This document shows, piece after piece, positions 1 to 64,000 of a stretch of DNA of 64,000 nucleotides (position 1 is its first letter; each line of letters starts with the position of its first letter). The stretch spans positions 1 through 64,000 of the forward strand of contig NZ_AYKH01000013.1 of the NCBI RefSeq assembly GCF_003788635.1. The letters run 5' to 3'. The notes beneath the pieces were generated by a model, which was given only the letters and a program-made list of their open reading frames with translations, had not been told where the DNA came from and did no database searches. A program made the position numbers and the translations under genes. This DNA comes from Salinisphaera orenii subsp. orenii MK-B5. Its GTDB lineage: Bacteria > Pseudomonadota > Gammaproteobacteria > Nevskiales > Salinisphaeraceae.

Positions 1-1
1 G

Positions 2-742
2 CTGAATCTGCTCGAGCTCGCCGCGGACATCGCAGCCGGGCGCGAGGAGGCCGCCGGTGCGGCGATCACCGGTGACGATCTCGACGAGGTCCTGCGCGAG
101 GGCCTGCGACGCTTCGACAAGGGCGGAGACTATTTCTACGACCAGATGTCGGCCCTGCACAAGAGCGTGCGCGGCACCGATCCGGACGCCACGCTCTACT
201 GGCTGTCGCGCATGCTCGAGGCCGGCTGCGACCCGCGCTACGTCGCGCGGCGCATCACCCGCATGGCCAGCGAGGACATCGGCAACGCCGACCCGCGCGC
301 GCTGCGGATCGCGCTCGACGCCTGGGACACCTACGAGCGCCTGGGCACGCCGGAAGGCGAGCTGGCGATCGCCCAGGCGGCGACGTACATGGCCTGCGCG
401 CCCAAGTCCAACGCGGTCTATGCCGGCTTCAACGCCGCCTGGCGCGACGCCCGCGAGCACGGCTCGCTGGAGGTGCCGATGCACATCCGCAACGCGCCGA
501 CGAAGCTCATGAAGGATCTCGGCTACGCCGAGGGCTATCGCTACGCCCACAACGAGGGCGACGGGTATGCCGCGGGCGAGACCTATCTGCCCGAGGCGCT
601 GGTCGGGACCCGCTACTACGAGCCGGTCCCGCGCGGGCTGGAGATCAAGATCGGCGACAAGCTCACCCGGCTGCGCGAGCGTGACGCCCAGGGCGAGCGG
701 CGCGCTACCCGCAGCCATCCCGAGGCCTCGCGCGACGGCTGA
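2..742 (+). CDS. rarA: Replication-associated recombination protein A (RarA/MgsA), C-terminal part
   Basis: The reading frame is open from the first bases of the window and ends at a TGA, so the start and the AAA+ ATPase core lie outside. The visible part (about 246 residues) is the C-terminal helical and tetramerisation region of the RarA/MgsA/WRNIP1 family. It includes the conserved stretches DKGGDYFYDQMSALHKSVRG, ITRMASEDIGNADP and the tail around YEPVPRGLEIKIGDKL. RarA acts at stalled replication forks together with SSB and RecA. In pseudomonads serS follows closely; here serS is 14 kb further on (see findings). The family assignment is secure, and only the 5' end is missing. Confidence 0.95.
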   Translation: MNLLELAADIAAGREEAAGAAITGDDLDEVLREGLRRFDKGGDYFYDQMSALHKSVRGTDPDATLYWLSRMLEAGCDPRYVARRITRMASEDIGNADPRALRIALDAWDTYERLGTPEGELAIAQAATYMACAPKSNAVYAGFNAAWRDAREHGSLEVPMHIRNAPTKLMKDLGYAEGYRYAHNEGDGYAAGETYLPEALVGTRYYEPVPRGLEIKIGDKLTRLRERDAQGERRATRSHPEASRDG

Positions 743-914
743 ACGCCGGCGGCGCCGGATCGCGGCCGCTTGTGATCAGACCGGCAGCCGGCCCCGAGGG
801 ATCGGAAACGCCGGAGCGGGTCGGCGCGTCGTGACGTAGCTCGGCGGGCGTTCGGCCTCGGAGCGGTGCGTATCCGGGCCTCGAGGCGGCACGCAGAGTA
901 ATCGTTCCCCGGTC

Positions 915-1589
915 TCAGCCGTAGGCGGCGATCAGCCGGTCGGTGACGACGGTCAGATCGTCGCCGACAAGGGTCGGCGGCGTTCCGGCGTTGTTGTAGA
1001 CCGCGCCCTCGCGGGCCACGAAGGCGCCGTCGAACCCCGCTCGCAGGGCGCCGGTGACGTCCCAGTCGTGGGCGGCCACCAGACACAGCGATGCCGGCGC
1101 GCAGGCCAGCGTCTCGGTGGCCACGCCGTAGGCGTCCGGGTGCGGCTTGTAGCAGCGCGCGTGGGCCACCGAGCGCACGTGGTCGAAGTGTTCGCTCAGC
1201 CCGGCGTGTTCGAACTGGGCATCGACCGTGTGCTGGGCCGAATTGGTCAGCGCCATGAGGGTGAAGCCGGCGGCACGCAGCCGTTCCAGTGCGGGCACCA
1301 CGTCGGGATGGGGCGGCAGCCGGCCGATGGCGGTGAAGATCGCCTCGCGCGCGTCGGCGTCGAGGTCGATGCGCCGGGCCCGGGCCACGGCGTCCAGGCA
1401 GTCGCCGGCGAGCGCGGAGAAGTCCATGAAGTCGCCGGTGAGGGTGGTCACCGTCGACCAGTGCAGCAGGCTGGCGAACCAGGTGCGGCGCAGGCCCGCG
1501 TCGCCGAGATGGCGGGCGAACAGCGTGTCGAGGGGCGCGAGGTCGAGCAGGGTTTCGTTGACGTCGAATACGAGATGACGGGTCGGCAT
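915..1589 (-). CDS. Type II haloacid dehalogenase (HAD superfamily)
   Basis: This 224-residue protein belongs to the HAD superfamily, L-2-haloacid dehalogenase type II branch. The nucleophile Asp is in FDVNETLLDL near residue 9. Motif II Ser is in ALTNSAQ, motif III Lys in CYKPHPDAYG, and motif IV is AAHDWDVTGA, close to the family pattern N-A-W-D-x-x-G-A. These enzymes hydrolyse (S)-2-haloacids such as chloroacetate or 2-chloropropionate with inversion, but many relatives have unknown substrates. I chose the ATG at 1589 because family similarity begins exactly at MPTRHLVFD; the frame runs open further upstream without recognisable sequence. The gene lies downstream of the porin terminator on the same strand, so it is probably transcribed separately. 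Confidence 0.85.
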   Translation of the reverse strand: MPTRHLVFDVNETLLDLAPLDTLFARHLGDAGLRRTWFASLLHWSTVTTLTGDFMDFSALAGDCLDAVARARRIDLDADAREAIFTAIGRLPPHPDVVPALERLRAAGFTLMALTNSAQHTVDAQFEHAGLSEHFDHVRSVAHARCYKPHPDAYGVATETLACAPASLCLVAAHDWDVTGALRAGFDGAFVAREGAVYNNAGTPPTLVGDDLTVVTDRLIAAYG

Positions 1590-1664
1590 GGCCAGCAGTC
1601 CAGCGGGGCGTATACGCGCAGCGTATCGCCTCGGCGAGTGCCGCGGCCAGCCTTCCGTCGCCCC

Positions 1665-1694
1665 AACGAAAACGGCCCGCACGAGGCGGGCCGT
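1665..1694 (-). terminator. Rho-independent terminator of the porin gene
   Basis: A perfect 9-bp stem (1672-1680 with 1686-1694) encloses a 5-base loop. Read on the minus strand it is followed by TTTTCGTT. It lies about 35 bases beyond the porin stop codon and before the dehalogenase start, so it should separate the two minus-strand genes. Confidence 0.8.
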
Positions 1695-1728
1695 CGTCGT
1701 GCCGGCGATGCCGGCTATGCCGCGTCGA

Positions 1729-3075
1729 TCAGAACGCGTACTTGGCCGAGGCCTGCACGCGGTTGATCGCGCCGTCGGCGCCGCTTTCGACCTCACGCTC
1801 GGCGTAGGCGTACTCGATGCCCAGCGTGATCGGCTCCAGCGGATTCCAGAGCAGGTTGGCGTGGACGCTGTTGACCTTTTTGGTCACGTCCGGGCCCTGG
1901 GCCTCGTCGTTGTCCACGTCGAGGATGCCGGCGACCAGGTTGGAGCGCCACTTCGGGCTCCAGTAATGGCGCAGGAAGGCGTAGCCGCCCACATAGGGGA
2001 TGGTCTCGATGTCGCCGCTGCTGTCGACGTAACCCTCGTCGATCACGCCCAGGCCGAGGTAGCGGCCGAGGCCGTCGCCATAGGTGCCCGAGAAGCCGAT
2101 CTTGTCGCCGCTGCCGCCGAGGTTGATGGTGCCGGACAGGCGCACGCCGTAGCCGACGGCGCTGTCGTCTTCGATGACGGGGTTGGTGTTCTCGAGGTTG
2201 TCGGCCGAGATCTGGTGCACCAGGCCGCCCAGGCTCAAGTGGCCGAAGCCGGTCGACTGGGTGTAGTTGACCGTGGCCTCGGGCAGGCCGCTTTCGTCCT
2301 CGGCCCCGTCGAGCGCGACGTCTTCACCGGCGCCGAGCGAGTTGTAGGGGTTCTCCAGCGAGAACGACAGCTCGCCCGGTGTCCAGTCGTGGTTGGTGTA
2401 GCGGACCTGCGGCTGGCGCGCGTAGACGATGCCTTCGTTGGAGGCGAAGAAGTCCAGCGTCTCCGGGAAGGCGCCGAGATCCATGAAGTTGGACCAGGTC
2501 TGACCGAACAGCCACGTGTCGTCGACCTCCACGAACGCGTGACGCAGGCGCGGCGCGAAGTCGTTGCTCAGCCCGTCGCTGCCGTCGGTGCCGTAGAAGT
2601 CGAACTCGACGAAGCCCTTGATCTTGTGGTCGCCGAGGTCCGTGAGGCTGGTCAGGTTGATGCGCGTCTGGCGGGCGTTGAAGTCGGTGTAGCTGTAGCT
2701 GTCACCGCTGCCGACCGGAATCGTCGACGGGATATAGAAATTCCGCCCCTTCTCGCCGACCGGGCCGTCGCTGGAGGTGCTGTAGACCGTGTCGAACTTG
2801 ACGTAGCCGCCGACCTTGAGCGTGGTGTTGTCCGACAGGCGGAAGCCTTCGTCCGGCTGATCGACCTTGGACGACTTGTCCATGTCCGGTTCGGCGCTGC
2901 GTACGTTGGTGTCCGCCTGCTGCTGCGCCCGCGTTTCCTGCAGCATCTGTTCCAGACGCTGAATGCGCTGTTCGAGTTCTGCGTTGGTGGCGGCGTTCGC
3001 CGAGCCGATGCCGGCGCCGGTCGCGATGACCAGGCCCAGCGTCAGCGCCGAGGCGCCCTTGAGTGACGTATTCAT
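1729..3075 (-). CDS. DcaP-like trimeric outer-membrane porin
   Basis: The protein has 448 residues with a Sec signal peptide of about 28 residues (MNTSLKGASALTLGLVIA then an AxA site). A short N-terminal coiled coil follows (ELEQRIQRLEQMLQETRAQ), typical of DcaP-like porins. The rest is a beta-barrel sequence with alternating aromatic and polar strands and the terminal aromatic signature SAKYAF needed for Bam assembly. DcaP family members take up small anions such as dicarboxylates; the substrate here cannot be read from sequence. The ATG at 3075 has a strong Shine-Dalgarno (AAAGGGGAG) about 6 bases upstream, and a terminator follows the stop. It is divergent from the response-regulator gene. 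Confidence 0.9.
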   Translation of the reverse strand: MNTSLKGASALTLGLVIATGAGIGSANAATNAELEQRIQRLEQMLQETRAQQQADTNVRSAEPDMDKSSKVDQPDEGFRLSDNTTLKVGGYVKFDTVYSTSSDGPVGEKGRNFYIPSTIPVGSGDSYSYTDFNARQTRINLTSLTDLGDHKIKGFVEFDFYGTDGSDGLSNDFAPRLRHAFVEVDDTWLFGQTWSNFMDLGAFPETLDFFASNEGIVYARQPQVRYTNHDWTPGELSFSLENPYNSLGAGEDVALDGAEDESGLPEATVNYTQSTGFGHLSLGGLVHQISADNLENTNPVIEDDSAVGYGVRLSGTINLGGSGDKIGFSGTYGDGLGRYLGLGVIDEGYVDSSGDIETIPYVGGYAFLRHYWSPKWRSNLVAGILDVDNDEAQGPDVTKKVNSVHANLLWNPLEPITLGIEYAYAEREVESGADGAINRVQASAKYAF

Positions 3076-3554
3076 TGAATCTCCCCTTTGCTGTGTTGCG
3101 CACAATCGCGGTCTGTCCCCGGGCCGTGACGAGAGGCCGAAGCGGCGCCCGGCGACCCTTTTCGTTGCGGAACAGAGTTCCGAATCTAAACTGTATACCG
3201 TTGACTGTCTAGTCTCGACGTCATCGCGGCGGCCGTCGTCTTTTGTTGGCGATTGCAATGAGATATTTCGGCAGGCCGGGCCGATTGCCAGCGCTTTGGG
3301 CGCAGCTGCATGGCTTTCCCGTCGGCTGTTGCCCGCGCGCTGCGGTAATCCGGATTTCGGAAAAAACAACGTTTCGACCCTGTCCCATGCCCCTGTGCCG
3401 GACGAAAAGATGAGGTTTGCCGAACGCGCTCGGGCGCTGGCCTTTTCGCCTTGTGGTGGGCATCCTGTGCGGGCGTTCCGACAGCGACTATTGGCAATAG
3501 GTCTGATATCGGTTCGTCGTATATGATTCCAGCTCGCGAAGTGGGGCAGAGCCT
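3076..3554. promoter_or_regulatory. Divergent regulatory region between porin and response regulator
   Basis: This 479-base gap has no convincing gene. It holds a porin promoter candidate (annotated separately) and, close to the response-regulator start, a perfect palindrome CTATTG-G-CAATAG at 3488-3500 that could be an operator. An AT-richer stretch (TATATGAT around 3530-3537) lies 17-24 bases before the response-regulator ATG. No matching -35 box at standard spacing is obvious, so the plus-strand promoter is not resolved. Confidence 0.45.
3183..3211 (-). promoter_or_regulatory. Candidate sigma-70 promoter for the porin gene
   Basis: On the minus strand there is a TAGACA -35 box (3206-3211), a 17-base spacer and a TAGATT -10 box (3183-3188). 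This would start transcription near 3176 and give a leader of about 100 bases before the porin ATG. Five of six and four of six positions match the consensus. It is a prediction by eye. Confidence 0.45.
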
Positions 3555-4244
3555 ATGGCAGCCGAAACACAGGCGCAGCGCATGACGGTCCTGATCGCCG
3601 ACGATCATCCGTTGTTCCGGACCGCGCTCAGCAACGCCGTGAACCAGTGTCTGGACGCGCCCGACCTGCAGACCGTCGGCTCGTTCGACGAGCTTCGCGC
3701 CGCCCTCGAGGCGCATGCCACCGCGGATCTGCTGCTGCTGGACCTGAACATGCCGGGGGCTCGGGGGTATTCGGCCCTGGTGCACGCCCGCAGCGTGGCG
3801 CCGGCGCTGCCGGTGATCGTGGTCTCCGCCTACGAGGAGGCGAGCGTGGCGCGGGCGTCGCTGGACCACGGCGCGGCGGGCTTCATTCCCAAGTCGGCCT
3901 CGCCGGAGACGATGACCGAAGCCATCGCCACGGTGCTCGACGGCCGCAGCTGGGCGCCGGACATGCCGGACGCGCCCGAGAACAGCGACGACGCCTTCAC
4001 CGACAAGCTGGCACTGCTGACGCCGCAGCAGCAGCGGGTACTGATCATGCTCACCGATGGGCTGCTCAACAAGCAGATCGCGATCGACCTCGATATCTCC
4101 GAGGCCACGGTCAAGGCCCACATCACCGCGATTCTGCGCAAGCTCGGCGTGCATACGCGCACCCAGGCGGTCATCGCCGCGCGCAGTCTCGAGATCGACT
4201 GGGCCAGCTACGGCCGCGGTTCGCAGGGCGCTGCCGGCGACTGA
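3555..4244 (+). CDS. crbR: LuxR-type two-component response regulator, CrbR/ErdR-like
   Basis: The 229-residue protein has an N-terminal receiver domain (about 10-125) followed by a LuxR/NarL helix-turn-helix (about 152-212, NKQIAIDLDISEATVKAHIT). The acidic pair is in IADDHPLFR, the phospho-acceptor is Asp63 in LLLLDLNMPG, and the switch Lys is Lys113 in FIPKS. Regulators of this type pair with kinases carrying a sodium/solute-symporter domain (CrbS-CrbR in Vibrio, MxtR-ErdR in Pseudomonas) and control acetyl-CoA synthetase and acetate use. Such a kinase gene is the next gene, converging from the other strand, which supports the pairing. The regulon here is inferred, and no acs gene is in the window. 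Confidence 0.82.
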   Translation: MAAETQAQRMTVLIADDHPLFRTALSNAVNQCLDAPDLQTVGSFDELRAALEAHATADLLLLDLNMPGARGYSALVHARSVAPALPVIVVSAYEEASVARASLDHGAAGFIPKSASPETMTEAIATVLDGRSWAPDMPDAPENSDDAFTDKLALLTPQQQRVLIMLTDGLLNKQIAIDLDISEATVKAHITAILRKLGVHTRTQAVIAARSLEIDWASYGRGSQGAAGD

Positions 4245-5041
4245 CGCCGGCTTCTCACCGCCGGTTTCGGCGGATATTGCGATTACGCGCCGACTCGGAA
4301 GGAAGCGTGTTGCGGTGTGGTGCAGGCCTTGAAACCGCCGCTGCGCGTGCCAGGTCAGCCGTCGGCGACGCCCGCAGGTTTTCCTTGTCACGGCGACGGC
4401 TTTGCGCTCGATAGCCATGACTCGCGCTTTCTGCGATCGCGGGGCGCCTTGGCTTCGCGGTAGAAGCCGCGGTCATGGCGAGGCCGTGCCACGGCCGGGT
4501 TGGTTCCATTTTTCGCGCACCGCCGCCACCCGTGATGCCGGGCCGCATCCGGCCGCGAGACTACAGCGGCTGTCGTTCCTCCCGGCGCGGTCTCGGTGCC
4601 GGTGTGCAGCCCATGCCGACGTGTCGGCGCCGATCCGGTGCGGCTCGGTCTGTCTGCACGAGCGGTCACGCTGAATCACAGCGCCAGCCGTGCCCTGGAG
4701 CCCGATCGTCCGGGTGGGGTCGTCGCGAAAGAATGGCGGACAAGCCAAAGCCGCGGTCCGTACAGACGGCCCACGTGGACGCCCACCCAAGTGCCGAGGC
4801 TCAGCCGAGCGCTCCAAAAGCGATGGTGCGGCGGGTGGTAGACGAAGGGCTCGGTTTCCGCGCGGCGATGCGCGAATTTGCGTGGATGCAACGGTGGCGC
4901 GTCACGGGGTGGCCCGGTATCGGTAGGCGGATTCGGTCGATGGGGCGAATCGCTCGCATCGGCCGCACCGGTGCGGCCGGTCGACCATGTTCCACGCGGC
5001 GTGCGGCGCCGGGCGAGCTGTCGCGGTACCGCGAGGCGGCG
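4245..5041. other. Gene-less spacer between convergent crbR and crbS
   Basis: This stretch of about 800 bases separates the stops of the response regulator and the kinase. The open frames crossing it have no recognisable domain, and their composition looks like GC-rich shadow sequence. A short hairpin lies just after the regulator stop (4258-4273), and a palindrome GGCCGTG-C-CACGGCC is at 4482-4496, about 10 bases before a run of five Ts. The second could terminate crbR transcription but is 240 bases downstream. I see nothing else. Confidence 0.5.
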
Positions 5042-8000
5042 TCACGGCTCGTCCGCGCCGCCGCGCGTCGCCTGGCTGAGTGCAGCCCGCAGCTTGGCCG
5101 GCGCCAGCGGTTTGTAAAGTACGGTCACGCCGAGCTCGCGCGCCCGGGCCGCGATCGCGCGGTCGCGGTTGGCGGTGACCAGCAGACAGGGCACGTCGCG
5201 GATCGCGCGCAGCCGTTCGGCCAGTTCCAGCCCGTTCGGGGCCTCCGGGCCGAGATCGTAGTCGAGTATCGCGGCGTCCATGGGCTCGTCGCCGAGCACG
5301 GCGGCCGCGTCCTCGGCGGGCGCGGTGATGCATTCGATGCGCCAGCGTTCGAGCAGCCCCGTCATGGCGTCCAGCGACGCCTGGTCGTCGTCCACGCACA
5401 GGACCTGGCGCGCGCCGAGTGCGGCGTCGGGCGCCGGCGCCTCGAACGGTGTCGGCGCCCCGGCGTTGTCGCGCGGCGTCGCGCGGGCGACGTGGATACA
5501 GAACCGCGTGCCGCGGCCGACCGATGAGCGTACATCGATCGTATGGCCGAGCAGGCGCGCCATGCGGTCGGCCAGCGACAGGCCGAGCCCCAGGCCACGC
5601 TCGCCCGAGGCCGTGCTCGAGGCGCCGCGCTGGAACTCGTCGAAGATCGAGGCCAGCTGGTCGTTGGCGATGCCCGGCCCTGTGTCCCAGACCTCGATCC
5701 GCACGGTTTCGGCTTCACGGCGCACGCCGATCAGCACGCGGCCCTCGGGGGTGTAGCGCACGGCGTTGGACAGAAAGTTCTGCAGGATGCGCCGCAGCAG
5801 GGTGGGGTCGCTGTGGACCCAGCAGCCCGACGGCACGCTGCGCAGCGCGAGGCCGGCCTGACGGGCCAGCGCGTCGAACTCCAAGGTCAGCGGCTCCAGA
5901 ATGCGTGCGAGCGGGAAGTCGGTCTCGTTCGTCTCCCAGGCGCCGGCGTCGAACTTGGAGATATCGAGCAGGGGCTCGAGCAGGGCCTGGGCCGATTCGA
6001 GCGAGGCCTGGATATGCGTGAGTGCCTGGGCGCGGTCGGTGCCGCCGTCCTCGACGGCAGAGGCCGCGAACAGCCGTGCGGCGTTCAACGGCTGGAGCAG
6101 GTCATGGCTGGCAGCCGCCAGAAAGCGCGTCTTGCTCTGGTTGGCGCGCTCGGCCTCGCGGCGGGCGTCCACGGCCGCGCGCTGGGCGGCGGCGCGCTGA
6201 TCGTTCTCCCGGCGCAGTCCCTCGTTGGCGCGTGACAGTGCGGCCGTGCGCTCGGCCACGCGCGCTTCGAGTTCCTCGTTGGCCCGGGTGAGCGCGGCCT
6301 CGGTCTTCTTGAACGCCGTGATGTCGTTGAAGGTGGTCACGAAGCCGCCGCCCGGCATCGGATTGCCGGTCATCTGCAGGACGGTGCCGTTGTGCCGATG
6401 GCGCTCGAAGCGGTGCGGCCGGCCTTCGCGCATGTGAGCCAGGCGCTTGCGCACATGTTCCTCGACCGGGCCGGGGCCGCATTCGCCCCGCATGGCGTTG
6501 AAGCGGATCAGGTCGGCCACCGGGCGCCCGGTGCGCACGAGCCCCGGCGGATACTCGAACAGCTCCAGATAGCGGCTGTTCCAGGCGACCAGCCGCAGAT
6601 CCTGGTCGATCACCGAAATGCCCTGATCGATGTTCTCGAGCGCGGCCTGGAGCACGCTGCGGTTGAACTGGACGGCGTCGGCCGTGCGATCCAGCAGCCG
6701 TACCATGTCGTCGATGGCCAGATCGCGCTGGCGCAGTCCGGAGGCCAGCATCAGCCGTGCCGAGGCGCTGCCCACGACACCGGCCAGGCGCCGCTCGGCG
6801 AACTGCAGCAGGCTCGCGTCCACGAGCTGGTTGGACAACAGATCGCGATCGTGGCGACCTGCGTATTCGTCCAGCGCGGCGCGCGCCGCCTGCGGGCCGA
6901 GAAAGCGCTGGAGCAGCACTTCCAGCTCCGCCACGCGGATCGCCGGCTGGCGGTCGTCGACCGGCCGGGGGTTGGCGCGCGGGATACCCAGATCGACGAA
7001 GGCGATCGCCTGGGCGCGCTCGATGAGGGTGGTCGGCGTGTTGAGCGACACCGCGGCCATGACCGCGATGTCGGCCGCCAGGATCCAGAACACGCCGTGG
7101 GTGAGAGTGTCGCCGAAGTCGTAGCCGAACAGCGCCTGCGGCGTCAGCCAGCTGATCCCCAGCGGCCCGGTCGCCATCCAGGCGCTGTCGAACCAGCCGA
7201 CCGAGGCGAGGTTGGGCAGCACGAGCGTGTAGAGCCAGACCGCGAGCCCGGCCACAAGCCCGGCGAACACGCCCTTGCGGCCGATCCGGCGCAGATACAG
7301 TCCGCCGATCAGCGGCGGCAGGAACAGTACCACCCCGGCGAACGAGAGCAGGCCGATGGAGGCCAGCGCCTCGGTGGTGCCGAAAAGCCGGTAGCAGCAC
7401 CAGGCCAGCACCAGGATCACGGCGATCAGGATGCGCCGTATGCGCAGCAGCGAGCGGCTCAGGTCCGGGTTGCCGATGAAGCCCAGCCGCGGGATGCGCA
7501 TCGCCAGCGGCACCACGACCTCGTTGCAGAGCATGGTCGCCAGGGTCACCGTGGCCATGATGACCATGCTGGTGCCGGCCGAGACGCCGCCCACGTAGCC
7601 GAGCAGCGCGATGCTCTCGGCGCCCGCTTCCAGTGGCAGCGCGAGCACGAACCGATCCGGATTGACCTCGCCCGGCGAGAACAGCACCAGTCCGGCGGCG
7701 GCCAGCGGCACCACGAACAGCGACATCAGGAACAGATACAGCGGGAACAGCCAGCGCGCGGTGACCAGGTCGCGGGTGTCGGTATTCTCGACCACCCCGA
7801 CGTGGAACTGGCGCGGCAGACAGAATATCGCGGCGACCGCGAGGATCGAGGTGGTCACGAAGCGCGCGTCGATCAGCGGCTGTTCGAACAGGTTGCTGAA
7901 AGCGGGGACGGCCCCGGCCTGGCGGAACAGATCGTCCAGGCCGTTGAACATGCCGTAGACCACGAACAGCCCCACGGCGAGAAACGCCACCAGCTTGACG

Positions 8001-8611
8001 ATGGATTCGAAGGCGATGGCGTGGATCAGCCCCTGATGGGACTCCCGCGGATTGACGTGGCGGGTGCCGAACACGATCGAGAACGCGGCCATGAGGATCG
8101 CCACGTACAGCCCGGTGTCCACCCAGGGCGCATCCGGGGCCTCGACCACGGTGGACACGCGCGCGCCCTGGGTGAGCGTGTTGAACGACATCGTCAGCGC
8201 CTTGAGCTGCAGCGCGATGTAGGGCAGCACGACCAGCAGGGCGATGGCCGAGATGAGCGCGGCCAGACCCTGCGACTTGCCGTAGCGCGCGGCGATGAAA
8301 TCGGCGATCGAGGTCGTGTTCTGCTGGCGCGAGATCAGCAGCATCTTGCGCAGGATCGGCGAGAACACGAGCAGGGCGGCCATCGGCCCCAGATAGATGG
8401 GCAGATACGTCCAGCCCTCGGTCGCCGCGCTGCCGACGTTGCCGAAGAACGTCCACGAGGTGCAGTAGACGGCCAGTGACAGCGCATACACGACCGGCCG
8501 CGGGCCCGGCCGCTTCTGCAGCCGCCCGCGTCGATCCGCGGCATAGGCGATGGCGAACAGGATGCTGATGTAGATCAGCGAAAGCGCGATCAGGACCCAG
8601 GCGCTGACGAT
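5042..8611 (-). CDS. crbS: Hybrid sensor histidine kinase with sodium/solute-symporter domain, CrbS/MxtR-like
   Basis: The protein is about 1189 residues if begun at 8611. Order: a multi-helix SLC5-type symporter domain (about 1-500), a PAS domain (about 650-770, ENIDQGISVIDQDLRLVAWN), a coiled coil, HisKA with phospho-acceptor His836 in AASHDLLQPLN, a HATPase domain with GLGLGLSLA, and a C-terminal receiver with Asp1117 in AAILDYDLG. This is the CrbS/MxtR layout; in Vibrio and Pseudomonas such kinases sense acetate-linked status and act through LuxR-type CrbR/ErdR. The start is odd. The first standard start codon is GTG at 8491, but the frame upstream to 8611 still encodes the family's first membrane helix and RRGRLQKRPGPRP linker. 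No ATG, GTG or TTG exists there; a Shine-Dalgarno precedes an ATC at 8611. Domains are secure, the start is not. Confidence 0.85.
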   Translation of the reverse strand: MVSAWVLIALSLIYISILFAIAYAADRRGRLQKRPGPRPVVYALSLAVYCTSWTFFGNVGSAATEGWTYLPIYLGPMAALLVFSPILRKMLLISRQQNTTSIADFIAARYGKSQGLAALISAIALLVVLPYIALQLKALTMSFNTLTQGARVSTVVEAPDAPWVDTGLYVAILMAAFSIVFGTRHVNPRESHQGLIHAIAFESIVKLVAFLAVGLFVVYGMFNGLDDLFRQAGAVPAFSNLFEQPLIDARFVTTSILAVAAIFCLPRQFHVGVVENTDTRDLVTARWLFPLYLFLMSLFVVPLAAAGLVLFSPGEVNPDRFVLALPLEAGAESIALLGYVGGVSAGTSMVIMATVTLATMLCNEVVVPLAMRIPRLGFIGNPDLSRSLLRIRRILIAVILVLAWCCYRLFGTTEALASIGLLSFAGVVLFLPPLIGGLYLRRIGRKGVFAGLVAGLAVWLYTLVLPNLASVGWFDSAWMATGPLGISWLTPQALFGYDFGDTLTHGVFWILAADIAVMAAVSLNTPTTLIERAQAIAFVDLGIPRANPRPVDDRQPAIRVAELEVLLQRFLGPQAARAALDEYAGRHDRDLLSNQLVDASLLQFAERRLAGVVGSASARLMLASGLRQRDLAIDDMVRLLDRTADAVQFNRSVLQAALENIDQGISVIDQDLRLVAWNSRYLELFEYPPGLVRTGRPVADLIRFNAMRGECGPGPVEEHVRKRLAHMREGRPHRFERHRHNGTVLQMTGNPMPGGGFVTTFNDITAFKKTEAALTRANEELEARVAERTAALSRANEGLRRENDQRAAAQRAAVDARREAERANQSKTRFLAAASHDLLQPLNAARLFAASAVEDGGTDRAQALTHIQASLESAQALLEPLLDISKFDAGAWETNETDFPLARILEPLTLEFDALARQAGLALRSVPSGCWVHSDPTLLRRILQNFLSNAVRYTPEGRVLIGVRREAETVRIEVWDTGPGIANDQLASIFDEFQRGASSTASGERGLGLGLSLADRMARLLGHTIDVRSSVGRGTRFCIHVARATPRDNAGAPTPFEAPAPDAALGARQVLCVDDDQASLDAMTGLLERWRIECITAPAEDAAAVLGDEPMDAAILDYDLGPEAPNGLELAERLRAIRDVPCLLVTANRDRAIAARARELGVTVLYKPLAPAKLRAALSQATRGGADEP

Positions 8612-8618
8612 GGCGATT

Positions 8619-8625
8619 CTCCCCC
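8619..8625 (-). promoter_or_regulatory. Shine-Dalgarno placed before a non-standard ATC start of crbS
   Basis: On the minus strand GGGGGAG ends 7 bases before the ATC codon at 8611-8609. That is ideal spacing for initiation there and has no alternative ATG, GTG or TTG to serve in the crbS frame. It marks the probable true 5' end of the kinase gene. Confidence 0.5.
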
Positions 8626-9785
8626 GCGGCCAATCGGCCGCCTCGCGTGTGAATGGATGCCCGTCGCGATGACGGCCGGTCCGCCCCCATGATGCCGCGC
8701 GAATGCGCGAGTGGCGACGTTATCGGCGATTCCCGGCTGCGACGCAATGATCGGTTGTGCTTTGGTTGCAGCTGTCCTTCGTCGGACATCAAGCCGTCCG
8801 ACGCGGAGGTGATTGCCGCCTTGGGGGTGTTGGGCTGTCGGTGAGTGAAGGACAGGTAGGCGCGCGACAGTTTCGACCGCGTGGGTCGTCGCGGATGCGT
8901 TGGCCTGCCCCACCGCCCAGGGCTCCGGCGGGCCGAGCCGTCCGCCGCGCCAAGCGGGTTCGGGTCGTTGCGGGACCCGCTGCACCCCGGCAGCCCGGCG
9001 GTTGCTTGGAACCGACGCCCTATCACGTGCACGGGTTGAAGATGGCCGGTGCCCAGGGTTCATCGATCCCGCTCGACCGATTACCAACTTAGTCGCTGCC
9101 CTTGGTCATTGTTCAGGTCGTCGGCTCAATTCCGGGCGGGATCGGCCAACCATCGTCACACGTTGTCGTGCCGCACGCCGAGGCGCCATCAGGGCTCGCG
9201 GCGGTGGCGGGCGCCCACGGTAGTCCCGGCCGGTGCGCGCCGGGTTGAGATCGTGCGCGCGGGCGTGGCGTGCGTTCCGGATGACCGCGAGCAGCGGTGC
9301 GCCGGCCGGCCGCGGTGGGGCCAGGGCAATAGGCCAACGACGCTTGGCGCACAAGTGTTGTCCGGCACCACCGAGGAACAGGCCTGACGGCCGCCAGCAA
9401 CCTTGATTCGCCGAAATGCACAGGCGGAGACAGCGCCGGCGGCCCGCACCGCACGGTCGATGGCTACTACCTACATCTAATATACCTTTTTCCAATACTT
9501 CGGCTCCCCGGTGTGTTGCAGGGTGTATTGACGGTCAGAAGCGCCTCCGCACGTTCGAGGCGTATATCCGGCCACGAAAGAGGGGGGATGCGAGATGCAC
9601 TGGTCGGTTTGTTGCCGGCAACGCATGCGACATCGGGCCGTCCGAAGCCCGGGTCGCTGGCGCCGCGTACCGGCCCGTCCGCCGGCGTTGGCATCGAGTG
9701 CACTCGACGACTTGCTCTCTCTTTCCTTGGTTCGATGCGTTCGCGTGTTCGAACCGATTTGCCATGCACGAGGAGGAGAAGCGTT
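8626..9785. other. Long gene-less divergent spacer between crbS and the ABC transporter operon
   Basis: About 1.16 kb lies between the kinase start and the binding-protein gene. Open frames on both strands lack recognisable domains and consist mostly of Arg/Pro/Ala-rich shadow sequence. The composition shifts to AT-richer bases near 9470-9500 (CTAATATACC), and a pyrimidine-rich run lies at about 9712-9730, so promoters for the operon probably lie in the last 300 bases. No gene, tRNA or repeat was found. Confidence 0.5.
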
Positions 9786-11168
9786 ATGTCCAATAAAAAC
9801 GACGATTCGAGAATGAGCAGTGGCCACGAGACCGACGCCGCCCTGAGCCGGCGGTCGTTCATGAAAAGCAGCGCGGGTGTGGTCGGGGGGCTGATGGTCC
9901 CGTCGATCTTCAGCCTCGCGTACGCGGCCGACGGGGATCATCCCGCCGTGGGCAATTATCCGGCCGGAGTACAGGGCGATACCGTGTTCGTCGGTATCTC
10001 CGTGCCGTTGACCGGACCGTACTCGACCGAGGGTGCCGACGAGCAGCGGGGCTATGAACTGGCCATCGCGCAGCTCAACGCGGGGGATTCGCGGATCAAG
10101 AAGATCTCGCCGAATACCAAGCAGGGTGTGCTCGGCAAGAAGGTCGTCCACGAGGTCGCCGACAACGAAACCGATCCGAACACGGCCGTTCAGGCCAACA
10201 CACGCTGGATCCGCGACAAGAAGGCGATGATGATCACCGGCTCCGTGAGCAGTGCGGTGGCCATTGCCTGCGAAAAACTCGCCCAGCGCGAGAAGACGCC
10301 GTATCTGGCCTGCATCAGCGGCTCCAACGATACGACCGGCAAGGATTGCCAGCGCTACGGTTTCCGCAGCTGCCCCTTCGCCTATAATTCGGCCAAGGCA
10401 CAGGCGCCGATCCTGGCGGACGCCCTGGGCAAGGATCGCAAGGCCGTGTATCTCGTGCCCGACTACACTTACGGGCATACGGTTTACGACTCCATGACCG
10501 AGTTCACCGAGGCCCTGGGTTGGAAGACCGTCGGCAAGCAGCTGGCGCCGCTCGGTACCTCCGATTTCAGCTCCTACCTGCTGAATATCGCGAACAGCGA
10601 TGCCGACGTCATGGTCAACATCGCCTTCGGCGCGGACGCCGCCAACTCGACCAAGCAGGCCAAGCAGTTCGGCATCCTCGACAAGATGGCCTATGTGGTG
10701 CCCTACATGTCGCCGTTCCTGGCCGACGAAGTGGGCGCCGACATCATGCAGGACGTCTACGGCGTGCAGGACTTCTGGTGGACGATGGCCGACGACAATC
10801 AGATCGCAAAGGACTTTGTCGACGCCTTCGAGGAGAAATACGGGGACAAGCCGCGCTGGTCGGCCGCTGCCGCCTACATGCAGACCGCCCTCTGGGCCGA
10901 TGCGGTCGAACGGGCCGGCACCTGGTACCCGCCGGCCGTCGTCAAGGCCTACGAGGACGAGAGCGTGACGCGCGACACGATCTACGGCGAGGCCCACTGG
11001 CGTGCCTGCGATCACCAGCTCGTACGCCCGATCCCCGTGGTCAAGGGCAAGAAGCCGGCGGACATGCGCAATAAGGACGACTTCTTCGAGGTCGTGGGCA
11101 TGTCGGGGGCCGAGGAGGTCATGCCGGCCTGTGATCACTTCGGCTGCGAGCTGGGCCCGTATACCTGA
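9786..11168 (+). CDS. Tat-exported ABC transporter substrate-binding protein, UrtA/LivK type
   Basis: The 460-residue protein has a twin-arginine signal (SRRSFMKSSAGVVGGLM, ending near AYAA), so it should be exported folded. The mature part is a type I periplasmic binding protein of the Peripla_BP_6 family. It begins with VFVGISVPLTGPYSTEGADEQRGYELA and has a hinge-linked second lobe containing AVYLVPDYTYGHTVYDS. This family binds branched-chain amino acids, urea, short amides or aromatic acids; the ligand is not evident here. The ATG at 9786 follows a strong AGGAGGAG. It heads a four-gene transporter operon, with a 190-base gap before the first permease, a common arrangement for a highly expressed binding protein. 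Confidence 0.88.
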   Translation: MSNKNDDSRMSSGHETDAALSRRSFMKSSAGVVGGLMVPSIFSLAYAADGDHPAVGNYPAGVQGDTVFVGISVPLTGPYSTEGADEQRGYELAIAQLNAGDSRIKKISPNTKQGVLGKKVVHEVADNETDPNTAVQANTRWIRDKKAMMITGSVSSAVAIACEKLAQREKTPYLACISGSNDTTGKDCQRYGFRSCPFAYNSAKAQAPILADALGKDRKAVYLVPDYTYGHTVYDSMTEFTEALGWKTVGKQLAPLGTSDFSSYLLNIANSDADVMVNIAFGADAANSTKQAKQFGILDKMAYVVPYMSPFLADEVGADIMQDVYGVQDFWWTMADDNQIAKDFVDAFEEKYGDKPRWSAAAAYMQTALWADAVERAGTWYPPAVVKAYEDESVTRDTIYGEAHWRACDHQLVRPIPVVKGKKPADMRNKDDFFEVVGMSGAEEVMPACDHFGCELGPYT

Positions 11169-11358
11169 GGGACGGGCTGTCACCGGGTCGGCCGACGCGC
11201 GGGGTGCGGCGGCCGGCCGCCTGACATCGGTGTACGTGTCGCGCTGACCCGTATCCGCGGGCACACAGTGCGCCGGCATGGTCATGGCCGGTTCACTGGC
11301 GGGCCTGGGACGGTGCCGTACACGTCGCCGATGCATTGAACCGCAGGGGAGCTTGTTC

Positions 11359-12234
11359 ATGCCCAGTCCATCGCTATTCTTCGCGCAACTGTTCAATGGC
11401 CTCGCGCTCGGCTCGCTGCTGGCGCTGGTCAGTGCCGGGCTAACCATCATTCTGGGCACGCTCGGCGTGCTGAACTTCGCCCACGGCGCGATGTTCATGG
11501 TGGCGGCCTATGTGGCCTGGTGGACGATGGTCGCCACCCAGTCTTACGTGCTTGCCGCGCTAGCGGCCTGTGCCGTGCTCGTGGTGCTCGGCATGATCAT
11601 TGAGCGCGGCATCATCCAGTTCTACTACAGCCGGCCGCCAGAGGATCAGATCCTGGTGACCTTCGGTATTGGTGTCGTGCTCGTCGAGGTCATCCGCGTC
11701 ATCTTCGGCGGCATCTCCCACAGCATGCCGGTACCCGACTGGGGTTCGGGCATCGTCAACATGGGTTTTCTGATCTATCCGAAGTACCGCGTGCTCGCGC
11801 TCGGCATCATCGCGGTGGCGCTGCTCGCGCTCTATCTCGTGCTCTACCGCACCCGGCTGGGACTGATCGTGCGGGCCGGCATCGAGGACCAGCGCATGGT
11901 CGGGCTGCTGGGCATCAACGTGAAGCGCACGTTCCTGGCGGTGTTTGCCCTGGGGTCGCTCGCGGTCGGGTTTGCCGGTGCGGTCTATGCGCCGATCATC
12001 GCGGTCAACCCCGAAATGGGCGAACAACTGCTGGTGCAGTCGTTCGTGGTCGTGGTCATCGGCGGGCTCGGCTCTTTTCCGGGGGCCGTGATCGGCGGCC
12101 TGATCGCAGGTGAGATCCTCACGCTGACGACCATGTTCAATCCGGCCTATTCGCACGTGATGCTCTATCTGGCCATGGCGGTGGTGCTCGTACTGCGACC
12201 GCAGGGTCTGTTCGGCGTGGAGGGTCGGGAATGA
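11359..12234 (+). CDS. ABC transporter permease, LivH/UrtB type
   Basis: This 291-residue integral membrane protein has the LivH-family opening (FNGLALGSLLALVSAGLTII then LGVLNFAHGAMFMVAAYVAW) and the cytoplasmic EAA-like loop region GIEDQRMVGLLGINVKR that contacts the ATPases. About eight hydrophobic segments are visible. I chose ATG 11359, which follows GGGGAG; the open frame upstream is not family-like. The stop overlaps the next gene's ATG by four bases (ATGA), so the two are translationally coupled. It forms the translocation pore with the permease half of the following fusion protein. Confidence 0.9.
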   Translation: MPSPSLFFAQLFNGLALGSLLALVSAGLTIILGTLGVLNFAHGAMFMVAAYVAWWTMVATQSYVLAALAACAVLVVLGMIIERGIIQFYYSRPPEDQILVTFGIGVVLVEVIRVIFGGISHSMPVPDWGSGIVNMGFLIYPKYRVLALGIIAVALLALYLVLYRTRLGLIVRAGIEDQRMVGLLGINVKRTFLAVFALGSLAVGFAGAVYAPIIAVNPEMGEQLLVQSFVVVVIGGLGSFPGAVIGGLIAGEILTLTTMFNPAYSHVMLYLAMAVVLVLRPQGLFGVEGRE

Positions 12235-14126
12235 CGGGAATGACCAGGGATACCGCTGCGCTGCGCTGGCCGTGGCTGCCGGAACTCGTCACTGCGGCCG
12301 CGCTCATTGTTGCCCCGTGGATACTGCCGCACCTCGGCTTCAATGCCGACATCGCTGCCCGAATCCTGATCTGGGGGCTGTTCGGCCTCGGTTTCGATCT
12401 GCTGTTCGGTTTCACCGGCCTGCTCTCCTTCGGTCAGGCGGCTTTCTACGGCACCGGCGGTTTCGTGACCGCCTATCTCTCGACCACCGGGGTCATCGAC
12501 AACGTCATTCTCTGTCTCATCGTCGGCACGCTGGCGGCCATGGTCTACGGCGTGATCATCGGCCTGTTCGCGCTTCGGCGCACCGGGCTGTATTTCGCGA
12601 TGCTGACCCTGGCGTTTGGCGAGATGTCGTTCTTTCTTGAGAATTCGCCGCTGTCGGAATGGACGGGCGGAGAGAACGGTATCGCCGGGGTGCCGGTGCC
12701 GTCGATTCATCTCGGTTTTCTCGAGTACGAGTTCAGCAGCGGCTGGCCGCTCTACGGCTTCATCGCCGCCCTGTTCTGGATCGGCTTCGTGCTCGCGCGT
12801 CGGATCAGTCGCTCGCCGTTCGGAATGATCCTGGTGTCGATCCGAGAGAACACCGGCCGCGCGATGGCGCTGGGCCACGCAGTGCAGCGCTACAAGCTCG
12901 CCGTGTTCACGATCGCGGCCGCCTATGGTGGTCTCGCGGGCGGCCTTCTCGGTGTGCTGCAGAACTACATGCCCCCCGGTGCCTTTGCGCTGCAGACCTC
13001 GGGGCAGCTGGTGATGCAGACGGTGATCGGCGGTGCCGGCACGCTGTTCGGGCCGCTGGTCGGCGCGACCGTGTGGCTCTGGCTGCGTACGGTACTGCAG
13101 TACATCCCCGATATCGGCGCGGCCTGGAAGCTCATACTGGGCATCATCTTCATCCTGCTCGTGACGTTCTTCCGCCGCGGTCTGTGTGGTGAATTGATCC
13201 ACTGGGTTCGTCATCGCCGCGCGGCCACGACCGAGGCGGCCGCGGACGGCCATGCGGTCGAGCGACAGGTCCCGGAAACCGCGCCCGCGCCCGAGCGTGA
13301 GTCGTCCGGCCCGGTCACACTGGAGCGGGGGCGCGTCCCGCAGATCGAGCCCGCCGACGGCACGCCGGCACTCGAAGCGCGGGGTCTGACCAAGCATTAC
13401 GGCGGCGTGCACGCGGTCACCGATGTCAGCCTGTCGATCGGCGTTGGCGAGCTGCGCGGACTGATCGGGCCCAACGGTGCCGGCAAGAGCACGTTGTTCA
13501 AGATGCTCGCCGGCGAGATCACGCCCACGGCCGGCGACGTCTTCCTGCACGGCCAGAACGTATCCGGGGTGGGGCCGACCGGCATCTGTCAGCACGGTCT
13601 CAGCAAGAGCTATCAGATCAATCAGCTGTTCGACAGCCTGACAGTGCGCCAGAACATGCTGATTCCGATTCTCGGCCGGAACCGCGGACCGTTCGCACTC
13701 GACATGCTCCGCAGCCTGGGCGGAGTCGAGCGGCTGGACGAACAGGTGGACAGGACGCTGGACCTGGTTGGGTTGAGTGCCCGGGCCGACGCGCCGACGA
13801 GCGTGCTCGCCTACGGCGAGAAACGGCGGCTGGAGATCGGCCTCGCGCTGGCCACCTCACCGACCGTGCTGCTGCTCGATGAGCCGCTCGCGGGGATGAG
13901 CCCGGCCGAACGCGCCGACACGGTGGCGCTGCTCAAACGGGTCCGGCGCGGACGCACGATGGTGGTCGTCGAGCACGATATGGACGCCGTATTCGAACTC
14001 GCGGAGTACATCAGCGTACTCAACGAGGGCGAACTGCTGGCGGAAGGCACACCCGAGCAGATCCAGAACGACGATCGGGTTCAGAACGCGTATCTCGGAG
14101 GCATGAGCGAAGATGAGTCTGCTTGA
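12231..14126 (+). CDS. Fused ABC permease-ATPase (LivM-LivG type)
   Basis: The 631-residue protein joins two usually separate subunits. Residues 1 to about 320 are a LivM-type permease (FGLGFDLLFGFTGLLSFGQA, then RRTGLYFAMLTLAFGEM). A Pro/Glu/Ala-rich linker spans about 325-375. Residues from about 377 are a LivG-type ATPase with Walker A GPNGAGKST near 413, the family's modified signature AYGEKRRLEIG near 527, Walker B LLLDEP near 548, and the switch His in VVEHDMD. The fusion fixes one permease to one ATPase. Such fusions occur in this transporter family, but separate genes are more usual. The start overlaps the preceding stop by 4 bases, and the stop overlaps the following ATPase gene by 14 bases. 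Confidence 0.9.
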   Translation: MTGMTRDTAALRWPWLPELVTAAALIVAPWILPHLGFNADIAARILIWGLFGLGFDLLFGFTGLLSFGQAAFYGTGGFVTAYLSTTGVIDNVILCLIVGTLAAMVYGVIIGLFALRRTGLYFAMLTLAFGEMSFFLENSPLSEWTGGENGIAGVPVPSIHLGFLEYEFSSGWPLYGFIAALFWIGFVLARRISRSPFGMILVSIRENTGRAMALGHAVQRYKLAVFTIAAAYGGLAGGLLGVLQNYMPPGAFALQTSGQLVMQTVIGGAGTLFGPLVGATVWLWLRTVLQYIPDIGAAWKLILGIIFILLVTFFRRGLCGELIHWVRHRRAATTEAAADGHAVERQVPETAPAPERESSGPVTLERGRVPQIEPADGTPALEARGLTKHYGGVHAVTDVSLSIGVGELRGLIGPNGAGKSTLFKMLAGEITPTAGDVFLHGQNVSGVGPTGICQHGLSKSYQINQLFDSLTVRQNMLIPILGRNRGPFALDMLRSLGGVERLDEQVDRTLDLVGLSARADAPTSVLAYGEKRRLEIGLALATSPTVLLLDEPLAGMSPAERADTVALLKRVRRGRTMVVVEHDMDAVFELAEYISVLNEGELLAEGTPEQIQNDDRVQNAYLGGMSEDESA

Positions 14127-14814
14127 GGTCCAGGGCATCAACAGCCACTACGGGGATTCCCATATCCTGTTCGATGTCGACATGCGAGTTGAGGCCAACG
14201 AGGTGGTAGCACTGCTCGGCCGCAACGGCGCCGGCAAGAGCACGACGCTCAAGTCGCTGATGGGCGTGGTCACGCCGACGCGCGGGCAGGTGCGCTTCGA
14301 TGGTCAGGACGTGGCCGGCAGGCCGCCGTTCGAGATCGCCCGGCGTGGCATGCAGCTCGTGCCCGAGGAGCGGCGCATCATCGGCACTCTCTCGGTTCAC
14401 GAGAATCTGAAGCTGGCGGCCCTGAGTGCCGGGCGCGACGCCTGGAGTTTCGAGCGCGTCTACGAGTTCTTCCCGCGGTTGCAGGAACGTCGACGCAGCC
14501 GCGGCAAGGATCTGTCCGGCGGCGAGCAGCAGATGCTGGCGATCGGACGGGCGCTCATCCGCAACGCCAAGCTGATCCTGCTCGACGAGCCGTTCGAGGG
14601 CCTCGCCCCGATCATCGTCCGGGATCTGATGGCCTCGTGCCAGCAGCTGGCCCGCGAGGGGCAGACGTTCCTGGTGGTCGAACAGAACGTGGCGGCAGCA
14701 CTCCGGCTGGCCGATCGCTGTTATCTCATCGAGAACGGGCACATGGTCTACGAGGGCAGTGCCGAGGCGCTTCGCGATTCGCCCGAGGTCATGGACCGCT
14801 ACCTCGGCGTGTGA
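14113..14814 (+). CDS. ABC transporter ATP-binding protein, LivF/UrtE type
   Basis: This 233-residue ATPase has Walker A GRNGAGKSTT near residue 37, the signature DLSGGEQQMLAIGRAL near 135, Walker B LILLDEPFEGLAP and the H-loop replaced by Gln in VVEQNVAAAL, all as in LivF/UrtE. The conserved stretch RRGMQLVPEERRIIGTLSV is typical of the family. It starts inside the 3' end of the fusion gene, so the two nucleotide-binding domains are made together. It closes the transporter operon; no gene for a catabolic enzyme follows it, so the substrate stays open. Confidence 0.92.
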   Translation: MSLLEVQGINSHYGDSHILFDVDMRVEANEVVALLGRNGAGKSTTLKSLMGVVTPTRGQVRFDGQDVAGRPPFEIARRGMQLVPEERRIIGTLSVHENLKLAALSAGRDAWSFERVYEFFPRLQERRRSRGKDLSGGEQQMLAIGRALIRNAKLILLDEPFEGLAPIIVRDLMASCQQLAREGQTFLVVEQNVAAALRLADRCYLIENGHMVYEGSAEALRDSPEVMDRYLGV

Positions 14815-14918
14815 TGGTCGAATCGGCCGTCGGTCGGTCGGGCGCGATCCGTCGCGCTGTCTCCGGGTACTGTCGTGGCGTGCGCCGGTGCGAAGTGCGC
14901 CCGTGTGCGGCACGCTGA

Positions 14919-17260
<2,342 letters not shown>

Positions 17261-17387
17261 GGCGGGCCTTCCCTCCGGCATGGATTTTATATTCCAACAT
17301 ATTATTAAACTATAAAAAGATATTTCTATCTGCTTTGATCGGCCGCTGCTAGTCTGCGCGCCTGTTTTCCATCGTTTCTGGACTGTG
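17261..17387. promoter_or_regulatory. AT-rich divergent cysB/tauE control region
   Basis: The 127-base gap contains an exceptionally AT-rich run at about 17284-17333 in a very GC-rich background, with several overlapping TATA/TTAA-like boxes on both strands. Divergent LysR genes usually control such a region, so CysB binding and autoregulation are likely. I cannot assign individual -10 and -35 boxes. Confidence 0.5.
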
Positions 17388-18203
17388 ATGCTCGCGTTCA
17401 GCGCGGCCGGCCTGTTCGTCGGTCTGGCGGTTGGTGTGACCGGCGTCGGCGGCGGTTCGCTGATGACGCCGCTGCTGATCCTGCTGTTCGGCTTCTCGCC
17501 GTCGGCGGCGGTCGGCACGGATCTGCTTTATGCCGCCGGCACCAAGGGCTTTGGCACCTGGCTGCACGGCCGTCAGCAGACGGTCGACTGGCGCGTGGTC
17601 GGCCTGATGGCCAGCGGCAGTCTGCCGGCGGCGGTGCTCACGATTCTGTGGCTGCATCTGGTCGGTCTCGAGCCGTGGGTGGAGGAGCTGATGACGGTCA
17701 CGCTCTGCCTCGCGATCATCACCACGGCCGTGCTCACCCTCCTGCGGCGGCATATCCTCCGGTATCTCACCCGCGACGGCGCGCTCGAGGAGTCCGGTCT
17801 GCCGGCGTCGATGCACCGCTGGCGCGAGCCGGTCACGGTCGTCGGTGGCGTGGTGCTCGGCGTGCTGGTCACGCTGTCCTCGGTCGGCGCCGGCGTGCTC
17901 GGCACCACGCTGCTGCTGTTGCTGTATCCGCGCCTGGCCGCGATCCGGGTGGTGGGCACGGACATCGCCCATGCCGTGCCGTTGACGCTGGTCGCCGGTA
18001 TCGGGCACCTGAGTCTGGGCACGACCGATCTGCCGGTCCTGGCGTTCCTGCTGTTGGGCTCGTTACCGGGTATCTATCTCGGGACGCGGCTGGGCTCGCG
18101 CTTGCCCGACGGGCTGCTGCGGCCGATCATATCGGTCCTGCTGCTGGTGGTCGCCGTTAGCATGCTCTTCGACAGCGTGCGTACGCTCACGGCCGCCGGC
18201 TGA
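17388..18203 (+). CDS. TauE/SafE-family sulfite/anion exporter
   Basis: The 271-residue membrane protein has two related halves, each beginning with the TauE/SafE glycine-rich pattern: GLAVGVTGVGGGSLMTPLL near the N-terminus and VVLGVLVTLSSVGAGVLGTT in the middle. About eight hydrophobic segments are present. Members export sulfite, sulfoacetate or similar C-S compounds, or import sulfur anions. Its position next to cysB and upstream of cysG favours a sulfur-related role. GTG at 17385 immediately precedes the ATG at 17388 and could also serve. The assignment to family is firm, and the substrate is inferred from context. Confidence 0.85.
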   Translation: MLAFSAAGLFVGLAVGVTGVGGGSLMTPLLILLFGFSPSAAVGTDLLYAAGTKGFGTWLHGRQQTVDWRVVGLMASGSLPAAVLTILWLHLVGLEPWVEELMTVTLCLAIITTAVLTLLRRHILRYLTRDGALEESGLPASMHRWREPVTVVGGVVLGVLVTLSSVGAGVLGTTLLLLLYPRLAAIRVVGTDIAHAVPLTLVAGIGHLSLGTTDLPVLAFLLLGSLPGIYLGTRLGSRLPDGLLRPIISVLLLVVAVSMLFDSVRTLTAAG

Positions 18204-18230
18204 ACCCGTTCGCCCGAGTCGCGCCGCATC

Positions 18231-19649
18231 TTGTCCGATGATCCGCTGAGTCTGCCGATATTCCTCCGCCTGTTCGGCCACCCGGTGCTGGTGGCCGGGG
18301 CGGGGCGTATCGCCGCCCGCCGCATCGAGCGCCTGCTCGGTGCCGGCGCCCGGGTCACCGTGATCGCGCCGGAGGCGACCCCGGCGATCCGGGCGCTGGC
18401 CGAGGCGCGGCGTCTCGACTGGCAGGCCCGCGAAGCCCGTGCCGACGACGTGGCCGGCTACCGGCTGCTGTTTGCGACCACCGACGATCCGGACGTCAAC
18501 GCCGCGCTCGCCGATGCCGCGCGGGCGGCCGGGGTGTGGGTGCAGCGGGCGGACGCGGCCGGTGAATCGGATTTTCTGGTGCCCGCGACCGTGACCCGCG
18601 ACACGCTGCAGGTGGCGATCTCCAGCGATGGCCGCGCGCCGACGCTGACGCGCATTCTCGGTGCGCGACTGGAGAGCTGGCTGCCGCGCGCCTATGGTGA
18701 TCTGGCCGCTCTCGCCGGCGAGTTTCGCGAAGCCGTGCGGACGCGGCTCCCAAGAGCCCGGCGTGGCCCGTTCTGGACGCGTGTGCTCGACGGCCCCATC
18801 GCCGAGACCGTGCTGGCCGGCAGAACGGACCAGGCGCGTGTCGAGCTGGCGCGCGCCATCGACGCGGCCGCGGCCGGCGAGGCGACGCCCGCGACCGGCG
18901 AGGTCTATCTCGTGGGCGCCGGCCCGGGCGATCCGGATCTGCTGACCTTTCGTGCCCTGCGTCTGATGCAGCGGGCCGACGTGGTCCTGCACGACAGCCT
19001 CATCCAGCCGGCGCTGCTCGATCTGGTCAACCGCGAGGCGGAGCGGATTCACGTGGGCAAGCGCGCGGCCCGACACACATTGGCCCAGGAGCGGATCAAC
19101 GAACTCATGGTGCGGCTGGCGCGCGACGGGCACCGGGTGCTCCGCCTCAAGGGCGGCGACCCGTTCGTCTTCGGCCGCGGCGGCGAGGAGATCGCCGAGC
19201 TGGCCGCAGCCGGGGTGCCGTTCCAGATCGTGCCCGGCGTGACCGCCGCCAACGGCTGCGCGGCCTATGCGGGCATCCCGCTGACCCACCGCGATTACGC
19301 CCAGTCGGTGGTATTCGTCACCGGCCACCTCAAGGCGGGCGCGCTCGATCTGTCCTGGCCCGAACTGGCGCGCGCCGGCCAGACGGTGGTGTTCTTCATG
19401 GGCCTGAAGAGTCTGCCGGTCATCTGCGAGGCGCTGATGACCCACGGACTGGCCGCCGACTGGCCCGCGGCTCTGGTTATCGACGGCACCACCGCGCATC
19501 AGCGCCTGATCGCGGGCACGCTCGACGACCTGCCGGCGCGGGCTGCGGCCGAGACCATCACCGGACCCACGCTGCTGATCGTCGGCGAGGTCGTGCGTCT
19601 GAACGCGACGCTGGGCTGGTTTCATCCCGACGGCGAACCCGGGGCATGA
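18231..19649 (+). CDS. cysG: Siroheme synthase CysG (dehydrogenase/ferrochelatase plus uroporphyrinogen methyltransferase)
   Basis: The 472-residue bifunctional enzyme converts uroporphyrinogen III to siroheme, the cofactor of sulfite and nitrite reductases. The N-terminal part (about 1-210) has a Rossmann NAD motif VAGAGRIAARR and the precorrin-2 dehydrogenase/ferrochelatase domain. The C-terminal part (about 222-460) is the SAM-dependent methyltransferase with VGAGPGDPDLLTFRALR, VLRLKGGDPFVFGRGGEE and GVTAANGCAAYAGIPLTHRD. A TTG start is needed to include the conserved N-terminus; the first in-frame ATG would remove the dehydrogenase domain. It lies 27 bases after the exporter gene, so co-transcription is likely. 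In P. aeruginosa cysG directly follows serS. Confidence 0.95.
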   Translation: MSDDPLSLPIFLRLFGHPVLVAGAGRIAARRIERLLGAGARVTVIAPEATPAIRALAEARRLDWQAREARADDVAGYRLLFATTDDPDVNAALADAARAAGVWVQRADAAGESDFLVPATVTRDTLQVAISSDGRAPTLTRILGARLESWLPRAYGDLAALAGEFREAVRTRLPRARRGPFWTRVLDGPIAETVLAGRTDQARVELARAIDAAAAGEATPATGEVYLVGAGPGDPDLLTFRALRLMQRADVVLHDSLIQPALLDLVNREAERIHVGKRAARHTLAQERINELMVRLARDGHRVLRLKGGDPFVFGRGGEEIAELAAAGVPFQIVPGVTAANGCAAYAGIPLTHRDYAQSVVFVTGHLKAGALDLSWPELARAGQTVVFFMGLKSLPVICEALMTHGLAADWPAALVIDGTTAHQRLIAGTLDDLPARAAAETITGPTLLIVGEVVRLNATLGWFHPDGEPGA

Positions 19650-19653
19650 CGTG

Positions 19654-19685
19654 AAAAGGCCCGGCATCGCGCACGATGCCGGGCC
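19654..19685 (-). terminator. Rho-independent terminator of the BAX-inhibitor gene
   Basis: A perfect 12-bp stem (19658-19669 with 19674-19685) with a 4-base loop is followed on the minus strand by TTTTCAC. It lies about 40 bases after the minus-strand stop. On the plus strand it immediately follows cysG and may also slow that transcript, but no T run follows in that direction. Confidence 0.85.
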
Positions 19686-19726
19686 GGTCTCGGACGTCGT
19701 CGACCGCCGCGGTCGACGGTTGCGCC

Positions 19727-20398
19727 TTATTCCTCGCCGGCGAACACGCCGAGCAGCTGCAGGAGGCTGAGGAATAGGTTGTAGATGGTGACGAACAGCG
19801 TGACTGTCGCGGTGATGTAGTTGGTTTCGCCGCCGTGGACGATCTCGCCGGTCTGGTAGACGATCAGGCCGGCCATGAGCAGCACGAACAGCGCCGAGAC
19901 CGCCATCGACAGCGCCGGGATCGAGAAGATCACCGCGATCAGGCCCATGACGAAGGCCACCATGATGCCCACGAAGAGCATGCCGGCCCACTGGTTGAAG
20001 CGGCGGCCGGAAGCCAGCGCATAGCCGGACATGCCGAGGAAGATCGCACCGGTGCCGCCCAGGGCCATCATCACGATCTCCCCGCCGTTCGAGAACTGCG
20101 TCAGATACATGTTGATGATCGGGCCGATCGTGTAGCCCATGAAGCCGGTCAGGGCGAACACGCTGACCAGGCCCATCGCGCTATCCTTGGTCTTCTCGAC
20201 CGCGAACAGCAGGCCGAAATAGCCGACCAGCGTGATGATGATGCCCGGGTGCGGCGCGTTCAGCGCCATGGCCGTGCCGGCGACCGCTGCCGAGAACAGC
20301 AGCGTCATCGACAGCAGCATGTAGGTATTGCGCAGGACGCTGTTGGTGGCCAGCGCGGTCTGCGCTTTAGAGGTCTGTACAGTACGTTCCGCGGTCAT
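19727..20398 (-). CDS. BAX inhibitor-1 family inner-membrane protein (YccA/YbhL-like)
   Basis: The 223-residue protein has seven hydrophobic segments and the BI-1 family pattern: NTYMLLSMTLLFSAAVAGTA at the first helix, GFMGYTIGPIIN in the middle, and SMAVSALFVLLMAGLIVYQT before TATVTLFVTIYNLFLSLLQLLG near the C-terminus. Bacterial members include YccA, which binds and modulates the FtsH protease, and Ca2+-leak proteins. The ATG at 20398 is family-like; the upstream frame is Arg/Pro-rich shadow sequence. It is a single gene, divergent from the nuclease gene and ended by a strong terminator. Confidence 0.9.
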   Translation of the reverse strand: MTAERTVQTSKAQTALATNSVLRNTYMLLSMTLLFSAAVAGTAMALNAPHPGIIITLVGYFGLLFAVEKTKDSAMGLVSVFALTGFMGYTIGPIINMYLTQFSNGGEIVMMALGGTGAIFLGMSGYALASGRRFNQWAGMLFVGIMVAFVMGLIAVIFSIPALSMAVSALFVLLMAGLIVYQTGEIVHGGETNYITATVTLFVTIYNLFLSLLQLLGVFAGEE

Positions 20399-20466
20399 GG
20401 AAGTTCTCGTGTAGATGACTGATTCCAAGGCTAGCACGGCAGTCGTGGCTTGAAATCTTTGGTTGG

Positions 20467-21381
20467 ATGATGCAGTTAAAACGCCTCGCGCAGCGGCGCC
20501 TGCGCCGTGCCTCGCTCGCTTGGACCGCGGCCCTGGGGGCCATGTTCCCCATGGCTTTCGGCATGGTCGCCTGCGGCGGCGGCGCCGATGCCGGGGGCGG
20601 CGACTGGCCGGCGGCCGTCGGTGCCCCGGAGGCGTCGGCCCGGCCACTGCGCAGATTGGTCAACCCGGGTTTCACCGTCGGCTACGACACGAGGCGCGGC
20701 CGGGCCGCCTGGGTGGCCTATCGGGTGACCCCGGTGGGGCGCTACACGCACCGATCGCGGCCGGATTTCATCGCCGACCCGCGGCTGGACACGGCGCCGG
20801 AGACCCGTCGCTACGGGGCCGGTCGCTACGATCGTGGCCATCTCGCGCCGAACTACGCCATCGGCCAGCTATACGGCAACGACGCCCAGCGTGCGAGCTT
20901 CTATTACAGCAACGTCGTGCCGCAGCGGCCGCGGCTCAATCAGCTCGTCTGGCAGCGGCTCGAGGAGATCGAGACCGACGAGATCGCACCGGCCACGGTC
21001 ACCCTGTGGGTGCTGGTCGGCCCCATCCCCGCCGCGTCGGACAACGCCGCGCCCGCCGGTTTTTATCGCATCTGGCTCGCCCGCGACGACGACGGCGCCT
21101 GGCGGGTGCTGGCCTTTCGCGTGCCGCAGAGCGTGCGCGGCGACGAGCGGCTGGATTCGTTCCTCGTCTCGGTGGATACGATCGAGGCCGAGACGGGGCT
21201 GGATTTCATGCCCGATCTGGCCGCAGACCGCGAACGCGCGCTCGAGGCGCGGCCCGCCGCGGCCGAGACCTTCGGCTTCGCCGCCCACGCCTGCCAGCCC
21301 GCGCGCTACGGCGAACGCTGGCAGGGCCGCGACGGTGTGCGCCTGCGCTACGATCGCTGCAGCGTGCCGACGCGGGATTGA
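20467..21381 (+). CDS. Exported DNA/RNA non-specific endonuclease (NUC1/Serratia nuclease family)
   Basis: The 304-residue protein carries the beta-beta-alpha-metal nuclease motif DRGHLAPN at residues 122-129, with His125 as general base and Asn129 as a likely Mg2+ ligand helper. It is preceded by VAYRVTP and followed by ASFYYSNVVPQRPRLNQ, as in NUC1-type enzymes. The N-terminus is a basic, hydrophobic export signal. Cys36 in GMVACGGG could be a lipobox cysteine, although Met at the -3 position is unusual. Such enzymes degrade extracellular or periplasmic nucleic acid. The Ala/Gly-rich stretch after Cys36 would be a linker. No inhibitor gene is adjacent, which is consistent with activity outside the cytoplasm. 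Confidence 0.88.
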   Translation: MMQLKRLAQRRLRRASLAWTAALGAMFPMAFGMVACGGGADAGGGDWPAAVGAPEASARPLRRLVNPGFTVGYDTRRGRAAWVAYRVTPVGRYTHRSRPDFIADPRLDTAPETRRYGAGRYDRGHLAPNYAIGQLYGNDAQRASFYYSNVVPQRPRLNQLVWQRLEEIETDEIAPATVTLWVLVGPIPAASDNAAPAGFYRIWLARDDDGAWRVLAFRVPQSVRGDERLDSFLVSVDTIEAETGLDFMPDLAADRERALEARPAAAETFGFAAHACQPARYGERWQGRDGVRLRYDRCSVPTRD

Positions 21382-21451
21382 TCAGGCCGGTGCCGGCGGC
21401 GACGCTCGGCGGCCGATTCCCGGCCACCCACCGGTCGCGGTTGCGCTAAAG

Positions 21452-21480
21452 GCCGGGCGATGCGCGACGTTCCGCCCGGC
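21452..21480. terminator. Hairpin between convergent nuclease and xseB genes
   Basis: An 8-bp perfect stem (21452-21459 with 21473-21480) with a 13-base loop lies in the 154-base gap between two convergent stops. On the minus strand it is followed by CCTTTAGC, a weak T tract. It could act for xseB, or in both directions. Confidence 0.35.
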
Positions 21481-21535
21481 AGTCGCGAGCGACGGACCGC
21501 GCATGCAGCCCGCGTCGTCGGTGTGCGGCGCCGTT

Positions 21536-21823
21536 TCAGTCTCTGTCCGTGTCGGGCGCATCGAAATCCGCCACGCGTTCCTCGTCGCCCTCGGCCAGAA
21601 GCTGATCGACGCGCAGTTCCGCATTCTTGAGCAGCGACTGGCACTGGCGGGCGAGCACCACGCCACGCTCGAACTGGGCGAGGGCGGTCTCCAGCGAGAC
21701 CTCGCCGCTTTCCAGCGCCTCGACCAGCGCCTCGAGCTCGGCCACCGAGGATTCGAATTCGGCCAGTCGCGGCGCGTCGTCCTCGGTCGCGGGCGGGGTG
21801 GGCGTGTCGTCTTTTCGGGCCAT
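21536..21823 (-). CDS. xseB: Exodeoxyribonuclease VII small subunit
   Basis: The 95-residue protein matches XseB, with the two-helix pattern FESSVAELEALVEALESGEV and LETALAQFERGVVLARQCQ. Several XseB chains bind the long helix of XseA to form the single-strand nuclease. The tails at both ends are acidic and poorly conserved. In many gammaproteobacteria xseB heads an operon with ispA and dxs. Here it stands alone: parE is divergent on one side and the nuclease gene converges on the other. Confidence 0.93.
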   Translation of the reverse strand: MARKDDTPTPPATEDDAPRLAEFESSVAELEALVEALESGEVSLETALAQFERGVVLARQCQSLLKNAELRVDQLLAEGDEERVADFDAPDTDRD

Positions 21824-21955
21824 GGCGGAACCGGTATCGATTGGGCCTGCGAAGTGTAACCGCGCGGCGAGACCGCGTCAGGCGTGTCTTGCCAGCCCTG
21901 CCGGTCTGGCTTACCGTGCCGCGCAACCGTTCCCGCCCGTTCTCCCGAGGAGTCG

Positions 21956-23866
21956 ATGGCCAGTCGCTACGATGCCGCCGATATAGAAGTGCTGTCCGGC
22001 CTCGACCCGGTGCGCAAGCGTCCCGGCATGTTCACGGACACCGCCCGGCCGAACCATCTGGCCCAGGAGGTCATCGACAACAGCGTGGATGAGGCGCTGT
22101 CGGGGCATGCCAGGACCATCACCGTGACGCTGCATGCCGACGGCGCGCTGTCCGTGGTCGACGACGGCCGCGGCATGCCGGTGGATACCCACGGCCAGCA
22201 CGGCGTCTCGGGTGTGGAGCTGATTCTCACGCGGCTGCACGCCGGTGGCAAGTTCTCCAGCAAGCAGTACCAGTTCTCCGGCGGCCTGCACGGCGTCGGC
22301 GTGTCGGTGGTCAACGCGCTGTCGACGGCGCTGGTGGTGCAGGTCTGGCGCGACGGCCGTCATTACGAGATGCGCTTCGCCGGCGGCGAGAAGGTCGCCG
22401 ATCTGACCGAAATCGGCCAGTGCGCGAAGACCCGGACCGGGACGATGCTGCGGTTCACCCCGGACGAAAGCTATTTCGACAGCCCGCGGTTTGCCACCGG
22501 CCGGCTCAAGCATCTGCTGCGGGCCAAGGCCGTGCTGTGCCCGAACCTCAAGGTGCGCTTCGTCGACGAGGCCGGCGAGGAGGACATCGTCTGGCAGTAC
22601 GCCGACGGCCTGGCCGACTACATGGCCGATGCGCTGGACGGGGTCGAGACGCTGATCGCGCCGGCGTTCACCGGCGGCGAGAGCGAGGACACGCAGACCG
22701 TGGACTGGTCGCTGACCTGGCTGGCTCCGGATCAGCCGGGCGTGGACGGCGTCGCCGAGAGCTACGTCAACCTGATTCCGACCGCGGCCGGGGGCACCCA
22801 CGTCAACGGCCTGCGCTCCGGCCTGACCGAGGCCGTGCGCGAGTTCTGTGAATTCCGCAATCTGCTGCCGCGCGGCGTCAAGATCGCGCCGGAGGACGTC
22901 TGGTCGGGCTGCGCCTTCGTGCTCTCGGTGAAGATGAACGAGCCGCAGTTCTCCGGCCAGACCAAGGAGCGGCTGTCCTCGCGCGATATCAGCGGCTTCG
23001 TCTCCGGGGCAGTCAAGGACGCCTTCTCGCTGTGGCTCAACCGGCACGCCGAGACCGGCGAGGCGCTGGCACAACAGATCATCGGCAACGCCCAGGCCCG
23101 CGCCCGATCCGCCAAGAAGGTCAAGCGCAAGCGCGTGACCGCCGGGCCGGCGCTGCCCGGCAAGCTCACCGACTGCGTGACCGACGATCCGTCGCGCTCG
23201 GAGCTGTTCCTGGTGGAGGGCGATTCGGCCGGCGGTTCGGCCAAGCAGGCCCGCGATCGCAACTTCCAGGCGGTGATGCCGCTCCGAGGCAAGATCCTCA
23301 ACGCCTGGGAGGTCGATGCCGCCGACATCATGGCCTCCAACGAGATTCACGACATCTCCGTGGCGCTGGGCATGGACCCCGGCAGCAACAATCTCGAACG
23401 GCTGCGCTATCACAAGATCTGCATCCTCGCCGATGCCGATTCGGACGGCCTGCATATCGCGACGCTCCTGTGTGCGCTGTTCGTCAAGCATTTCCGCGCG
23501 CTGGTGGCCAACGGGCACGTGTTCGTGGCGATGCCGCCGCTGTTTCGCATCGATGCCGGCAAGGAGGTCTTCTACGCGCTGGACCGCGACGAGCGCGACG
23601 CCATCGTCAAGCGGCTGGAGAACGAGAAAAAACAGCGCAAGATCGGCGTCACCCGCTTCAAGGGCCTCGGCGAGATGAGCGCGCTGCAGCTGCGCGAGAC
23701 CACCATGGCGCCGGACACCCGGCGCCTGGTCCAGCTCGGCATCGAGCCCTCCGACGAGGCGAGCGCCAGCGTCGACGAACTGCTCGACATGCTGCTGGCG
23801 AAAAAACGCGCCGCCGACCGCCGCGACTGGCTCGAGGCCCGCGGCCACGAAGCCGAAGTCCAGTAA
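21956..23866 (+). CDS. parE: DNA topoisomerase IV subunit B
   Basis: The 636-residue ATPase subunit of topoisomerase IV decatenates daughter chromosomes. It has a GHKL ATPase domain with EVIDNSVDEALSGHA and DDGRGMPVD, a transducer domain, and a TOPRIM domain with Glu421 in LVEGDSAGGSAKQARDR and the DADSDGLHI metal site. Length and the absence of the long gyrase B insert fit ParE, not GyrB, and parC follows 15 bases later. ATG 21956 follows CGAGGAG. An in-frame upstream extension lacks family similarity. Confidence 0.96.
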   Translation: MASRYDAADIEVLSGLDPVRKRPGMFTDTARPNHLAQEVIDNSVDEALSGHARTITVTLHADGALSVVDDGRGMPVDTHGQHGVSGVELILTRLHAGGKFSSKQYQFSGGLHGVGVSVVNALSTALVVQVWRDGRHYEMRFAGGEKVADLTEIGQCAKTRTGTMLRFTPDESYFDSPRFATGRLKHLLRAKAVLCPNLKVRFVDEAGEEDIVWQYADGLADYMADALDGVETLIAPAFTGGESEDTQTVDWSLTWLAPDQPGVDGVAESYVNLIPTAAGGTHVNGLRSGLTEAVREFCEFRNLLPRGVKIAPEDVWSGCAFVLSVKMNEPQFSGQTKERLSSRDISGFVSGAVKDAFSLWLNRHAETGEALAQQIIGNAQARARSAKKVKRKRVTAGPALPGKLTDCVTDDPSRSELFLVEGDSAGGSAKQARDRNFQAVMPLRGKILNAWEVDAADIMASNEIHDISVALGMDPGSNNLERLRYHKICILADADSDGLHIATLLCALFVKHFRALVANGHVFVAMPPLFRIDAGKEVFYALDRDERDAIVKRLENEKKQRKIGVTRFKGLGEMSALQLRETTMAPDTRRLVQLGIEPSDEASASVDELLDMLLAKKRAADRRDWLEARGHEAEVQ

Positions 23867-23881
23867 CCGGATCCCAGACTC

Positions 23882-26119
23882 ATGGCCACCCCTTTCGAAC
23901 ACGACAGCGAGCGCCTGCCGCTGAACACCTTCGCCGAGAAGGCCTATCTCGACTATGCGATGTACGTCATCCTCGACCGGGCGCTGCCGCATGTCGGCGA
24001 CGGTCTGAAGCCGGTCCAGCGGCGCATCGTCTACGCCATGTCCGAGCTCGGCCTGTCGGCCGCCTCGAAGCCGAAGAAGGCCGCGCGCACGGTCGGCGAC
24101 GTCATCGGCAAGTTCCATCCGCACGGCGATTCGGCCTGCTACGAAGCCATGGTGATCATGGCCCAGCCGTTCACCTATCGCTATCCGCTGGTCGACGGGC
24201 AGGGCAACTGGGGCACCGCCGACGACCCGAAATCGTTCGCGGCGATGCGCTATACCGAATCCCGGCTGACCGCCTATGCGGCCACGCTGCTCTCCGAGCT
24301 CGGCCAGGGCACGGTCGACTGGCAGCCCAATTTCGACGGCACGCTCGACGAGCCGGTCACGCTGCCGGCCCGCCTGCCCAACGTGCTGCTCAACGGCGGC
24401 ACCGGCATCGCGGTCGGCATGGCCACCGACATCCCGCCGCACAACATCCGTGAGGTGGCCGCGGCGACCACCCATCTGCTGGAACACCCCGACGCCGACG
24501 TCGACGCGCTGATTGCGCATATGCCGGCGCCGGACTTCCCGACCGGCGCCGAGATCATCACCCCGGCCGCCGAGATCCGGAATCTCTACGCCACCGGCAA
24601 CGGCGTGATCCGTCTGCGCGCGACCTACACGGTCGAGGCCGGCGAGGTGGTGATCGACGCGCTGCCGTATCAGACCTCCGGCGCCCGGGTGCTCGAGCAG
24701 ATCGCGGCCCAGATGGCTTCGAAGAAACTGCCGATGGTCTCGGACCTGCGCGACGAATCCGACCACGAGAACCCGACCCGGCTGGTGATCGTGCCGCGCA
24801 GCAACCGCGTGGACATCGACGCCCTGATGGCGCATCTGTTCGCCACCACCGGGCTCGAGAAGAACGTGCGCGTGAATCTCAACGTCATCGGTCTGGACGG
24901 CGCGCCCCGGGTCAAGAACCTGCGCGATCTGCTGTCGGAATGGCTGACCTATCGCACCACCACGGTCACGCGGCGCCTGGAACACCGGCTGGACGCGGTC
25001 ACCGACCGCCTGCATATCCTCGAAGGACTGCTGGTCGCGTACCTGAACATCGACGAGGTCATCCACATCATTCGCACCGAGGACGAGCCCAAGCCGGTGA
25101 TGATGGAGCGCTTCTCGATCACCGACGTCCAGGCCGACGCCATCCTCAACCTGCGTCTGCGCCACCTCATGAAGCTCGAGGAGTTCAAGATCCGCGGCGA
25201 GCAGGACGAGCTGGAGGCGGAACGCCAGTGGCTGGAGGCCACGCTCGGCTCGAAGGAAAAGCTCAACCGGCTGATCGCCGACGAGATCGCCGCCGACGCC
25301 GAGCAGTACGGCGACGAACGGCGCAGCCGCCTGGTCGAGCGCGGCCAGGCCCGGGCCCTGTCCGAGGCCGATCTGCTGCCGAGCGAGCCGATCACCGTCG
25401 TGCTTTCGCGCGAGGGCTGGATCCGCGCCGCCAAGGGCCACGACGTCGACGCGCCGGGGCTGAACTTCCGCAGCGGCGACGACTACCTCGCGCACGCCCC
25501 GGGGCGCACCAACGACACGCTGATCGTGCTCGATTCGACCGGGCGCAGCTACAGCCTGGCCGCGCACAAGCTGCCCTCGGCCCGCGGCCAGGGCGAGCCG
25601 CTCACCGGCAGCCTGAGCCCGGCGGACGGGGCGCGCTTCGTCGGCGTGGCCCTGGGCGACGAAACGCTGCGATGCGTGCTGGCGAGCACCGCCGGCAACG
25701 GCTTCGCGACCACCCTCGGCGAACTGGCCAGCCGCCAGAAGTCCGGCAAGGCCACGATCACGCCGGGCCGGGGCGCCGTGGCGCTGGCGCCCACCCTCGT
25801 TGCGGCCGCCGACGCCGAGGTCTGCGTGGTCACCAGCGCCGGCCAGCTGCTGTGCCTGGCCATCGAGGAGTTGCCCGTGCTGGCCAAGGGCAAGGGCAAC
25901 AAGCTGATCGCGCTGAAAGGCGACGAATCGGTCGTGGCGGTGCAGGCGATCGCGGCCGAGGCGACGCTGCTGCTCTACAGCGGCAAGCGCCACATGGCGC
26001 TGAAGTCCGGCGAGCGCGACCCCTATCGCGGGCCGCGCGCCTCGCGCGGGCGGAAACTGCCCCGCGGCTACACCCAGGTCCAGGCGCTCGCGGTGGCTGC
26101 CGGCAAACCGGCGTCGTGA
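23882..26119 (+). CDS. parC: DNA topoisomerase IV subunit A
   Basis: The 745-residue breakage-reunion subunit has the catalytic Tyr124 in [11 protein letters not shown]. The quinolone-resistance-determining segment [17 protein letters not shown] keeps the usual Ser in GDS. The N-terminal winged helix and tower ([17 protein letters not shown]) are followed by a C-terminal beta-pinwheel domain beginning near residue 500. The C-terminal domain is the shorter ParC type, without a GyrA box. It is co-transcribed with parE. Confidence 0.97.
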
Positions 26120-26425
26120 TACCGACGAACCGCTGACCCGCGGTCTTCAGGGTCGGCCGCGGTTGCCACGCCGCACGTGCGTTCGAACCGGTGTCGGTGC
26201 CCGGGCAAGTGCCGACGGGCCGCACGCCGGATAACGCGTGGTCCTCGTCACCGCCCGGGGCCGTCCCGCGAACATCGCGGCGTCGGCCGCCGTCGCTTTC
26301 GGGCCGGTCGTCAGATGGCTTCCATCGCAGCCGGCGGGGACGATCCGAGCGCGCCGGATCGCGCGTGGTGCGCGGCCCGGCACGGCGTCGTTGCCGGGGC
26401 TGCCGCCAGCCGGGCGTTCGCCCGC
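26120..26425. other. Gene-less spacer between convergent parC and fimX-like gene
   Basis: This gap of about 306 bases separates two convergent stops. Open frames on both strands are Arg/Ala/Pro-rich and lack domains. No clear terminator with a T run was found, and I see nothing else in it. Confidence 0.5.
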
Positions 26426-28531
26426 TCAGCGCAGACGGTTCTCGGTGTGGGCGAGCGCCTCGGTGTCCGGCTCCTGGATGAAGTGGCCCTGCACATAGTT
26501 CACGCCGGCCTGCCACAGCCGGGCCATGCTGTTGGCGTCCTCGATCTGTTCGGCGATCAGCGGGATCCGGCGTTCACGTGCATTGGCGATGATCGCGCCG
26601 AGCTGGCCATCCTCGTTGCCGCCGAGGACCTGCCGGGCGAAATCCGGGGCCAGCTTGATGAATGCGGCCGGGAGGTTGTCCAGCACCTGGATCGCCTTGG
26701 GCGTGCTGCCGTAATGGGTGAGGGCGACGCGAAAGCCGTCTTCGTCGAGGGTGCGGGCGAGGGCGCGGGCCGCATGCGTCTGTGCGCGGACGTCGTCCTC
26801 GCGCAGGCTGAGGATCAGCTGGTGCCGCGGGATGGCGCGTTCGCGCACCGCCTCTCGGAGGGCGGCCACGAACGCATCGGCGTCCGATAGCGTGGCTGCC
26901 GAGAGTTTGACGAAAAGCGTGATGTGGGCGTCCTTGGCCCGCTGCTGGTCGATGACCGCGATCGCGCGGCGCGCGACCCAGCGATCGATCTCGGGCATCA
27001 GGCCCGCCTGTTCCGCAGCGCCCAGAAATTCGCCCGGCCGCACCAGCGCGCCGCGATCGTCGACATAGCGCAGCAGACAGTCGAAATAGGGCTGGCTGTC
27101 GCCGGCCAGGCTGGTGATGCCCTGATAGGCCAGGCTGAAGCGATCGCGAACCAGCGCCTGCTGCAGCCGCGGTACCCACTGCTCGGCGTCGGCTGCCGGA
27201 TCGGCCTGCTCCGCCTCCGAGGTTTCGCAGGCGCGGCAGGCGTTGCCGCCCTCGGCGCGCAGGTCGTAGGCGGCGTCCATGACCATGCGCAGCCGCTGAT
27301 CGGCGCTGTGCGCACCGCCCGCGACCAGGGGAATGTGGGCGACGCTGGCGGACAGCGTCGCGCTGTGGCGTTCGTCGCCGAAGATCTCCTCGGAGAGCAT
27401 CTGGTGAAGGCGTTCTGCGCTCTCGGCGATCTCGCGGCTCGAATGCCGTTCGACGAGCAGCACGTATTCACCCGCGCCGAAGCGGAACACGCGATCCTCG
27501 CCGCGCAGGTTCTCCAGCAGGAACAGGCCCAGCTCCTGCAGGACGAGGTCGCTCTGGGCCAGACCCATACGATCCTGCAGCGTGGAGATCCCGTCGGTGG
27601 CCACGAATATCAGGCCGGGGACGCGCTCCGGACTGCGCGCGTCGGTGTGGGCAAGTACCTTGTGCAGGGCCATGCGGCCGTCGTGCAGCGGTCGTTGTGG
27701 CGCGTTCGCGATGGGCGCGCGCCCCTGATCGGAGGCCTGGAACACGGCGCTCACGCGCTGGCGGCCGCCGGATTCGTCCACGCCGGGCTGGAACAGTGCC
27801 CGCACCGGCTGGCGCCGGCCTTCGCGCGTGGCGAGATCGAACACCATCGACGTGTCGGTGTGCTCGCGCGCGACCTGGGCGATGGCCTCCTCGACCCGGC
27901 CGCGTTCGTGCTCGGCGACCGCGTCGAGCAGATCGAGGCCGTTCGCGTCGGCGACGTCCGCCAGCCCCAGCAGCCGGGCGAACGCCGGGCTCGCGTCCAC
28001 GATACGGCCGTCGATGAGGCTCGCCCGGGCGTCCTCGCCCTGGCTGAGAAGCACGTCCAGCCGGCGCTGCGAGTGCACCAGGCGCTGGCCGAGATCGTGG
28101 CGTGCCAAGCGGCTGTGGCCGATCTCCATCGCCTGCGCGACGCGCCGATTCAGCGTCGACGCGTCGTCGAGCGGACACAGATCCCAGGCGCCTTCGGCCA
28201 CGGCCTGTACCGCATCGAGACCCGCCTCGGCCGTGACGAACAGCAGTATCGGGGCGTCGCCGGCGAGATTGCGCAACAGCGCCAGCGCCCGGCGGGCGCT
28301 GTCTGTTTCGGCCGGGCAGACGAGGCCGTAGAGCGCGATCGTGCCCACCTGCTCGGGCGAGACGACGTTGGCCGGATCGCTGGCATGGATCAGTTCGCAA
28401 TCATGCGGCTGCGCCGATAACGCCGCGCGCACGGCTTCGATCGCGTCCTGTTCGCGACCGATCACGACTGCCTTGAGAGTTTCCGGCGTCGCCTCGGACG
28501 TGGCCGCGGCGCTCGCCTGTGCCTGATTCAA
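26426..28531 (-). CDS. fimX: FimX-like degenerate GGDEF/EAL c-di-GMP receptor protein
   Basis: The 701-residue protein has FimX layout: an N-terminal receiver-like domain without a clear phospho-acceptor (about 18-138), a PAS domain (about 160-265), a GGDEF-like domain (about 300-430) and an EAL-like domain (about 455-690). Both signatures are broken. The GGDEF site reads GAGEY at 352-356, and the EAL triad is DCL at 484-486. The metal-binding DDFG is replaced by THYG (605-608), while the closing VNYVQGHFIQEP is retained. It should therefore bind rather than make or cut c-di-GMP. P. aeruginosa FimX (type IV pilus control) has the same order, near-equal length, and lies between parC and psd, as here. 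The fimX name is by analogy. Confidence 0.8.
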   Translation of the reverse strand: MNQAQASAAATSEATPETLKAVVIGREQDAIEAVRAALSAQPHDCELIHASDPANVVSPEQVGTIALYGLVCPAETDSARRALALLRNLAGDAPILLFVTAEAGLDAVQAVAEGAWDLCPLDDASTLNRRVAQAMEIGHSRLARHDLGQRLVHSQRRLDVLLSQGEDARASLIDGRIVDASPAFARLLGLADVADANGLDLLDAVAEHERGRVEEAIAQVAREHTDTSMVFDLATREGRRQPVRALFQPGVDESGGRQRVSAVFQASDQGRAPIANAPQRPLHDGRMALHKVLAHTDARSPERVPGLIFVATDGISTLQDRMGLAQSDLVLQELGLFLLENLRGEDRVFRFGAGEYVLLVERHSSREIAESAERLHQMLSEEIFGDERHSATLSASVAHIPLVAGGAHSADQRLRMVMDAAYDLRAEGGNACRACETSEAEQADPAADAEQWVPRLQQALVRDRFSLAYQGITSLAGDSQPYFDCLLRYVDDRGALVRPGEFLGAAEQAGLMPEIDRWVARRAIAVIDQQRAKDAHITLFVKLSAATLSDADAFVAALREAVRERAIPRHQLILSLREDDVRAQTHAARALARTLDEDGFRVALTHYGSTPKAIQVLDNLPAAFIKLAPDFARQVLGGNEDGQLGAIIANARERRIPLIAEQIEDANSMARLWQAGVNYVQGHFIQEPDTEALAHTENRLR

Positions 28532-28562
28532 GCCTGAGTCCCCCTGTTTGCTTGCGTCCAGC

Positions 28563-29624
28563 CTAACGTCCCGGCGCCGTGGTCGCGCGTACGCTCTTGG
28601 CCGCCGCGCCGGGGGTCTCGCGCGCGAGCCGCGGCACGAGATAGCCCGGCAGGCGGGCGGCGAGCTGCTGCATGATGCCGTCGGCCCGGCGTTCGTCGAC
28701 CTCGAAGTGCGCCGTCCCGGCGACCCGATCCAGCAGATGAAGATAGTACGGCATCACGCCGGCGGCGAAGAGTTTTTCGCTGAGCGCGGCGAGCGCGTCG
28801 GGGCTGTCGTTGACGCCGGCCAGCAGCACCGCCTGATTGAGCAGGGTGGCACCGGTGGCGCGCAGCGCCGCGAGCGCCCGGCAGACATCGTCGGAGAGTT
28901 CGTTGGCGTGGTTGGCATGGACGACGATGACCACCTGCTGGCGGCGCGCGGCGAGCCAGTCGATGAACCCGGCGTCGATGCGCTCGGGCAGCACGATGGC
29001 GGTCCGTGTGTGCAGCCGCAGCCGGCTTACGTGGTCGATGCGGTCGAGGCCCTCGCCGAGTGCCGCCAGGCGCGGGTTGCTCAGCGACAGCGGATCGCCG
29101 CCGGAGAGGATGACCTCGCGAATGCTCGGGTCGGCGTCGATGCGGGCCAGGGCGGCGTCGGCGTGGGCGCCGCCGGCGTGCTGGCCGGCATAGTCGAAAT
29201 GACGCCGGAAGCAGTAGCGACAATGCACCGCGCAGGCGCCGGTGGTGATCAGCAGCGCCCGGCCGTGGTACTTGTGCAGCACGCCGTCGCCGGCGGCACT
29301 CGCGTTGTCGCCGACGGCATCCCAGTCGAAACCGGGGACCTCGGCGTGCTCGTCGGCGACCGGCAGGACCTGGCGCAGCAGCGGATCGTGCGGGTCGCGC
29401 CGGCGCATCCGGGCGAGATAGCCGCGCGGCACGCGCAGGCCGAACAGCGCCGTCGCCGAGCGGGCGGCGGCGCGACCCTCGGCGGGCAGTTCGAGTGCGT
29501 CATACAGAGTGTCGACGTCGGTGACGGCCTCGCGCATCGCCTGCTGCCAGCGGGGCGCGCTTTGCGATAGACTGACGCGCTTTCGCGCGGCGGCGCTCGA
29601 GGGCTCGGCGGGCGCGTGTTCCAT
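28563..29624 (-). CDS. epmB: EF-P (R)-beta-lysine pathway lysine 2,3-aminomutase
   Basis: The 353-residue radical SAM enzyme has the cluster motif CAVHCRYC (Cys131, Cys135, Cys138) followed by FRRHFDYAG, the SGGDPLSLSN stretch and the PLP-enzyme features of the KamA/YjeK family. EpmB converts (S)-alpha-lysine to (R)-beta-lysine for EF-P modification. The short length, without KamA's C-terminal extension, and the position divergent from efp with epmA just beyond fit EpmB. The ATG at 29624 is preferred over an upstream in-frame start whose sequence overlaps the efp promoter region. Confidence 0.93.
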   Translation of the reverse strand: MEHAPAEPSSAAARKRVSLSQSAPRWQQAMREAVTDVDTLYDALELPAEGRAAARSATALFGLRVPRGYLARMRRRDPHDPLLRQVLPVADEHAEVPGFDWDAVGDNASAAGDGVLHKYHGRALLITTGACAVHCRYCFRRHFDYAGQHAGGAHADAALARIDADPSIREVILSGGDPLSLSNPRLAALGEGLDRIDHVSRLRLHTRTAIVLPERIDAGFIDWLAARRQQVVIVVHANHANELSDDVCRALAALRATGATLLNQAVLLAGVNDSPDALAALSEKLFAAGVMPYYLHLLDRVAGTAHFEVDERRADGIMQQLAARLPGYLVPRLARETPGAAAKSVRATTAPGR

Positions 29625-29695
29625 GCCCTCCAGTCTAGAGTGCGGCGCCTCGCGCGCCAACACGCCGCTGGCTCGACCGATCCGGAAGTTTTTCT

Positions 29696-30268
29696 ATGGC
29701 GCAGTTCAACACCAATCAGTTCAAGGGCGGTCTCAAGATCATTCTCGACGGTGATCCCTACACCATCGTCGAGAACGAGTTCGTCAAGCCGGGCAAGGGG
29801 CAGGCGTTCAATCGCGTCAAGGTGCGCAACCTCAAGACCAATCGTACGGTCGAGCGGACCTTCAAGTCGGGCGACTCGGTCGAGGCCGCCGACGTGTTCA
29901 ATCTCGATCTGCAGTATCTGTATCAGGACGACGAGTTCTATCACTTCATGGAGCCGAACTCGTTCGAGCAGTATCAGGCCAGCGAGGCCGCGGTCGGCGA
30001 CGCCGCGAAATGGCTCAAGCCCCAGGACCACTGTGATGTGACGCTGTGGAACGGCGTACCGCTGCAGGTCGATGCGCCGAACTTTGTCACCCTGGCGGTC
30101 ACCGAGACCGATCCGGGGGTGCGCGGCAACACCTCCAGCGGCGGCACCAAGCCGGCGACGCTGGAGACCGGCGCGGTGGTGCAGGTGCCGCTGTTCATCG
30201 AGGAGGGCGAGGTGCTGCGCGTGGACACCCGCAAGGGCGAATACGTCTCCCGCGCCAGCGAGGGCTGA
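29696..30268 (+). CDS. efp: Elongation factor P
   Basis: The 190-residue protein has three EF-P beta domains. The loop KPGKGQ carries Lys34, the residue that EpmA lysylates, and the C-terminal signature [20 protein letters not shown] is intact. EF-P relieves ribosome stalling at polyproline. Because epmB and epmA flank it, the beta-lysyl route rather than rhamnosylation is expected; Lys rather than Arg at position 34 agrees. This is notable because Pseudomonas EF-P uses the rhamnosyl (EarP, Arg) route. Confidence 0.97.
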
Positions 30269-30287
30269 CGGGCCCGGCCGCCGCGCG

Positions 30288-31241
30288 TTGACCGACGAGG
30301 CGCCGAGCTGGCGGCCGAGCGCGACCCGCGAGACGCTGGCGCGGCGTGCGGCGCTGTTCGCCGACGTCCGCCGTTTCATGGCCGAACGCGGCGTGATGGA
30401 GGTCGATACCGGCGTGATCGGCCGCGCGCCGCCCGCCGAACGCGGGCTGGATGCGTTGTCGGTCGCGGGCGCGGGGTGGCTGGCCCCTTCGCCTGAACAC
30501 GCGCTCAAGCGTCTGCTGGCCGCCGGCAGCGGCGCGATCTACCAGCTTGGCCACGTCTTCCGCGCCGGCGAGTCCGGCCGCTGGCACAACCCCGAATTCT
30601 GCATGCTGGAGTGGTATCGCCCCGGCGCCAGGATGGCCGACGTCGTCGAGGAGACCGCCGCGCTGCTGGCCGCGGTGGCGGGTACGTCCGTGGTCGAGCG
30701 GGTCCGCTATCGCGACGTCTTTCGCGAGCACGTCGGCCTCGATCCGCTCGCGGCCGGGCCCGCGGCGCTCGCCCGGGCCGCGGACGAACGCGGCGTCGCC
30801 CCGCCCGGGGCGCCGGCCGACAGCCGCGTCTTCTGGCTCGATCTGCTCATGAGCGTCGTGGTGCAGCCGCGACTCGGCCGGAACGGGCCGGTCTGTGTCA
30901 GCGGCTTTCCGGCCGACGATGCCGTGCTCGTGGAGATCGAACCGGCGGACGCGCGGATCAGCCGTCGGTTCGAGATCTACTGGCAGGGCGTCGAGCTCGC
31001 CAACGGCGCCCAGGAATTGACCGATCCGGAGCGCGCGCGTGCGGCCATGGCCCGTGAAAACGAGGCACGCGAAGCCGCCGGGGCGGCGCCGGTGCCCACC
31101 GACACGGCGCTGCTCGCAGCGATGGATCACGGCCTGCCCGCCAGCGCAGGCGTGGCGCTCGGCGTGGACCGGCTGCTCGCGCTCATGCTCGGCCACGACG
31201 GCATCGGCGCGGTGCTGCCGTTCGCCTGGGCGCGTCGCTGA
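30288..31241 (+). CDS. epmA: EF-P lysine lysyltransferase (GenX/PoxA)
   Basis: The 317-residue paralogue of the class II lysyl-tRNA synthetase core lacks the anticodon-binding domain, as expected for EpmA. It has FRAGESGRWHNPEFCMLEWYRP (motif 2 region, which includes catalytic Arg and Glu), ELANGAQELTDP and the motif 3 stretch GVALGVDRLLALMLG. It attaches (R)-beta-lysine to Lys34 of EF-P. A TTG start at 30288 is needed: the sequence LTDEAPSWRPSA aligns with the N-terminus of E. coli EpmA, and no ATG or GTG lies nearby in frame. It starts 19 bases after efp, so the substrate and the modifying enzyme are co-transcribed. Confidence 0.92.
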   Translation: MTDEAPSWRPSATRETLARRAALFADVRRFMAERGVMEVDTGVIGRAPPAERGLDALSVAGAGWLAPSPEHALKRLLAAGSGAIYQLGHVFRAGESGRWHNPEFCMLEWYRPGARMADVVEETAALLAAVAGTSVVERVRYRDVFREHVGLDPLAAGPAALARAADERGVAPPGAPADSRVFWLDLLMSVVVQPRLGRNGPVCVSGFPADDAVLVEIEPADARISRRFEIYWQGVELANGAQELTDPERARAAMARENEAREAAGAAPVPTDTALLAAMDHGLPASAGVALGVDRLLALMLGHDGIGAVLPFAWARR

Positions 31242-31334
31242 CGCCGCGTATCCGGCCAGCCGAGCACGGTCGAAACGTCTCGAGCCAGCGCGCCGAGCTG
31301 CGCGCTTGCGCCCGTGGCGGCCAGCCGGGCGCGC

Positions 31335-32237
31335 TCAGGCGCCGGTGCCGAGCCGGCCGATGGGTGTGCCCAACCGCAGGGACCGGCCGGCGGCGAGGGT
31401 GTTCGGCCATTCGAGGGCGCCGGGGCCGAACAGGAGAATGACGCTGGAGCCGATGGCGAAACGGCCCATCTCTTCGCCGCGCGCGTGGTAGGCGGCGTCG
31501 ATGTCGCGTTCGGCGACGGGCTGGCGGTGCGGCGCGCGCCGATGGGGCGGACAGATCGTGCCGGCCCAGCGGGTCTCGATGCCGCCGACGATGAAGGCGC
31601 CGACCATGATCAGCGCCATGGGCCCGACCGCGGTGTCGAACAGGGTCACCAGGCGTTCGTTGCGGCTGAACAGGCGCGGGATGGCGCGCACGCAGCGCGG
31701 ATTGACGCCGAACAGCCGCCCCGGCACGTAGCGCATGTCGCGCACGCAGCCGTCGAGCGGCATGTGCACCCGATGATAGTCGTGGGGCGCGAGATAGAAG
31801 GTGGCATAACGCCCGCCGAGGAAGGCGGCGGCCCAGCCCTCGTCGCCGCCCATCAGAGTCTGGAGGTCGTAGGTCATGCCCTTGGTCTGGCAGATCGTGC
31901 CCCGGTGGGCCTCGCCGCAGGCCCCGAGCGTGCCGTCGACCGGCGAGACGACGGTCTCCGGATCGCTCGGCAGCGGGCGCTGCCCGGGCGCCAGCGCGCG
32001 GGTGAAGAATGCGTTGAAGGACGGGTAGGCCTGCGGGTCGGGTTCCTCGGCCTCGGTCATGTCGATCGCCGGGTACAGACGCAGGAAGCCCGCGATCAGC
32101 GCGCGCCGCAGCCAGCCGGCGCGGGCCCCGGCCAGCGTGTGGGCGCCGCGCGAGATCAGCCGGGTGGGCAGCAGCCAGAACAGGGCGGCGAAAAGCCGGT
32201 CGGCGTGGCTCGCCGGCGTGCGTTCGGACATGGGCAT
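31335..32237 (-). CDS. psd: Phosphatidylserine decarboxylase proenzyme
   Basis: The 300-residue inner-membrane enzyme makes phosphatidylethanolamine. It has the conserved SPVDGTL (Asp101), FYLAPHDYHRVHMP (catalytic His in this run) and the self-cleavage site near the C-terminus. Cleavage occurs before Ser264 in AIGSSVILLF, where the usual LGST reads IGSS. The serine that becomes the pyruvoyl group is kept. Two ATGs two codons apart (32237 and 32231) could start it. It converges on epmA and is divergent from prmB. Confidence 0.94.
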   Translation of the reverse strand: MPMSERTPASHADRLFAALFWLLPTRLISRGAHTLAGARAGWLRRALIAGFLRLYPAIDMTEAEEPDPQAYPSFNAFFTRALAPGQRPLPSDPETVVSPVDGTLGACGEAHRGTICQTKGMTYDLQTLMGGDEGWAAAFLGGRYATFYLAPHDYHRVHMPLDGCVRDMRYVPGRLFGVNPRCVRAIPRLFSRNERLVTLFDTAVGPMALIMVGAFIVGGIETRWAGTICPPHRRAPHRQPVAERDIDAAYHARGEEMGRFAIGSSVILLFGPGALEWPNTLAAGRSLRLGTPIGRLGTGA

Positions 32238-32416
32238 GCGAGGTTGGCAACGGGCAGCGCAAGCCTAGCGCCCGGCGGCCGTCACGCAAAGCAGGGCCGG
32301 TGGTTTATCCTAGTCGCGCCCGCACCGGCGCCGGCCGCAACGGCGGGAGCCGGCGGACGGGCCCGCCTGACACCAACCGACAGATCGACGGGCACGGTCG
32401 CCCGGGTATCCGACAT

Positions 32417-33352
32417 ATGAGCCACGACAGCGCCCCGGACATCACCGCCACGCTCACGCGTGTGCTCGACTATATCCGCTGGGGTGCATCGCGCTTCGCC
32501 GCGGCCGGGCTCGCCTTCGGCCACGGCAGCGACAATCCCGTGGACGAGGCCGCGCATCTGGTGCTGGACGCGCTCGGACTCGATCACAGCCTCCCGGATG
32601 CCTATCTCGAGGCCACGCTGACGCCGGCCGAGCGCGAGACCGTGCGCGCGACCATCGAGCGGCGCATCGACACGCGGCTGCCCGCGGCCTATCTGACCGG
32701 CAAGGCCTGGTTCGCCGGGCTCGAGTTCTTCGTCGACGAACGCGTGATCGTGCCGCGCTCGCCGATCGCGGAGCTCGTCGAGAACGCCTTCCAGCCCTGG
32801 CTCGGCCATCGGGAGCCGCTGGCGATCCTGGATCTGTGCACCGGCAGCGGCGCGATCGCGATCGCCTGCGCGCTGGCGTTTCCGGAGGCGCGGGTGGTCG
32901 CCACCGATGCCAGCGCCGACGCGCTGGACGTGGCCCGGATCAACAGCGACAAGCACGACATCGGGCCGCAGGTGGAATACGTCGAGGCGGATCTGTTCGA
33001 CGGTCTACCGGCCGAGCGCTTCGACCTGATCGTGACCAACCCGCCCTATGTCAGCCAGGCCGAGTGGGCCGGGCTGGCGCCCGAGTATCGGCACGAACCG
33101 GGTTTCGCCTTCCACGGCGACAGCGACGATCTGTCGCTGGTCACCCGTCTGCTGTTCGCGGCCCCCGACTATCTCGTCGAGGACGGCCTGCTGGTGCTCG
33201 AGGTCGGCTACAGCGCGTTCGCGCTCGAGCAGCGTCACCCGGATCTGCCCATCACCTGGGTCGATCTCGAGCGCGGCGGGCTCGGCGTGGGCGTGCTCGA
33301 AGCGGAGGATCTGGCGGCCTGGGTCGCCGCACAGCAGCAGGAGCGTCACTGA
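32417..33352 (+). CDS. prmB: Ribosomal protein uL3 (L3) glutamine methyltransferase
   Basis: The 311-residue protein is a HemK-family N5-glutamine methyltransferase with SAM motif [14 protein letters not shown] near 139 and the catalytic NPPY at 208-211. The N-terminal helical domain is the PrmB type ([29 protein letters not shown]), not PrmC. It methylates a glutamine of ribosomal protein L3. The TGATG junction links its stop to aroC's ATG, and the prmB-aroC pair is conserved in gammaproteobacteria. The ATG at 32417 is family-like; the frame upstream is non-coding in appearance. Confidence 0.95.
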
Positions 33353-34455
33353 TGGCGGGCAACACCTGGGGACAGGCCTTCACCGTGACCTCCTTCGGCG
33401 AGAGCCACGGCCCGGCGATCGGCTGCGTGGTCGACGGCTGCCCGCCGGGCATCGCGATCGACGAGGCGCTGCTGCAGACCGATCTCGACCGGCGCAAGCC
33501 CGGGACGTCGCGCTACGTGACCCAGCGCCGCGAGGGCGACGAGGCGCGCATCGTCTCCGGCGTGTTCGAGGGCGTGACCACGGGCACGCCGATCGCGGTG
33601 ATCATCGAGAACACCGATCAGCGCTCGCGCGACTATTCCAAGATCAAGGACGTGTTCCGGCCCAACCACGCGGACTACGCCTACCTGCAGAAATACGGCG
33701 TGCGCGACTATCGCGGCGGCGGCCGTTCGTCGGCCCGCGAGACCGCCGTGCGGGTGGCCGCGGGTGCGATCGCACGCCGGGTGCTCGCTGAGCGCTTCGG
33801 CGTGCGTATCCAGGGCTATCTGGCTCAGATGGGCCCGATCCGGCTGGCCTGCGAGGACCTGGATGCCGCCAATACGAACCCGTTCTTCTGCGCCGAGCCC
33901 GCACGCCTGGGCGAACTCGAGGACTACATCAACGCCCTGCGACGCGACGGCGACTCCATTGGTGCGCGCATCGACGTCGTCGCCGCCGGCGTGCCGCCGG
34001 GCTGGGGTGAACCCGTCTTCGACCGCCTCGATGCGGATATCGCCAAGGCGCTGATGAGTATCAACGCGGTCAAGGGCGTGGAGATCGGCGACGGTTTCGG
34101 CGTGGTCGAGACGCGCGGCTCCGAGCACCGCGACGAGATGGCGCCGACCGGCTTCCGGAGCAACCACTCCGGCGGGATTCAGGGCGGCATCTCCAGTGGC
34201 CAGACGATCCGCGCCAGCATGGCGCTGAAGCCGACTTCGAGCATCGTCATCCCCGGGGACACCATCGACACCCGCGGCCAGGCCACGCAGATGCGCACCA
34301 CCGGCCGCCACGATCCCTGTGTGGGTCTGCGTGCCGCCCCGATCGCCGAGGCCATGCTCGCGATCGTGCTGCTGGACCACGCGCTGCGCCACCGCGGCCA
34401 GAACGCCGACGTCGACAGCGGCCTGCCGCCGATCGGAGGCGAGCCCGGCGGCTGA
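33352..34455 (+). CDS. aroC: Chorismate synthase
   Basis: The 367-residue protein makes chorismate from EPSP, using reduced FMN. All three family signatures are present: [18 protein letters not shown] near the N-terminus, [18 protein letters not shown] in the middle and [20 protein letters not shown] near the C-terminus. It overlaps the prmB stop by one base. Chorismate feeds the trp genes found 12 kb further on, but there is no direct linkage. Confidence 0.97.
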
Positions 34456-34522
34456 ACCGCTCGCCTCGCGCCGCTCGTGTCGGGCATAGTGATGCCGGTG
34501 TGCAGCGACGACGGGGGATCGA

Positions 34523-35881
34523 TTGATAACAAAAGGATTTGTGCGAACACGGCGGTTCGCTCTGGCCGCGCTCACGGCCGCCGGCGTGTCTATCGCGCAT
34601 GCCGACATGCAGGCCGCCCGACAAGCGCTGTCGGAAGGCGACTACGCCCAGGCCGTCGAGCAGCTCGAGGCCGTGCTCGCAGAGCGGCCCGACGACAGCA
34701 AGGCGCGGTTTCTCAAGGGGTTGGCACTGGCCCGTAGCGGCGACACGCAGGCCGCGATATCGGTGTTCGAGCGTCTCACCGGGCAGCGCCCGGATATGGC
34801 CGAGGCCTGGAACAATCTGGGCGTGCTGCGGGCCCGCCGGGGCTCGCTTACCGGTGCGCGCGACGCGCTCCAGCGCGCCATCCGGATTGATCCAAAACAT
34901 GGTCCGGCCCAGGAGAATCTCGGCGACATCTACGTAGCACTAGCGCGCGAGGCCTACGGCCGCGCGGGCGATCTGGAGGAGGACAACGCCATCGCCCGCG
35001 CCAAGCGCGAGCAGCTCGCCGCCTTCATCGACAACGCCGGCGGCAGCGGAATCGGCGCAGCGGACACGTCAGGCGATGCCGACGCCGGCGCGAACACGAG
35101 CGCGGCGGACGGCGATAGCGCCGATCGCGCCCTCGTGGATGCGGACACGCCGGCCGCGGCCGTTCAGCGCTGGGCCGACGCCTGGTCGGCGCAGGACGTG
35201 GCCGCCTATCTCGGGGTCTACGCCGAGGATTTCGTGCCGGCCGAGGCGGACAGCCGTGCCGCCTGGGCTGCCGAACGCCGCGAACGCGTGTCCTCGCCGG
35301 CGCGGATCGAGGTGAGTCTCGGCGATACGCGCATCGAGCGCCGCGGCGATCAGGCGCTGGCCCGCTTCGAGCAGCGCTATCGCTCCGATACCTATCAGGA
35401 CGTCGAGGCCAAGGCGCTGCTGCTGACCGAGACCGATGACGGCTGGCGGATCCTGCGCGAAGGCGCGCCCGACACGGTCGATTTCACGGCCGCGGGCGAC
35501 ACCGCGCCCACGGGTGATGGCGACCCGGCCCGGGCCTCGGCCGATGCGGTGGCTGCAGATGTGCGCGCTGCGCTCGAGAATTGGGCCGAGGCGTGGTCCG
35601 ATCAGGATGTGCAGGGCTATCTCGACGCCTACAGCGACAACTTCGAGCCCGCCGGCGACCGGAGCCGGGCGGCCTGGGCTGAGACGCGGCGCGAGCGCGT
35701 GCAATCGCCGGACTGGATTCGTGTCGAACTCGACGATATCCGGGTGACGCGCGGTGCCGACGGGGCGGTGAAAGCCCGTTTCGAGCAGCACTACGAGTCG
35801 GAGGGCTATTCGGATCGCGAGCGCAAGCAGGTGACCCTCGAACGCGAGAACGGCGGCTGGCGCATCATTCGCGAGAGCTGA
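34523..35881 (+). CDS. Exported TPR protein with two tandem NTF2-like (Cds6-type) domains
   Basis: The 452-residue protein begins with a basic export signal ending near IAHA. TPR repeats follow (about 30-150, including AVEQLEAVLAERPDDSKARF and NNLGVLRARRGSLTGARDAL), then an Ala/Asp-rich linker and two copies of a domain of about 115 residues. Both copies begin with AV-or-AL, a run like RWADAWSAQDVAAYL or NWAEAWSDQDVQGYL, and share FxPA-x-SRAAWAxxRRERV. These are NTF2-like domains of the kind found at the end of periplasmic Cds6/transpeptidase-related proteins. The exact job is unknown; it is probably a periplasmic scaffold. The TTG at 34523 is preceded by GGGGGA; a GTG at 34541 is an alternative start. 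The last 17 bases overlap the convergent LysR gene. Confidence 0.8.
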   Translation: MITKGFVRTRRFALAALTAAGVSIAHADMQAARQALSEGDYAQAVEQLEAVLAERPDDSKARFLKGLALARSGDTQAAISVFERLTGQRPDMAEAWNNLGVLRARRGSLTGARDALQRAIRIDPKHGPAQENLGDIYVALAREAYGRAGDLEEDNAIARAKREQLAAFIDNAGGSGIGAADTSGDADAGANTSAADGDSADRALVDADTPAAAVQRWADAWSAQDVAAYLGVYAEDFVPAEADSRAAWAAERRERVSSPARIEVSLGDTRIERRGDQALARFEQRYRSDTYQDVEAKALLLTETDDGWRILREGAPDTVDFTAAGDTAPTGDGDPARASADAVAADVRAALENWAEAWSDQDVQGYLDAYSDNFEPAGDRSRAAWAETRRERVQSPDWIRVELDDIRVTRGADGAVKARFEQHYESEGYSDRERKQVTLERENGGWRIIRES

Positions 35882-36761
35882 ACGGGGCGTCGCCGCGCTC
35901 GTCCTCGAGCAGGGCGAGCAGGCGTGCGGCGGCGTTGGACAGACTGCGCTGCGGGTGCCGGACCGCGCCCAGCCGCCGGTGCAGGGCCAGCCCCGGCAGC
36001 TCGAGACGCACGAGTTCGGGATGCGCCATGGACGCCGGCAGCACGGTCCAGCCGATGCCGACGCCGGCCAGCATGCGCAGCGTCTCCAGGTAGTGGCTGG
36101 TCATGCGCGGGGCCACCGCTACGTCGTGGGCCGCCAGCGCCGATTCGATGATGGCGTAGGTGTAGCTGTCGACCGGCGGCAGGATCGCGGCATGCGCGGC
36201 CAGGTCCGCGACGTCGACCGCCGTGCGCTGCGCCAGGGCGTGGTCGCGGCCGACGAACACGCGCATGGGGTCGTCCCAGATCGCGTGTTCGGTGAGCACG
36301 GGATGGGGCGACGTCGGCAGGGTGATCACCGCGAGCTCGCGGGTGCCGTTGGCCACCGCCCGGCAGGCGGTCTCCGAATCCATGAACAGAATCTGCGGTT
36401 CCACGTCCGGATAGCGGCGGACGTAGGTGCGCAGCACCGCCGGCATGCGGTGCAGGCCCACATGGTGCGAGAGCGCCAGCCGGAGCGGGCCGGCGACGCG
36501 GCCGCCGAGATTGTCGAGGGCACGCTGGCCGTCGGTGAGCACGGCCAGCAGCTCACGAGCATGCGGCAGGTAGGCGCGCCCGGCCTCGGTGAGGGCGACC
36601 CCGCGTCCGACCCGGTCGAACAGGGGATGGCCGAGCCGCTCCTCGAGATTGGCCAGGCGCTTGCTGATCGCCGGCTGGCTCAGGTGCAGCGTCCGCGCCG
36701 CGGCCTGGAACGAGCCCTGTTCGCAGATGGTGACGAAGGCGCGGATGGATTCGGTCTGCAT
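35865..36761 (-). CDS. LysR-family regulator divergent from leuC
   Basis: This 298-residue protein has the LysR helix-turn-helix (AARTLHLSQPAISKRLANLE) and an effector-binding domain. The DivergenT arrangement with leuC, 108 bases apart, is kept in pseudomonads (a LysR gene beside leuC), which suggests control of the leucine genes. Its effector could be a leucine-pathway intermediate, but nothing in the sequence shows that. ATG at 36761 is preferred; an in-frame TTG three codons earlier exists. The 3' end overlaps the TPR gene by 17 bases. Confidence 0.87.
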   Translation of the reverse strand: MQTESIRAFVTICEQGSFQAAARTLHLSQPAISKRLANLEERLGHPLFDRVGRGVALTEAGRAYLPHARELLAVLTDGQRALDNLGGRVAGPLRLALSHHVGLHRMPAVLRTYVRRYPDVEPQILFMDSETACRAVANGTRELAVITLPTSPHPVLTEHAIWDDPMRVFVGRDHALAQRTAVDVADLAAHAAILPPVDSYTYAIIESALAAHDVAVAPRMTSHYLETLRMLAGVGIGWTVLPASMAHPELVRLELPGLALHRRLGAVRHPQRSLSNAAARLLALLEDERGDAPFSSRE

Positions 36762-36792
36762 GGGCTGCAACTGGTTCCGAAAAGTAATGGAT

Positions 36793-36804
36793 TATATCGA
36801 TAAC
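36793..36804. promoter_or_regulatory. Candidate LysR-type operator in the leuC/LysR gap
   Basis: The perfect dyad TTAT-ATCG-ATAA lies within an AT-rich run (36779-36821) midway between the two divergent genes. Outer symmetrical ATG and CAT triplets extend it. LysR regulators usually bind such interrupted dyads upstream of the divergent target, so it is a good candidate for the site controlling leuC and autoregulation. Confidence 0.5.
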
Positions 36805-36869
36805 ATTCATTTGAGTTATTCGCCGGCGACCCATACGCTTTCGCGCGTATCGCCAGTGAGGAAGTCGTC

Positions 36870-38282
36870 ATGGGTCAGACGTTGTACGAGAAAATCTGGA
36901 ACGAACACCTGGTGCGCGAGGAGGGCGGCAACGGCCTGCTCTACATCGACCGCCACATGGTCCACGAGGTGACCTCGCCCCAGGCCTTCGAGGGCCTGCG
37001 TCTGGCCGGGCGCGACGTGTGGCGGGTGAGCGCCAACCTCGCGGTGCCCGATCACAACGTACCCACGATCAACCGCGAGGGCGGCATCGCCGACACCATC
37101 TCGCGGGCCCAGGTGGAGGCGCTGCAGGCCAACTGCAACGAACACGGCATCCGCCTGTTCGGCATGGGCGATCCGCGCCAGGGCATCGTGCACATCATCG
37201 GCCCGGAGCAGGGCGCGACCCAGCCGGGCATGACCATCGTCTGCGGTGATTCGCACACCGCCACCCACGGCGCCTTCGGCGCGCTGGCCTTCGGCATCGG
37301 CACCTCCGAAGTCGAGCACGTGCTGGCCACCCAGACGCTGCCGCAGTCGCGCTCGAAGACCATGCTGGTGCGTGTCGACGGCCAGGTCGCGCCCGGTATT
37401 TCTGCCAAGGACATCATGCTCGCCATCATCGGCAGGATCGGCACCGCGGGCGGCACGGGCTACGTCATCGAATACGGCGGCGAGGCGATCCGCGCGCTGT
37501 CGATGGAAGGGCGGATGACGATCTGCAACATGTCCATCGAGGCCGGCGCGCGGGCCGGCATGGTCGCGGTTGACGACACCACCATCGACTACATGCGCGG
37601 GCGCAACTATGCGCCGGAAGGCGCCCAGTGGGAGACCGCCGAGGCCTACTGGCGCACGCTGGTCTCCGACGACGACGCCGAGTACGACCGCGTGGTGGTG
37701 CTCGACGCCGCCGAGATCGCGCCGCAGGTGACCTGGGGCACCTCGCCGGAGATGGTGGTACCCGTGACCGCGCGGGTGCCGGCCCCCGAGGATGCGGGCA
37801 GCGAGACCCAGGCCGAAGGCTGGCGCAACGCGCTCGAATACATGGACCTGACCCCCGGCGTGCCGCTGACCGAGGTCATGCTCGACAAGATATTCCTCGG
37901 GTCCTGCACCAACGCCCGGATCGAGGATCTGCGCGTGGCCGCGCACTATCTCGAAGGGCGGCGCATCGCGCCCAACATCAAGCTGGCGATGGTCGTGCCG
38001 GGCTCCGGCCTGGTGAAACTGCAGGCCGAGAAGGAAGGCCTGGATGTGATCTTCCGGGCGGCGGGCTTCGAGTGGCGCGACGCCGGCTGTTCCATGTGTC
38101 TGGGCATGAACGACGACAACCTGCTGCCCGGCGAACGCTGTGCGTCGACCTCGAACCGCAACTTCGAGGGCCGCCAGGGCAAGGGTGGCCGGACGCATCT
38201 GGTCAGCCCGGCCATGGCCGCGGCGGCCGCGGTCTACGGGCACTTCGTCGACATCCGCGAGCTCGAGGCCACCGGCCGGTGA
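36870..38282 (+). CDS. leuC: 3-isopropylmalate dehydratase large subunit
   Basis: The 470-residue aconitase-family protein isomerises 2- to 3-isopropylmalate with LeuD. The [4Fe-4S] ligands Cys346 ([13 protein letters not shown]), Cys407 and Cys410 (CSMCLGMN) are all present, with the substrate-site stretch [23 protein letters not shown] at 36870 follows GAGGAAG. Its stop overlaps the start of the methyltransferase gene as GTGA, so an extra gene separates leuC from leuD. Confidence 0.97.
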
Positions 38283-39094
38283 ACGCGGTGGCCGCGAACG
38301 CGGGCGGCAGCGGCGCCGATGCCGGCTGGGACGCCGAGGCCTACGGCCGGCACGCCCGCTTCGTCGCCGACCGGGCGGCCTCCCTGGTCGACTGGTTGGC
38401 GCCGGCGCCGGGCGAGCGGATACTCGATCTGGGCTGCGGTGACGGCGCCCTGAGCGAGCGCATCGCGGCCCACGGCGCCGACGTGCTGGGCCTCGACAGC
38501 AGCATGGCCCTGCTGGCCGCCGCCCGCGAGCGCGGACTGTCGGTGCAGGCCGGCGACGGCCAGCGGCTGGCGTTCACCCAAGCTTTCGACGCCGTGTTCT
38601 CCAACGCCGCGCTGCACTGGATGAAGTCAGATCCGGATGCGGTAATCGCGGGCGTTTATGCGGCGCTGAAGCCGGGCGGGCGCTTCGTGGCCGAGTTCGG
38701 CGTGGCCGGCAATGTGGCACCGATACGCGAGGCCCTGCGGGCCGAGGCTGCCGCCCGCGGTCGGGAACCCGACGCGCTCGATCCCTGGGTTTTTCCGGCG
38801 CCGAAAACCTATCTGAAACAACTCGAAACGGCCGGTTTCTCGATCGAACGTGACGACTGCTTCGAACGGCCGACGCCGCTGCCGGGCGACATCGATGATT
38901 GGCTGACCACGCTCGCGCGGCCGTTCGTGCACGCCTTCGCTGCGGGCGACGACCGCCGGGATTACATCCGGGCGGTTCGCGCCCGGCTCGCACCGGTGAT
39001 GCAGGACGCGGACGGCCACTGGACCGCACCCTATGTGCGGCTTCGCTTCGTCGCGCGCCGGCCGGGTGCGAACCGTTTTGCGACAACCCCTTAA
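38279..39094 (+). CDS. Class I SAM-dependent methyltransferase inserted between leuC and leuD
   Basis: The 271-residue protein has SAM motif [19 protein letters not shown], motif II with acidic residue in [13 protein letters not shown], and the post-motif segment [20 protein letters not shown], typical of the trans-aconitate methyltransferase/UbiE-like group. The C-terminal half ([20 protein letters not shown]) resembles Tam-type enzymes. Since aconitase-family enzymes can release trans-aconitate-like by-products, a repair role in the leucine route is attractive but is inference. The GTG at 38279 overlaps the leuC stop by 4 bases, and leuD starts 12 bases after its own stop, so it belongs to the leuCD operon. 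Confidence 0.85.
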
Positions 39095-39106
39095 CGAGAG
39101 AACCTC

Positions 39107-39751
39107 ATGCAGGCATTCACCATTCACGACGGTATCGTCGCACCGCTGGACCGGGCCAACGTCGACACCGACGCGATCATTCCCAAGCAGTATCTGAAGT
39201 CGATCCGGCGCACCGGCTTCGGCCCGCATCTGTTCGACGACTGGCGCTATCTCGATGCCGGCGGGCTGGACGTCGACGTCGCCACGCGGCGCGAGAATCC
39301 GGACTTCGTGCTCAACACCGAACCGTATCGCGATGCCTCGATCCTGCTGGCGCGCGAGAACTTCGGCTGCGGCTCCTCGCGCGAGCACGCGGTCTGGGCA
39401 CTCGAGGATTTCGGCATCCGCTGCGTGATCGCGCCGAGCTTCGCCGACATCTTCTACAACAACTGTTTCAAGAACGGCGTGCTGCCGATCGCGCTGCCCG
39501 CCGAAACCGTCGATGCGCTGTTCGCCGCGGCCGAGGCGCGCCGGGGTCTGGAGGCGCGCGTCGATCTGGTCGAGCAGCGTATCGGCCTCGACGACGGCAC
39601 GGCCTGCGACTTCGAGATCGACGCCTACCGGCGCAAGAACATGCTCGAAGGCCTGGACGATATCGGCCTGACGCTGCAGCACGCCGATGCGATCCGGGCG
39701 TTCGAGGCGCGGCGGGCCGGCGAAAAGCCCTGGATCTTTCGTGAACTCTAG
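39107..39751 (+). CDS. leuD: 3-isopropylmalate dehydratase small subunit
   Basis: The 214-residue partner of LeuC has the swivelling-domain signatures [34 protein letters not shown] and [16 protein letters not shown]. The length is normal, so the protein looks intact. Oddly, the final G of its TAG stop codon is also the first base of a 295-bp inverted-repeat element that separates leuD from leuB. Confidence 0.96.
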
Positions 39752-40045
39752 GGCCTGTTGCCGTGTCGTACGAGCGCCCCGTTGGAGACCGCAAATCGTG
39801 TCCGGCAAGGCGCGAGCCGCCGCGTCGTGGCGTGCCACGACCCAGGCTCGCAACGCCGTCGGGCGCCCATGGTCAATTTTTTATGGGCGGCCCAACCCGA
39901 AGGGACAAGCGCCCGGAAATAAACAACACGACGGCAATCCAGCGTTGCAGCACGCTTGTGCAGAACCACTGCACGGCGCGTACTACGCCTCGTCTTGCCG
40001 CAAAACAGCGCTTGGCGCGAACTCGTACGACACGGCAACAGGCCC
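39751..40045 (+). mobile_element. 295-bp MITE-like element with perfect 24-bp terminal inverted repeats (copy A)
   Basis: The ends are perfect inverted repeats of 24 bases: 39751-39774, beginning GGGCCTGTTGCCGTG, and 40022-40045, ending CACGGCAACAGGCCC. There is no coding capacity for a transposase. The interior contains a further perfect hairpin GTCGTGGC-GT-GCCACGAC at 39824-39841. A second, inverted, diverged copy lies at 56321-56608 and shares long identical blocks, so it is a repeat family. No clear target-site duplication flanks it. It lies within the leu operon, between leuD and leuB, and would form a long stem in the mRNA. Confidence 0.8.
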
Positions 40046-40084
40046 AAGCGGCGCGATCGCCGCATACCGGACAAGGGACGACTC

Positions 40085-41161
40085 ATGACCGCGAAAATAC
40101 TCGTCATGCCCGGCGATGGCGTCGGGCCCGAGATCTGCCGCGAGGCGGTCCGCGTGCTGGACGCGCTGGCCAGCGACCACGGGCTCGACATCGAGCTGGA
40201 CGAAGCGCTGGTTGGCGGTGCCGCCATCGACGCCGAGGGCGATCCGCTGCCCGAGGCATCGTTGGCCGCCGCGCGCGAGGCCGATGCCGTGCTCTTCGGC
40301 GCCATCGGCGGCCCGGCCTGGGACGAACAGCCGCGCGACAAGCGCCCCGAGTCCGGCCTGCTGCGGCTGCGCAGCGAACTGGGCCTGTTCGCGAACCTGC
40401 GCCCGGCGATCCTGTATCCCCAGCTGGCGCATGTCTCCGCGCTCAAGCCCGAGATCGTGGCCGGGCTGGACATCATGATCGTGCGCGAGCTTACCGGCGG
40501 CATCTACTTCGGCAAGCCCTCGGGGCTGCACACCACCGCCAGCGGCCGTCGCGAGGCCTACAACACCATGCGCTACGACGAGGCCGAGATCGAGCGCATC
40601 GGCCGGGCCGCCTTCGACACCGCGCGCGCCCGCAGCGGCCGGCTGTGCAGCGTGGACAAGGCCAACGTGCTGGATGTCTCTCAGCTCTGGCGGGACATCA
40701 TGAACGGCCTGGCCGGCGACTACCCGGACGTCGAGCTCACCCATATGTATGTCGATAACGCCGCCATGCAGCTGGTCCGGGCGCCGAAGCAGTTCGACAC
40801 GGTGGTCACCGGCAACCTGTTCGGCGACATTCTCTCCGACGCCGCGGCGATGCTGACCGGATCGATCGGGATGCTGCCGTCGGCGTCCATGGACGCGGCG
40901 GGCAAGGGCCTCTACGAACCGGTGCACGGCAGCGCGCCGGACATCGCCGGCCAGGGCGTGGCCAATCCGCTGGCGATCATCCTCTCCGTGGCCATGATGC
41001 TGCGCTACACCCTCGGCCGCGCGGATCTGGCGGCGAAGGTCGAGAACGCGGTCGGCTACGCGCTGGATCGCGGTCTGCGCACCCGCGACATCATGGACGA
41101 CGAAACGCAGATGGCGAGCACCCAGGAGATGGGGGGCGCGATCGTCGATATGCTACGCTGA
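40085..41161 (+). CDS. leuB: 3-isopropylmalate dehydrogenase
   Basis: The 358-residue NAD-dependent enzyme oxidises and decarboxylates 3-isopropylmalate. It has [15 protein letters not shown] at the N-terminus, [14 protein letters not shown], the metal and substrate residues in [14 protein letters not shown], and the NAD site [18 protein letters not shown] at 40085 follows AAGGGAC. It begins 40 bases after the inverted-repeat element, so transcription from leuCD must read through that element unless the element supplies a promoter. Confidence 0.97.
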
Positions 41162-41202
41162 AAAGCGTCTATCCACCCGCGCAGAACGGTTGAGAACCCT
41201 AC

Positions 41203-42228
41203 ATGGCCAAGGAATACGACGTTGCCGTCGTCGGCGCCACCGGCGCCGTCGGCGAGACCATGCTGAGCATCCTCGAACAGCGGAACTTCCCGATCCGCAA
41301 TATCTATCCGCTCGCCAGCGAGCGCTCCGCCGGCAAGAAGATCCAGTTCCGGGGTCGGAACGTCACCATCCAGAACCTGGCCGAGTTCGACTTCTCGCAG
41401 GTCCAGATCGGCCTGTTCTCCGCGGGCGGCTCGATCTCCGAGGAATTCGCGCCGAAGGCCGCCGAGGCCGGCTGCGTGGTCATCGACAACACGTCGCATT
41501 TCCGTCAGGCCGAGAACGTGCCGCTGGTGATTCCGGAGGTCAACGCCGAGCGCATCGCGGACTACCGCAACCGCGGGATCATCGCGAATCCCAACTGCTC
41601 GACCATCCAGATGGTGGTCGCGCTCAAGCCGCTGCATGACTTCGCCACCCTCGAGCGGATCAACGTGGCGACCTATCAGGCGGTATCCGGTTCCGGCGCG
41701 TCGGCGATCCGCGAGCTGGCCGACCAGAGCGCGCGCCTGCTCAACGGCCAGGAGATCCAGAAGCCCGAGGCCTATCCCAAGCAGATCGCGTTCAACGCGC
41801 TGCCGCACATCGACGTCTTCCTGGACAATGGCTACACCAAGGAAGAGATGAAGATGGTCTGGGAGACGCAGAAGATCCTCGGCGAGCCCGACATCCGCAT
41901 CAACCCGACCGCCGCACGCGTGCCGGTGTTCTTCGGCCATTCCGAGGCCGTCCACATCGAGACCCGCGACAAGCTCACGGCCGCGAAGGCGACCGAGCTG
42001 CTGCGGGCCGCGCCGGGCGTGTCGGTGCTCGACACCCGCGAGGCGGGCGGCTATGCCACCGCCGTGACCGAGGCGGCCAACACCGACGACGTCTACGTCT
42101 CGCGTATCCGTGAGGACATCTCGCACGACAACGGTCTGGATTTCTGGGTCGTGGCCGATAACGTGCGCAAGGGCGCGGCGCTCAACAGTGTCCAGATCGC
42201 CGAGAAGCTGATCGAGACGTATCTGTAG
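41203..42228 (+). CDS. asd: Aspartate-semialdehyde dehydrogenase
   Basis: The 341-residue enzyme makes aspartate semialdehyde for lysine, threonine and methionine. It has an N-terminal NADP motif VVGATGAVGETMLSIL, the catalytic Cys132 in NPNCSTIQMV and the later general-base His in PVFFGHSEAVHIET. It follows leuB by 41 bases, the same order as in Pseudomonas. The absence of the long E. coli-type insert fits the second group of Asd enzymes, common in pseudomonads. Confidence 0.96.
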   Translation: MAKEYDVAVVGATGAVGETMLSILEQRNFPIRNIYPLASERSAGKKIQFRGRNVTIQNLAEFDFSQVQIGLFSAGGSISEEFAPKAAEAGCVVIDNTSHFRQAENVPLVIPEVNAERIADYRNRGIIANPNCSTIQMVVALKPLHDFATLERINVATYQAVSGSGASAIRELADQSARLLNGQEIQKPEAYPKQIAFNALPHIDVFLDNGYTKEEMKMVWETQKILGEPDIRINPTAARVPVFFGHSEAVHIETRDKLTAAKATELLRAAPGVSVLDTREAGGYATAVTEAANTDDVYVSRIREDISHDNGLDFWVVADNVRKGAALNSVQIAEKLIETYL

Positions 42229-42337
42229 AGATTGCACCGCCACGGCGTCGGCCCGCGGCCGGCGTCGCGGCGGCAGGCGCCGGCCGTCCGCCAGGAAGTC
42301 CGCCACCGGGAGCGATGCAGGGCCCGTGCTTGATCTC

Positions 42338-45178
42338 ATGCCGACAATCCGGCGCCTCGGCGCGGGCCTCGCCGTGCTGCTGTGCCTCGGTTATGCGGGC
42401 GCGGCGTTCGCGCTCGGCTTCGGCGCTCTCCGGCTGGAATCGGCCCTCAACGAACCGCTGGATGCCCGCGTCACGCTGACCGCCCTTTCGGCAGACGAAG
42501 CCGACACGCTGTCGGTGCGCGTCGCGCCGCCGGCGATGTTCGAGCGTTTCGGCATTGAGCGCACGGCGCTCGCCGACGATATCCGCATCGATGTCGCGGC
42601 CACCGGTTCGGGGCAGGCGCAGGTACATCTGACGACGCGCGGACCGGTGCGCGAGCCCTTCGTGCGTATTCTGCTCGAAGCCCGAACCGGCGGCGGCCGG
42701 GCGCTGCGTGAATACACCGTCCTGCTGGATCCGCCCGGCCGGGCGCCGGCCGCGGCGGACCGCAGTGCGCCGCCGAATCGTCGGGCCCCGGCACGGCGCG
42801 AAGACAGGGCGGCGGTCGAGTCGGTCAGCGACCCGACGACCGCCGCCGGTCGCGACACCGCCGATTCCTATGGCCCGATTCGAGCCGGCGATACGCTGTT
42901 CAGCATCGCCTCCCGTCTGCGTTATCCCGACGTGACCCGCGAACAGATGCAGGTGGCGCTGTACCGGGAGAACCCGCAGGCTTTCGGCGAGAGCATGAAC
43001 GTCCTGCGGCGCGGCGCGACCCTGTCCGTGCCCGGCCGGGCACGGGTGGCGGCGATCGACGCAGCCGCAGCGCGATCGACGGTACGCACACAGCGGCCGA
43101 GCCGGGAGCCGGCGCCCGCGGCTGTGGCCGAGAACGGCGACACGCCGGCAGCGGCCGCAGACGCCGAGCCGTCATCGAGCCGGGCCCGGCTGCGTCTGCA
43201 GCCGCCCAGCGTCGAGGGCTCGACGGCGGATGGGAGCGCGGATGAGCCTCGTGTGGCGGGCGAGGGGGCGTCCGGCTTCGGTCGCCTGTCGGCACCCGCC
43301 TTCGCCGATGCGGCGAATACCGGATCGCGCCTCTCGCTTGATACCGGGGCCGGACCCGCCGCGTCCGATGTGGCTGATCAGACTGCGGAGAACGGCGCCG
43401 ACACTGAACGCGCCGACCCTGCTGGCGAAGACGAGTCCGGGCCGTCGACGCCGATGACGGTCGACGCCGGCGATCCACAGAACGGTGACGTGACCGGCGG
43501 CACGACCGCGGTCGATTCGAACGTCGACCGCCCGCAGACAAGCGACACCGAGGCATCGGCTCCCGAATCGGAGGCCGCCGCGGCCGCCTCGTCGGCCGTC
43601 GATGCGCCGTCGGCCGCGGATGAGGCCGGCCCGGCCGTCGCGGGCGCGGGATCGGAGGCGAATTCCGGGGACGGCGACGCCCGCGAAGCGGATGCAGCCT
43701 CCGACACCGCGGAAGAGTCGGGCACCGACGGCGACGACGGCTCACGCCCGATCGCGGCGGCGGGCGAGCGCGATGTCGCCGCCGCCGGCGAGGGCGGCGG
43801 CCTGTTCTCCATCCGCAATCTGTTGCTGCTCGCCCTGCTCGCGGCCCTCGTCGGACTGTTGATCGCTTGGCAGCGTCGGCGCCAGTATCGACCGGTGGCG
43901 CTGGACTTCGGTAACGACGACGAGGACGAAACGCATGCGGTAACGGCCACGTCGACGCAGACGACCGCCGGGGAAACGCCGCCGCCCGCCCGGCCCGCGA
44001 CGCCGGTCGCCTCTTCCGTGCCGACCACAGGGGCCGCGCTGGATGACGCCGATCGCCAGATGGAGATCGGCCTGTTCGACGAGGCGCGTGCCACGCTCGA
44101 CGAGGCCCTGGCGCGGGCTCCCGATGATGCCGCGCTGCAGGACAAGCGCATCGAACTCGAGTATCTGGCCGGCGACGCGAACGCCTTCGGCGACACAATC
44201 ACGCGGTTCCAGAGCGCGCTGGCGGGCAGCGGGGTGCGCTGGGCCGGCGTCGCGGCGATGGGACGGGTCCTGCGTCCGGACGACCCGCGGTTTGCGTCGG
44301 GGCGTGCCGCGGAACCGGCCCGGCCCGCGCCCGCGGCCCCCGCCCCGGTGCAGGAGCGGGATCCGGCCGATCACGACCCCACCGATGCGCCGCCTTCGGT
44401 CGTCCCCGCGTCATACGATTCGGCGGATCACGATCGGGCATCGGCGCCCGATGCGGTCACAGGGGGCGACGCTCCTGTGAGGACGGATCGCGAACCCGAC
44501 ATCGACGTGTCTTCAGCCTACGATCCTGTGGACACGCCGGACACGCCGGACACGCCGGACACGCCGGACACGCCGGACACGCCGGACACGTCCGAGCCGT
44601 CCGAGCCGTCCGAGCCGTCCGAGCCGTCCGAGCCCTCGCAGCCCTCGCAGCCCTCGCAGCCCTCGCAGCCCTCGCAGCCGCCTGCGCCTTCGGATGACGA
44701 CGCGGAGCTCGGGCCTCAGGCCGAGGCATCGCCGCGGGCATCGGCGGAAATCCCCGGCGACGCCGGCGACGGCCTACAACTCGATACCTCCTCAGACGAT
44801 ATCGGCGGCTACGACTGGCAGGCGTCCGAGGTGGCTGAGGGCGAGGCGCGCCAGCACGATCGCGGTGCGGACCCCGGGTTGGCCTTCGAACTGGATACCT
44901 CGGATTCGCCCGACAGCGAACCGCGGCCGGTGGCCGATGAGGGCGCGTCGCTGCCGCCGATCGATACCAGCGAGTTCGATCTGGACGAGGGCGGCGAGGC
45001 CGAGGACGGCGCTGCCGACACCGAAGACGATCGAATCGACATCCGTCTGGATCTGGCGCGTATGTATCTGGACATGGACGATCCGGAGGCGGCGCGCGAG
45101 CTGCTCGAAGAGGCGGCCGCGGACGGCAACGCCGACCAGCGCGAAACCGCGCGCGAGCTCATGCAGCGGCTGGGCTAG
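42338..45178 (+). CDS. fimV: FimV-like peptidoglycan-binding type IV pilus assembly protein
   Basis: About 946 residues: a signal peptide ending AAFA, the FimV N-terminal domain (LGFGALRLESALNEPLDARV), a LysM domain around 185-240 (GPIRAGDTLFSIASRLRYPD), and a long Ala/Asp/Glu/Ser-rich region. One transmembrane helix follows (LFSIRNLLLLALLAALVGLL), then a cytoplasmic part with TPR-like helices (DADRQMEIGLFDEARATLDE) and the conserved FimV C-terminal domain (DIRLDLARMYLDMDDPEAAR). FimV anchors the type IV pilus and polar signalling proteins. The linker near 735-785 is built of DTP, EPS and QPS triplets encoded by 9-bp tandem repeats. A GTG at 42326 would add four residues. Confidence 0.92.
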   Translation: MPTIRRLGAGLAVLLCLGYAGAAFALGFGALRLESALNEPLDARVTLTALSADEADTLSVRVAPPAMFERFGIERTALADDIRIDVAATGSGQAQVHLTTRGPVREPFVRILLEARTGGGRALREYTVLLDPPGRAPAAADRSAPPNRRAPARREDRAAVESVSDPTTAAGRDTADSYGPIRAGDTLFSIASRLRYPDVTREQMQVALYRENPQAFGESMNVLRRGATLSVPGRARVAAIDAAAARSTVRTQRPSREPAPAAVAENGDTPAAAADAEPSSSRARLRLQPPSVEGSTADGSADEPRVAGEGASGFGRLSAPAFADAANTGSRLSLDTGAGPAASDVADQTAENGADTERADPAGEDESGPSTPMTVDAGDPQNGDVTGGTTAVDSNVDRPQTSDTEASAPESEAAAAASSAVDAPSAADEAGPAVAGAGSEANSGDGDAREADAASDTAEESGTDGDDGSRPIAAAGERDVAAAGEGGGLFSIRNLLLLALLAALVGLLIAWQRRRQYRPVALDFGNDDEDETHAVTATSTQTTAGETPPPARPATPVASSVPTTGAALDDADRQMEIGLFDEARATLDEALARAPDDAALQDKRIELEYLAGDANAFGDTITRFQSALAGSGVRWAGVAAMGRVLRPDDPRFASGRAAEPARPAPAAPAPVQERDPADHDPTDAPPSVVPASYDSADHDRASAPDAVTGGDAPVRTDREPDIDVSSAYDPVDTPDTPDTPDTPDTPDTPDTSEPSEPSEPSEPSEPSQPSQPSQPSQPSQPPAPSDDDAELGPQAEASPRASAEIPGDAGDGLQLDTSSDDIGGYDWQASEVAEGEARQHDRGADPGLAFELDTSDSPDSEPRPVADEGASLPPIDTSEFDLDEGGEAEDGAADTEDDRIDIRLDLARMYLDMDDPEAARELLEEAAADGNADQRETARELMQRLG
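44531..44683 (+). repeat. 9-bp tandem repeat array inside fimV
   Basis: Seventeen 9-base units run without a break. Six are GACACGCCG (Asp-Thr-Pro), one is a hybrid, four are GAGCCGTCC, one is a hybrid GAGCCCTCG, four are CAGCCCTCG and one is CAGCCGCCT. The three blocks encode DTP, EPS and QPS in turn. Copies within a block are identical at the DNA level, pointing to recent expansion by slippage. The unit keeps the reading frame, so length changes would only alter the linker. Confidence 0.95.
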
Positions 45179-45382
45179 GCGGTGCCGATGGCTCGTGAGA
45201 CAGCACATCGTGCGTTCGAAGGGACGGCCTGCCGATGAGCATCGACCGACACGGACACGGACACCGCGAAGCCGCGTTGTGCGCTTCGAGCGCCGCGCCG
45301 GCACGGGCGACGCGGTTTGGCCGCATGGCCACCGCGGCCTTTACATCGGCGGCGGCCGCACGACGTCGCGGTGGACGCTGAC

Positions 45383-46162
45383 ATGCGCTGGGCGGCCTGT
45401 ATCGAATACGACGGCAGCGACTACTCGGGCTGGCAGAGCCAGCCGCATGCGCCGAGCGTGCAGGACACGCTGGAGGCCGCGCTATCGCGGGTGGCCGATA
45501 CCTTCGTGCGCACGGTCTGCAGCGGACGCACGGATTCCGGCGTCCACGCCCAGGGCCAGATCGTGCATTTCGACACCACGGTCGAGCGTCGCGAACGGGC
45601 TTGGGTGCTCGGCACGAACCGGTATCTGCCCGACGATATCGCGGTGCAGTGGTGCCGGCCCGTGCCCGACACCTTTCACGCCCGCTTCGGCGCCTTCGCC
45701 CGCGAATACCGCTACTGGATCCTCGACCGCACCGCGCCGAGCGCGCTGTGGCGCAACCGGGCCTTTCACAGCCATCATCGGCTCGATGCCGAAGCCATGC
45801 ATGCCGCAGCCGCCCAGCTCGTGGGCGAGCACGATTTCAGCGCCTTCCGCGCGGCGGCCTGTCAGGCCCGCAGCCCGTGGCGGACGATCGAATGGCTCAC
45901 CGTGACCCGCACGGGCGACTGGCTGCGCCTGGACGTGCGCGCCAACGCGTTTCTGCACCACATGGTGCGCAATATCGTCGGCAGCCTGCTGCCGATCGGC
46001 CGCGGTGAGCGCGATCCGGCGTGGCTGACGAGACTGCTGGCCGGTCGCGATCGGCGGGTCGCCGGCATGACCGCGCCGGCGCAGGGGCTGTCGCTGCGAC
46101 GGGTGTTTCACGACCCGGCATTCGGCCTGCCGCCCCCGGCGCTGGACGATGGCGGCTGGTAG
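45383..46162 (+). CDS. truA: tRNA pseudouridine(38-40) synthase
   Basis: The 259-residue enzyme has the catalytic Asp in CSGRTDSGVHAQGQIVHFD and the family stretches CIEYDGSDYSGWQSQP and RANAFLHHMVRNIVGSLLPI. It makes pseudouridine at positions 38-40 of the anticodon stem. The ATG at 45383 is family-like; an in-frame GTG four codons upstream is possible. The 204-base gap after fimV has no visible gene. Confidence 0.96.
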   Translation: MRWAACIEYDGSDYSGWQSQPHAPSVQDTLEAALSRVADTFVRTVCSGRTDSGVHAQGQIVHFDTTVERRERAWVLGTNRYLPDDIAVQWCRPVPDTFHARFGAFAREYRYWILDRTAPSALWRNRAFHSHHRLDAEAMHAAAAQLVGEHDFSAFRAAACQARSPWRTIEWLTVTRTGDWLRLDVRANAFLHHMVRNIVGSLLPIGRGERDPAWLTRLLAGRDRRVAGMTAPAQGLSLRRVFHDPAFGLPPPALDDGGW

Positions 46163-46204
46163 AATAGAGGATCGTTCCAACGCTCGAGGCGTGCGCAGCA
46201 GCCG

Positions 46205-46827
46205 ATGAAACGGGTTCGCGTCAAGATCTGCGGCATCACGCGTGAAGCCGACGCGCGCGCGGCGGTGACCGCCGGCGCGGATGCGATCGGTTTCGTCTTC
46301 TACGCCGACAGCCCCCGTCACGTGGATCTCGACGAGGCGCTGGCGATCTCGCGCAGCATGCCCCCCTTCGTGGCCCGCGTTGCGCTCTTTCTCGACGCCG
46401 CGGCCGCCGACGTGCAGGCCGTGATCGATCGGGTGCGCCCCTCCATGCTGCAGTTTCACGGCCGCGAGACGCCCGAATACTGCCGCGCCTTCGACATGCC
46501 CTATATCAAGACCGTGCCCATGGGCGAGGCCGACGCCGACCCCGCGGCCTGGGCCGGGGCCTATCCGGAGGCGCACGGGCTGCTGCTGGACGCCAACCGC
46601 GCCGGCGCCGCGGGCGGGCAGGGCCAGCGCTTCGAGTGGCACAATGACACCGCGCTGCCCGACATGCCGCTGGTGATCGCCGGCGGCCTCGATGCCGACA
46701 ACGTCGGTGCAGCCATTCGGCGTTTTGCGCCGTATGCAGTGGATGTGAGCAGCGGCGTGGAGAGCGCGCCGGGCGTCAAGGACCCAGAGCGCATGCACGC
46801 CTTCGTGGATGCGGTAACCAGAGCAGG

Positions 46828-46831
<4 letters not shown>
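46205..46831 (+). CDS. trpF: Phosphoribosylanthranilate isomerase
   Basis: The 208-residue TIM barrel carries the catalytic Cys9 in VKICGITR and Asp129 in LLLDAN, with the phosphate-binding [11 protein letters not shown] and [13 protein letters not shown]. It performs the third committed step of tryptophan synthesis. Its stop overlaps the trpB ATG by four bases (ATGA). TrpF is separate from TrpC, unlike in enterics. Confidence 0.97.
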
Positions 46832-48077
<1,246 letters not shown>

Positions 48078-48081
<4 letters not shown>

Positions 48082-48914
48082 GCCGTCTGGACACGCGATT
48101 CTCGGCCCTGCGCGAGGCCGGCCGCACGGCGCTCATCCCGTATCTGACCGCCGGCGATCCGCGGCCGGAGGCCACCGTCGGCTTCATGCACGCGCTGGTC
48201 GCGGCCGGCGCCGACGTGATCGAGGTCGGCGTGCCGTTCACCGATCCGATGGCTGACGGCCCGGTCATCCAGGCCGCTTGCGAGCGTGCCCTCGTTCACG
48301 GCACCAGCCTGTCGCAGGTGCTCGACATGGTCGCCGAATTCCGGCGCGACGACGGCGATACGCCGGTCGTGCTCATGGGGTATCTCAACCCCATCGACCG
48401 GCTCGGCCTGGCCGGGTTCGCCGAGCGGGCCGCGGCGGTCGGCGTCGACGGCGTGCTGATCGTGGACATGACCGCCGAGGAGACGCCGGAGATCATGCCC
48501 ACACTGAACGCGCACGGCCTGGACGCGGTCTGCCTGATCGCGCCCACCACCAGCGAATCGCGCATGGCGCGGATCTGCGAGAACGCCGGCGGCTTCGTCT
48601 ACTATGTGTCCTTCAAGGGCGTGACTGGTTCGTCCAGTCTGGATGTGTCCTCGCTGGGCGGCCAGATCGAGCGCATCCGCGGTTACAGTCGGCTGCCCGT
48701 GGCGGTCGGCTTCGGCGTGCGCACCGCGGCCAACGCGGCCGACGTGGCGCGGGTGGCGGATGCGGTGGTGGTCGGCAGCACGCTGGTGCGCTGCATCGCC
48801 GACGGCGGCGACGATCTGGCGGCCACGCGCGAGGCGCTGGGCACGACGCTGGCCGGGATGCGCTCGGCCATCGACGCACAGGATTCGAACAACAGAGAGG
48901 AACGCCGCGCATGA
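48078..48914 (+). CDS. trpA: Tryptophan synthase alpha chain
   Basis: The 278-residue TIM barrel has both catalytic acids at the canonical numbers: Glu49 in [12 protein letters not shown] and Asp60 in PMADGPVIQ. It splits indole-3-glycerol phosphate. The start is GTG 48078, overlapping the trpB stop as GTGA; no ATG fits the conserved N-terminus. Its stop overlaps the accD ATG by four bases. Confidence 0.97.
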
Positions 48915-49801
48915 GCTGGCTCGAAAAGATCATGCCGTCGCAGATGCGAAACGACTCGGCGGCCAAGAAGAACGCGGTGCCGGAGGGGCTCTGGACCAAG
49001 TGCAACGACTGCGGCGCGGTGCTCTACAGCGCCGAGATGGAGCGCTCGCTGGAGGTCTGTCCCAAGTGCAACGCGCATCAGCGGCTGCGCGGGCGCAAGC
49101 GGCTGGACCTCTTCCTGGACGCCGACGGCCGCGAGGAGATCGCCACCGGCCTGGAGCCGAAGGACCCGCTGAAGTTCCGCGACAGCAAGAAGTATCGCGA
49201 CCGTCTCGCCCAGGCTCAGAAGGATTCGGGCGAGCGCGAGGCGGTGCTGGTCATGCGCGGCTCACTCAAGCAGATGCCGATCGTGGCCGGGACGCTGGAT
49301 TTCGGCTTCATGGGCGGGTCGATGGGCAGCGTCGTCGGCGAGGCCTTCGTGCGCGGCGTCGACGCTGCGGTCGACAACGGCAGCCCCTTCGTATTCTTCT
49401 CCGCCAGCGGCGGCGCCCGCATGCAGGAGGGCCTGTTCTCGCTGCTGCAGATGGGCAAGACGAGCGCGGCGCTCACACGACTGGCGGAGCGCCGCCTGCC
49501 GTTCGTCTCCGTGCTCACGCATCCGACGATGGGCGGCGTGGCCGCCAGCTACGCCATGCTCGGCGACATCAACGTCGCCGAACCGGAGGCGCTGATCGGC
49601 TTCGCCGGCCCGCGCGTGATCGAGCAGACCGTCAAGCAGACGTTGCCCGAGGGTTTCCAGCGCAGCGAGTTCCTGCTCGAGCACGGCGCGATCGACATGA
49701 TCGTCGAGCGTCGGCATCTGCGTGACCGCATCCACCGGGTGCTGTCGGTGCTTACGCACAGCCCGCAGGCGCCCGCCTCCGGCGAGACTGCCGACGCGTG
49801 A
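48911..49801 (+). CDS. accD: Acetyl-CoA carboxylase carboxyltransferase beta subunit
   Basis: The 296-residue subunit has the N-terminal zinc ribbon Cys31, Cys34, Cys50 and Cys53 (CNDCG and CPKCN), followed by the crotonase-fold carboxyltransferase with [20 protein letters not shown] and [16 protein letters not shown]. It transfers the carboxyl group from biotin to acetyl-CoA with AccA, which is not in the window. It is coupled to trpA on one side (ATGA) and to folC on the other (GTGA). Confidence 0.97.
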
Positions 49802-51063
49802 GCGCGGCGGCGCCGATCGGCGGCAGCGTCGACGATTGGCTGGACTGGCAGCTCGCGCTGCACGACACCGAAATCGAGCTCGGCCTCGACCGCGTGGCGG
49901 CCGTGGCACGCACGCTGGAGGTGCTGCCGCCGCCTGGACGATCGGTGGTCGTGGCCGGCACCAACGGCAAGGGCAGCTGCGTGGCGCTGATCGAATCCCT
50001 GCTGTCGCACCACGGCCGGGTAGGCAGCTACACCTCGCCGCATCTCTGGCGCTACAACGAACGTATCCGGATCGACGGGGCGCCCGTGGCCGACACGGAT
50101 CTCTGCGCGGCGTTCGCCGCGGTGGAAGCCGCGCGGGGCGGGGTGGCGCTGACCTTCTTCGAGTTCGGCACGCTCGCGGCCCTGTGGCTGTTCGCCCGTG
50201 CGGCGCTGGATTTCCTGGTCCTGGAGGTCGGGCTCGGGGGCCGGCTCGATGCCGTCAACGTAGTGGACGGCGACGTTGCGCTGGTGACCAACATCGGCCT
50301 CGATCACGTGGCCTGGTTGGGGGACGATCGCGAACAGATCGGCTTCGAGAAGGCCGGCATCTTCCGCGCCGGCCGGCCGGCGGTCTGTGCCGACCGCGAC
50401 ATGCCGGCGTCGATCGCCGAGCGGGCGGCGACCCAGGGAACGCCGCTGGCGGTCATCGGCCGTGATTTCGACCTTCAGGCGCAGGACGATCGCTGGTGCT
50501 GGCGGGATGGTGACGCCGCGCTGGACATCCCGGCGCAGGCGGGCGTGCTCGTCGAGAATCTGGCCGCGGCGCTGAGTGTGGTGCGGCGGCTCGGCGCGGC
50601 CGTGCGAGACGAGCACGTGATCGCCGCGGCGCGCGTCCAGGCGGCGCTGCCGGGACGGCGCGAACGGGTCGTCGACGGCGATGTGGCGATCATCTACGAT
50701 GTCGGGCACAACGCCGAGGCCATTGCCGTGCTCGTCGACGATCTGGCCCGCCAGCCGGTTCCCGGGCGCACGCATGTGGTGCTGGGTATGCTCGCCGACA
50801 AGCCGGTGGAGGCCGCGGGCGGGCGGCTGCGTGATCTGGCCGATGCGCTCTACATCGCGGGTCTGGATACGGTCACCGATCGCGGCCTGCCCGCGGCCGC
50901 GCTCGCGAAGCGGCTGGCAAGCGATGCGCCCTGCCATCCGGATCCGGCAACGGCGCTGGCGGCGGCACGCGCGGCGAGTGCCGCCGGTGATCGCATCGTG
51001 GTCTGTGGTTCCTTCTTCACCGTGGCCAACGCCCGGAGGCAGACGCTGTCATGCAGGACGTGA
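49798..51063 (+). CDS. folC: Folylpolyglutamate/dihydrofolate synthase
   Basis: The 421-residue Mur-ligase-type enzyme has the P-loop [11 protein letters not shown] (54-60 for the core) and the conserved [39 protein letters not shown] and the C-terminal domain with [10 protein letters not shown]. It joins dihydropteroate and glutamate and extends folate polyglutamate chains. The start is GTG at 49798, inside the accD stop. accD-folC adjacency is ancestral in gammaproteobacteria. Confidence 0.96.
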
Positions 51064-51815
51064 TGAAAAAACGCATCGTCGGTGCGGTGGTGCTCGTGAT
51101 CATCGGCGTGCTCATTCCGCTTCTGCTGGCCCGGTGCCTGAACGGCGGCGACGGCGCCACGCAATCGATGCGCGTCTACGAGATCACGCCGGAGGGCGAG
51201 GCGCGCCGCGCCGGCGAGGGCGAAGGGCAGCAGGCGGACGCCGCGGACGAGGCCCGCGGCGCCGGCGGAGACGCGACGGGCGATGGCTCCGGCGACGCGC
51301 AATCGGCGCCGCCCCCGGAGCCGGTATCGCCGGAGTCCGATGCGGATGCGACGGCCGCCGGCGAAGCCGAGCCTGACGAGCCGCAGCCCGAGTCGACGCC
51401 GACGCCGGAGTTGCCGCCCGAACCGGCGGCCGACACTCAGACCGCGTCGGCGCCGGATGGCCCGTCCGACGCGGCGCCCGAAGCCGAGGCCGACTCCGAA
51501 CCCGAACCGCCGGAGGCCGGGGCCGCGGACGCCGAGTCCACCGCCTCCGAGGGCGGCGCGCTGCGCCGCGACAGTGCCCCGGCCGGCGGCGGCTGGGTCG
51601 TGCAGGTGGCCAGCTTCCGACAGGAATCGAACGCACAGGGCGTGGCCGACGCGCTGTCGGGCGACTTCGACGCCTACTACCGCGCCGGCGACGTCGACGG
51701 CACCACCTATTATCGCGTGCGAGTCGGCCCGTTCGAGAGCGAGGACGCCGCCCGTGCTGCGGCCTCGACTCTGCGTTCGCAGGGACGATCAGCGCTCGTG
51801 CAGCGCAACAGGTGA
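51051..51815 (+). CDS. dedD: SPOR-domain membrane protein, DedD-like
   Basis: The 254-residue protein has a single N-terminal transmembrane helix (IVGAVVLVIIGVLIPLLLA), a long Pro/Glu/Ala/Asp-rich periplasmic linker and a C-terminal SPOR domain (about 182-254, GGWVVQVASFRQESNAQGVA and YYRVRVGPFESEDAARAAA). SPOR domains bind denuded septal peptidoglycan, and DedD helps cell constriction. Gene order folC-dedD-cvpA-purF is widely kept. ATG at 51051 matches the family N-terminus; an ATG at 51063 forming TGATG with the folC stop is also possible. Confidence 0.88.
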   Translation: MQDVMKKRIVGAVVLVIIGVLIPLLLARCLNGGDGATQSMRVYEITPEGEARRAGEGEGQQADAADEARGAGGDATGDGSGDAQSAPPPEPVSPESDADATAAGEAEPDEPQPESTPTPELPPEPAADTQTASAPDGPSDAAPEAEADSEPEPPEAGAADAESTASEGGALRRDSAPAGGGWVVQVASFRQESNAQGVADALSGDFDAYYRAGDVDGTTYYRVRVGPFESEDAARAAASTLRSQGRSALVQRNR

Positions 51816-51894
51816 CGGCCACGCGGCGGCCGATCGCGCCGGCGGTCGCGGTGTTTGCTAGACTGTCCGCGCGCGCAGGGCACGAGCGGGTGCG

Positions 51895-52419
51895 ATGATC
51901 TGGGTCGACGTGGCTATTCTCGCGGTGATTGCGCTGTCGGCGATCATCGGCTTCTTTCGCGGATTCCTGCGGGAGGCGTTGGGTCTGGCAACCTGGATTC
52001 TGGCGCTCTATCTCGCCTTCACCTTCGCGGAAGTCGGCGCCCGCTTTCTGCAGAACTGGATCTCGGTCGACTCCGCGCGCCTGGCGGTGGCCTTCGGTGT
52101 CGTCTTCGTCGCGGTGCTCGTGCTCGGTGCGATCGTCAACTACATCATCGGGCGGCTGGTCAGCGAGACCGGCTTCGCGGGCACGGACCGAGCCCTCGGC
52201 GGCGCCTTCGGCGTGCTGCGCGGCGTGGCCGTGCTGGTACTGCTGGTGCTGCTGGCAGGCGTCACGCCCGTGCCGCGCGACGCCTGGTGGCAGCGTTCGA
52301 TGTTCATCGGCCATCTCGAGGACGGCGCGCTCTGGGCGCGGGATTTCCTGCCGCCGGATCTGGCCGGCGCGGTGACCTACCCGGACACGCCGCCCGCGGA
52401 CGCCCCGGCGGCGCCCTGA
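51895..52419 (+). CDS. cvpA: CvpA family membrane protein
   Basis: The 174-residue protein has four hydrophobic segments and the CvpA opening [20 protein letters not shown] then [19 protein letters not shown]. CvpA is needed for colicin V production in E. coli and for envelope stress and bile tolerance elsewhere; its mechanism is not settled. It lies 28 bases before purF, the usual arrangement. The last 20 residues are Pro/Ala-rich. Confidence 0.92.
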
Positions 52420-52447
52420 TCACTCATTCACTCCAAGCGGTCTCGCT

Positions 52448-53959
52448 ATGTGCGGCATTGTTGGCATCGTCTCCCACTCCCCGGTCAACCAGGAAATCTA
52501 TGACGCGTTGACCGTCCTTCAGCACCGCGGGCAGGACGCCGCCGGCATCGTCACGACGCACGAGGGTCGGCTGTTCCTGCGCAAGGACAACGGTCTGGTG
52601 CGCGACGTGTTCCGGACGGACCACATGCTGCGGCTGCAGGGCAACGCCGGGGTGGGGCACGTGCGCTATCCCACCGCGGGCGTGGAGAGCAGCGCCGAGG
52701 CGCAGCCGTTCTACGTCAACACGCCCTACGGGATCTGCCTGTCGCACAACGGCAATCTCACCAACGCCGAACAGCTCGCCGAAGACCTGTTCCGGACCGA
52801 CCGCCGGCATCTGAACACCGACTCGGATTCGGAGATCCTGCTCAACGTGTTCGCCCACGAACTCATGCGCACGGAGGCGCTGCAACTCTCGCCAGGCGAT
52901 ATCTTCCGCGCAGTGACCGGCCTGCATCGCCGCTGCAGCGGCGGTTATGCGGCGACCGCGCTGATCACCGGCTACGGGCTGGTGGGCTTTCGTGACCCGC
53001 ACGGCATCCGCCCGGTGGTCTACGGCAAGCGCGAGACCGAAGCCGGCACCGACTACATGATCGCCTCCGAGTCGGTGGCGCTGGACGCGCTGGGCTACGA
53101 GATCATCGACGACATCAACCCGGGCGAGTGCGTGGTCATCACCCTGGACGGCCAGATCCACGTCCAGCAGTGCGCCGACCAGCCCAGCTACGCGCCGTGC
53201 ATCTTCGAGTATGTCTATCTCTCGCGCCCGGACTCGGTCATCGACGACGTCTACGTCTACAAGGCGCGCCTGCGCATGGGCACGTATCTGGCGGACAAGA
53301 TCCGCCGCGACTGGCCCGATCACGACATCGATGTCGTCATCCCGATCCCGTCGACCAGCCGCACGGCGGCGGTCGAACTGGCCAGCCAGCTCGACGTGAA
53401 GTACCGCGAGGGCTTCATCAAGAACCGCTACATCGGCCGCACCTTCATCATGCCCGGCCAGCAGCAGCGGGCGAAGTCCGTGCGCCAGAAACTCAATCCC
53501 ATCGATCTGGAGTTCGCCGACAAGAACGTACTGCTGGTCGACGACTCGATCGTGCGCGGCACGACCTCGCGCCAGATCATCGAGATGGCGCGCGAGGCCG
53601 GGGCGCGCAAGGTCTATTTCGCCTCGGCCGCGCCGCCGGTGCGCTATCCCAACGTGTACGGCATCGACATGCCCAGCGCGACCGAGCTCGTGGCCCACGG
53701 CCATACCGAGGAAGAGGTCGCCCAGGTCATCGGCGCCGACAAGCTCATCTATCAGGACATGGCCGACCTCGAGCGCGCGGTCAGCGCCGGCAACGCCGAA
53801 CTGACCGCGTTCGAGGACTCGGTGTTCTCGGGCCAGTACATCACCGCAGACGTCAGCGCCGACTATCTCGAGCAGCTCGAGCTCTTCCGTGCCGATGCCA
53901 AGCGAGAGGAGCGGCGCAATCAGGACAATGCGGTGCTCGAACTGCACAACGCCGAGTAG
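52448..53959 (+). CDS. purF: Amidophosphoribosyltransferase
   Basis: The 503-residue enzyme opens purine synthesis. Cys2, exposed after removal of Met1, is the glutaminase nucleophile ([15 protein letters not shown]). The PRPP site is [20 protein letters not shown] near 362-380, and the RGQDAAGI segment lies near residue 30. No propeptide is present, as in the E. coli type. A 224-base gap to metZ holds a terminator-like hairpin close to metZ. Confidence 0.97.
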
Positions 53960-54123
53960 ATGCGGTATGCCGGGCCGTGCGGAGCGGTTGATCGCCTCGC
54001 GCGGCCGCTGCATACTGCCCCGCGCGCCGATTTGAAACAGCTTGCGGGCGCCCCAGGGCCGGACCACGGCACGCACAGCGTGAACCGGCCTGAAATTCCG
54101 CTAAACGGGTCGAGGGTGGCAGG

Positions 54124-54156
54124 CCTGCTTTCGCATGCGCGACAGCGGGTTTTTTT
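54124..54156 (+). terminator. Terminator-like hairpin with T7 run in the metZ leader
   Basis: The stem pairs CCTGC (54124-54128) with GCGGG (54145-54149, one G-U pair), with an inner TCGC/GCGA helix, and seven Ts run from 54150 to 54156. It ends only 27 bases before the metZ ATG, too close for a promoter and leader to fit between. It therefore either ends purF transcripts inefficiently or lies inside a metZ leader and acts as an attenuator. Confidence 0.55.
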
Positions 54157-54183
54157 GTGCCCGGACCCAGCCAGGAGACAGCC

Positions 54184-55371
54184 ATGAGCGACGATTTCGA
54201 CCCCGACTGGGGAACCGCCACCCGCGGCGTACGCGCCGGGACGCACCGTACGCCCGAAGGCGAGCACAGCGGCGCCATCTACATGACGTCCAGCTTCGTA
54301 TTCGAGTCCGCCGACGAGGCCGCGGCGCGCTTTGCCGGCGAGGCGCCCGGCAACATTTATTCACGCTTCACCAACCCCACGGTCGATGCGTTCTCGAAGC
54401 GTCTGGCGGCCATGGAGGGCGGCGAGTGCTGCGTGGCCACCGCATCGGGCATGTCGGCGATTCTGGCGACCTGTCTGGCCACGCTGGAATCCGGCGACCA
54501 TATCGTGGCCGCGCACACGCTGTTCGGCTCCACCATCGGCCTGTTCAACAACTATCTCGGCAAGCTTGGCATCACGACCAGCTATGTCGCGCCGGACGAT
54601 CTCGACGCCTGGCGGGCGGCGATCACCCCGGCCACGCGCATGCTGTTCGTGGAGACGCCCTCGAACCCGCTGACCGAGGTCGTCGACATGGGGGCGCTGG
54701 CCGACCTGGCTAATGACAACGACGCGTTGCTGGTGGTCGACAACTGCTTCTGCACGCCCGCGCTGCAGCGGCCGCTGGATTTCGGTGCCCACGTGGTCGT
54801 CCATTCGGCGACCAAGTTCCTCGACGGCCAGGGGCGGGCGCTCGGCGGTGCGGTTATCGGCGACGCGGACATCGTCGGCGACCGGGTGTTCCGTTTCCTG
54901 CGCACCTGCGGGCCCACCATGAGCCCGTTCAACGCGTGGATATTCCACAAGGCGCTGGAGACGCTGGAAGTGCGCATGCGCGCGCACAGCGCGGCCGGCC
55001 AGCGAGTGGCGGAATGGCTGGCCGACCAGCCGGCGGTCGAGCACGTCTACTACCCCGGGCTGGCGTCGCATCCGCAGCACGAACTTGCCGCGCGCCAGCA
55101 GCCCGGCGGCTTCGGCGGCATTCTCTCGCTGCGCCTGGCGGGCGGGCGCGAGGCCGCCTTCCGGCTGATCAATGCGACGAACATGATCTCGATCACCGCC
55201 AATCTGGGCGACACGCGAACCACCATCGTGCACCCGGCGAGCACCACCCACGCCCGCATCTCCGCCGAGGAGCGCGCGCGGGCGGGCATCACCGACGGCG
55301 TGGTGCGCGTCGCCGTGGGGCTGGAGAACGTCGAGGACATCATCGCCGACCTCGAGCCGGGGCTGGCCTGA
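54184..55371 (+). CDS. metZ: O-succinylhomoserine sulfhydrylase
   Basis: The 395-residue PLP enzyme of the Cys/Met metabolism family makes homocysteine directly from O-succinylhomoserine and sulfide. PLP lysine Lys211 is in VVHSATKFLDGQGRALGG, and the N-terminus RGVRAGTHRTPEGEHSGA and YSRFTNPTVDAFSKRLAAME are typical of MetZ rather than MetB. The purF-metZ order matches Pseudomonas. ATG at 54184 follows AGGAGA. The TGATG at its end couples it to the DUF455 gene. Confidence 0.94.
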   Translation: MSDDFDPDWGTATRGVRAGTHRTPEGEHSGAIYMTSSFVFESADEAAARFAGEAPGNIYSRFTNPTVDAFSKRLAAMEGGECCVATASGMSAILATCLATLESGDHIVAAHTLFGSTIGLFNNYLGKLGITTSYVAPDDLDAWRAAITPATRMLFVETPSNPLTEVVDMGALADLANDNDALLVVDNCFCTPALQRPLDFGAHVVVHSATKFLDGQGRALGGAVIGDADIVGDRVFRFLRTCGPTMSPFNAWIFHKALETLEVRMRAHSAAGQRVAEWLADQPAVEHVYYPGLASHPQHELAARQQPGGFGGILSLRLAGGREAAFRLINATNMISITANLGDTRTTIVHPASTTHARISAEERARAGITDGVVRVAVGLENVEDIIADLEPGLA

Positions 55372-56162
55372 TGCACCCGGACGACGTTCACGCGGCGTTG
55401 ATGACCCGCGATCCGGCGGCCAAGTGCGCGGCGGCACGCGCGCTGCACGCCGCCGACAGTGCGCCGCTGGCCGCGGCCGGCGGCACGCCCGTGGATGTCC
55501 CAGTGCCCGGCCGGCCGGAGCGCCCCGCGCTCGTGCATCCGGCGAAGCTGTCCAAACGCGGGCTCGGCAGCCCGGAAGGCCGGGCGGCACTCATCCACGC
55601 CATCGCCCATATCGAGTTCAACGCCATCAACCTGGGACTGGATGCCGCCTACCGCTTTCGCGGCATGCCCGAGGACTTCTACGCCGACTGGCTGCGGGTG
55701 GCCGCCGACGAGGCCCGCCACTTCGAACTGCTCCACGCGCGTCTGGCCGATCACGGCTTCGCCTACGGCGATTTCGATGCCCACAACGGCCTCTGGGAGA
55801 TGGCGGTCAAGACCGCACATGACGTCATGATCCGTATGGCCCTGGTGCCACGCGTGCTCGAGGCGCGCGGACTGGACGTCACGCCCGGCATGATCGAAAA
55901 GCTGCGCCAGGCGGGCGACGACGAGACGGTGGCGATCTTCGAGATCATCCTCGAAGAGGAAGTGCCGCACGTGGAGATCGGCACGCGCTGGTTCCGCCAC
56001 TGCGCCGAGCCGCGCGGCCTGGGCCCGGATACCACCTTCACCCGTCTGCTCGACGAATACATGAACGGCGGCCCGCCCGGGCCCTACAATTTTCCCGCGC
56101 GCCGCGAGGCGCGGTTTTCGGAACCGGAGCTGGACTGGCTCGCCGAGCGCGAGCGCCGTTGA
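55371..56162 (+). CDS. DUF455 ferritin-like domain protein
   Basis: The 263-residue protein belongs to the DUF455/COG2833 family of ferritin-like four-helix proteins. Possible di-iron ligands are in HAIAHIEFNAINLGLDAAYR, AADEARHFELLHARL and ILEEEVPHVEIGTRWFRH, giving the Glu, Glu-x-x-His and Glu/His pattern of the fold. Its activity is not established; relatives include tRNA-hydroxylating MiaE-like enzymes. It starts at the metZ stop (TGATG), so both are probably made together, although no metabolic link is obvious. Confidence 0.8.
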   Translation: MHPDDVHAALMTRDPAAKCAAARALHAADSAPLAAAGGTPVDVPVPGRPERPALVHPAKLSKRGLGSPEGRAALIHAIAHIEFNAINLGLDAAYRFRGMPEDFYADWLRVAADEARHFELLHARLADHGFAYGDFDAHNGLWEMAVKTAHDVMIRMALVPRVLEARGLDVTPGMIEKLRQAGDDETVAIFEIILEEEVPHVEIGTRWFRHCAEPRGLGPDTTFTRLLDEYMNGGPPGPYNFPARREARFSEPELDWLAERERR

Positions 56163-56320
56163 TCCGGGGGGACGCGGTGAGATCGACAACGGCTCGCGCC
56201 CCGGTCTGGCCCGCGTGACGCACTGCGCCGTAGCGGTGTCAGCAGTAGATCGGGAAGGAACGGGGCGGTCGGCGCCACAGGCCGACTACCGGGCTCGCCT
56301 AGCGTGGTGGCGATCGCCCA

Positions 56321-56608
56321 GAGCCTATTAATACCTCAGAGCCCCGAGCCAAACGCTTCCAAAAAATCGACTATGGGCGCAAGACGAGGCGTCGTGCGCG
56401 CCGCGCGATCATTCTGCGTCAGCATGCGGCAACGCTGGATTGCCACACAACGACACTTGTCTCGAAGGTTTGGGCTGCGCAAGAAACAACCATGGGCGCG
56501 CTGCGGCATTGCACGTCTTGATCGTGACGTGCCACGACCCGCGACTCGCGCCTTGACGCGCACGATGTGCGATCGCCAACGCAGCGTTCGAATGAAGTGC
56601 TGAGGCCC
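56321..56608 (-). mobile_element. Diverged, inverted second copy (B) of the 295-bp repeat element
   Basis: Read on the minus strand, this 288-bp stretch aligns along its length with the element at 39751-40045. Identical blocks include the 16-base run at 56429-56444 (matching 39933-39948) and the 14-base run at 56379-56392 (matching 39985-39998). Ends retain the GRGCCT core (GAGCCTATTAATACC at 56321, GGCCC at 56604-56608), but the terminal repeats are no longer perfect. It lies in the 511-base gap between the DUF455 gene and the surface-protein gene; the first 158 bases of that gap show nothing else. Confidence 0.7.
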
Positions 56609-56613
56609 AAGCT

Positions 56614-56645
56614 CAAGGACAGGACCCCGGCGCGATGCGCCGGGG
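56614..56645 (-). terminator. Hairpin terminator of the surface-protein gene
   Basis: A perfect 9-bp stem CCCCGGCGC/GCGCCGGGG (56625-56633 with 56637-56645) has a three-base loop. On the minus strand it is followed by TCCTGTCCTTG, which is T-rich but broken. It lies about 28 bases after the minus-strand stop. Confidence 0.5.
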
Positions 56646-56673
56646 CGCTATCCGATGACGGTGCGGGCCGTGA

Positions 56674-57702
56674 TCAGGCCTGCACCGCACCTGCGGCCGA
56701 ATCATCGCGCCGACGACGGAAACCGACGACGGCGATGGCGGCCATTGCCAGGGCGGACAACGGCCAGATCGCGGGTTCGGAGATCGCGCGCGGCGGATCG
56801 TTCGGTACTGGCGACGGGAAGTCGCCGTCGAGCACCGGCTGATGTACTTCGCCGCGCTGCGTGAAGCCGGCGGCGACGACGCTGCCGTTGAGGCTGTTGC
56901 GGTTGGTCAGCTGGGCGTCAGGGGCAAGTATGGAGCCCCAGAATTCGGTGCCGAAATCGATCGCGCCGATGTCGCCGAAGTTCCAGATCACGTTCGAGGC
57001 GATGGTCGACGTCGGCGCAAGGAAGTTGGCCGAGAGCGACAGGATGCTGCCACTGGCCAGCGACGACCCGTCGACGTTGATCAGGATGTGGTCGTCGGTG
57101 CCGAGCGAGAAGCCGATCTCGCGGCTGCTCGAGAGCAGGTCGGCGCCGATGGAGAACACGGATAGATCGGCGCCGCCGCCAGCGAAGCGCACGCCCTGGC
57201 TGTTCTGAGTGAACGTGCTGTTGCTGGTCTGGCTGTTGAGCGAACCGGAATAGTCCTGGAACACGGTTCCGAAGCTGGGAATCGTGACCGTGGCACCCGT
57301 TTGCTTCGACCCGTTGACGTTGCCGGTGACCGTGCCGCCGATGCGCGCACTGCCGCCGTTCAGATTCATGTTCTCGACGTTGCCGCCGACCGCGACATTG
57401 CCGCCGCCGTTGATGTTCTTGTAGCCGCCGGTGATGTTGCCGCCCACGGTGACCGCGTCGTAGCTCGAGGCCGGTGCCTGGCTGCCGCGGGTGTAGTAGG
57501 TCGACGAGGAACCGCCGAGATTGCCACCGACATAGGTGCGACCCTCGACCTCGGAGGTCGAATCCAGATCGCCCAGTACGATCAGATTGAACTGCTGCAT
57601 CAGCGCATCGCCGGTGATCGGCGCGGCCGAAGCGCCGCCCGCGGTTGCCAGAAACACGCCCCCGGCCACGGCTGCGGCCAGTGAACTGAACTTGCCTTTC
57701 AT
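56674..57702 (-). CDS. Choice-of-anchor A family surface protein with PEP-CTERM-like tail
   Basis: The 342-residue protein has a signal peptide ending near GASAAP, then a choice-of-anchor-A domain (QQFNLIVLGDLDSTSEVEGR at its start, WGSILAPDAQLTNRNSLNGS toward its end). Between them are Gly/Asn-rich repeats such as TVGGNITGGYKNINGGGN. The C-terminus reads SEPAIWPLSALAMAAIAVVG then FRRRRDD: a short SEP motif, one helix and an arginine cluster, which is the PEP-CTERM/exosortase sorting layout with a variant first residue. No exosortase is in the window. Low-Cys, Gly/Asn/Ser-rich composition differs sharply from neighbours. It stands alone with its own promoter and terminator, and probably encodes a biofilm or matrix protein. 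Confidence 0.82.
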   Translation of the reverse strand: MKGKFSSLAAAVAGGVFLATAGGASAAPITGDALMQQFNLIVLGDLDSTSEVEGRTYVGGNLGGSSSTYYTRGSQAPASSYDAVTVGGNITGGYKNINGGGNVAVGGNVENMNLNGGSARIGGTVTGNVNGSKQTGATVTIPSFGTVFQDYSGSLNSQTSNSTFTQNSQGVRFAGGGADLSVFSIGADLLSSSREIGFSLGTDDHILINVDGSSLASGSILSLSANFLAPTSTIASNVIWNFGDIGAIDFGTEFWGSILAPDAQLTNRNSLNGSVVAAGFTQRGEVHQPVLDGDFPSPVPNDPPRAISEPAIWPLSALAMAAIAVVGFRRRRDDSAAGAVQA

Positions 57703-57766
57703 AGATGTCCCCTCGTTGCCACGGAATCGCCGGCACGACATGCGCCGACCCTTTGGTAGCGCGCTT

Positions 57767-57795
57767 ATTTAACGCCGTGTTTTTGTAGAAAGCAA
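57767..57795 (-). promoter_or_regulatory. Strong sigma-70 promoter candidate for the surface-protein gene
   Basis: On the minus strand TTGCTT (57790-57795), a 17-base spacer and TTAAAT (57767-57772) form a good promoter, giving a leader of about 55-60 bases. Just upstream, 57832-57844 holds a symmetrical GTTAA-CAA-TTAAC that could be an operator. Confidence 0.6.
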
Positions 57796-58406
57796 TAGGC
57801 TTTCGGACGTATGCTTTTGAGTGTCGGAAGAGTTAACAATTAACCCGGATCGACCCGATACGACGGGGATGGGTATGGGCATCGCGGCTGACGCATCGAG
57901 GGAGACGGCAAGGTCCTTTGATGCCCGTTTTAAAGGGCTTCCAGTCCCTTCGATTGTAAACCGAGGCTTGCTGTCATCTTGGATAGTGTCTTGATCAGAA
58001 GCAGACACAGCGATGATGGATGGGCCCCGGCGTAATAAAAGTCGACGGCCGCCGTGGCGGTCTTTTGCGCCGGATTGCGCGACATCGGAGCCGTCCAATG
58101 GTCGATGCCCGTATCGCCGAAGTGCATGGCTCATCGGGCGGCCATGATGACCGTCGCGCTCATGCTTTTGCCGGTCAGCGGCCGGAGCGGACCAGGCCGC
58201 GCCGACTGTCACTCGAATCCAGTGCGGTTCGAGCGGGATCGGGAGTTCGGGCCAGCCGCGGTCGTATCCGTTGGGGCGGATTCGCGGCGCGGGTCGGTTG
58301 CGCCGATCCACCACAATCAAGTCCGCTCGGGGCAAGCGTCCCGGACGCTTGCACGTCTGTCGATTTCGGCTGCGGGCCTCGTGTGGGCCGATGTGCCGCC
58401 TCCGCG
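57796..58406. other. Gene-less region upstream of the surface-protein gene and downstream of lpxH
   Basis: Its right part is ordinary GC-rich sequence with shadow frames, and its left part is unusually AT-rich for this genome (57796-58040). Besides the dyad at 57832-57844 there is a small hairpin with CTTTT at 58043-58066 facing the plus strand, with no plus-strand gene before it. I see no RNA gene or coding frame. Confidence 0.45.
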
Positions 58407-59168
58407 TCAGCCCCTGGCGTCGGCCGGGCGCCGGGCGTGCTCGGCATCGAGCAGCGAATGCCGGTGGACACCGCGCGCATCGACTGTCAGCACCTCCGCC
58501 TGATCCGCGCGCCAGTCGGCGATCACGTGGCGCGCTCCGGCATCGCCGTCCAGATCGACGTGGTGCGAGGCCGGCCGATGCGTGTGGCCGTGGATCAGGC
58601 GTGCGACCCTGCGGCGGCGCATCGCCTCGACCACGGCATCGGCGTTGACGTCCATGATGCGGGCCGCCTTGCGGGCCTTGCCCGCGGCGCTGCGCCGCCG
58701 GGCCCGCACTGCGATCAGGCGCCGCAGCCAGAGTGGGATTCGCAGCATCCGCGCCCGCCAGGCGGGATCGTTGTATTTCGCCCGGAATGCCTGATGCGCG
58801 TGGTCGTCGGTGCACAGGCCGTCGCCGTGGGTGAGCAGCGTCGGGGTGCCATAGAGATCGACGACGGTGGGGTCGTCGAGGATGCGCAGGCCGGTGGCCT
58901 CGGCAAAGGCCGCGCCGACGGCGAAGTCGCGGTTGCCGCGCATGAAGGCGGCCGGCACGCCGGCGGCGGTCAGCTCGGCAAAGGCGGCGAGGGTGGCGCG
59001 ATGGCGGGGCAGGGAGCCGTCGTCACCGATCCAGACGTCGAACAGATCGCCGAGGACGTAGAGGGCGTCCGCGGCCCGCGCCGGCCCGGCCAGATAGGCG
59101 GCGAGCCGATGCGCGTTGACGTCGTCGTCGCCCTGCAGATGCAGGTCGGCGATGAAGTGCGTGGCCAC
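58407..59168 (-). CDS. lpxH: UDP-2,3-diacylglucosamine diphosphatase
   Basis: The 253-residue metallophosphatase of lipid A synthesis has all known metal ligands at matching positions: Asp8 and His10 (IADLHLQ), Asp41 (LGDLFDVW), Asn79 (MRGNRDF), His114 (LTHGDGLC) and the pair in LIHGHTHRPASH. It makes lipid X at the inner-membrane face. Nine bases separate it from the preceding ppiA gene. The C-terminal tail (about 20 residues) is Arg/His-rich and not conserved. Confidence 0.96.
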   Translation of the reverse strand: MATHFIADLHLQGDDDVNAHRLAAYLAGPARAADALYVLGDLFDVWIGDDGSLPRHRATLAAFAELTAAGVPAAFMRGNRDFAVGAAFAEATGLRILDDPTVVDLYGTPTLLTHGDGLCTDDHAHQAFRAKYNDPAWRARMLRIPLWLRRLIAVRARRRSAAGKARKAARIMDVNADAVVEAMRRRRVARLIHGHTHRPASHHVDLDGDAGARHVIADWRADQAEVLTVDARGVHRHSLLDAEHARRPADARG

Positions 59169-59177
59169 GCCGTCCTG

Positions 59178-59786
59178 TCAGTCGGCGACGATCTCGGCGG
59201 ATTCGATGACGACCGGCTGCTGCGGTGCGTCCTGCCGGAACGGCCCGGCCGAGCCGGTCGGCACGTCCGCGATCTCGTCGACCACCTCCATGCCCGAGGT
59301 CACCTCCGCGAACACGGCGTAGCCGGCCCGGTCGCGGCCCGCGTTCAGCGGCGCGTTGTCCGACAGGTTGATGAAGAACTGCGAGGTGGCGGAGGCCGGA
59401 TCGTTGGTGCGCGCCATCGACAGGGTGGCGCGGTCGTTGTCCAGACCGTTGTCGGATTCGTTCTCGATCGGGTCGCGGGTCTTCTTGCGGTCATAGTCCT
59501 TGGTAAAACCGCCGCCCTGGATCACGAAGCCGGGGATCACGCGATGGAAGATGGTGCCGTCGTAGAAGCCGTCGCGAACGTACTTGAGGAAATTCGCGGC
59601 GGTGACCGGGGCCTTGTCTTCGTGAACGGCGATCTCGATGTCGCCGCGATTGGTGTGCATGACAACCATGGGGTCTTCCTTGTTCTCGGACGGGGACGCG
59701 GTGTCGTCGGCCAGCACAGCCGACGGGGCGGCGACGGTGACGGCGGCGAATAGAATCAGGGCGAGCGGGCGGAGTCGGTGGTGCAT
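59178..59786 (-). CDS. ppiA: Periplasmic cyclophilin-type peptidyl-prolyl isomerase
   Basis: The 202-residue protein has a signal peptide of about 26 residues (LALILFAAVTVAAPSAVLA then DD) and a cyclophilin domain with FHRVIPGFVIQGGGF, TLSMARTNDPASATSQFFIN and YAVFAEVTSGMEVVD. The catalytic Arg in FHRVI and the Gln/Phe in SQFFIN are kept. The signal marks a periplasmic PpiA-like enzyme, although the position before lpxH is that of cytoplasmic ppiB in E. coli. Its ATG overlaps the dusA stop as TGATG. Confidence 0.9.
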   Translation of the reverse strand: MHHRLRPLALILFAAVTVAAPSAVLADDTASPSENKEDPMVVMHTNRGDIEIAVHEDKAPVTAANFLKYVRDGFYDGTIFHRVIPGFVIQGGGFTKDYDRKKTRDPIENESDNGLDNDRATLSMARTNDPASATSQFFINLSDNAPLNAGRDRAGYAVFAEVTSGMEVVDEIADVPTGSAGPFRQDAPQQPVVIESAEIVAD

Positions 59787-60808
59787 CAGGCGGGGGCCTC
59801 TTCGAATTCGGGTTCGACCCGCGCCAGCGCGCGGTCGACGACGGACAGGTCGGCTTCGGGGCGGTGCCCCTCCTCGGACAGCACGCGCCGCCAGGCCCGG
59901 CCGCCCGGGCAGCCATGATACAACCCCAGCATGTGCCGGGTGACGTCCTTCAGGGCGCCACCGGCGGCCAGGTGACGGCCGATGTAGTCGCGCATGCCGG
60001 CCACGATCTCCGCCCGCGTCGGCCCGGTTGCGTCATGGCCGAACAATCGTCGATCGACGTCGGCCATGACGTAGGGGTTGCGGTAGGCCTCGCGGCCGAT
60101 CATCACGCTGTCGACGTGTTCGAGCTGCGCGGCCGCGGACTCCAGCGTGGTCACGCCGCCGTTCAGGCCGACCGGCCAACCCGCGAATTCCGCCGCCAGG
60201 CGATGGACGCGGGCGTAGTCCAGCGGCGGCACCTCGCGGTTTTCCTTCGGGCTCAGGCCGGACAGCCACGCCTTGCGCGCATGCACGGTCAGGTGATCCG
60301 CGCCCGCGGCGCGCACGGCCGCGGCGAAGGTCTGCAGAAAGGCGTAACTGTCCTGGTTATCGATGCCGATCCGGGTCTTGACCGTGACCGGGATCGTCAC
60401 CCGGGCCTTCATCGCCGCCACGCAGTCGGCCACGCGGGCCGGCTCGGCCATCAGACAGGCGCCGAAGGCGCCGTTCTGCACGCGGTCGCTCGGGCAGCCG
60501 ACGTTGATGTTGACTTCGTCATAGCCGGCGGCCTCGGCCAGCGCCGCGCAGTGGGCCATGTCGCCGGGCTCGCTGCCGCCGAGCTGCAGGGCCACGGGAT
60601 GTTCGTCGGCGTTGAAGGCCAGCAGGCGAGCGGTATCGCCGTGAATGAGCGCACCCGTGGTGACCATCTCGGTGTAGAGTAGGGCATCGCGCGTGATGCG
60701 CCGCATGAAGTAGCGCTGGGCCGGTGTGGTCCAGGCCATCATCGGCGCCACCGAGACGCGGGCGCCGGGCGTGCGTCGGATGGAATTCGGGGCTGCGGAG
60801 ACCGTCAT
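59786..60808 (-). CDS. dusA: tRNA-dihydrouridine(20/20a) synthase
   Basis: The 340-residue FMN enzyme has the TIM-barrel motifs APMMAWTTPAQRYFMRRIT, VNINVGCPSDRVQNGAFG and the catalytic Cys118 in GACLM. DusA-specific segments KTRIGIDNQDSYAFLQTF and HARKAWLSGLSPKENREVP are also present. It reduces uridine at positions 20 and 20a of the tRNA D-loop. ATG at 60808 is chosen; another in-frame ATG three codons earlier could also work. It heads the dusA-ppiA-lpxH operon and is divergent from pyrD. Confidence 0.95.
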   Translation of the reverse strand: MTVSAAPNSIRRTPGARVSVAPMMAWTTPAQRYFMRRITRDALLYTEMVTTGALIHGDTARLLAFNADEHPVALQLGGSEPGDMAHCAALAEAAGYDEVNINVGCPSDRVQNGAFGACLMAEPARVADCVAAMKARVTIPVTVKTRIGIDNQDSYAFLQTFAAAVRAAGADHLTVHARKAWLSGLSPKENREVPPLDYARVHRLAAEFAGWPVGLNGGVTTLESAAAQLEHVDSVMIGREAYRNPYVMADVDRRLFGHDATGPTRAEIVAGMRDYIGRHLAAGGALKDVTRHMLGLYHGCPGGRAWRRVLSEEGHRPEADLSVVDRALARVEPEFEEAPA

Positions 60809-60909
60809 GGCGGGCATTATCGCAGACCCGGCGCCGGCTTTGGGCGGGCCGCGCGCCGCCGGCCCGGAACTTCGCACGCCACGACCACCGCATCCGCAGG
60901 AGAGGCCGA

Positions 60910-62007
60910 ATGTACGCGCTGCTTCGCCCCGCACTGTTCAACCTCGAACCCGAGCGCGCCCACCATCTCACGCTGACGGCGCTGGCCCGCGGCCGGGCGG
61001 TCGCGCGTCGCTGCTTCGGTGATCGCGTGCCCGAGGCGCCGGTCGAGGTCATGGGGCTGCGGCTGCCGAATCCGATCGGCCTCGCCGCCGGCCTGGACAA
61101 GGACGGCACCTGCATCGACGGCCTCGCCGCGCTCGGTTTCGGGTTCGTCGAGGTGGGGACGGTCACCCCGGTCGCCCAGGCCGGCAACGAACGGCCGCGG
61201 CTGTTCCGTCTGACCGAGCAGCGCGGCCTGCTCAACCGCTTCGGCTTCAACAACGCGGGCGTCGAGGCGCTGGTCGCGCGTATCCGGGCGGCGAACTACG
61301 ACGGCGTGCTGGGCGTGAACATCGGCCGCAACGCGGCCACGCCGCCGGAGCGCGCGATCGACGACTACCGGGCCGGCCTGCGCGCGGTCCACGAGGTCGC
61401 CTCCTACGTCACGATCAACGTGTCGTCGCCCAACACCGCCGGGCTGCGCGACATGCAGGGCGGCGCCGGGCTGGATGCGCTGCTCGCGGCGCTGGTGGCC
61501 GAGCGTGACAGCCTCGCCGCCGAGCACGGCCGGCGACTGCCGCTGGCGATCAAGGTGGCGCCGGATCTGGATGCGGCCGCACTCGATGCGCTCGCCGAGC
61601 GGGTGCGTCATCACGGCATCGACGCGGTGATCGCGACCAACACGACCACCGCCCGGGACGGCCTGCCGCCGCGCTGGCGCGATCAGGCCGGCGGGGTCAG
61701 CGGGGTGCCGCTGCGCGAGCGGGCCACCGAGTTGATCGCCGCGCTTCACCGGCGGCTCGGCGACGACATCCCCATCATCGGCGTCGGTGGCATCCAGAGT
61801 GCCCGCGACGCCGAGGCCAAGCTCGCGGCCGGGGCGCGCGCGCTCCAGCTCTACACCGGGCTGATCTATCGCGGCCCGCGCCTGATCCGCGACTGCGTCG
61901 AGGCGGCTCGCGTCCATACCGCTCGCGAGCGCATCCGGGCCCAGGCCGCGGTGGTCAGCGGTGACCGAGCGCGCGCTCGAGCTGGCGCTGGAACAGCGCA
62001 CCGATAA
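60910..62007 (+). CDS. pyrD: Dihydroorotate dehydrogenase (quinone), class 2
   Basis: The 365-residue membrane-associated enzyme of pyrimidine synthesis has the N-terminal class 2 extension (LLRPALFNLEPERAHHLTL), the FMN site GLAAGLDKDGTCIDGLAALG, the base Ser in YVTINVSSPNTAGLRDMQGG, and the late FMN-phosphate motif IIGVGGIQSARDA. ATG at 60910 follows CAGGAGAGG. About 25 residues at the C-terminus beyond the usual family end are Arg/Ala-rich, and their code overlaps the convergent hydrolase gene by 53 bases. Confidence 0.95.
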   Translation: MYALLRPALFNLEPERAHHLTLTALARGRAVARRCFGDRVPEAPVEVMGLRLPNPIGLAAGLDKDGTCIDGLAALGFGFVEVGTVTPVAQAGNERPRLFRLTEQRGLLNRFGFNNAGVEALVARIRAANYDGVLGVNIGRNAATPPERAIDDYRAGLRAVHEVASYVTINVSSPNTAGLRDMQGGAGLDALLAALVAERDSLAAEHGRRLPLAIKVAPDLDAAALDALAERVRHHGIDAVIATNTTTARDGLPPRWRDQAGGVSGVPLRERATELIAALHRRLGDDIPIIGVGGIQSARDAEAKLAAGARALQLYTGLIYRGPRLIRDCVEAARVHTARERIRAQAAVVSGDRARARAGAGTAHR

Positions 62008-62473
62008 GGTCGAGCGAATCGGCCAGACGATGGCCGTCGTCCACGATGTGCAGCGCCGCGCTGCGGGCACGGGCGAAATTCAGGCTGGCGGACAGCGGCA
62101 CGATGTCGTCGTGCCAGCCGTGGACCACGACCGTGTCCGCCGGGCAGTCGCGCGGCTCGCCGGGGTAGCCGTCCAGATACAGCGCCGGCGCCATCAGCAG
62201 CAGCGCCGCCGGCCGCAGGGCCGCGCAGGCCATCGCCGAGACATAGCCGCCCATGCTGGAGCCCACGAGCAGCAGCGGCGTACCCGCGGGCGCGAGCGTC
62301 TCCAGATGACGCAGGCGCTCGAGCGGATCCATCATCGCGCTGTAGTCGGGGCTGTCGACGGCACAGCCCGCGGCCTCGGCGATCGCCGCCAGGTGGCGGA
62401 TCTTGCTGCCCCAGGGGCCGCTTTCCTTGCCGTGCGCGAACACGACGCGGGGGGCGTGCTCTGCCTGATTCAT
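61955..62473 (-). CDS. Small alpha/beta-hydrolase (YqiA/RsbQ-like esterase)
   Basis: The 172-residue protein has a compact alpha/beta-hydrolase core. The start is VVFAHGKESGPWGSKIRHLA, the nucleophile is Ser73 in LVGSSMGGYVSAMA, the acid is Asp122 or Asp123 in VHGWHDDIVP and the base is His148 in DDGHRLAD. The size and the HGKESGPWG opening are those of the UPF0227/YcfP-YqiA-like group of small esterases or phosphoesterases. The natural substrate is unknown. ATG at 62473 is used. Its 3' end overlaps pyrD by 53 bases on the other strand. Confidence 0.85.
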   Translation of the reverse strand: MNQAEHAPRVVFAHGKESGPWGSKIRHLAAIAEAAGCAVDSPDYSAMMDPLERLRHLETLAPAGTPLLLVGSSMGGYVSAMACAALRPAALLLMAPALYLDGYPGEPRDCPADTVVVHGWHDDIVPLSASLNFARARSAALHIVDDGHRLADSLDLIGALFQRQLERALGHR

Positions 62474-62504
62474 GCATCGACCTCGCAGGGGAACGCGGCG
62501 TACT

Positions 62505-62840
62505 ATGCCACGCAAGACACGGCGCGCGTGGCGAATCCGAGGTGACGTTCTGAAGATCCTGTCGTTTCTGAACTGGCTCGTGCTGGGCAGCAGCGCGGTG
62601 CTGGCACTGCTCTATGCCGTGGTCTGCCTGATGATGCTGCCGTATCCCGAGCTCGTGGCCGACGCGGGCGGCGGCCTGGCCGAAACCGTGCGCCTGACGC
62701 TCGTGCTGACCGCGTTCACCGCGGTGGCGGCCGTGGCGACCTGGCTGCTGCAGAAGCGTCACCGTCGCTGGCCGCAGGGCCAGGCCGCGCTCGTGCTGGC
62801 CTTGATCGGGCTGCTCGTGTTCGTGGTGGCGACCCGCTAG
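62505..62840 (+). CDS. Small three-helix membrane protein, function unknown
   Basis: About 111 residues: a basic N-terminus (RKTRRAWRIRG) and three hydrophobic segments (LNWLVLGSSAVLALLYAVVC, LTLVLTAFTAVAAVATWLL and ALVLALIGLLVFVVATR). I do not recognise the family. ATG at 62505 is the likeliest start, since an upstream ATG at 62472 overlaps the divergent hydrolase start. Family-like small membrane proteins of this type often begin nearer KILSFLNW, but no standard start exists there. It lies one base before the next gene, so the two are probably co-expressed. Confidence 0.6.
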   Translation: MPRKTRRAWRIRGDVLKILSFLNWLVLGSSAVLALLYAVVCLMMLPYPELVADAGGGLAETVRLTLVLTAFTAVAAVATWLLQKRHRRWPQGQAALVLALIGLLVFVVATR

Positions 62841-62841
62841 C

Positions 62842-64000
62842 GTGGCCGACCCGGACGACCAGCGCATGCGGCGACAGCCGCGCTGGTTTCTCGCGGCGCT
62901 GCTGCCGCTGGCGGTCGGCATCCTGTGGCTCAACCTCGGCTGGTCTGCGGGCCCGCTCGCCGGGCTTATCGCGACCCTGCCGGGGGCGATCCTCACCGCC
63001 GCCGGCGGTGCCTTGCTGCTCTGGCCCGGCGATCGTCAGATCAGCCGCTACCTGGCGCTCGCGGCGGTGATCAGTCTGCCGCTGGCGTTATTCCTGTGGC
63101 CGACGTTCGGCGGGGCCGCCGCGCTGCTGCTGGTCGCCGGCGGTGTCGCCGCGTTTCTGGTCGCGGGCCTCGCGGCACTGTTCCAGAATCCGGTGCCGCG
63201 TGCCGTGCCGATGCCGGTCGTGTCGGCGACACTGGCCCGCAAGGCGGCCACCGACGAGGCTCTGCTGGGCTGGTTCATGAACAGTGCGCGCATCCCGCGC
63301 GGCCGCATGGTGGCCCGCGACCACGTCGAGATCGAGGCCGCGGAGACGGCCGCACGCAGGCACGGCTGGCGGGCGCAGCCGCAGACGCTGCACCGGCCGC
63401 CGCCTGCGCCGCGACATTTCGATCTGCAGAGTGCACGTGGCGGGCGGCTGGCCTTCGAGTGGCTGACCTTCGACAGTGCCTTCCGGCCGCATCCGGCGCT
63501 GCCGGGCGGGGCGCGCTGGCACGGGCATGCGGCCAACCGCACGATGCGCGCCCGCGTGCTGCGGCATCCGGGCGCGCCGCGGCCGTGGGTCGTGTGCGTG
63601 CACGGCTATCGCATGGGGCTGGACTGGCTCGATCTGCCGCTGTTCGACGTCGCGCATCTGCATCACCGGCTGGGCCTGAACCTGATCATGCCGACGCTGC
63701 CGCTGCACGGGGCGCGGACCTCGACCCGCCTGACCGGCGGGCTCTATCTGGACGGCCCGCTCGTGGATCTGCTGCACGCGCAGTCGCAGGCGCTATGGGA
63801 CCTGCGCCGCTGCATCGCCTGGGTGCGCGCGCAGCAGGGCGAGGACACGCCCATCGGCGTTCTCGGCTACAGCCTGGGCGGCTATAACGCCGCGCTGCTG
63901 GCGGCCTTCGAGCCGACGCTGGCCTGCGTGATCGCCGGTATTCCGCTGAGCGATATCCCCGCGGCGCTGTGGCACCACATGCCGGGGTTGCATCTGCGCT
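62842..64000 (+). CDS. Membrane-anchored alpha/beta-hydrolase family protein, 3' end missing
   Basis: The frame opens at GTG 62842 (ATG at 62866 is an alternative) and is still open at the window end (386 codons). The N-terminal 100 residues hold three or four hydrophobic segments (FLAALLPLAVGILWLNLGW and following). A soluble alpha/beta-hydrolase domain follows, with oxyanion region VVCVHGYRMGLDWLD near 252 and the nucleophile Ser344 in VLGYSLGGYNAALLA. The join of membrane anchor and hydrolase is unusual. Substrate unknown; probable lipase/esterase-like. No terminus is seen, so the catalytic acid and base cannot all be placed. Confidence 0.75.
   Translation, partial: MADPDDQRMRRQPRWFLAALLPLAVGILWLNLGWSAGPLAGLIATLPGAILTAAGGALLLWPGDRQISRYLALAAVISLPLALFLWPTFGGAAALLLVAGGVAAFLVAGLAALFQNPVPRAVPMPVVSATLARKAATDEALLGWFMNSARIPRGRMVARDHVEIEAAETAARRHGWRAQPQTLHRPPPAPRHFDLQSARGGRLAFEWLTFDSAFRPHPALPGGARWHGHAANRTMRARVLRHPGAPRPWVVCVHGYRMGLDWLDLPLFDVAHLHHRLGLNLIMPTLPLHGARTSTRLTGGLYLDGPLVDLLHAQSQALWDLRRCIAWVRAQQGEDTPIGVLGYSLGGYNAALLAAFEPTLACVIAGIPLSDIPAALWHHMPGLHLR

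Follow-up and report, generated by a model that had tools for sequence, protein, structure and literature searches.

The 64-kb window (the whole stretch of DNA analysed here) carries a hybrid sensor histidine kinase gene, crbS, and, in the opposite orientation, a gene for a LuxR-type response regulator (Table 1). The crbS frame is open from an in-frame TAA to its stop, and the first ATG, GTG or TTG that it contains is GTG 8491. Upstream of this codon the frame translates as ...PRGRIAIVSAWVLIALSLIYISILFAIAYAADRRGRLQKRPGPRPV-V(8491)YALSLAVY, so that helix 1 and the basic linker of CrbS, including the stretch SAWVLIALSLIYISILF and the linker DRRGR, are encoded between the upstream stop and the GTG. 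A CrbS begun at the GTG would lack the helix VLIALSLIYISILFAIAYAA. On the same strand, the tract GGGGGAG is followed by seven bases (8618-8612) and then by ATC 8611, at a register spacing of 6. A second in-frame ATC (8617-8615) lies one base from the tract and, with a register spacing of 0, is too near to it to be fit as the crbS start. A sequence-only reading of this DNA had claimed that no canonical codon precedes GTG 8491, that the sequence upstream of it encodes the first membrane helix and basic linker and that GGGGGAG ends seven bases before the ATC; frame, translation and coordinates bear out all three. Pairing of GGGGGAG with an assumed 16S tail gave a predicted duplex of about -8.6 kcal/mol. 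A consensus scan of the window found no sigma-70 promoter or terminator near the crbS start.

Table 1 Features of the crbS locus in the window.
Feature	Position	Strand	Basis
LuxR-type response regulator, ErdR/CrbR-like, ordinary ATG start	3555..4244	+	NCBIfam, Pfam
crbS hybrid sensor histidine kinase (membrane domain, PAS, HisKA, HATPase, receiver); a start at ATC 8611 gives 1189 aa	5042..8611	-	Pfam, homology
GTG, first downstream canonical codon of crbS; rejected as true start	8489..8491	-	
Basic linker DRRGRLQKRPGPRP, helix 1 to next membrane segment	8495..8536	-	14 genus members, few substitutions
First hydrophobic helix VLIALSLIYISILFAIAYAA	8537..8596	-	translation; pattern conserved in genus and other genera
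Proposed crbS start codon ATC (AUC)	8609..8611	-	spacing, alignment with other genera, genus conservation
Shine-Dalgarno-like tract GGGGGAG	8619..8625	-	sequence; predicted pairing, purine tract in 14/14 genus members
In-frame upstream stop TAA of crbS	8720..8722	-	sequence

Pfam assigns PAS_7, HisKA, HATPase_c and Response_reg domains to CrbS, the PAS, HisKA, HATPase and receiver combination expected of CrbS/MxtR, and the protein is 44-46% identical over nearly its full length to Pseudomonas-group proteins. Its membrane part gave no symporter match in Pfam at E 0.001. A further ORF in this genome, with an open frame of 488 aa, gives a weak alignment to CrbS residues 5-467. The regulator contains Response_reg and GerE domains (Pfam), and its best NCBIfam match is NF041830 ErdR, whose score of 223 bits falls short of the curated cut-off of 390. 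V. cholerae CrbS is reported to be a hybrid kinase that carries a transporter-like domain of 13 helices and is required for acs expression (PMC5436829). In Vibrio and Pseudomonas, as here, the homologous CrbS/MxtR hybrid kinase has a LuxR-type regulator nearby, and the regulator in the window is likely the partner of CrbS. Homology to CrbS/MxtR and the nearby ErdR/CrbR-like gene suggest that CrbS probably controls acetate use; both the name crbS and the acetate link rest on homology, since the symporter part is unmatched and the regulator scores below the cut-off.

The surroundings of the gene have been rearranged. In S. halophila, serS and crbS lie side by side and are transcribed divergently. 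In the window they are separated by about 6.3 kb (8652-14921) with urea/branched-chain-type ABC transporter genes; positions 14922-16375 match the serS side of the S. halophila locus and 8300-8651 the crbS side. serS is intact at 14988-16283, and a 69-base, 75% copy of its 5' end and divergent promoter region (counterpart 14949-15016) lies beside crbS at 8683-8750. A conserved GCATTATAT-like box is found upstream of crbS in several relatives; in the window it stayed with serS and is altered beside crbS. The original upstream promoter region of crbS has probably been lost in this genome. Despite the upstream rearrangement, the ATC and the helix of crbS are intact.

The crbS start region across Salinisphaera

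All 14 genomes of the salt-loving bacterium Salinisphaera, among them S. halophila, S. shabanensis, S. hydrothermalis and the window genome (G000, 3.67 Mb), contain a crbS orthologue (68-100% identity). Besides these, L066 (NZ_JAGHQU010000002.1), from a record titled Endozoicomonas sp. G2_2, falls inside Salinisphaera by its crbS; the record is probably misnamed.

None of the 14 has a canonical start in codons -10 to +1 around a conserved Trp, and nine have no canonical codon anywhere back to the in-frame stop. Every one has an in-frame ATC shortly after a Shine-Dalgarno-like purine tract with predicted 16S pairing, and the closest relative (protein 97% identical) has the same ATC as the window. 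The proposed start is not a single alignment column. Relative to the Trp, ATC stands at codon -4 in L001 and L006-L013 (with a further ATC at -3 in L010, L012 and L013) and at -3 in L014 and L016-L018; L015 has one at -5 and another at -3. Because ATC shifts among -5, -4 and -3 before a fixed Trp, it is the codon and its spacing that are conserved, not one residue. A base error at the crbS start was rejected, the missing canonical start being common to all 14 genomes.

Ten of the genomes have a GGAG-type core that allowed scoring, and in nine of these the best ATC lies at a register spacing of 5-8; the tenth, L018, has two overlapping cores, with spacings of 3 and 6. L007, L009, L010 and L011 contain no exact four-base match to the core and have a GGGGGA tract only, at a similar distance by eye. 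The full AGGAGG is absent upstream of crbS in all 14. ATC makes up 45% of codons at -5..-3, against 0.6% at -30..-8 and 4.8% in the body of the gene (14 genomes), although codon conservation alone cannot tell a start ATC from an Ile codon, because ATC is the usual Ile codon here. In one genome, G005, an in-frame ATG precedes the Trp by 11 codons, with no visible Shine-Dalgarno sequence ahead of it. Predicted RNA structures over the start were inconsistent between species, with no conserved hairpin.

The pattern of substitution bears on where translation begins. Mean pairwise differences within the genus were 0.24/0.15/0.40 per codon position in codons 0..34; the values were 0.13/0.08/0.37 for codons 35..70 and 0.67/0.67/0.66 for codons -30..-8, a region that aligns poorly. 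Comparison of the window with S. halophila shows just two differences in codons 0..35, both at third positions, and differences at 52 of 90 sites in codons -40..-11. Coding-like substitution in codons 0..34 therefore places the beginning of translation upstream of GTG 8491, near the ATC. It argues against initiation at GTG 8491 or at the corresponding codons of the other genomes, which would yield a protein without the first helix and which we regard as extremely unlikely. GTG 8491 is the first canonical codon of the frame, and a GTG occurs at codon +35 or +36 in ten of the 14 genomes, but the first downstream canonical codon falls, depending on the species, between codons +2 and +43 past the Trp, and other genera retain the helix after a canonical start.

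Canonical starts in related genera

An order-wide search matched crbS in 46 of 85 genomes, 32 of them outside Salinisphaera; two of these (G025 and G084), in which the N-terminus is missing, were excluded from the count, as was a divergent second copy in G062 (L063). Each of the 30 other-genus orthologues with an intact N-terminus (L034, L035, L036-L062 and L255) starts with ATG, GTG or TTG, and the first-helix pattern is kept behind that codon. In 22 of the 28 scored, the canonical start falls exactly in the column of ATC 8611. Unlike in Salinisphaera, Pseudomonas-group crbS loci, read by eye, start with ATG in 74/74 cases. The sequence-only reading had considered an ATC start likely and had suggested comparing the start codons of orthologues, with an ATG in all close relatives, pointing to a sequencing error, as a result that would count against it. 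The comparison gave ATC in all 14 Salinisphaera genomes, a canonical codon at the site in none of them and canonical starts outside the genus; both the conservation of ATC and its alignment with most of those canonical starts support the earlier view.

The same alignment bears on which non-canonical codon is used. Initiation might occur at GTC 8608, or genus-wide at codon -3, which unlike the ATC is a fixed column (of the 14 genomes, 8 have ATC there, 4 GTC and 2 ATA), while codon -4 includes GCT, GTT and GTC. GTC, however, is mismatched at two bases, the four genomes with GTC at -3 have ATC at -4 (at a spacing of 6-7 in the three with a Shine-Dalgarno core found), and most other genera start in the -4 column. 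We consider this choice of codon exceedingly improbable, and ATC the better candidate.

In a tree built from 14 Salinisphaera proteins and 14 from other genera (the latter from the 16 loci L036-L051, with L050 and L051 left out), Salinisphaera grouped with full support. Read on this tree, ATC at -4 and ATC at -3 were each lost in more than one lineage, never both in the same one. Because the genus is monophyletic and its relatives have canonical starts, the data are most simply explained by a single loss of the canonical start on the branch to Salinisphaera, with ATC retained since at -4, -3 or -5.

Candidate unusual starts elsewhere in the genome

We surveyed coding potential by codon usage in 864 kb of the window genome, calling 556 ORFs coding. 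The sequence comprised the window and parts of contigs C1, C40, C12, C23, C5 and C6; the sample was non-random, as it deliberately took in 20 kb around pcnB and another 20 kb around tRNA genes, and part of the surveyed sequence had served to train the codon table. The survey is weak at detecting short N-terminal extensions, and infC was not among the matches listed. Four ORFs had a coding-like stretch of at least 10 nats ahead of the first canonical start: a prfB-like ORF, crbS, pcnB and a GAF-like ORF. The stretch in crbS was the second strongest, after the prfB-like ORF and ahead of pcnB. Widespread use of odd starts was not seen in the 864 kb.

The strongest ORF reads like prfB by its sequence. 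prfB is a textbook programmed-frameshift gene and pcnB a textbook weak-start gene, and since both are among the four, the survey detects the right kind of gene. The prfB-like ORF (G000:C1 156077-157156, within L164) is coding upstream of its first canonical start, as frameshifting predicts. The GAF-like ORF (G000:C23 116136-117125, within L247) is extended at its N-terminus by a coding-like stretch that lacks a canonical start, and is perhaps a broken gene or another odd start.

In another conceivable route into crbS, ribosomes from an overlapping upstream ORF would reinitiate or frameshift into the gene, as in cbrX-cbrA or prfB. The prfB-like ORF of the same genome bears a programmed-frameshift signature, and in some Salinisphaera genomes an ORF in another frame ends close to the crbS site. 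The related sensor gene cbrA of Pseudomonas putida is reported to be translationally coupled to the short upstream ORF cbrX (PMC6591292). Yet no out-of-frame ORF with conserved start and stop positions is common to the 14 genomes, and we judge such a route very unlikely. Coupling would in any case add to the AUC, not replace it, because it still needs a start codon.

The two examples of regulated non-AUG starts cited in the sequence-only reading, infC and pcnB, appear by sequence to belong to the same start class in Salinisphaera. Each could be followed in 13 genomes, because infC was not found in G006 and a strong PolyA_pol match was not found in G007; for pcnB we took the stronger of the two PolyA_pol genes per genome. 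infC (L144-L156) shows ATC-GCT after AAGGAGG in 13/13. In G009 an in-frame ATG lies three codons earlier, overlapping the purine tract, and a few other infC loci have an in-frame TTG upstream of the tract. pcnB (L207-L219) shows ATC or ATT before Asn-Glu/Asp in 13/13, after a weak purine tract; in G001 a further in-frame ATG lies five codons downstream, and several loci have distant upstream in-frame canonical codons. The start in this genus thus appears to be ATC in infC and ATC or ATT in pcnB.

Three tRNA-Met genes were found among the 30 of 43 tRNA matches examined as loci. An altered initiator tRNA was rejected, as all three carry the ordinary anticodon CAT.

Discussion

AUU, AUC and AUA are described as non-canonical triplets that IF3 discriminates against and rejects (PMC4611024). 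In E. coli, only infC and pcnB are described as starting at AUU (PMC9410913). In S. aureus, such starts are reported for infC (AUA), cvfC1 (AUU), ccpN (AUA) and citZ; the AUU and AUA starts are conserved, and reporters reached about 10% of AUG in poor medium, and in rich medium ccpN gave as much as 30% (PMC13009471). The search listings of one open-licence library showed no paper that deals with the start codon of crbS or with AUC initiation in Salinisphaera.

The crbS gene has the features of this class: AUG, GUG and UUG are missing from its conserved N-terminus throughout the genus, and an in-frame AUU, AUC or AUA is conserved at a usable Shine-Dalgarno distance, four of the 14 genomes having only a G-rich tract with predicted pairing. 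Because infC and pcnB appear to share the class in Salinisphaera, crbS looks like a third, lineage-specific member. The likeness to each known case is partial. E. coli infC (AUU) has a non-AUG, IF3-discriminated start like the one proposed for crbS, and the Salinisphaera infC itself appears to use ATC, but infC has a strong AAGGAGG whereas the purine tract of crbS is weaker, and its product is the discriminating factor itself, closing an autoregulatory loop that crbS does not have. E. coli pcnB (AUU) shares with crbS a weak start that would limit the amount of protein; it encodes an RNA-processing enzyme rather than a sensor, and its AUU is known from E. coli, whereas the crbS ATC is seen here in Salinisphaera only. 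ccpN and cvfC1 of S. aureus have conserved non-canonical starts, as crbS would, and ccpN is described as a regulator of carbon metabolism with medium-dependent initiation (PMC13009471). These, however, are Firmicute genes with extended Shine-Dalgarno motifs whose starts were found by profiling and shown experimentally, while crbS encodes a membrane sensor kinase with a weak Shine-Dalgarno sequence and a start proposed from sequence.

We hold it to be highly probable that crbS starts at the IF3-rejected AUC 8611-8609, as one of a class ancestral to the genus that includes infC and pcnB, and that the sensor is most likely scarce. The purine tract 7 nt upstream would position the 30S subunit at the AUC, where the ordinary initiator tRNA (anticodon CAU) would pair with A and U and be mismatched at the third base. 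Because of this mismatch, initiation should be slow and IF3 should actively reject the complex, and CrbS would still begin with fMet. Low translation of crbS is accordingly very likely on this model, and synthesis of CrbS would rise as the ratio of IF3 to ribosomes drops. Such initiation would most likely keep an acetate-type sensor kinase scarce relative to its regulator. The retention of a rare AUC start throughout the genus, as in infC and pcnB, suggests that this scarcity is probably deliberate. Consistent with a sensor that can be scarce, low CbrA is reported to suffice to activate one target (PMC6591292).

Gene callers limited to ATG, GTG and TTG likely lose the first 40 residues of CrbS in the window genome, where GTG 8491 is the likely default call, and similar N-terminal stretches in its Salinisphaera relatives. 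Known chromosomal genes that depend on AUU, AUC or AUA for initiation are few. Since crbS would have joined this class in one genus, it offers a natural before-and-after comparison, with canonical starts in sister genera and AUC here, and makes it testable whether such starts set sensor-to-regulator ratios and whether the level of IF3 reaches carbon metabolism. More speculatively, and in our estimate rather doubtfully, a small IF3-gated set in Salinisphaera (infC, pcnB, crbS and perhaps more) may tie acetate use to the state of translation and hence to growth rate.

Follow-up and report, generated by a model that had tools for sequence, protein, structure and literature searches.

MITEs are usually viewed as short-lived derivatives of one transposon. 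Among the described systems closest to the elements studied here is MITEPsy1 of Pseudomonas syringae, which is 100 bp in length, carries the TIR GGAAGGTCTGAAAAAGCC, has TIRs like those of the IS5 family, and shows a 4-bp duplication of CTAG or YTAA (PMC3189936). MITEAba12 of Acinetobacter (Moraxellaceae) is 113 bp in length, with the TIR GGCTTTGTTGCACAAA and 9-bp duplications (PMC6382973). ERIC/RU-1, Correia, and similar sequences are small intergenic palindromic repeats that are considered MITE-like (PMC2229807).

A 64,000-nucleotide stretch of the Salinisphaera orenii subsp. orenii MK-B5 genome (hereafter the window) was analyzed in this study, and two copies of one element, A and B, were identified (Table 1). 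Both are very probably non-autonomous elements of the MITE type that are moved in trans by CTAG-targeting IS5-family transposases and that carry an old structured core.

Two Copies of the Element in the Window

An earlier note on this DNA described 56321-56608 as an inverted, diverged sister copy of 39751-40045. Global alignment of the latter with the reverse complement of the former bears this out, with 197 of 274 aligned columns identical (72%), and the local score of 122 exceeds that of about 1000 random window segments (mean 21, maximum 35). The perfect runs that it named, GGCAATCCAGCGTTGC (16 bases) and ACGCCTCGTCTTGC (14 bases), are both present, and the ends of copy B are decayed as described; the TIRs of copy A match at 26 of 27 positions. 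A profile built from 42 copies placed the elements at 39749-40047 (plus strand) and 56604-56319 (minus strand) and detected no third copy in the window. Because the true ends lie within CTAG, both elements extend to the approximate bounds given in Table 1, which are wider than first noted. The predicted fold of copy A is strong relative to shuffled sequences, and that of the decayed copy B is no better than shuffles (z -1.7).

Table 1. Positions of the two elements, their parts, and adjoining genes in the window.
Feature	Position	Strand	Basis
Copy A, complete element of ~301 bp in the leuD/leuB gap	39748..40048	+	Profile E 2.7e-83; best own-genome match; fold z -10.7
Left TIR of copy A, CTAGGGCCTGTTGCCGTGTCGTACGAG	39748..39774	+	26/27 match to right end
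leuD TAG stop inside the left CTAG of copy A	39749..39751	+	leuD ORF 39107-39751
Arm 1 of copy A, with GCAAGGCGCGAG ... CTCGCAACGCCG	39781..39896	+	Covariance model R1, 111.6 bits
Central small hairpin of copy A, CCC-GAA-GGG	39896..39904	+	Seen in sequence; conserved across genera
Arm 2 of copy A, inverted motif pair region, GGCAATCCAGCGTTGC ... CGCCTCGTCTTGCCGC	39930..40001	+	Copy alignment
Right TIR of copy A, CTAG decayed to CAAG	40022..40048	+	Match to left TIR
Copy B, full-length yet decayed element of ~294 bp from the other TIR subfamily	56318..56611	-	Profile E 3.3e-76; alignment to A
Arm 1 of copy B	56469..56580	-	Covariance model R1, 87.5 bits
Arm 2 of copy B	56378..56445	-	Alignment
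Host gene leuD, upstream of copy A	39107..39751	+	PF00694
DUF455 gene, one side of copy B	54936..56162	+	PF04305
Gene for a putative adhesive surface protein, flanking copy B opposite the DUF455 gene and convergent with it	56674..57741	-	PF20597 pAdhesive_15

Copy B was also found in the sister genome (G012) with 281 of 292 positions identical, and the first 26 bases of copy A were found there at a contig end; both copies therefore appear to predate the split between the window genome (G000) and G012. The proposal that the two copies differ in age holds insofar as the ends of B are more decayed, but both appear older than this split, and they are members of different TIR subfamilies. Similarly, the surface-protein gene reported beside copy B is present, but its proximity is incidental because other copies of the element adjoin unrelated genes. 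Its putative product is ice-binding-like and has a hydrophobic C-terminal segment followed by arginines, which resembles a sorting tail.

Element Family in the Genome and the Genus

Whole-genome searches with copy A and with copy B located the family at 49 or more distinct places in the 3.67-Mb draft genome, the two in the window included. Its members are non-coding and approximately 270-320 bp in length, consistent with MITEs in both size and copy number. Mean identity is 79% among the copies of this genome; copies sampled from congeners are more alike (means of 89-94%), and one congener (G009) contains two identical copies at different sites. A strict search for the exact end pattern matched three loci, all of which belong to Salinisphaera halophila YIM 95161 (Salinisphaerales, Gammaproteobacteria).

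The consensus starts with CTAGGGCCTGTT; its TIR, roughly 24 bases in length, is followed by arm 1, a small central hairpin, CCC-(TTCG or GAA)-GGG, arm 2, and the TIR again in inverted form. The window genome has two TIR subfamilies, GTTGACGTTTCGTACG and GTTAACACTTCATGCG. The left and right TIRs covary within a copy, with 12-15 sequences changed on both sides at several outer pairs. Copies of this genome exist in short and long forms; the long form has a new local hairpin (CCCATGGTC..TTTCATGGGCGG) where the short form has one side of an arm stem (GATTTGCGG).

CTAG Target Sites and Neighboring Genes

The TIRs sit within CTAG, which is present at both ends of many copies. This tetranucleotide is strongly under-represented in the window: trinucleotide counts predict about 51 sites, and 13 are present. 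Of 39 copies of the genome, 26 have a TAG at an element end that reads as the stop codon of the adjoining gene; these stop codons are found at left ends (13) and right ends (14) without orientation bias. The simplest reading of this placement is CTAG targeting combined with removal of gene-breaking insertions by purifying selection. Since CTAG often spans the TAG stop, the host gene stays intact, and CTAG targeting thereby lets the element spread almost harmlessly.

The leuD-leuB site is occupied in the window genome and in G012. In G001, the same TAG of leuD has been hit by an element of another subfamily in reverse orientation, which represents an independent insertion, and no element was found at this site in the other ten congeners examined, within the sequence read. 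The empty leuD site of G002 retains an intact CTCTAG stop. Copy B was observed in the window genome and G012 and not after the same gene in other congeners. The CTAG duplication is deduced from its presence at both ends, no empty site with one CTAG and both flanks unchanged having been obtained.

Several arrangements around these sites were also observed. The element after leuD in G001 (L135) contains a second TIR at an internal CTAG, which is either a nested insertion or a recombinant. At L116 685-1811 (G006), a complete 289-bp element directly abuts an 842-bp IS, with one CTAG common to both and a further element end at 1808; this arrangement suggests that CTAG ends can themselves be targeted by later insertions. 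Intergenic repeats such as CCGCAAATGAACGCGAATGAACGC and GTTCATTTGCG, which follow leuD in G008, G002, and G013 (L127, L131, and L137), belong to another repeat family of the genus and are unrelated to the element.

Probable IS5-Family Partner Elements

G001, G003, G006, and G007 contain IS5-family elements 861-866 bp long whose CTAG ends match those of the family, and G005 has an incomplete one. The two transposase proteins tested matched the IS5-family model NF033580 (1.2e-76 and 6.9e-74) as well as PF13340 and PF01609 above the cut-off. In G006, several elements have exactly the ends of the resident IS (CTAGGGCGTGTTGAGGTTTC); the GAGG of this IS is found on 16 of 22 element ends in G006 versus 1 of 58 in G002, G008, G009, and G013, in which GCCG is dominant. 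GAGG/GATG is common to the IS and the elements of G001, so that in both G006 and G001 the elements share their ends with an autonomous transposon of the same genome, as is typical of MITEs. The two do not agree in G003, where the IS ends have GCCG but the sampled element has GAGG. The IS of G001 is itself located at the stop codons of a convergent gene pair.

A transposase with the same ends, which the earlier note suggested looking for, is thus present in congeners, but searches of the window's own genome recovered no IS that matches, so the family may no longer be mobile in it. The only DDE_Tnp_1/DUF4096 element of this genome (C1:268 kb, L071) has the ends GAGGGTGTAGACAAAC and is not a partner. 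Contigs of G010, G011, and G002 that end about 127 bases into the element were considered as autonomous elements and look like assembly breaks in near-identical repeats.

Elements L199 (G007) and L200 (G003) have a homologous core and the different ends CTAGGGCGTGTCGTCA, which resemble those of a second IS (841-842 bp) of G006 and G012. This second IS, with the ends CTAGGGCGTGTCGTCACGAG, is located at L109 970-1810 (G012) and L116 970-1811 (G006).

The many copies, CTAG at both ends, the empty sites in congeners, and the congener IS5-family elements with matching ends strongly support a mobile or once-mobile family. TIRs within CTAG, the empty sites, and the matching IS together indicate IS5-type MITEs. 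In the proposed mechanism, the TIRs of A and B, elements that encode no transposase, would be recognized by IS5-family transposases acting in trans; insertion would take place at CTAG, a rare tetranucleotide in the window, often across a TAG stop codon. Between the ends, the elements carry an old structured core that consists of two long hairpin arms, an inverted CAAGGCGC/GCAACGCC motif pair, and the small central hairpin. Cut-and-paste transposition by such enzymes in Salinisphaera, as judged from ends, target, and distribution, appears well supported.

A Structured Core Beyond the Genus

Aligning 101 elements of the genus and of its order revealed a shared core. When the structure predicted for one distant element was applied to the other 100, 77% of cells conformed to it, versus 36-40% when slid. 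The covariance model R1, which represents arm 1 only and leaves arm 2 outside, matched 70 of 85 genomes of the order, covering all 21 genera. Across the class, it matched 40 of 229 genomes, the matches spanning approximately 36 families and often being present in many copies, with zero matches in the remaining 189. Many of the distant matches lie in complete elements of 247-281 bp, whose TIRs agree at 16-18 of 18 positions (17 elements). About ten unrelated groups can be distinguished among these TIRs, for example CTAGGGCCTGTTAACACT, AGAGCCTATCCATGAATA, TAGTGTCCCTTAACAGAA, GTACTCCGTCCAGGCATT, and CTAGTACTCTTTCAAGGT.

Among the 17 distant elements, mean pairwise identity is 0.40 for the TIRs and 0.46-0.50 for the arm-1 stems, and motif identity reaches 0.99 for CAAGGCGC and 0.90 for GCAACGCC, values that are inflated by the search model and filter. 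The inverted motifs of arm 2 have identities of 0.79 and 0.87, and this pair, allowing up to one mismatch each, is found in 13 of 17 elements versus 7-8% of shuffled or random sequence. Because arm 2 lies outside the R1 model, its retained motif pair confirms homology independently of that model. The stems are divergent in sequence yet complementary (84.5% of cells paired versus 36-41% when slid), and a non-complementary AAG/AAC internal loop in the near-perfect stem of arm 1 is kept in essentially all 17 elements.

Complete elements were also identified on the Azotobacter chroococcum plasmid pAcX50f and a Halomonas sp. PA16-9 replicon, together with a partial match on a plasmid of P. aeruginosa PA83. 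These matches were obtained with elements of G164 and G252 as queries; the Salinisphaera consensus and the element of G167 matched no plasmid, and no match was found in the phages searched. A PF01609 search of nine distant genomes revealed one partner-like IS, in G305, with ends 15/20 and 14/20 like those of the element; most of the distant TIR types had no partner IS in this search.

The wide occurrence in Gammaproteobacteria of homologous cores whose ends are unrelated indicates that the core has either followed many transposases or been newly combined with them. The two-arm fold and the near-invariant motif pair have been kept over about 36 families, while the ends recognized by transposases have changed past recognition.

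Maintenance of the Core

From these data, we infer that the elements are mobilized in trans and that their core is under selection. A role at the DNA level is suggested by the absence of a preferred orientation with respect to genes and by the symmetry of the inverted motifs, and the core is most likely a DNA hairpin that is needed for transposition or bound by a protein. It is also plausible, if somewhat short of probable, that the elements form a single ancient superfamily of structured satellites of approximately 270 bp across Gammaproteobacteria, with a hairpin core recognized by a dedicated or conserved host factor and with ends exchanged repeatedly so as to exploit unrelated transposases; they would then be modular parasites of IS and not the deletion derivative of one IS.

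A more tentative alternative, which we consider somewhat less likely than not, takes the class-wide core as the main unit, recognized by a factor of its own or by a conserved host factor, with ends borrowed from the resident transposase; transposition in trans would then be half of the mechanism. The much higher identity of the motifs of both arms than of the TIRs, the inverted arrangement of the motif pair, the diversity of TIR groups, the exchange of ends inside the genus (L199 and L200), and the model-independent confirmation by arm 2 all favor it, but the arm-1 values are inflated by the search model, no candidate factor was identified, and ends that look unrelated could also arise if TIRs co-evolved gradually, over long times, with a single lineage of transposases.

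Template switching between inverted repeats is established as a process that corrects quasi-palindromes in bacteria. The complementarity of the stems might accordingly be mutational and not selected, as stems that vary freely yet remain complementary would allow; this is unlikely, since correction alone would erase the AAG/AAC loop retained in the distant elements and is therefore inadequate by itself. It is very unlikely that the host keeps the element as a transcribed hairpin that terminates transcription or protects mRNA, with mobility being incidental, because the strong predicted folds and the position of most copies directly after stop codons are offset by insertion sites that differ from species to species, the lack of any preferred orientation, the weak fold of copy B, and a placement that CTAG targeting and purifying selection already yield.

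If this retention of the core alongside greatly changed ends is confirmed, small non-autonomous elements can outlive and switch transposases, and something must select the core.

Comparison With Known Systems

Several known classes were compared with the element and rejected. REP/REPIN sequences are 20-40-bp palindromes with a GTAG or CGTC tag, and the element is approximately 300 bp with CTAG/GGGCCTGTT TIRs. Integron attC sites have the R boxes RYYYAAC / GTTRRRY, whereas by inspection AAC is preceded by GC, a purine for a pyrimidine, in nearly all elements. Identity as a terminator was set aside in view of the non-conserved sites, the absence of orientation bias, and the predicted fold of copy B, which is no better than shuffles. 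No Rfam 15 family scored above gathering in the window, and ten element loci gave sub-threshold matches only; the present description provides annotation for many intergenic repeats that lack one in Rfam. We found no description of the core in the openly available papers that were searched.

The partner IS5-family elements, which we take to be of the IS427-like group that targets CTAG, have the same TIR and CTAG ends in congeners and a transposase of model NF033580, but they are autonomous, 861-866 bp in length, and without the core motif pair. Similar to MITEPsy1, the element is non-coding with IS5-family-like TIRs and a putative CTAG duplication, whereas MITEPsy1 is only 100 bp and a two-arm core is not described for it (PMC3189936). 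MITEAba12 is likewise non-autonomous and has TIRs alone in common with a resident IS, but differs in its length, 9-bp duplications, TIR, and Moraxellaceae host (PMC6382973). ERIC/RU-1 and Correia repeats are also small, intergenic, palindromic, and MITE-like, and are set apart, by description, through their sizes and host ranges (PMC2229807). IS5-type CTAG MITEs and MITEs with IS-shared ends are thus already known, and a class-wide structured core with exchangeable ends is apparently undescribed. Such a core, combined with quite different transposon ends, is unusual for so small an IS parasite.
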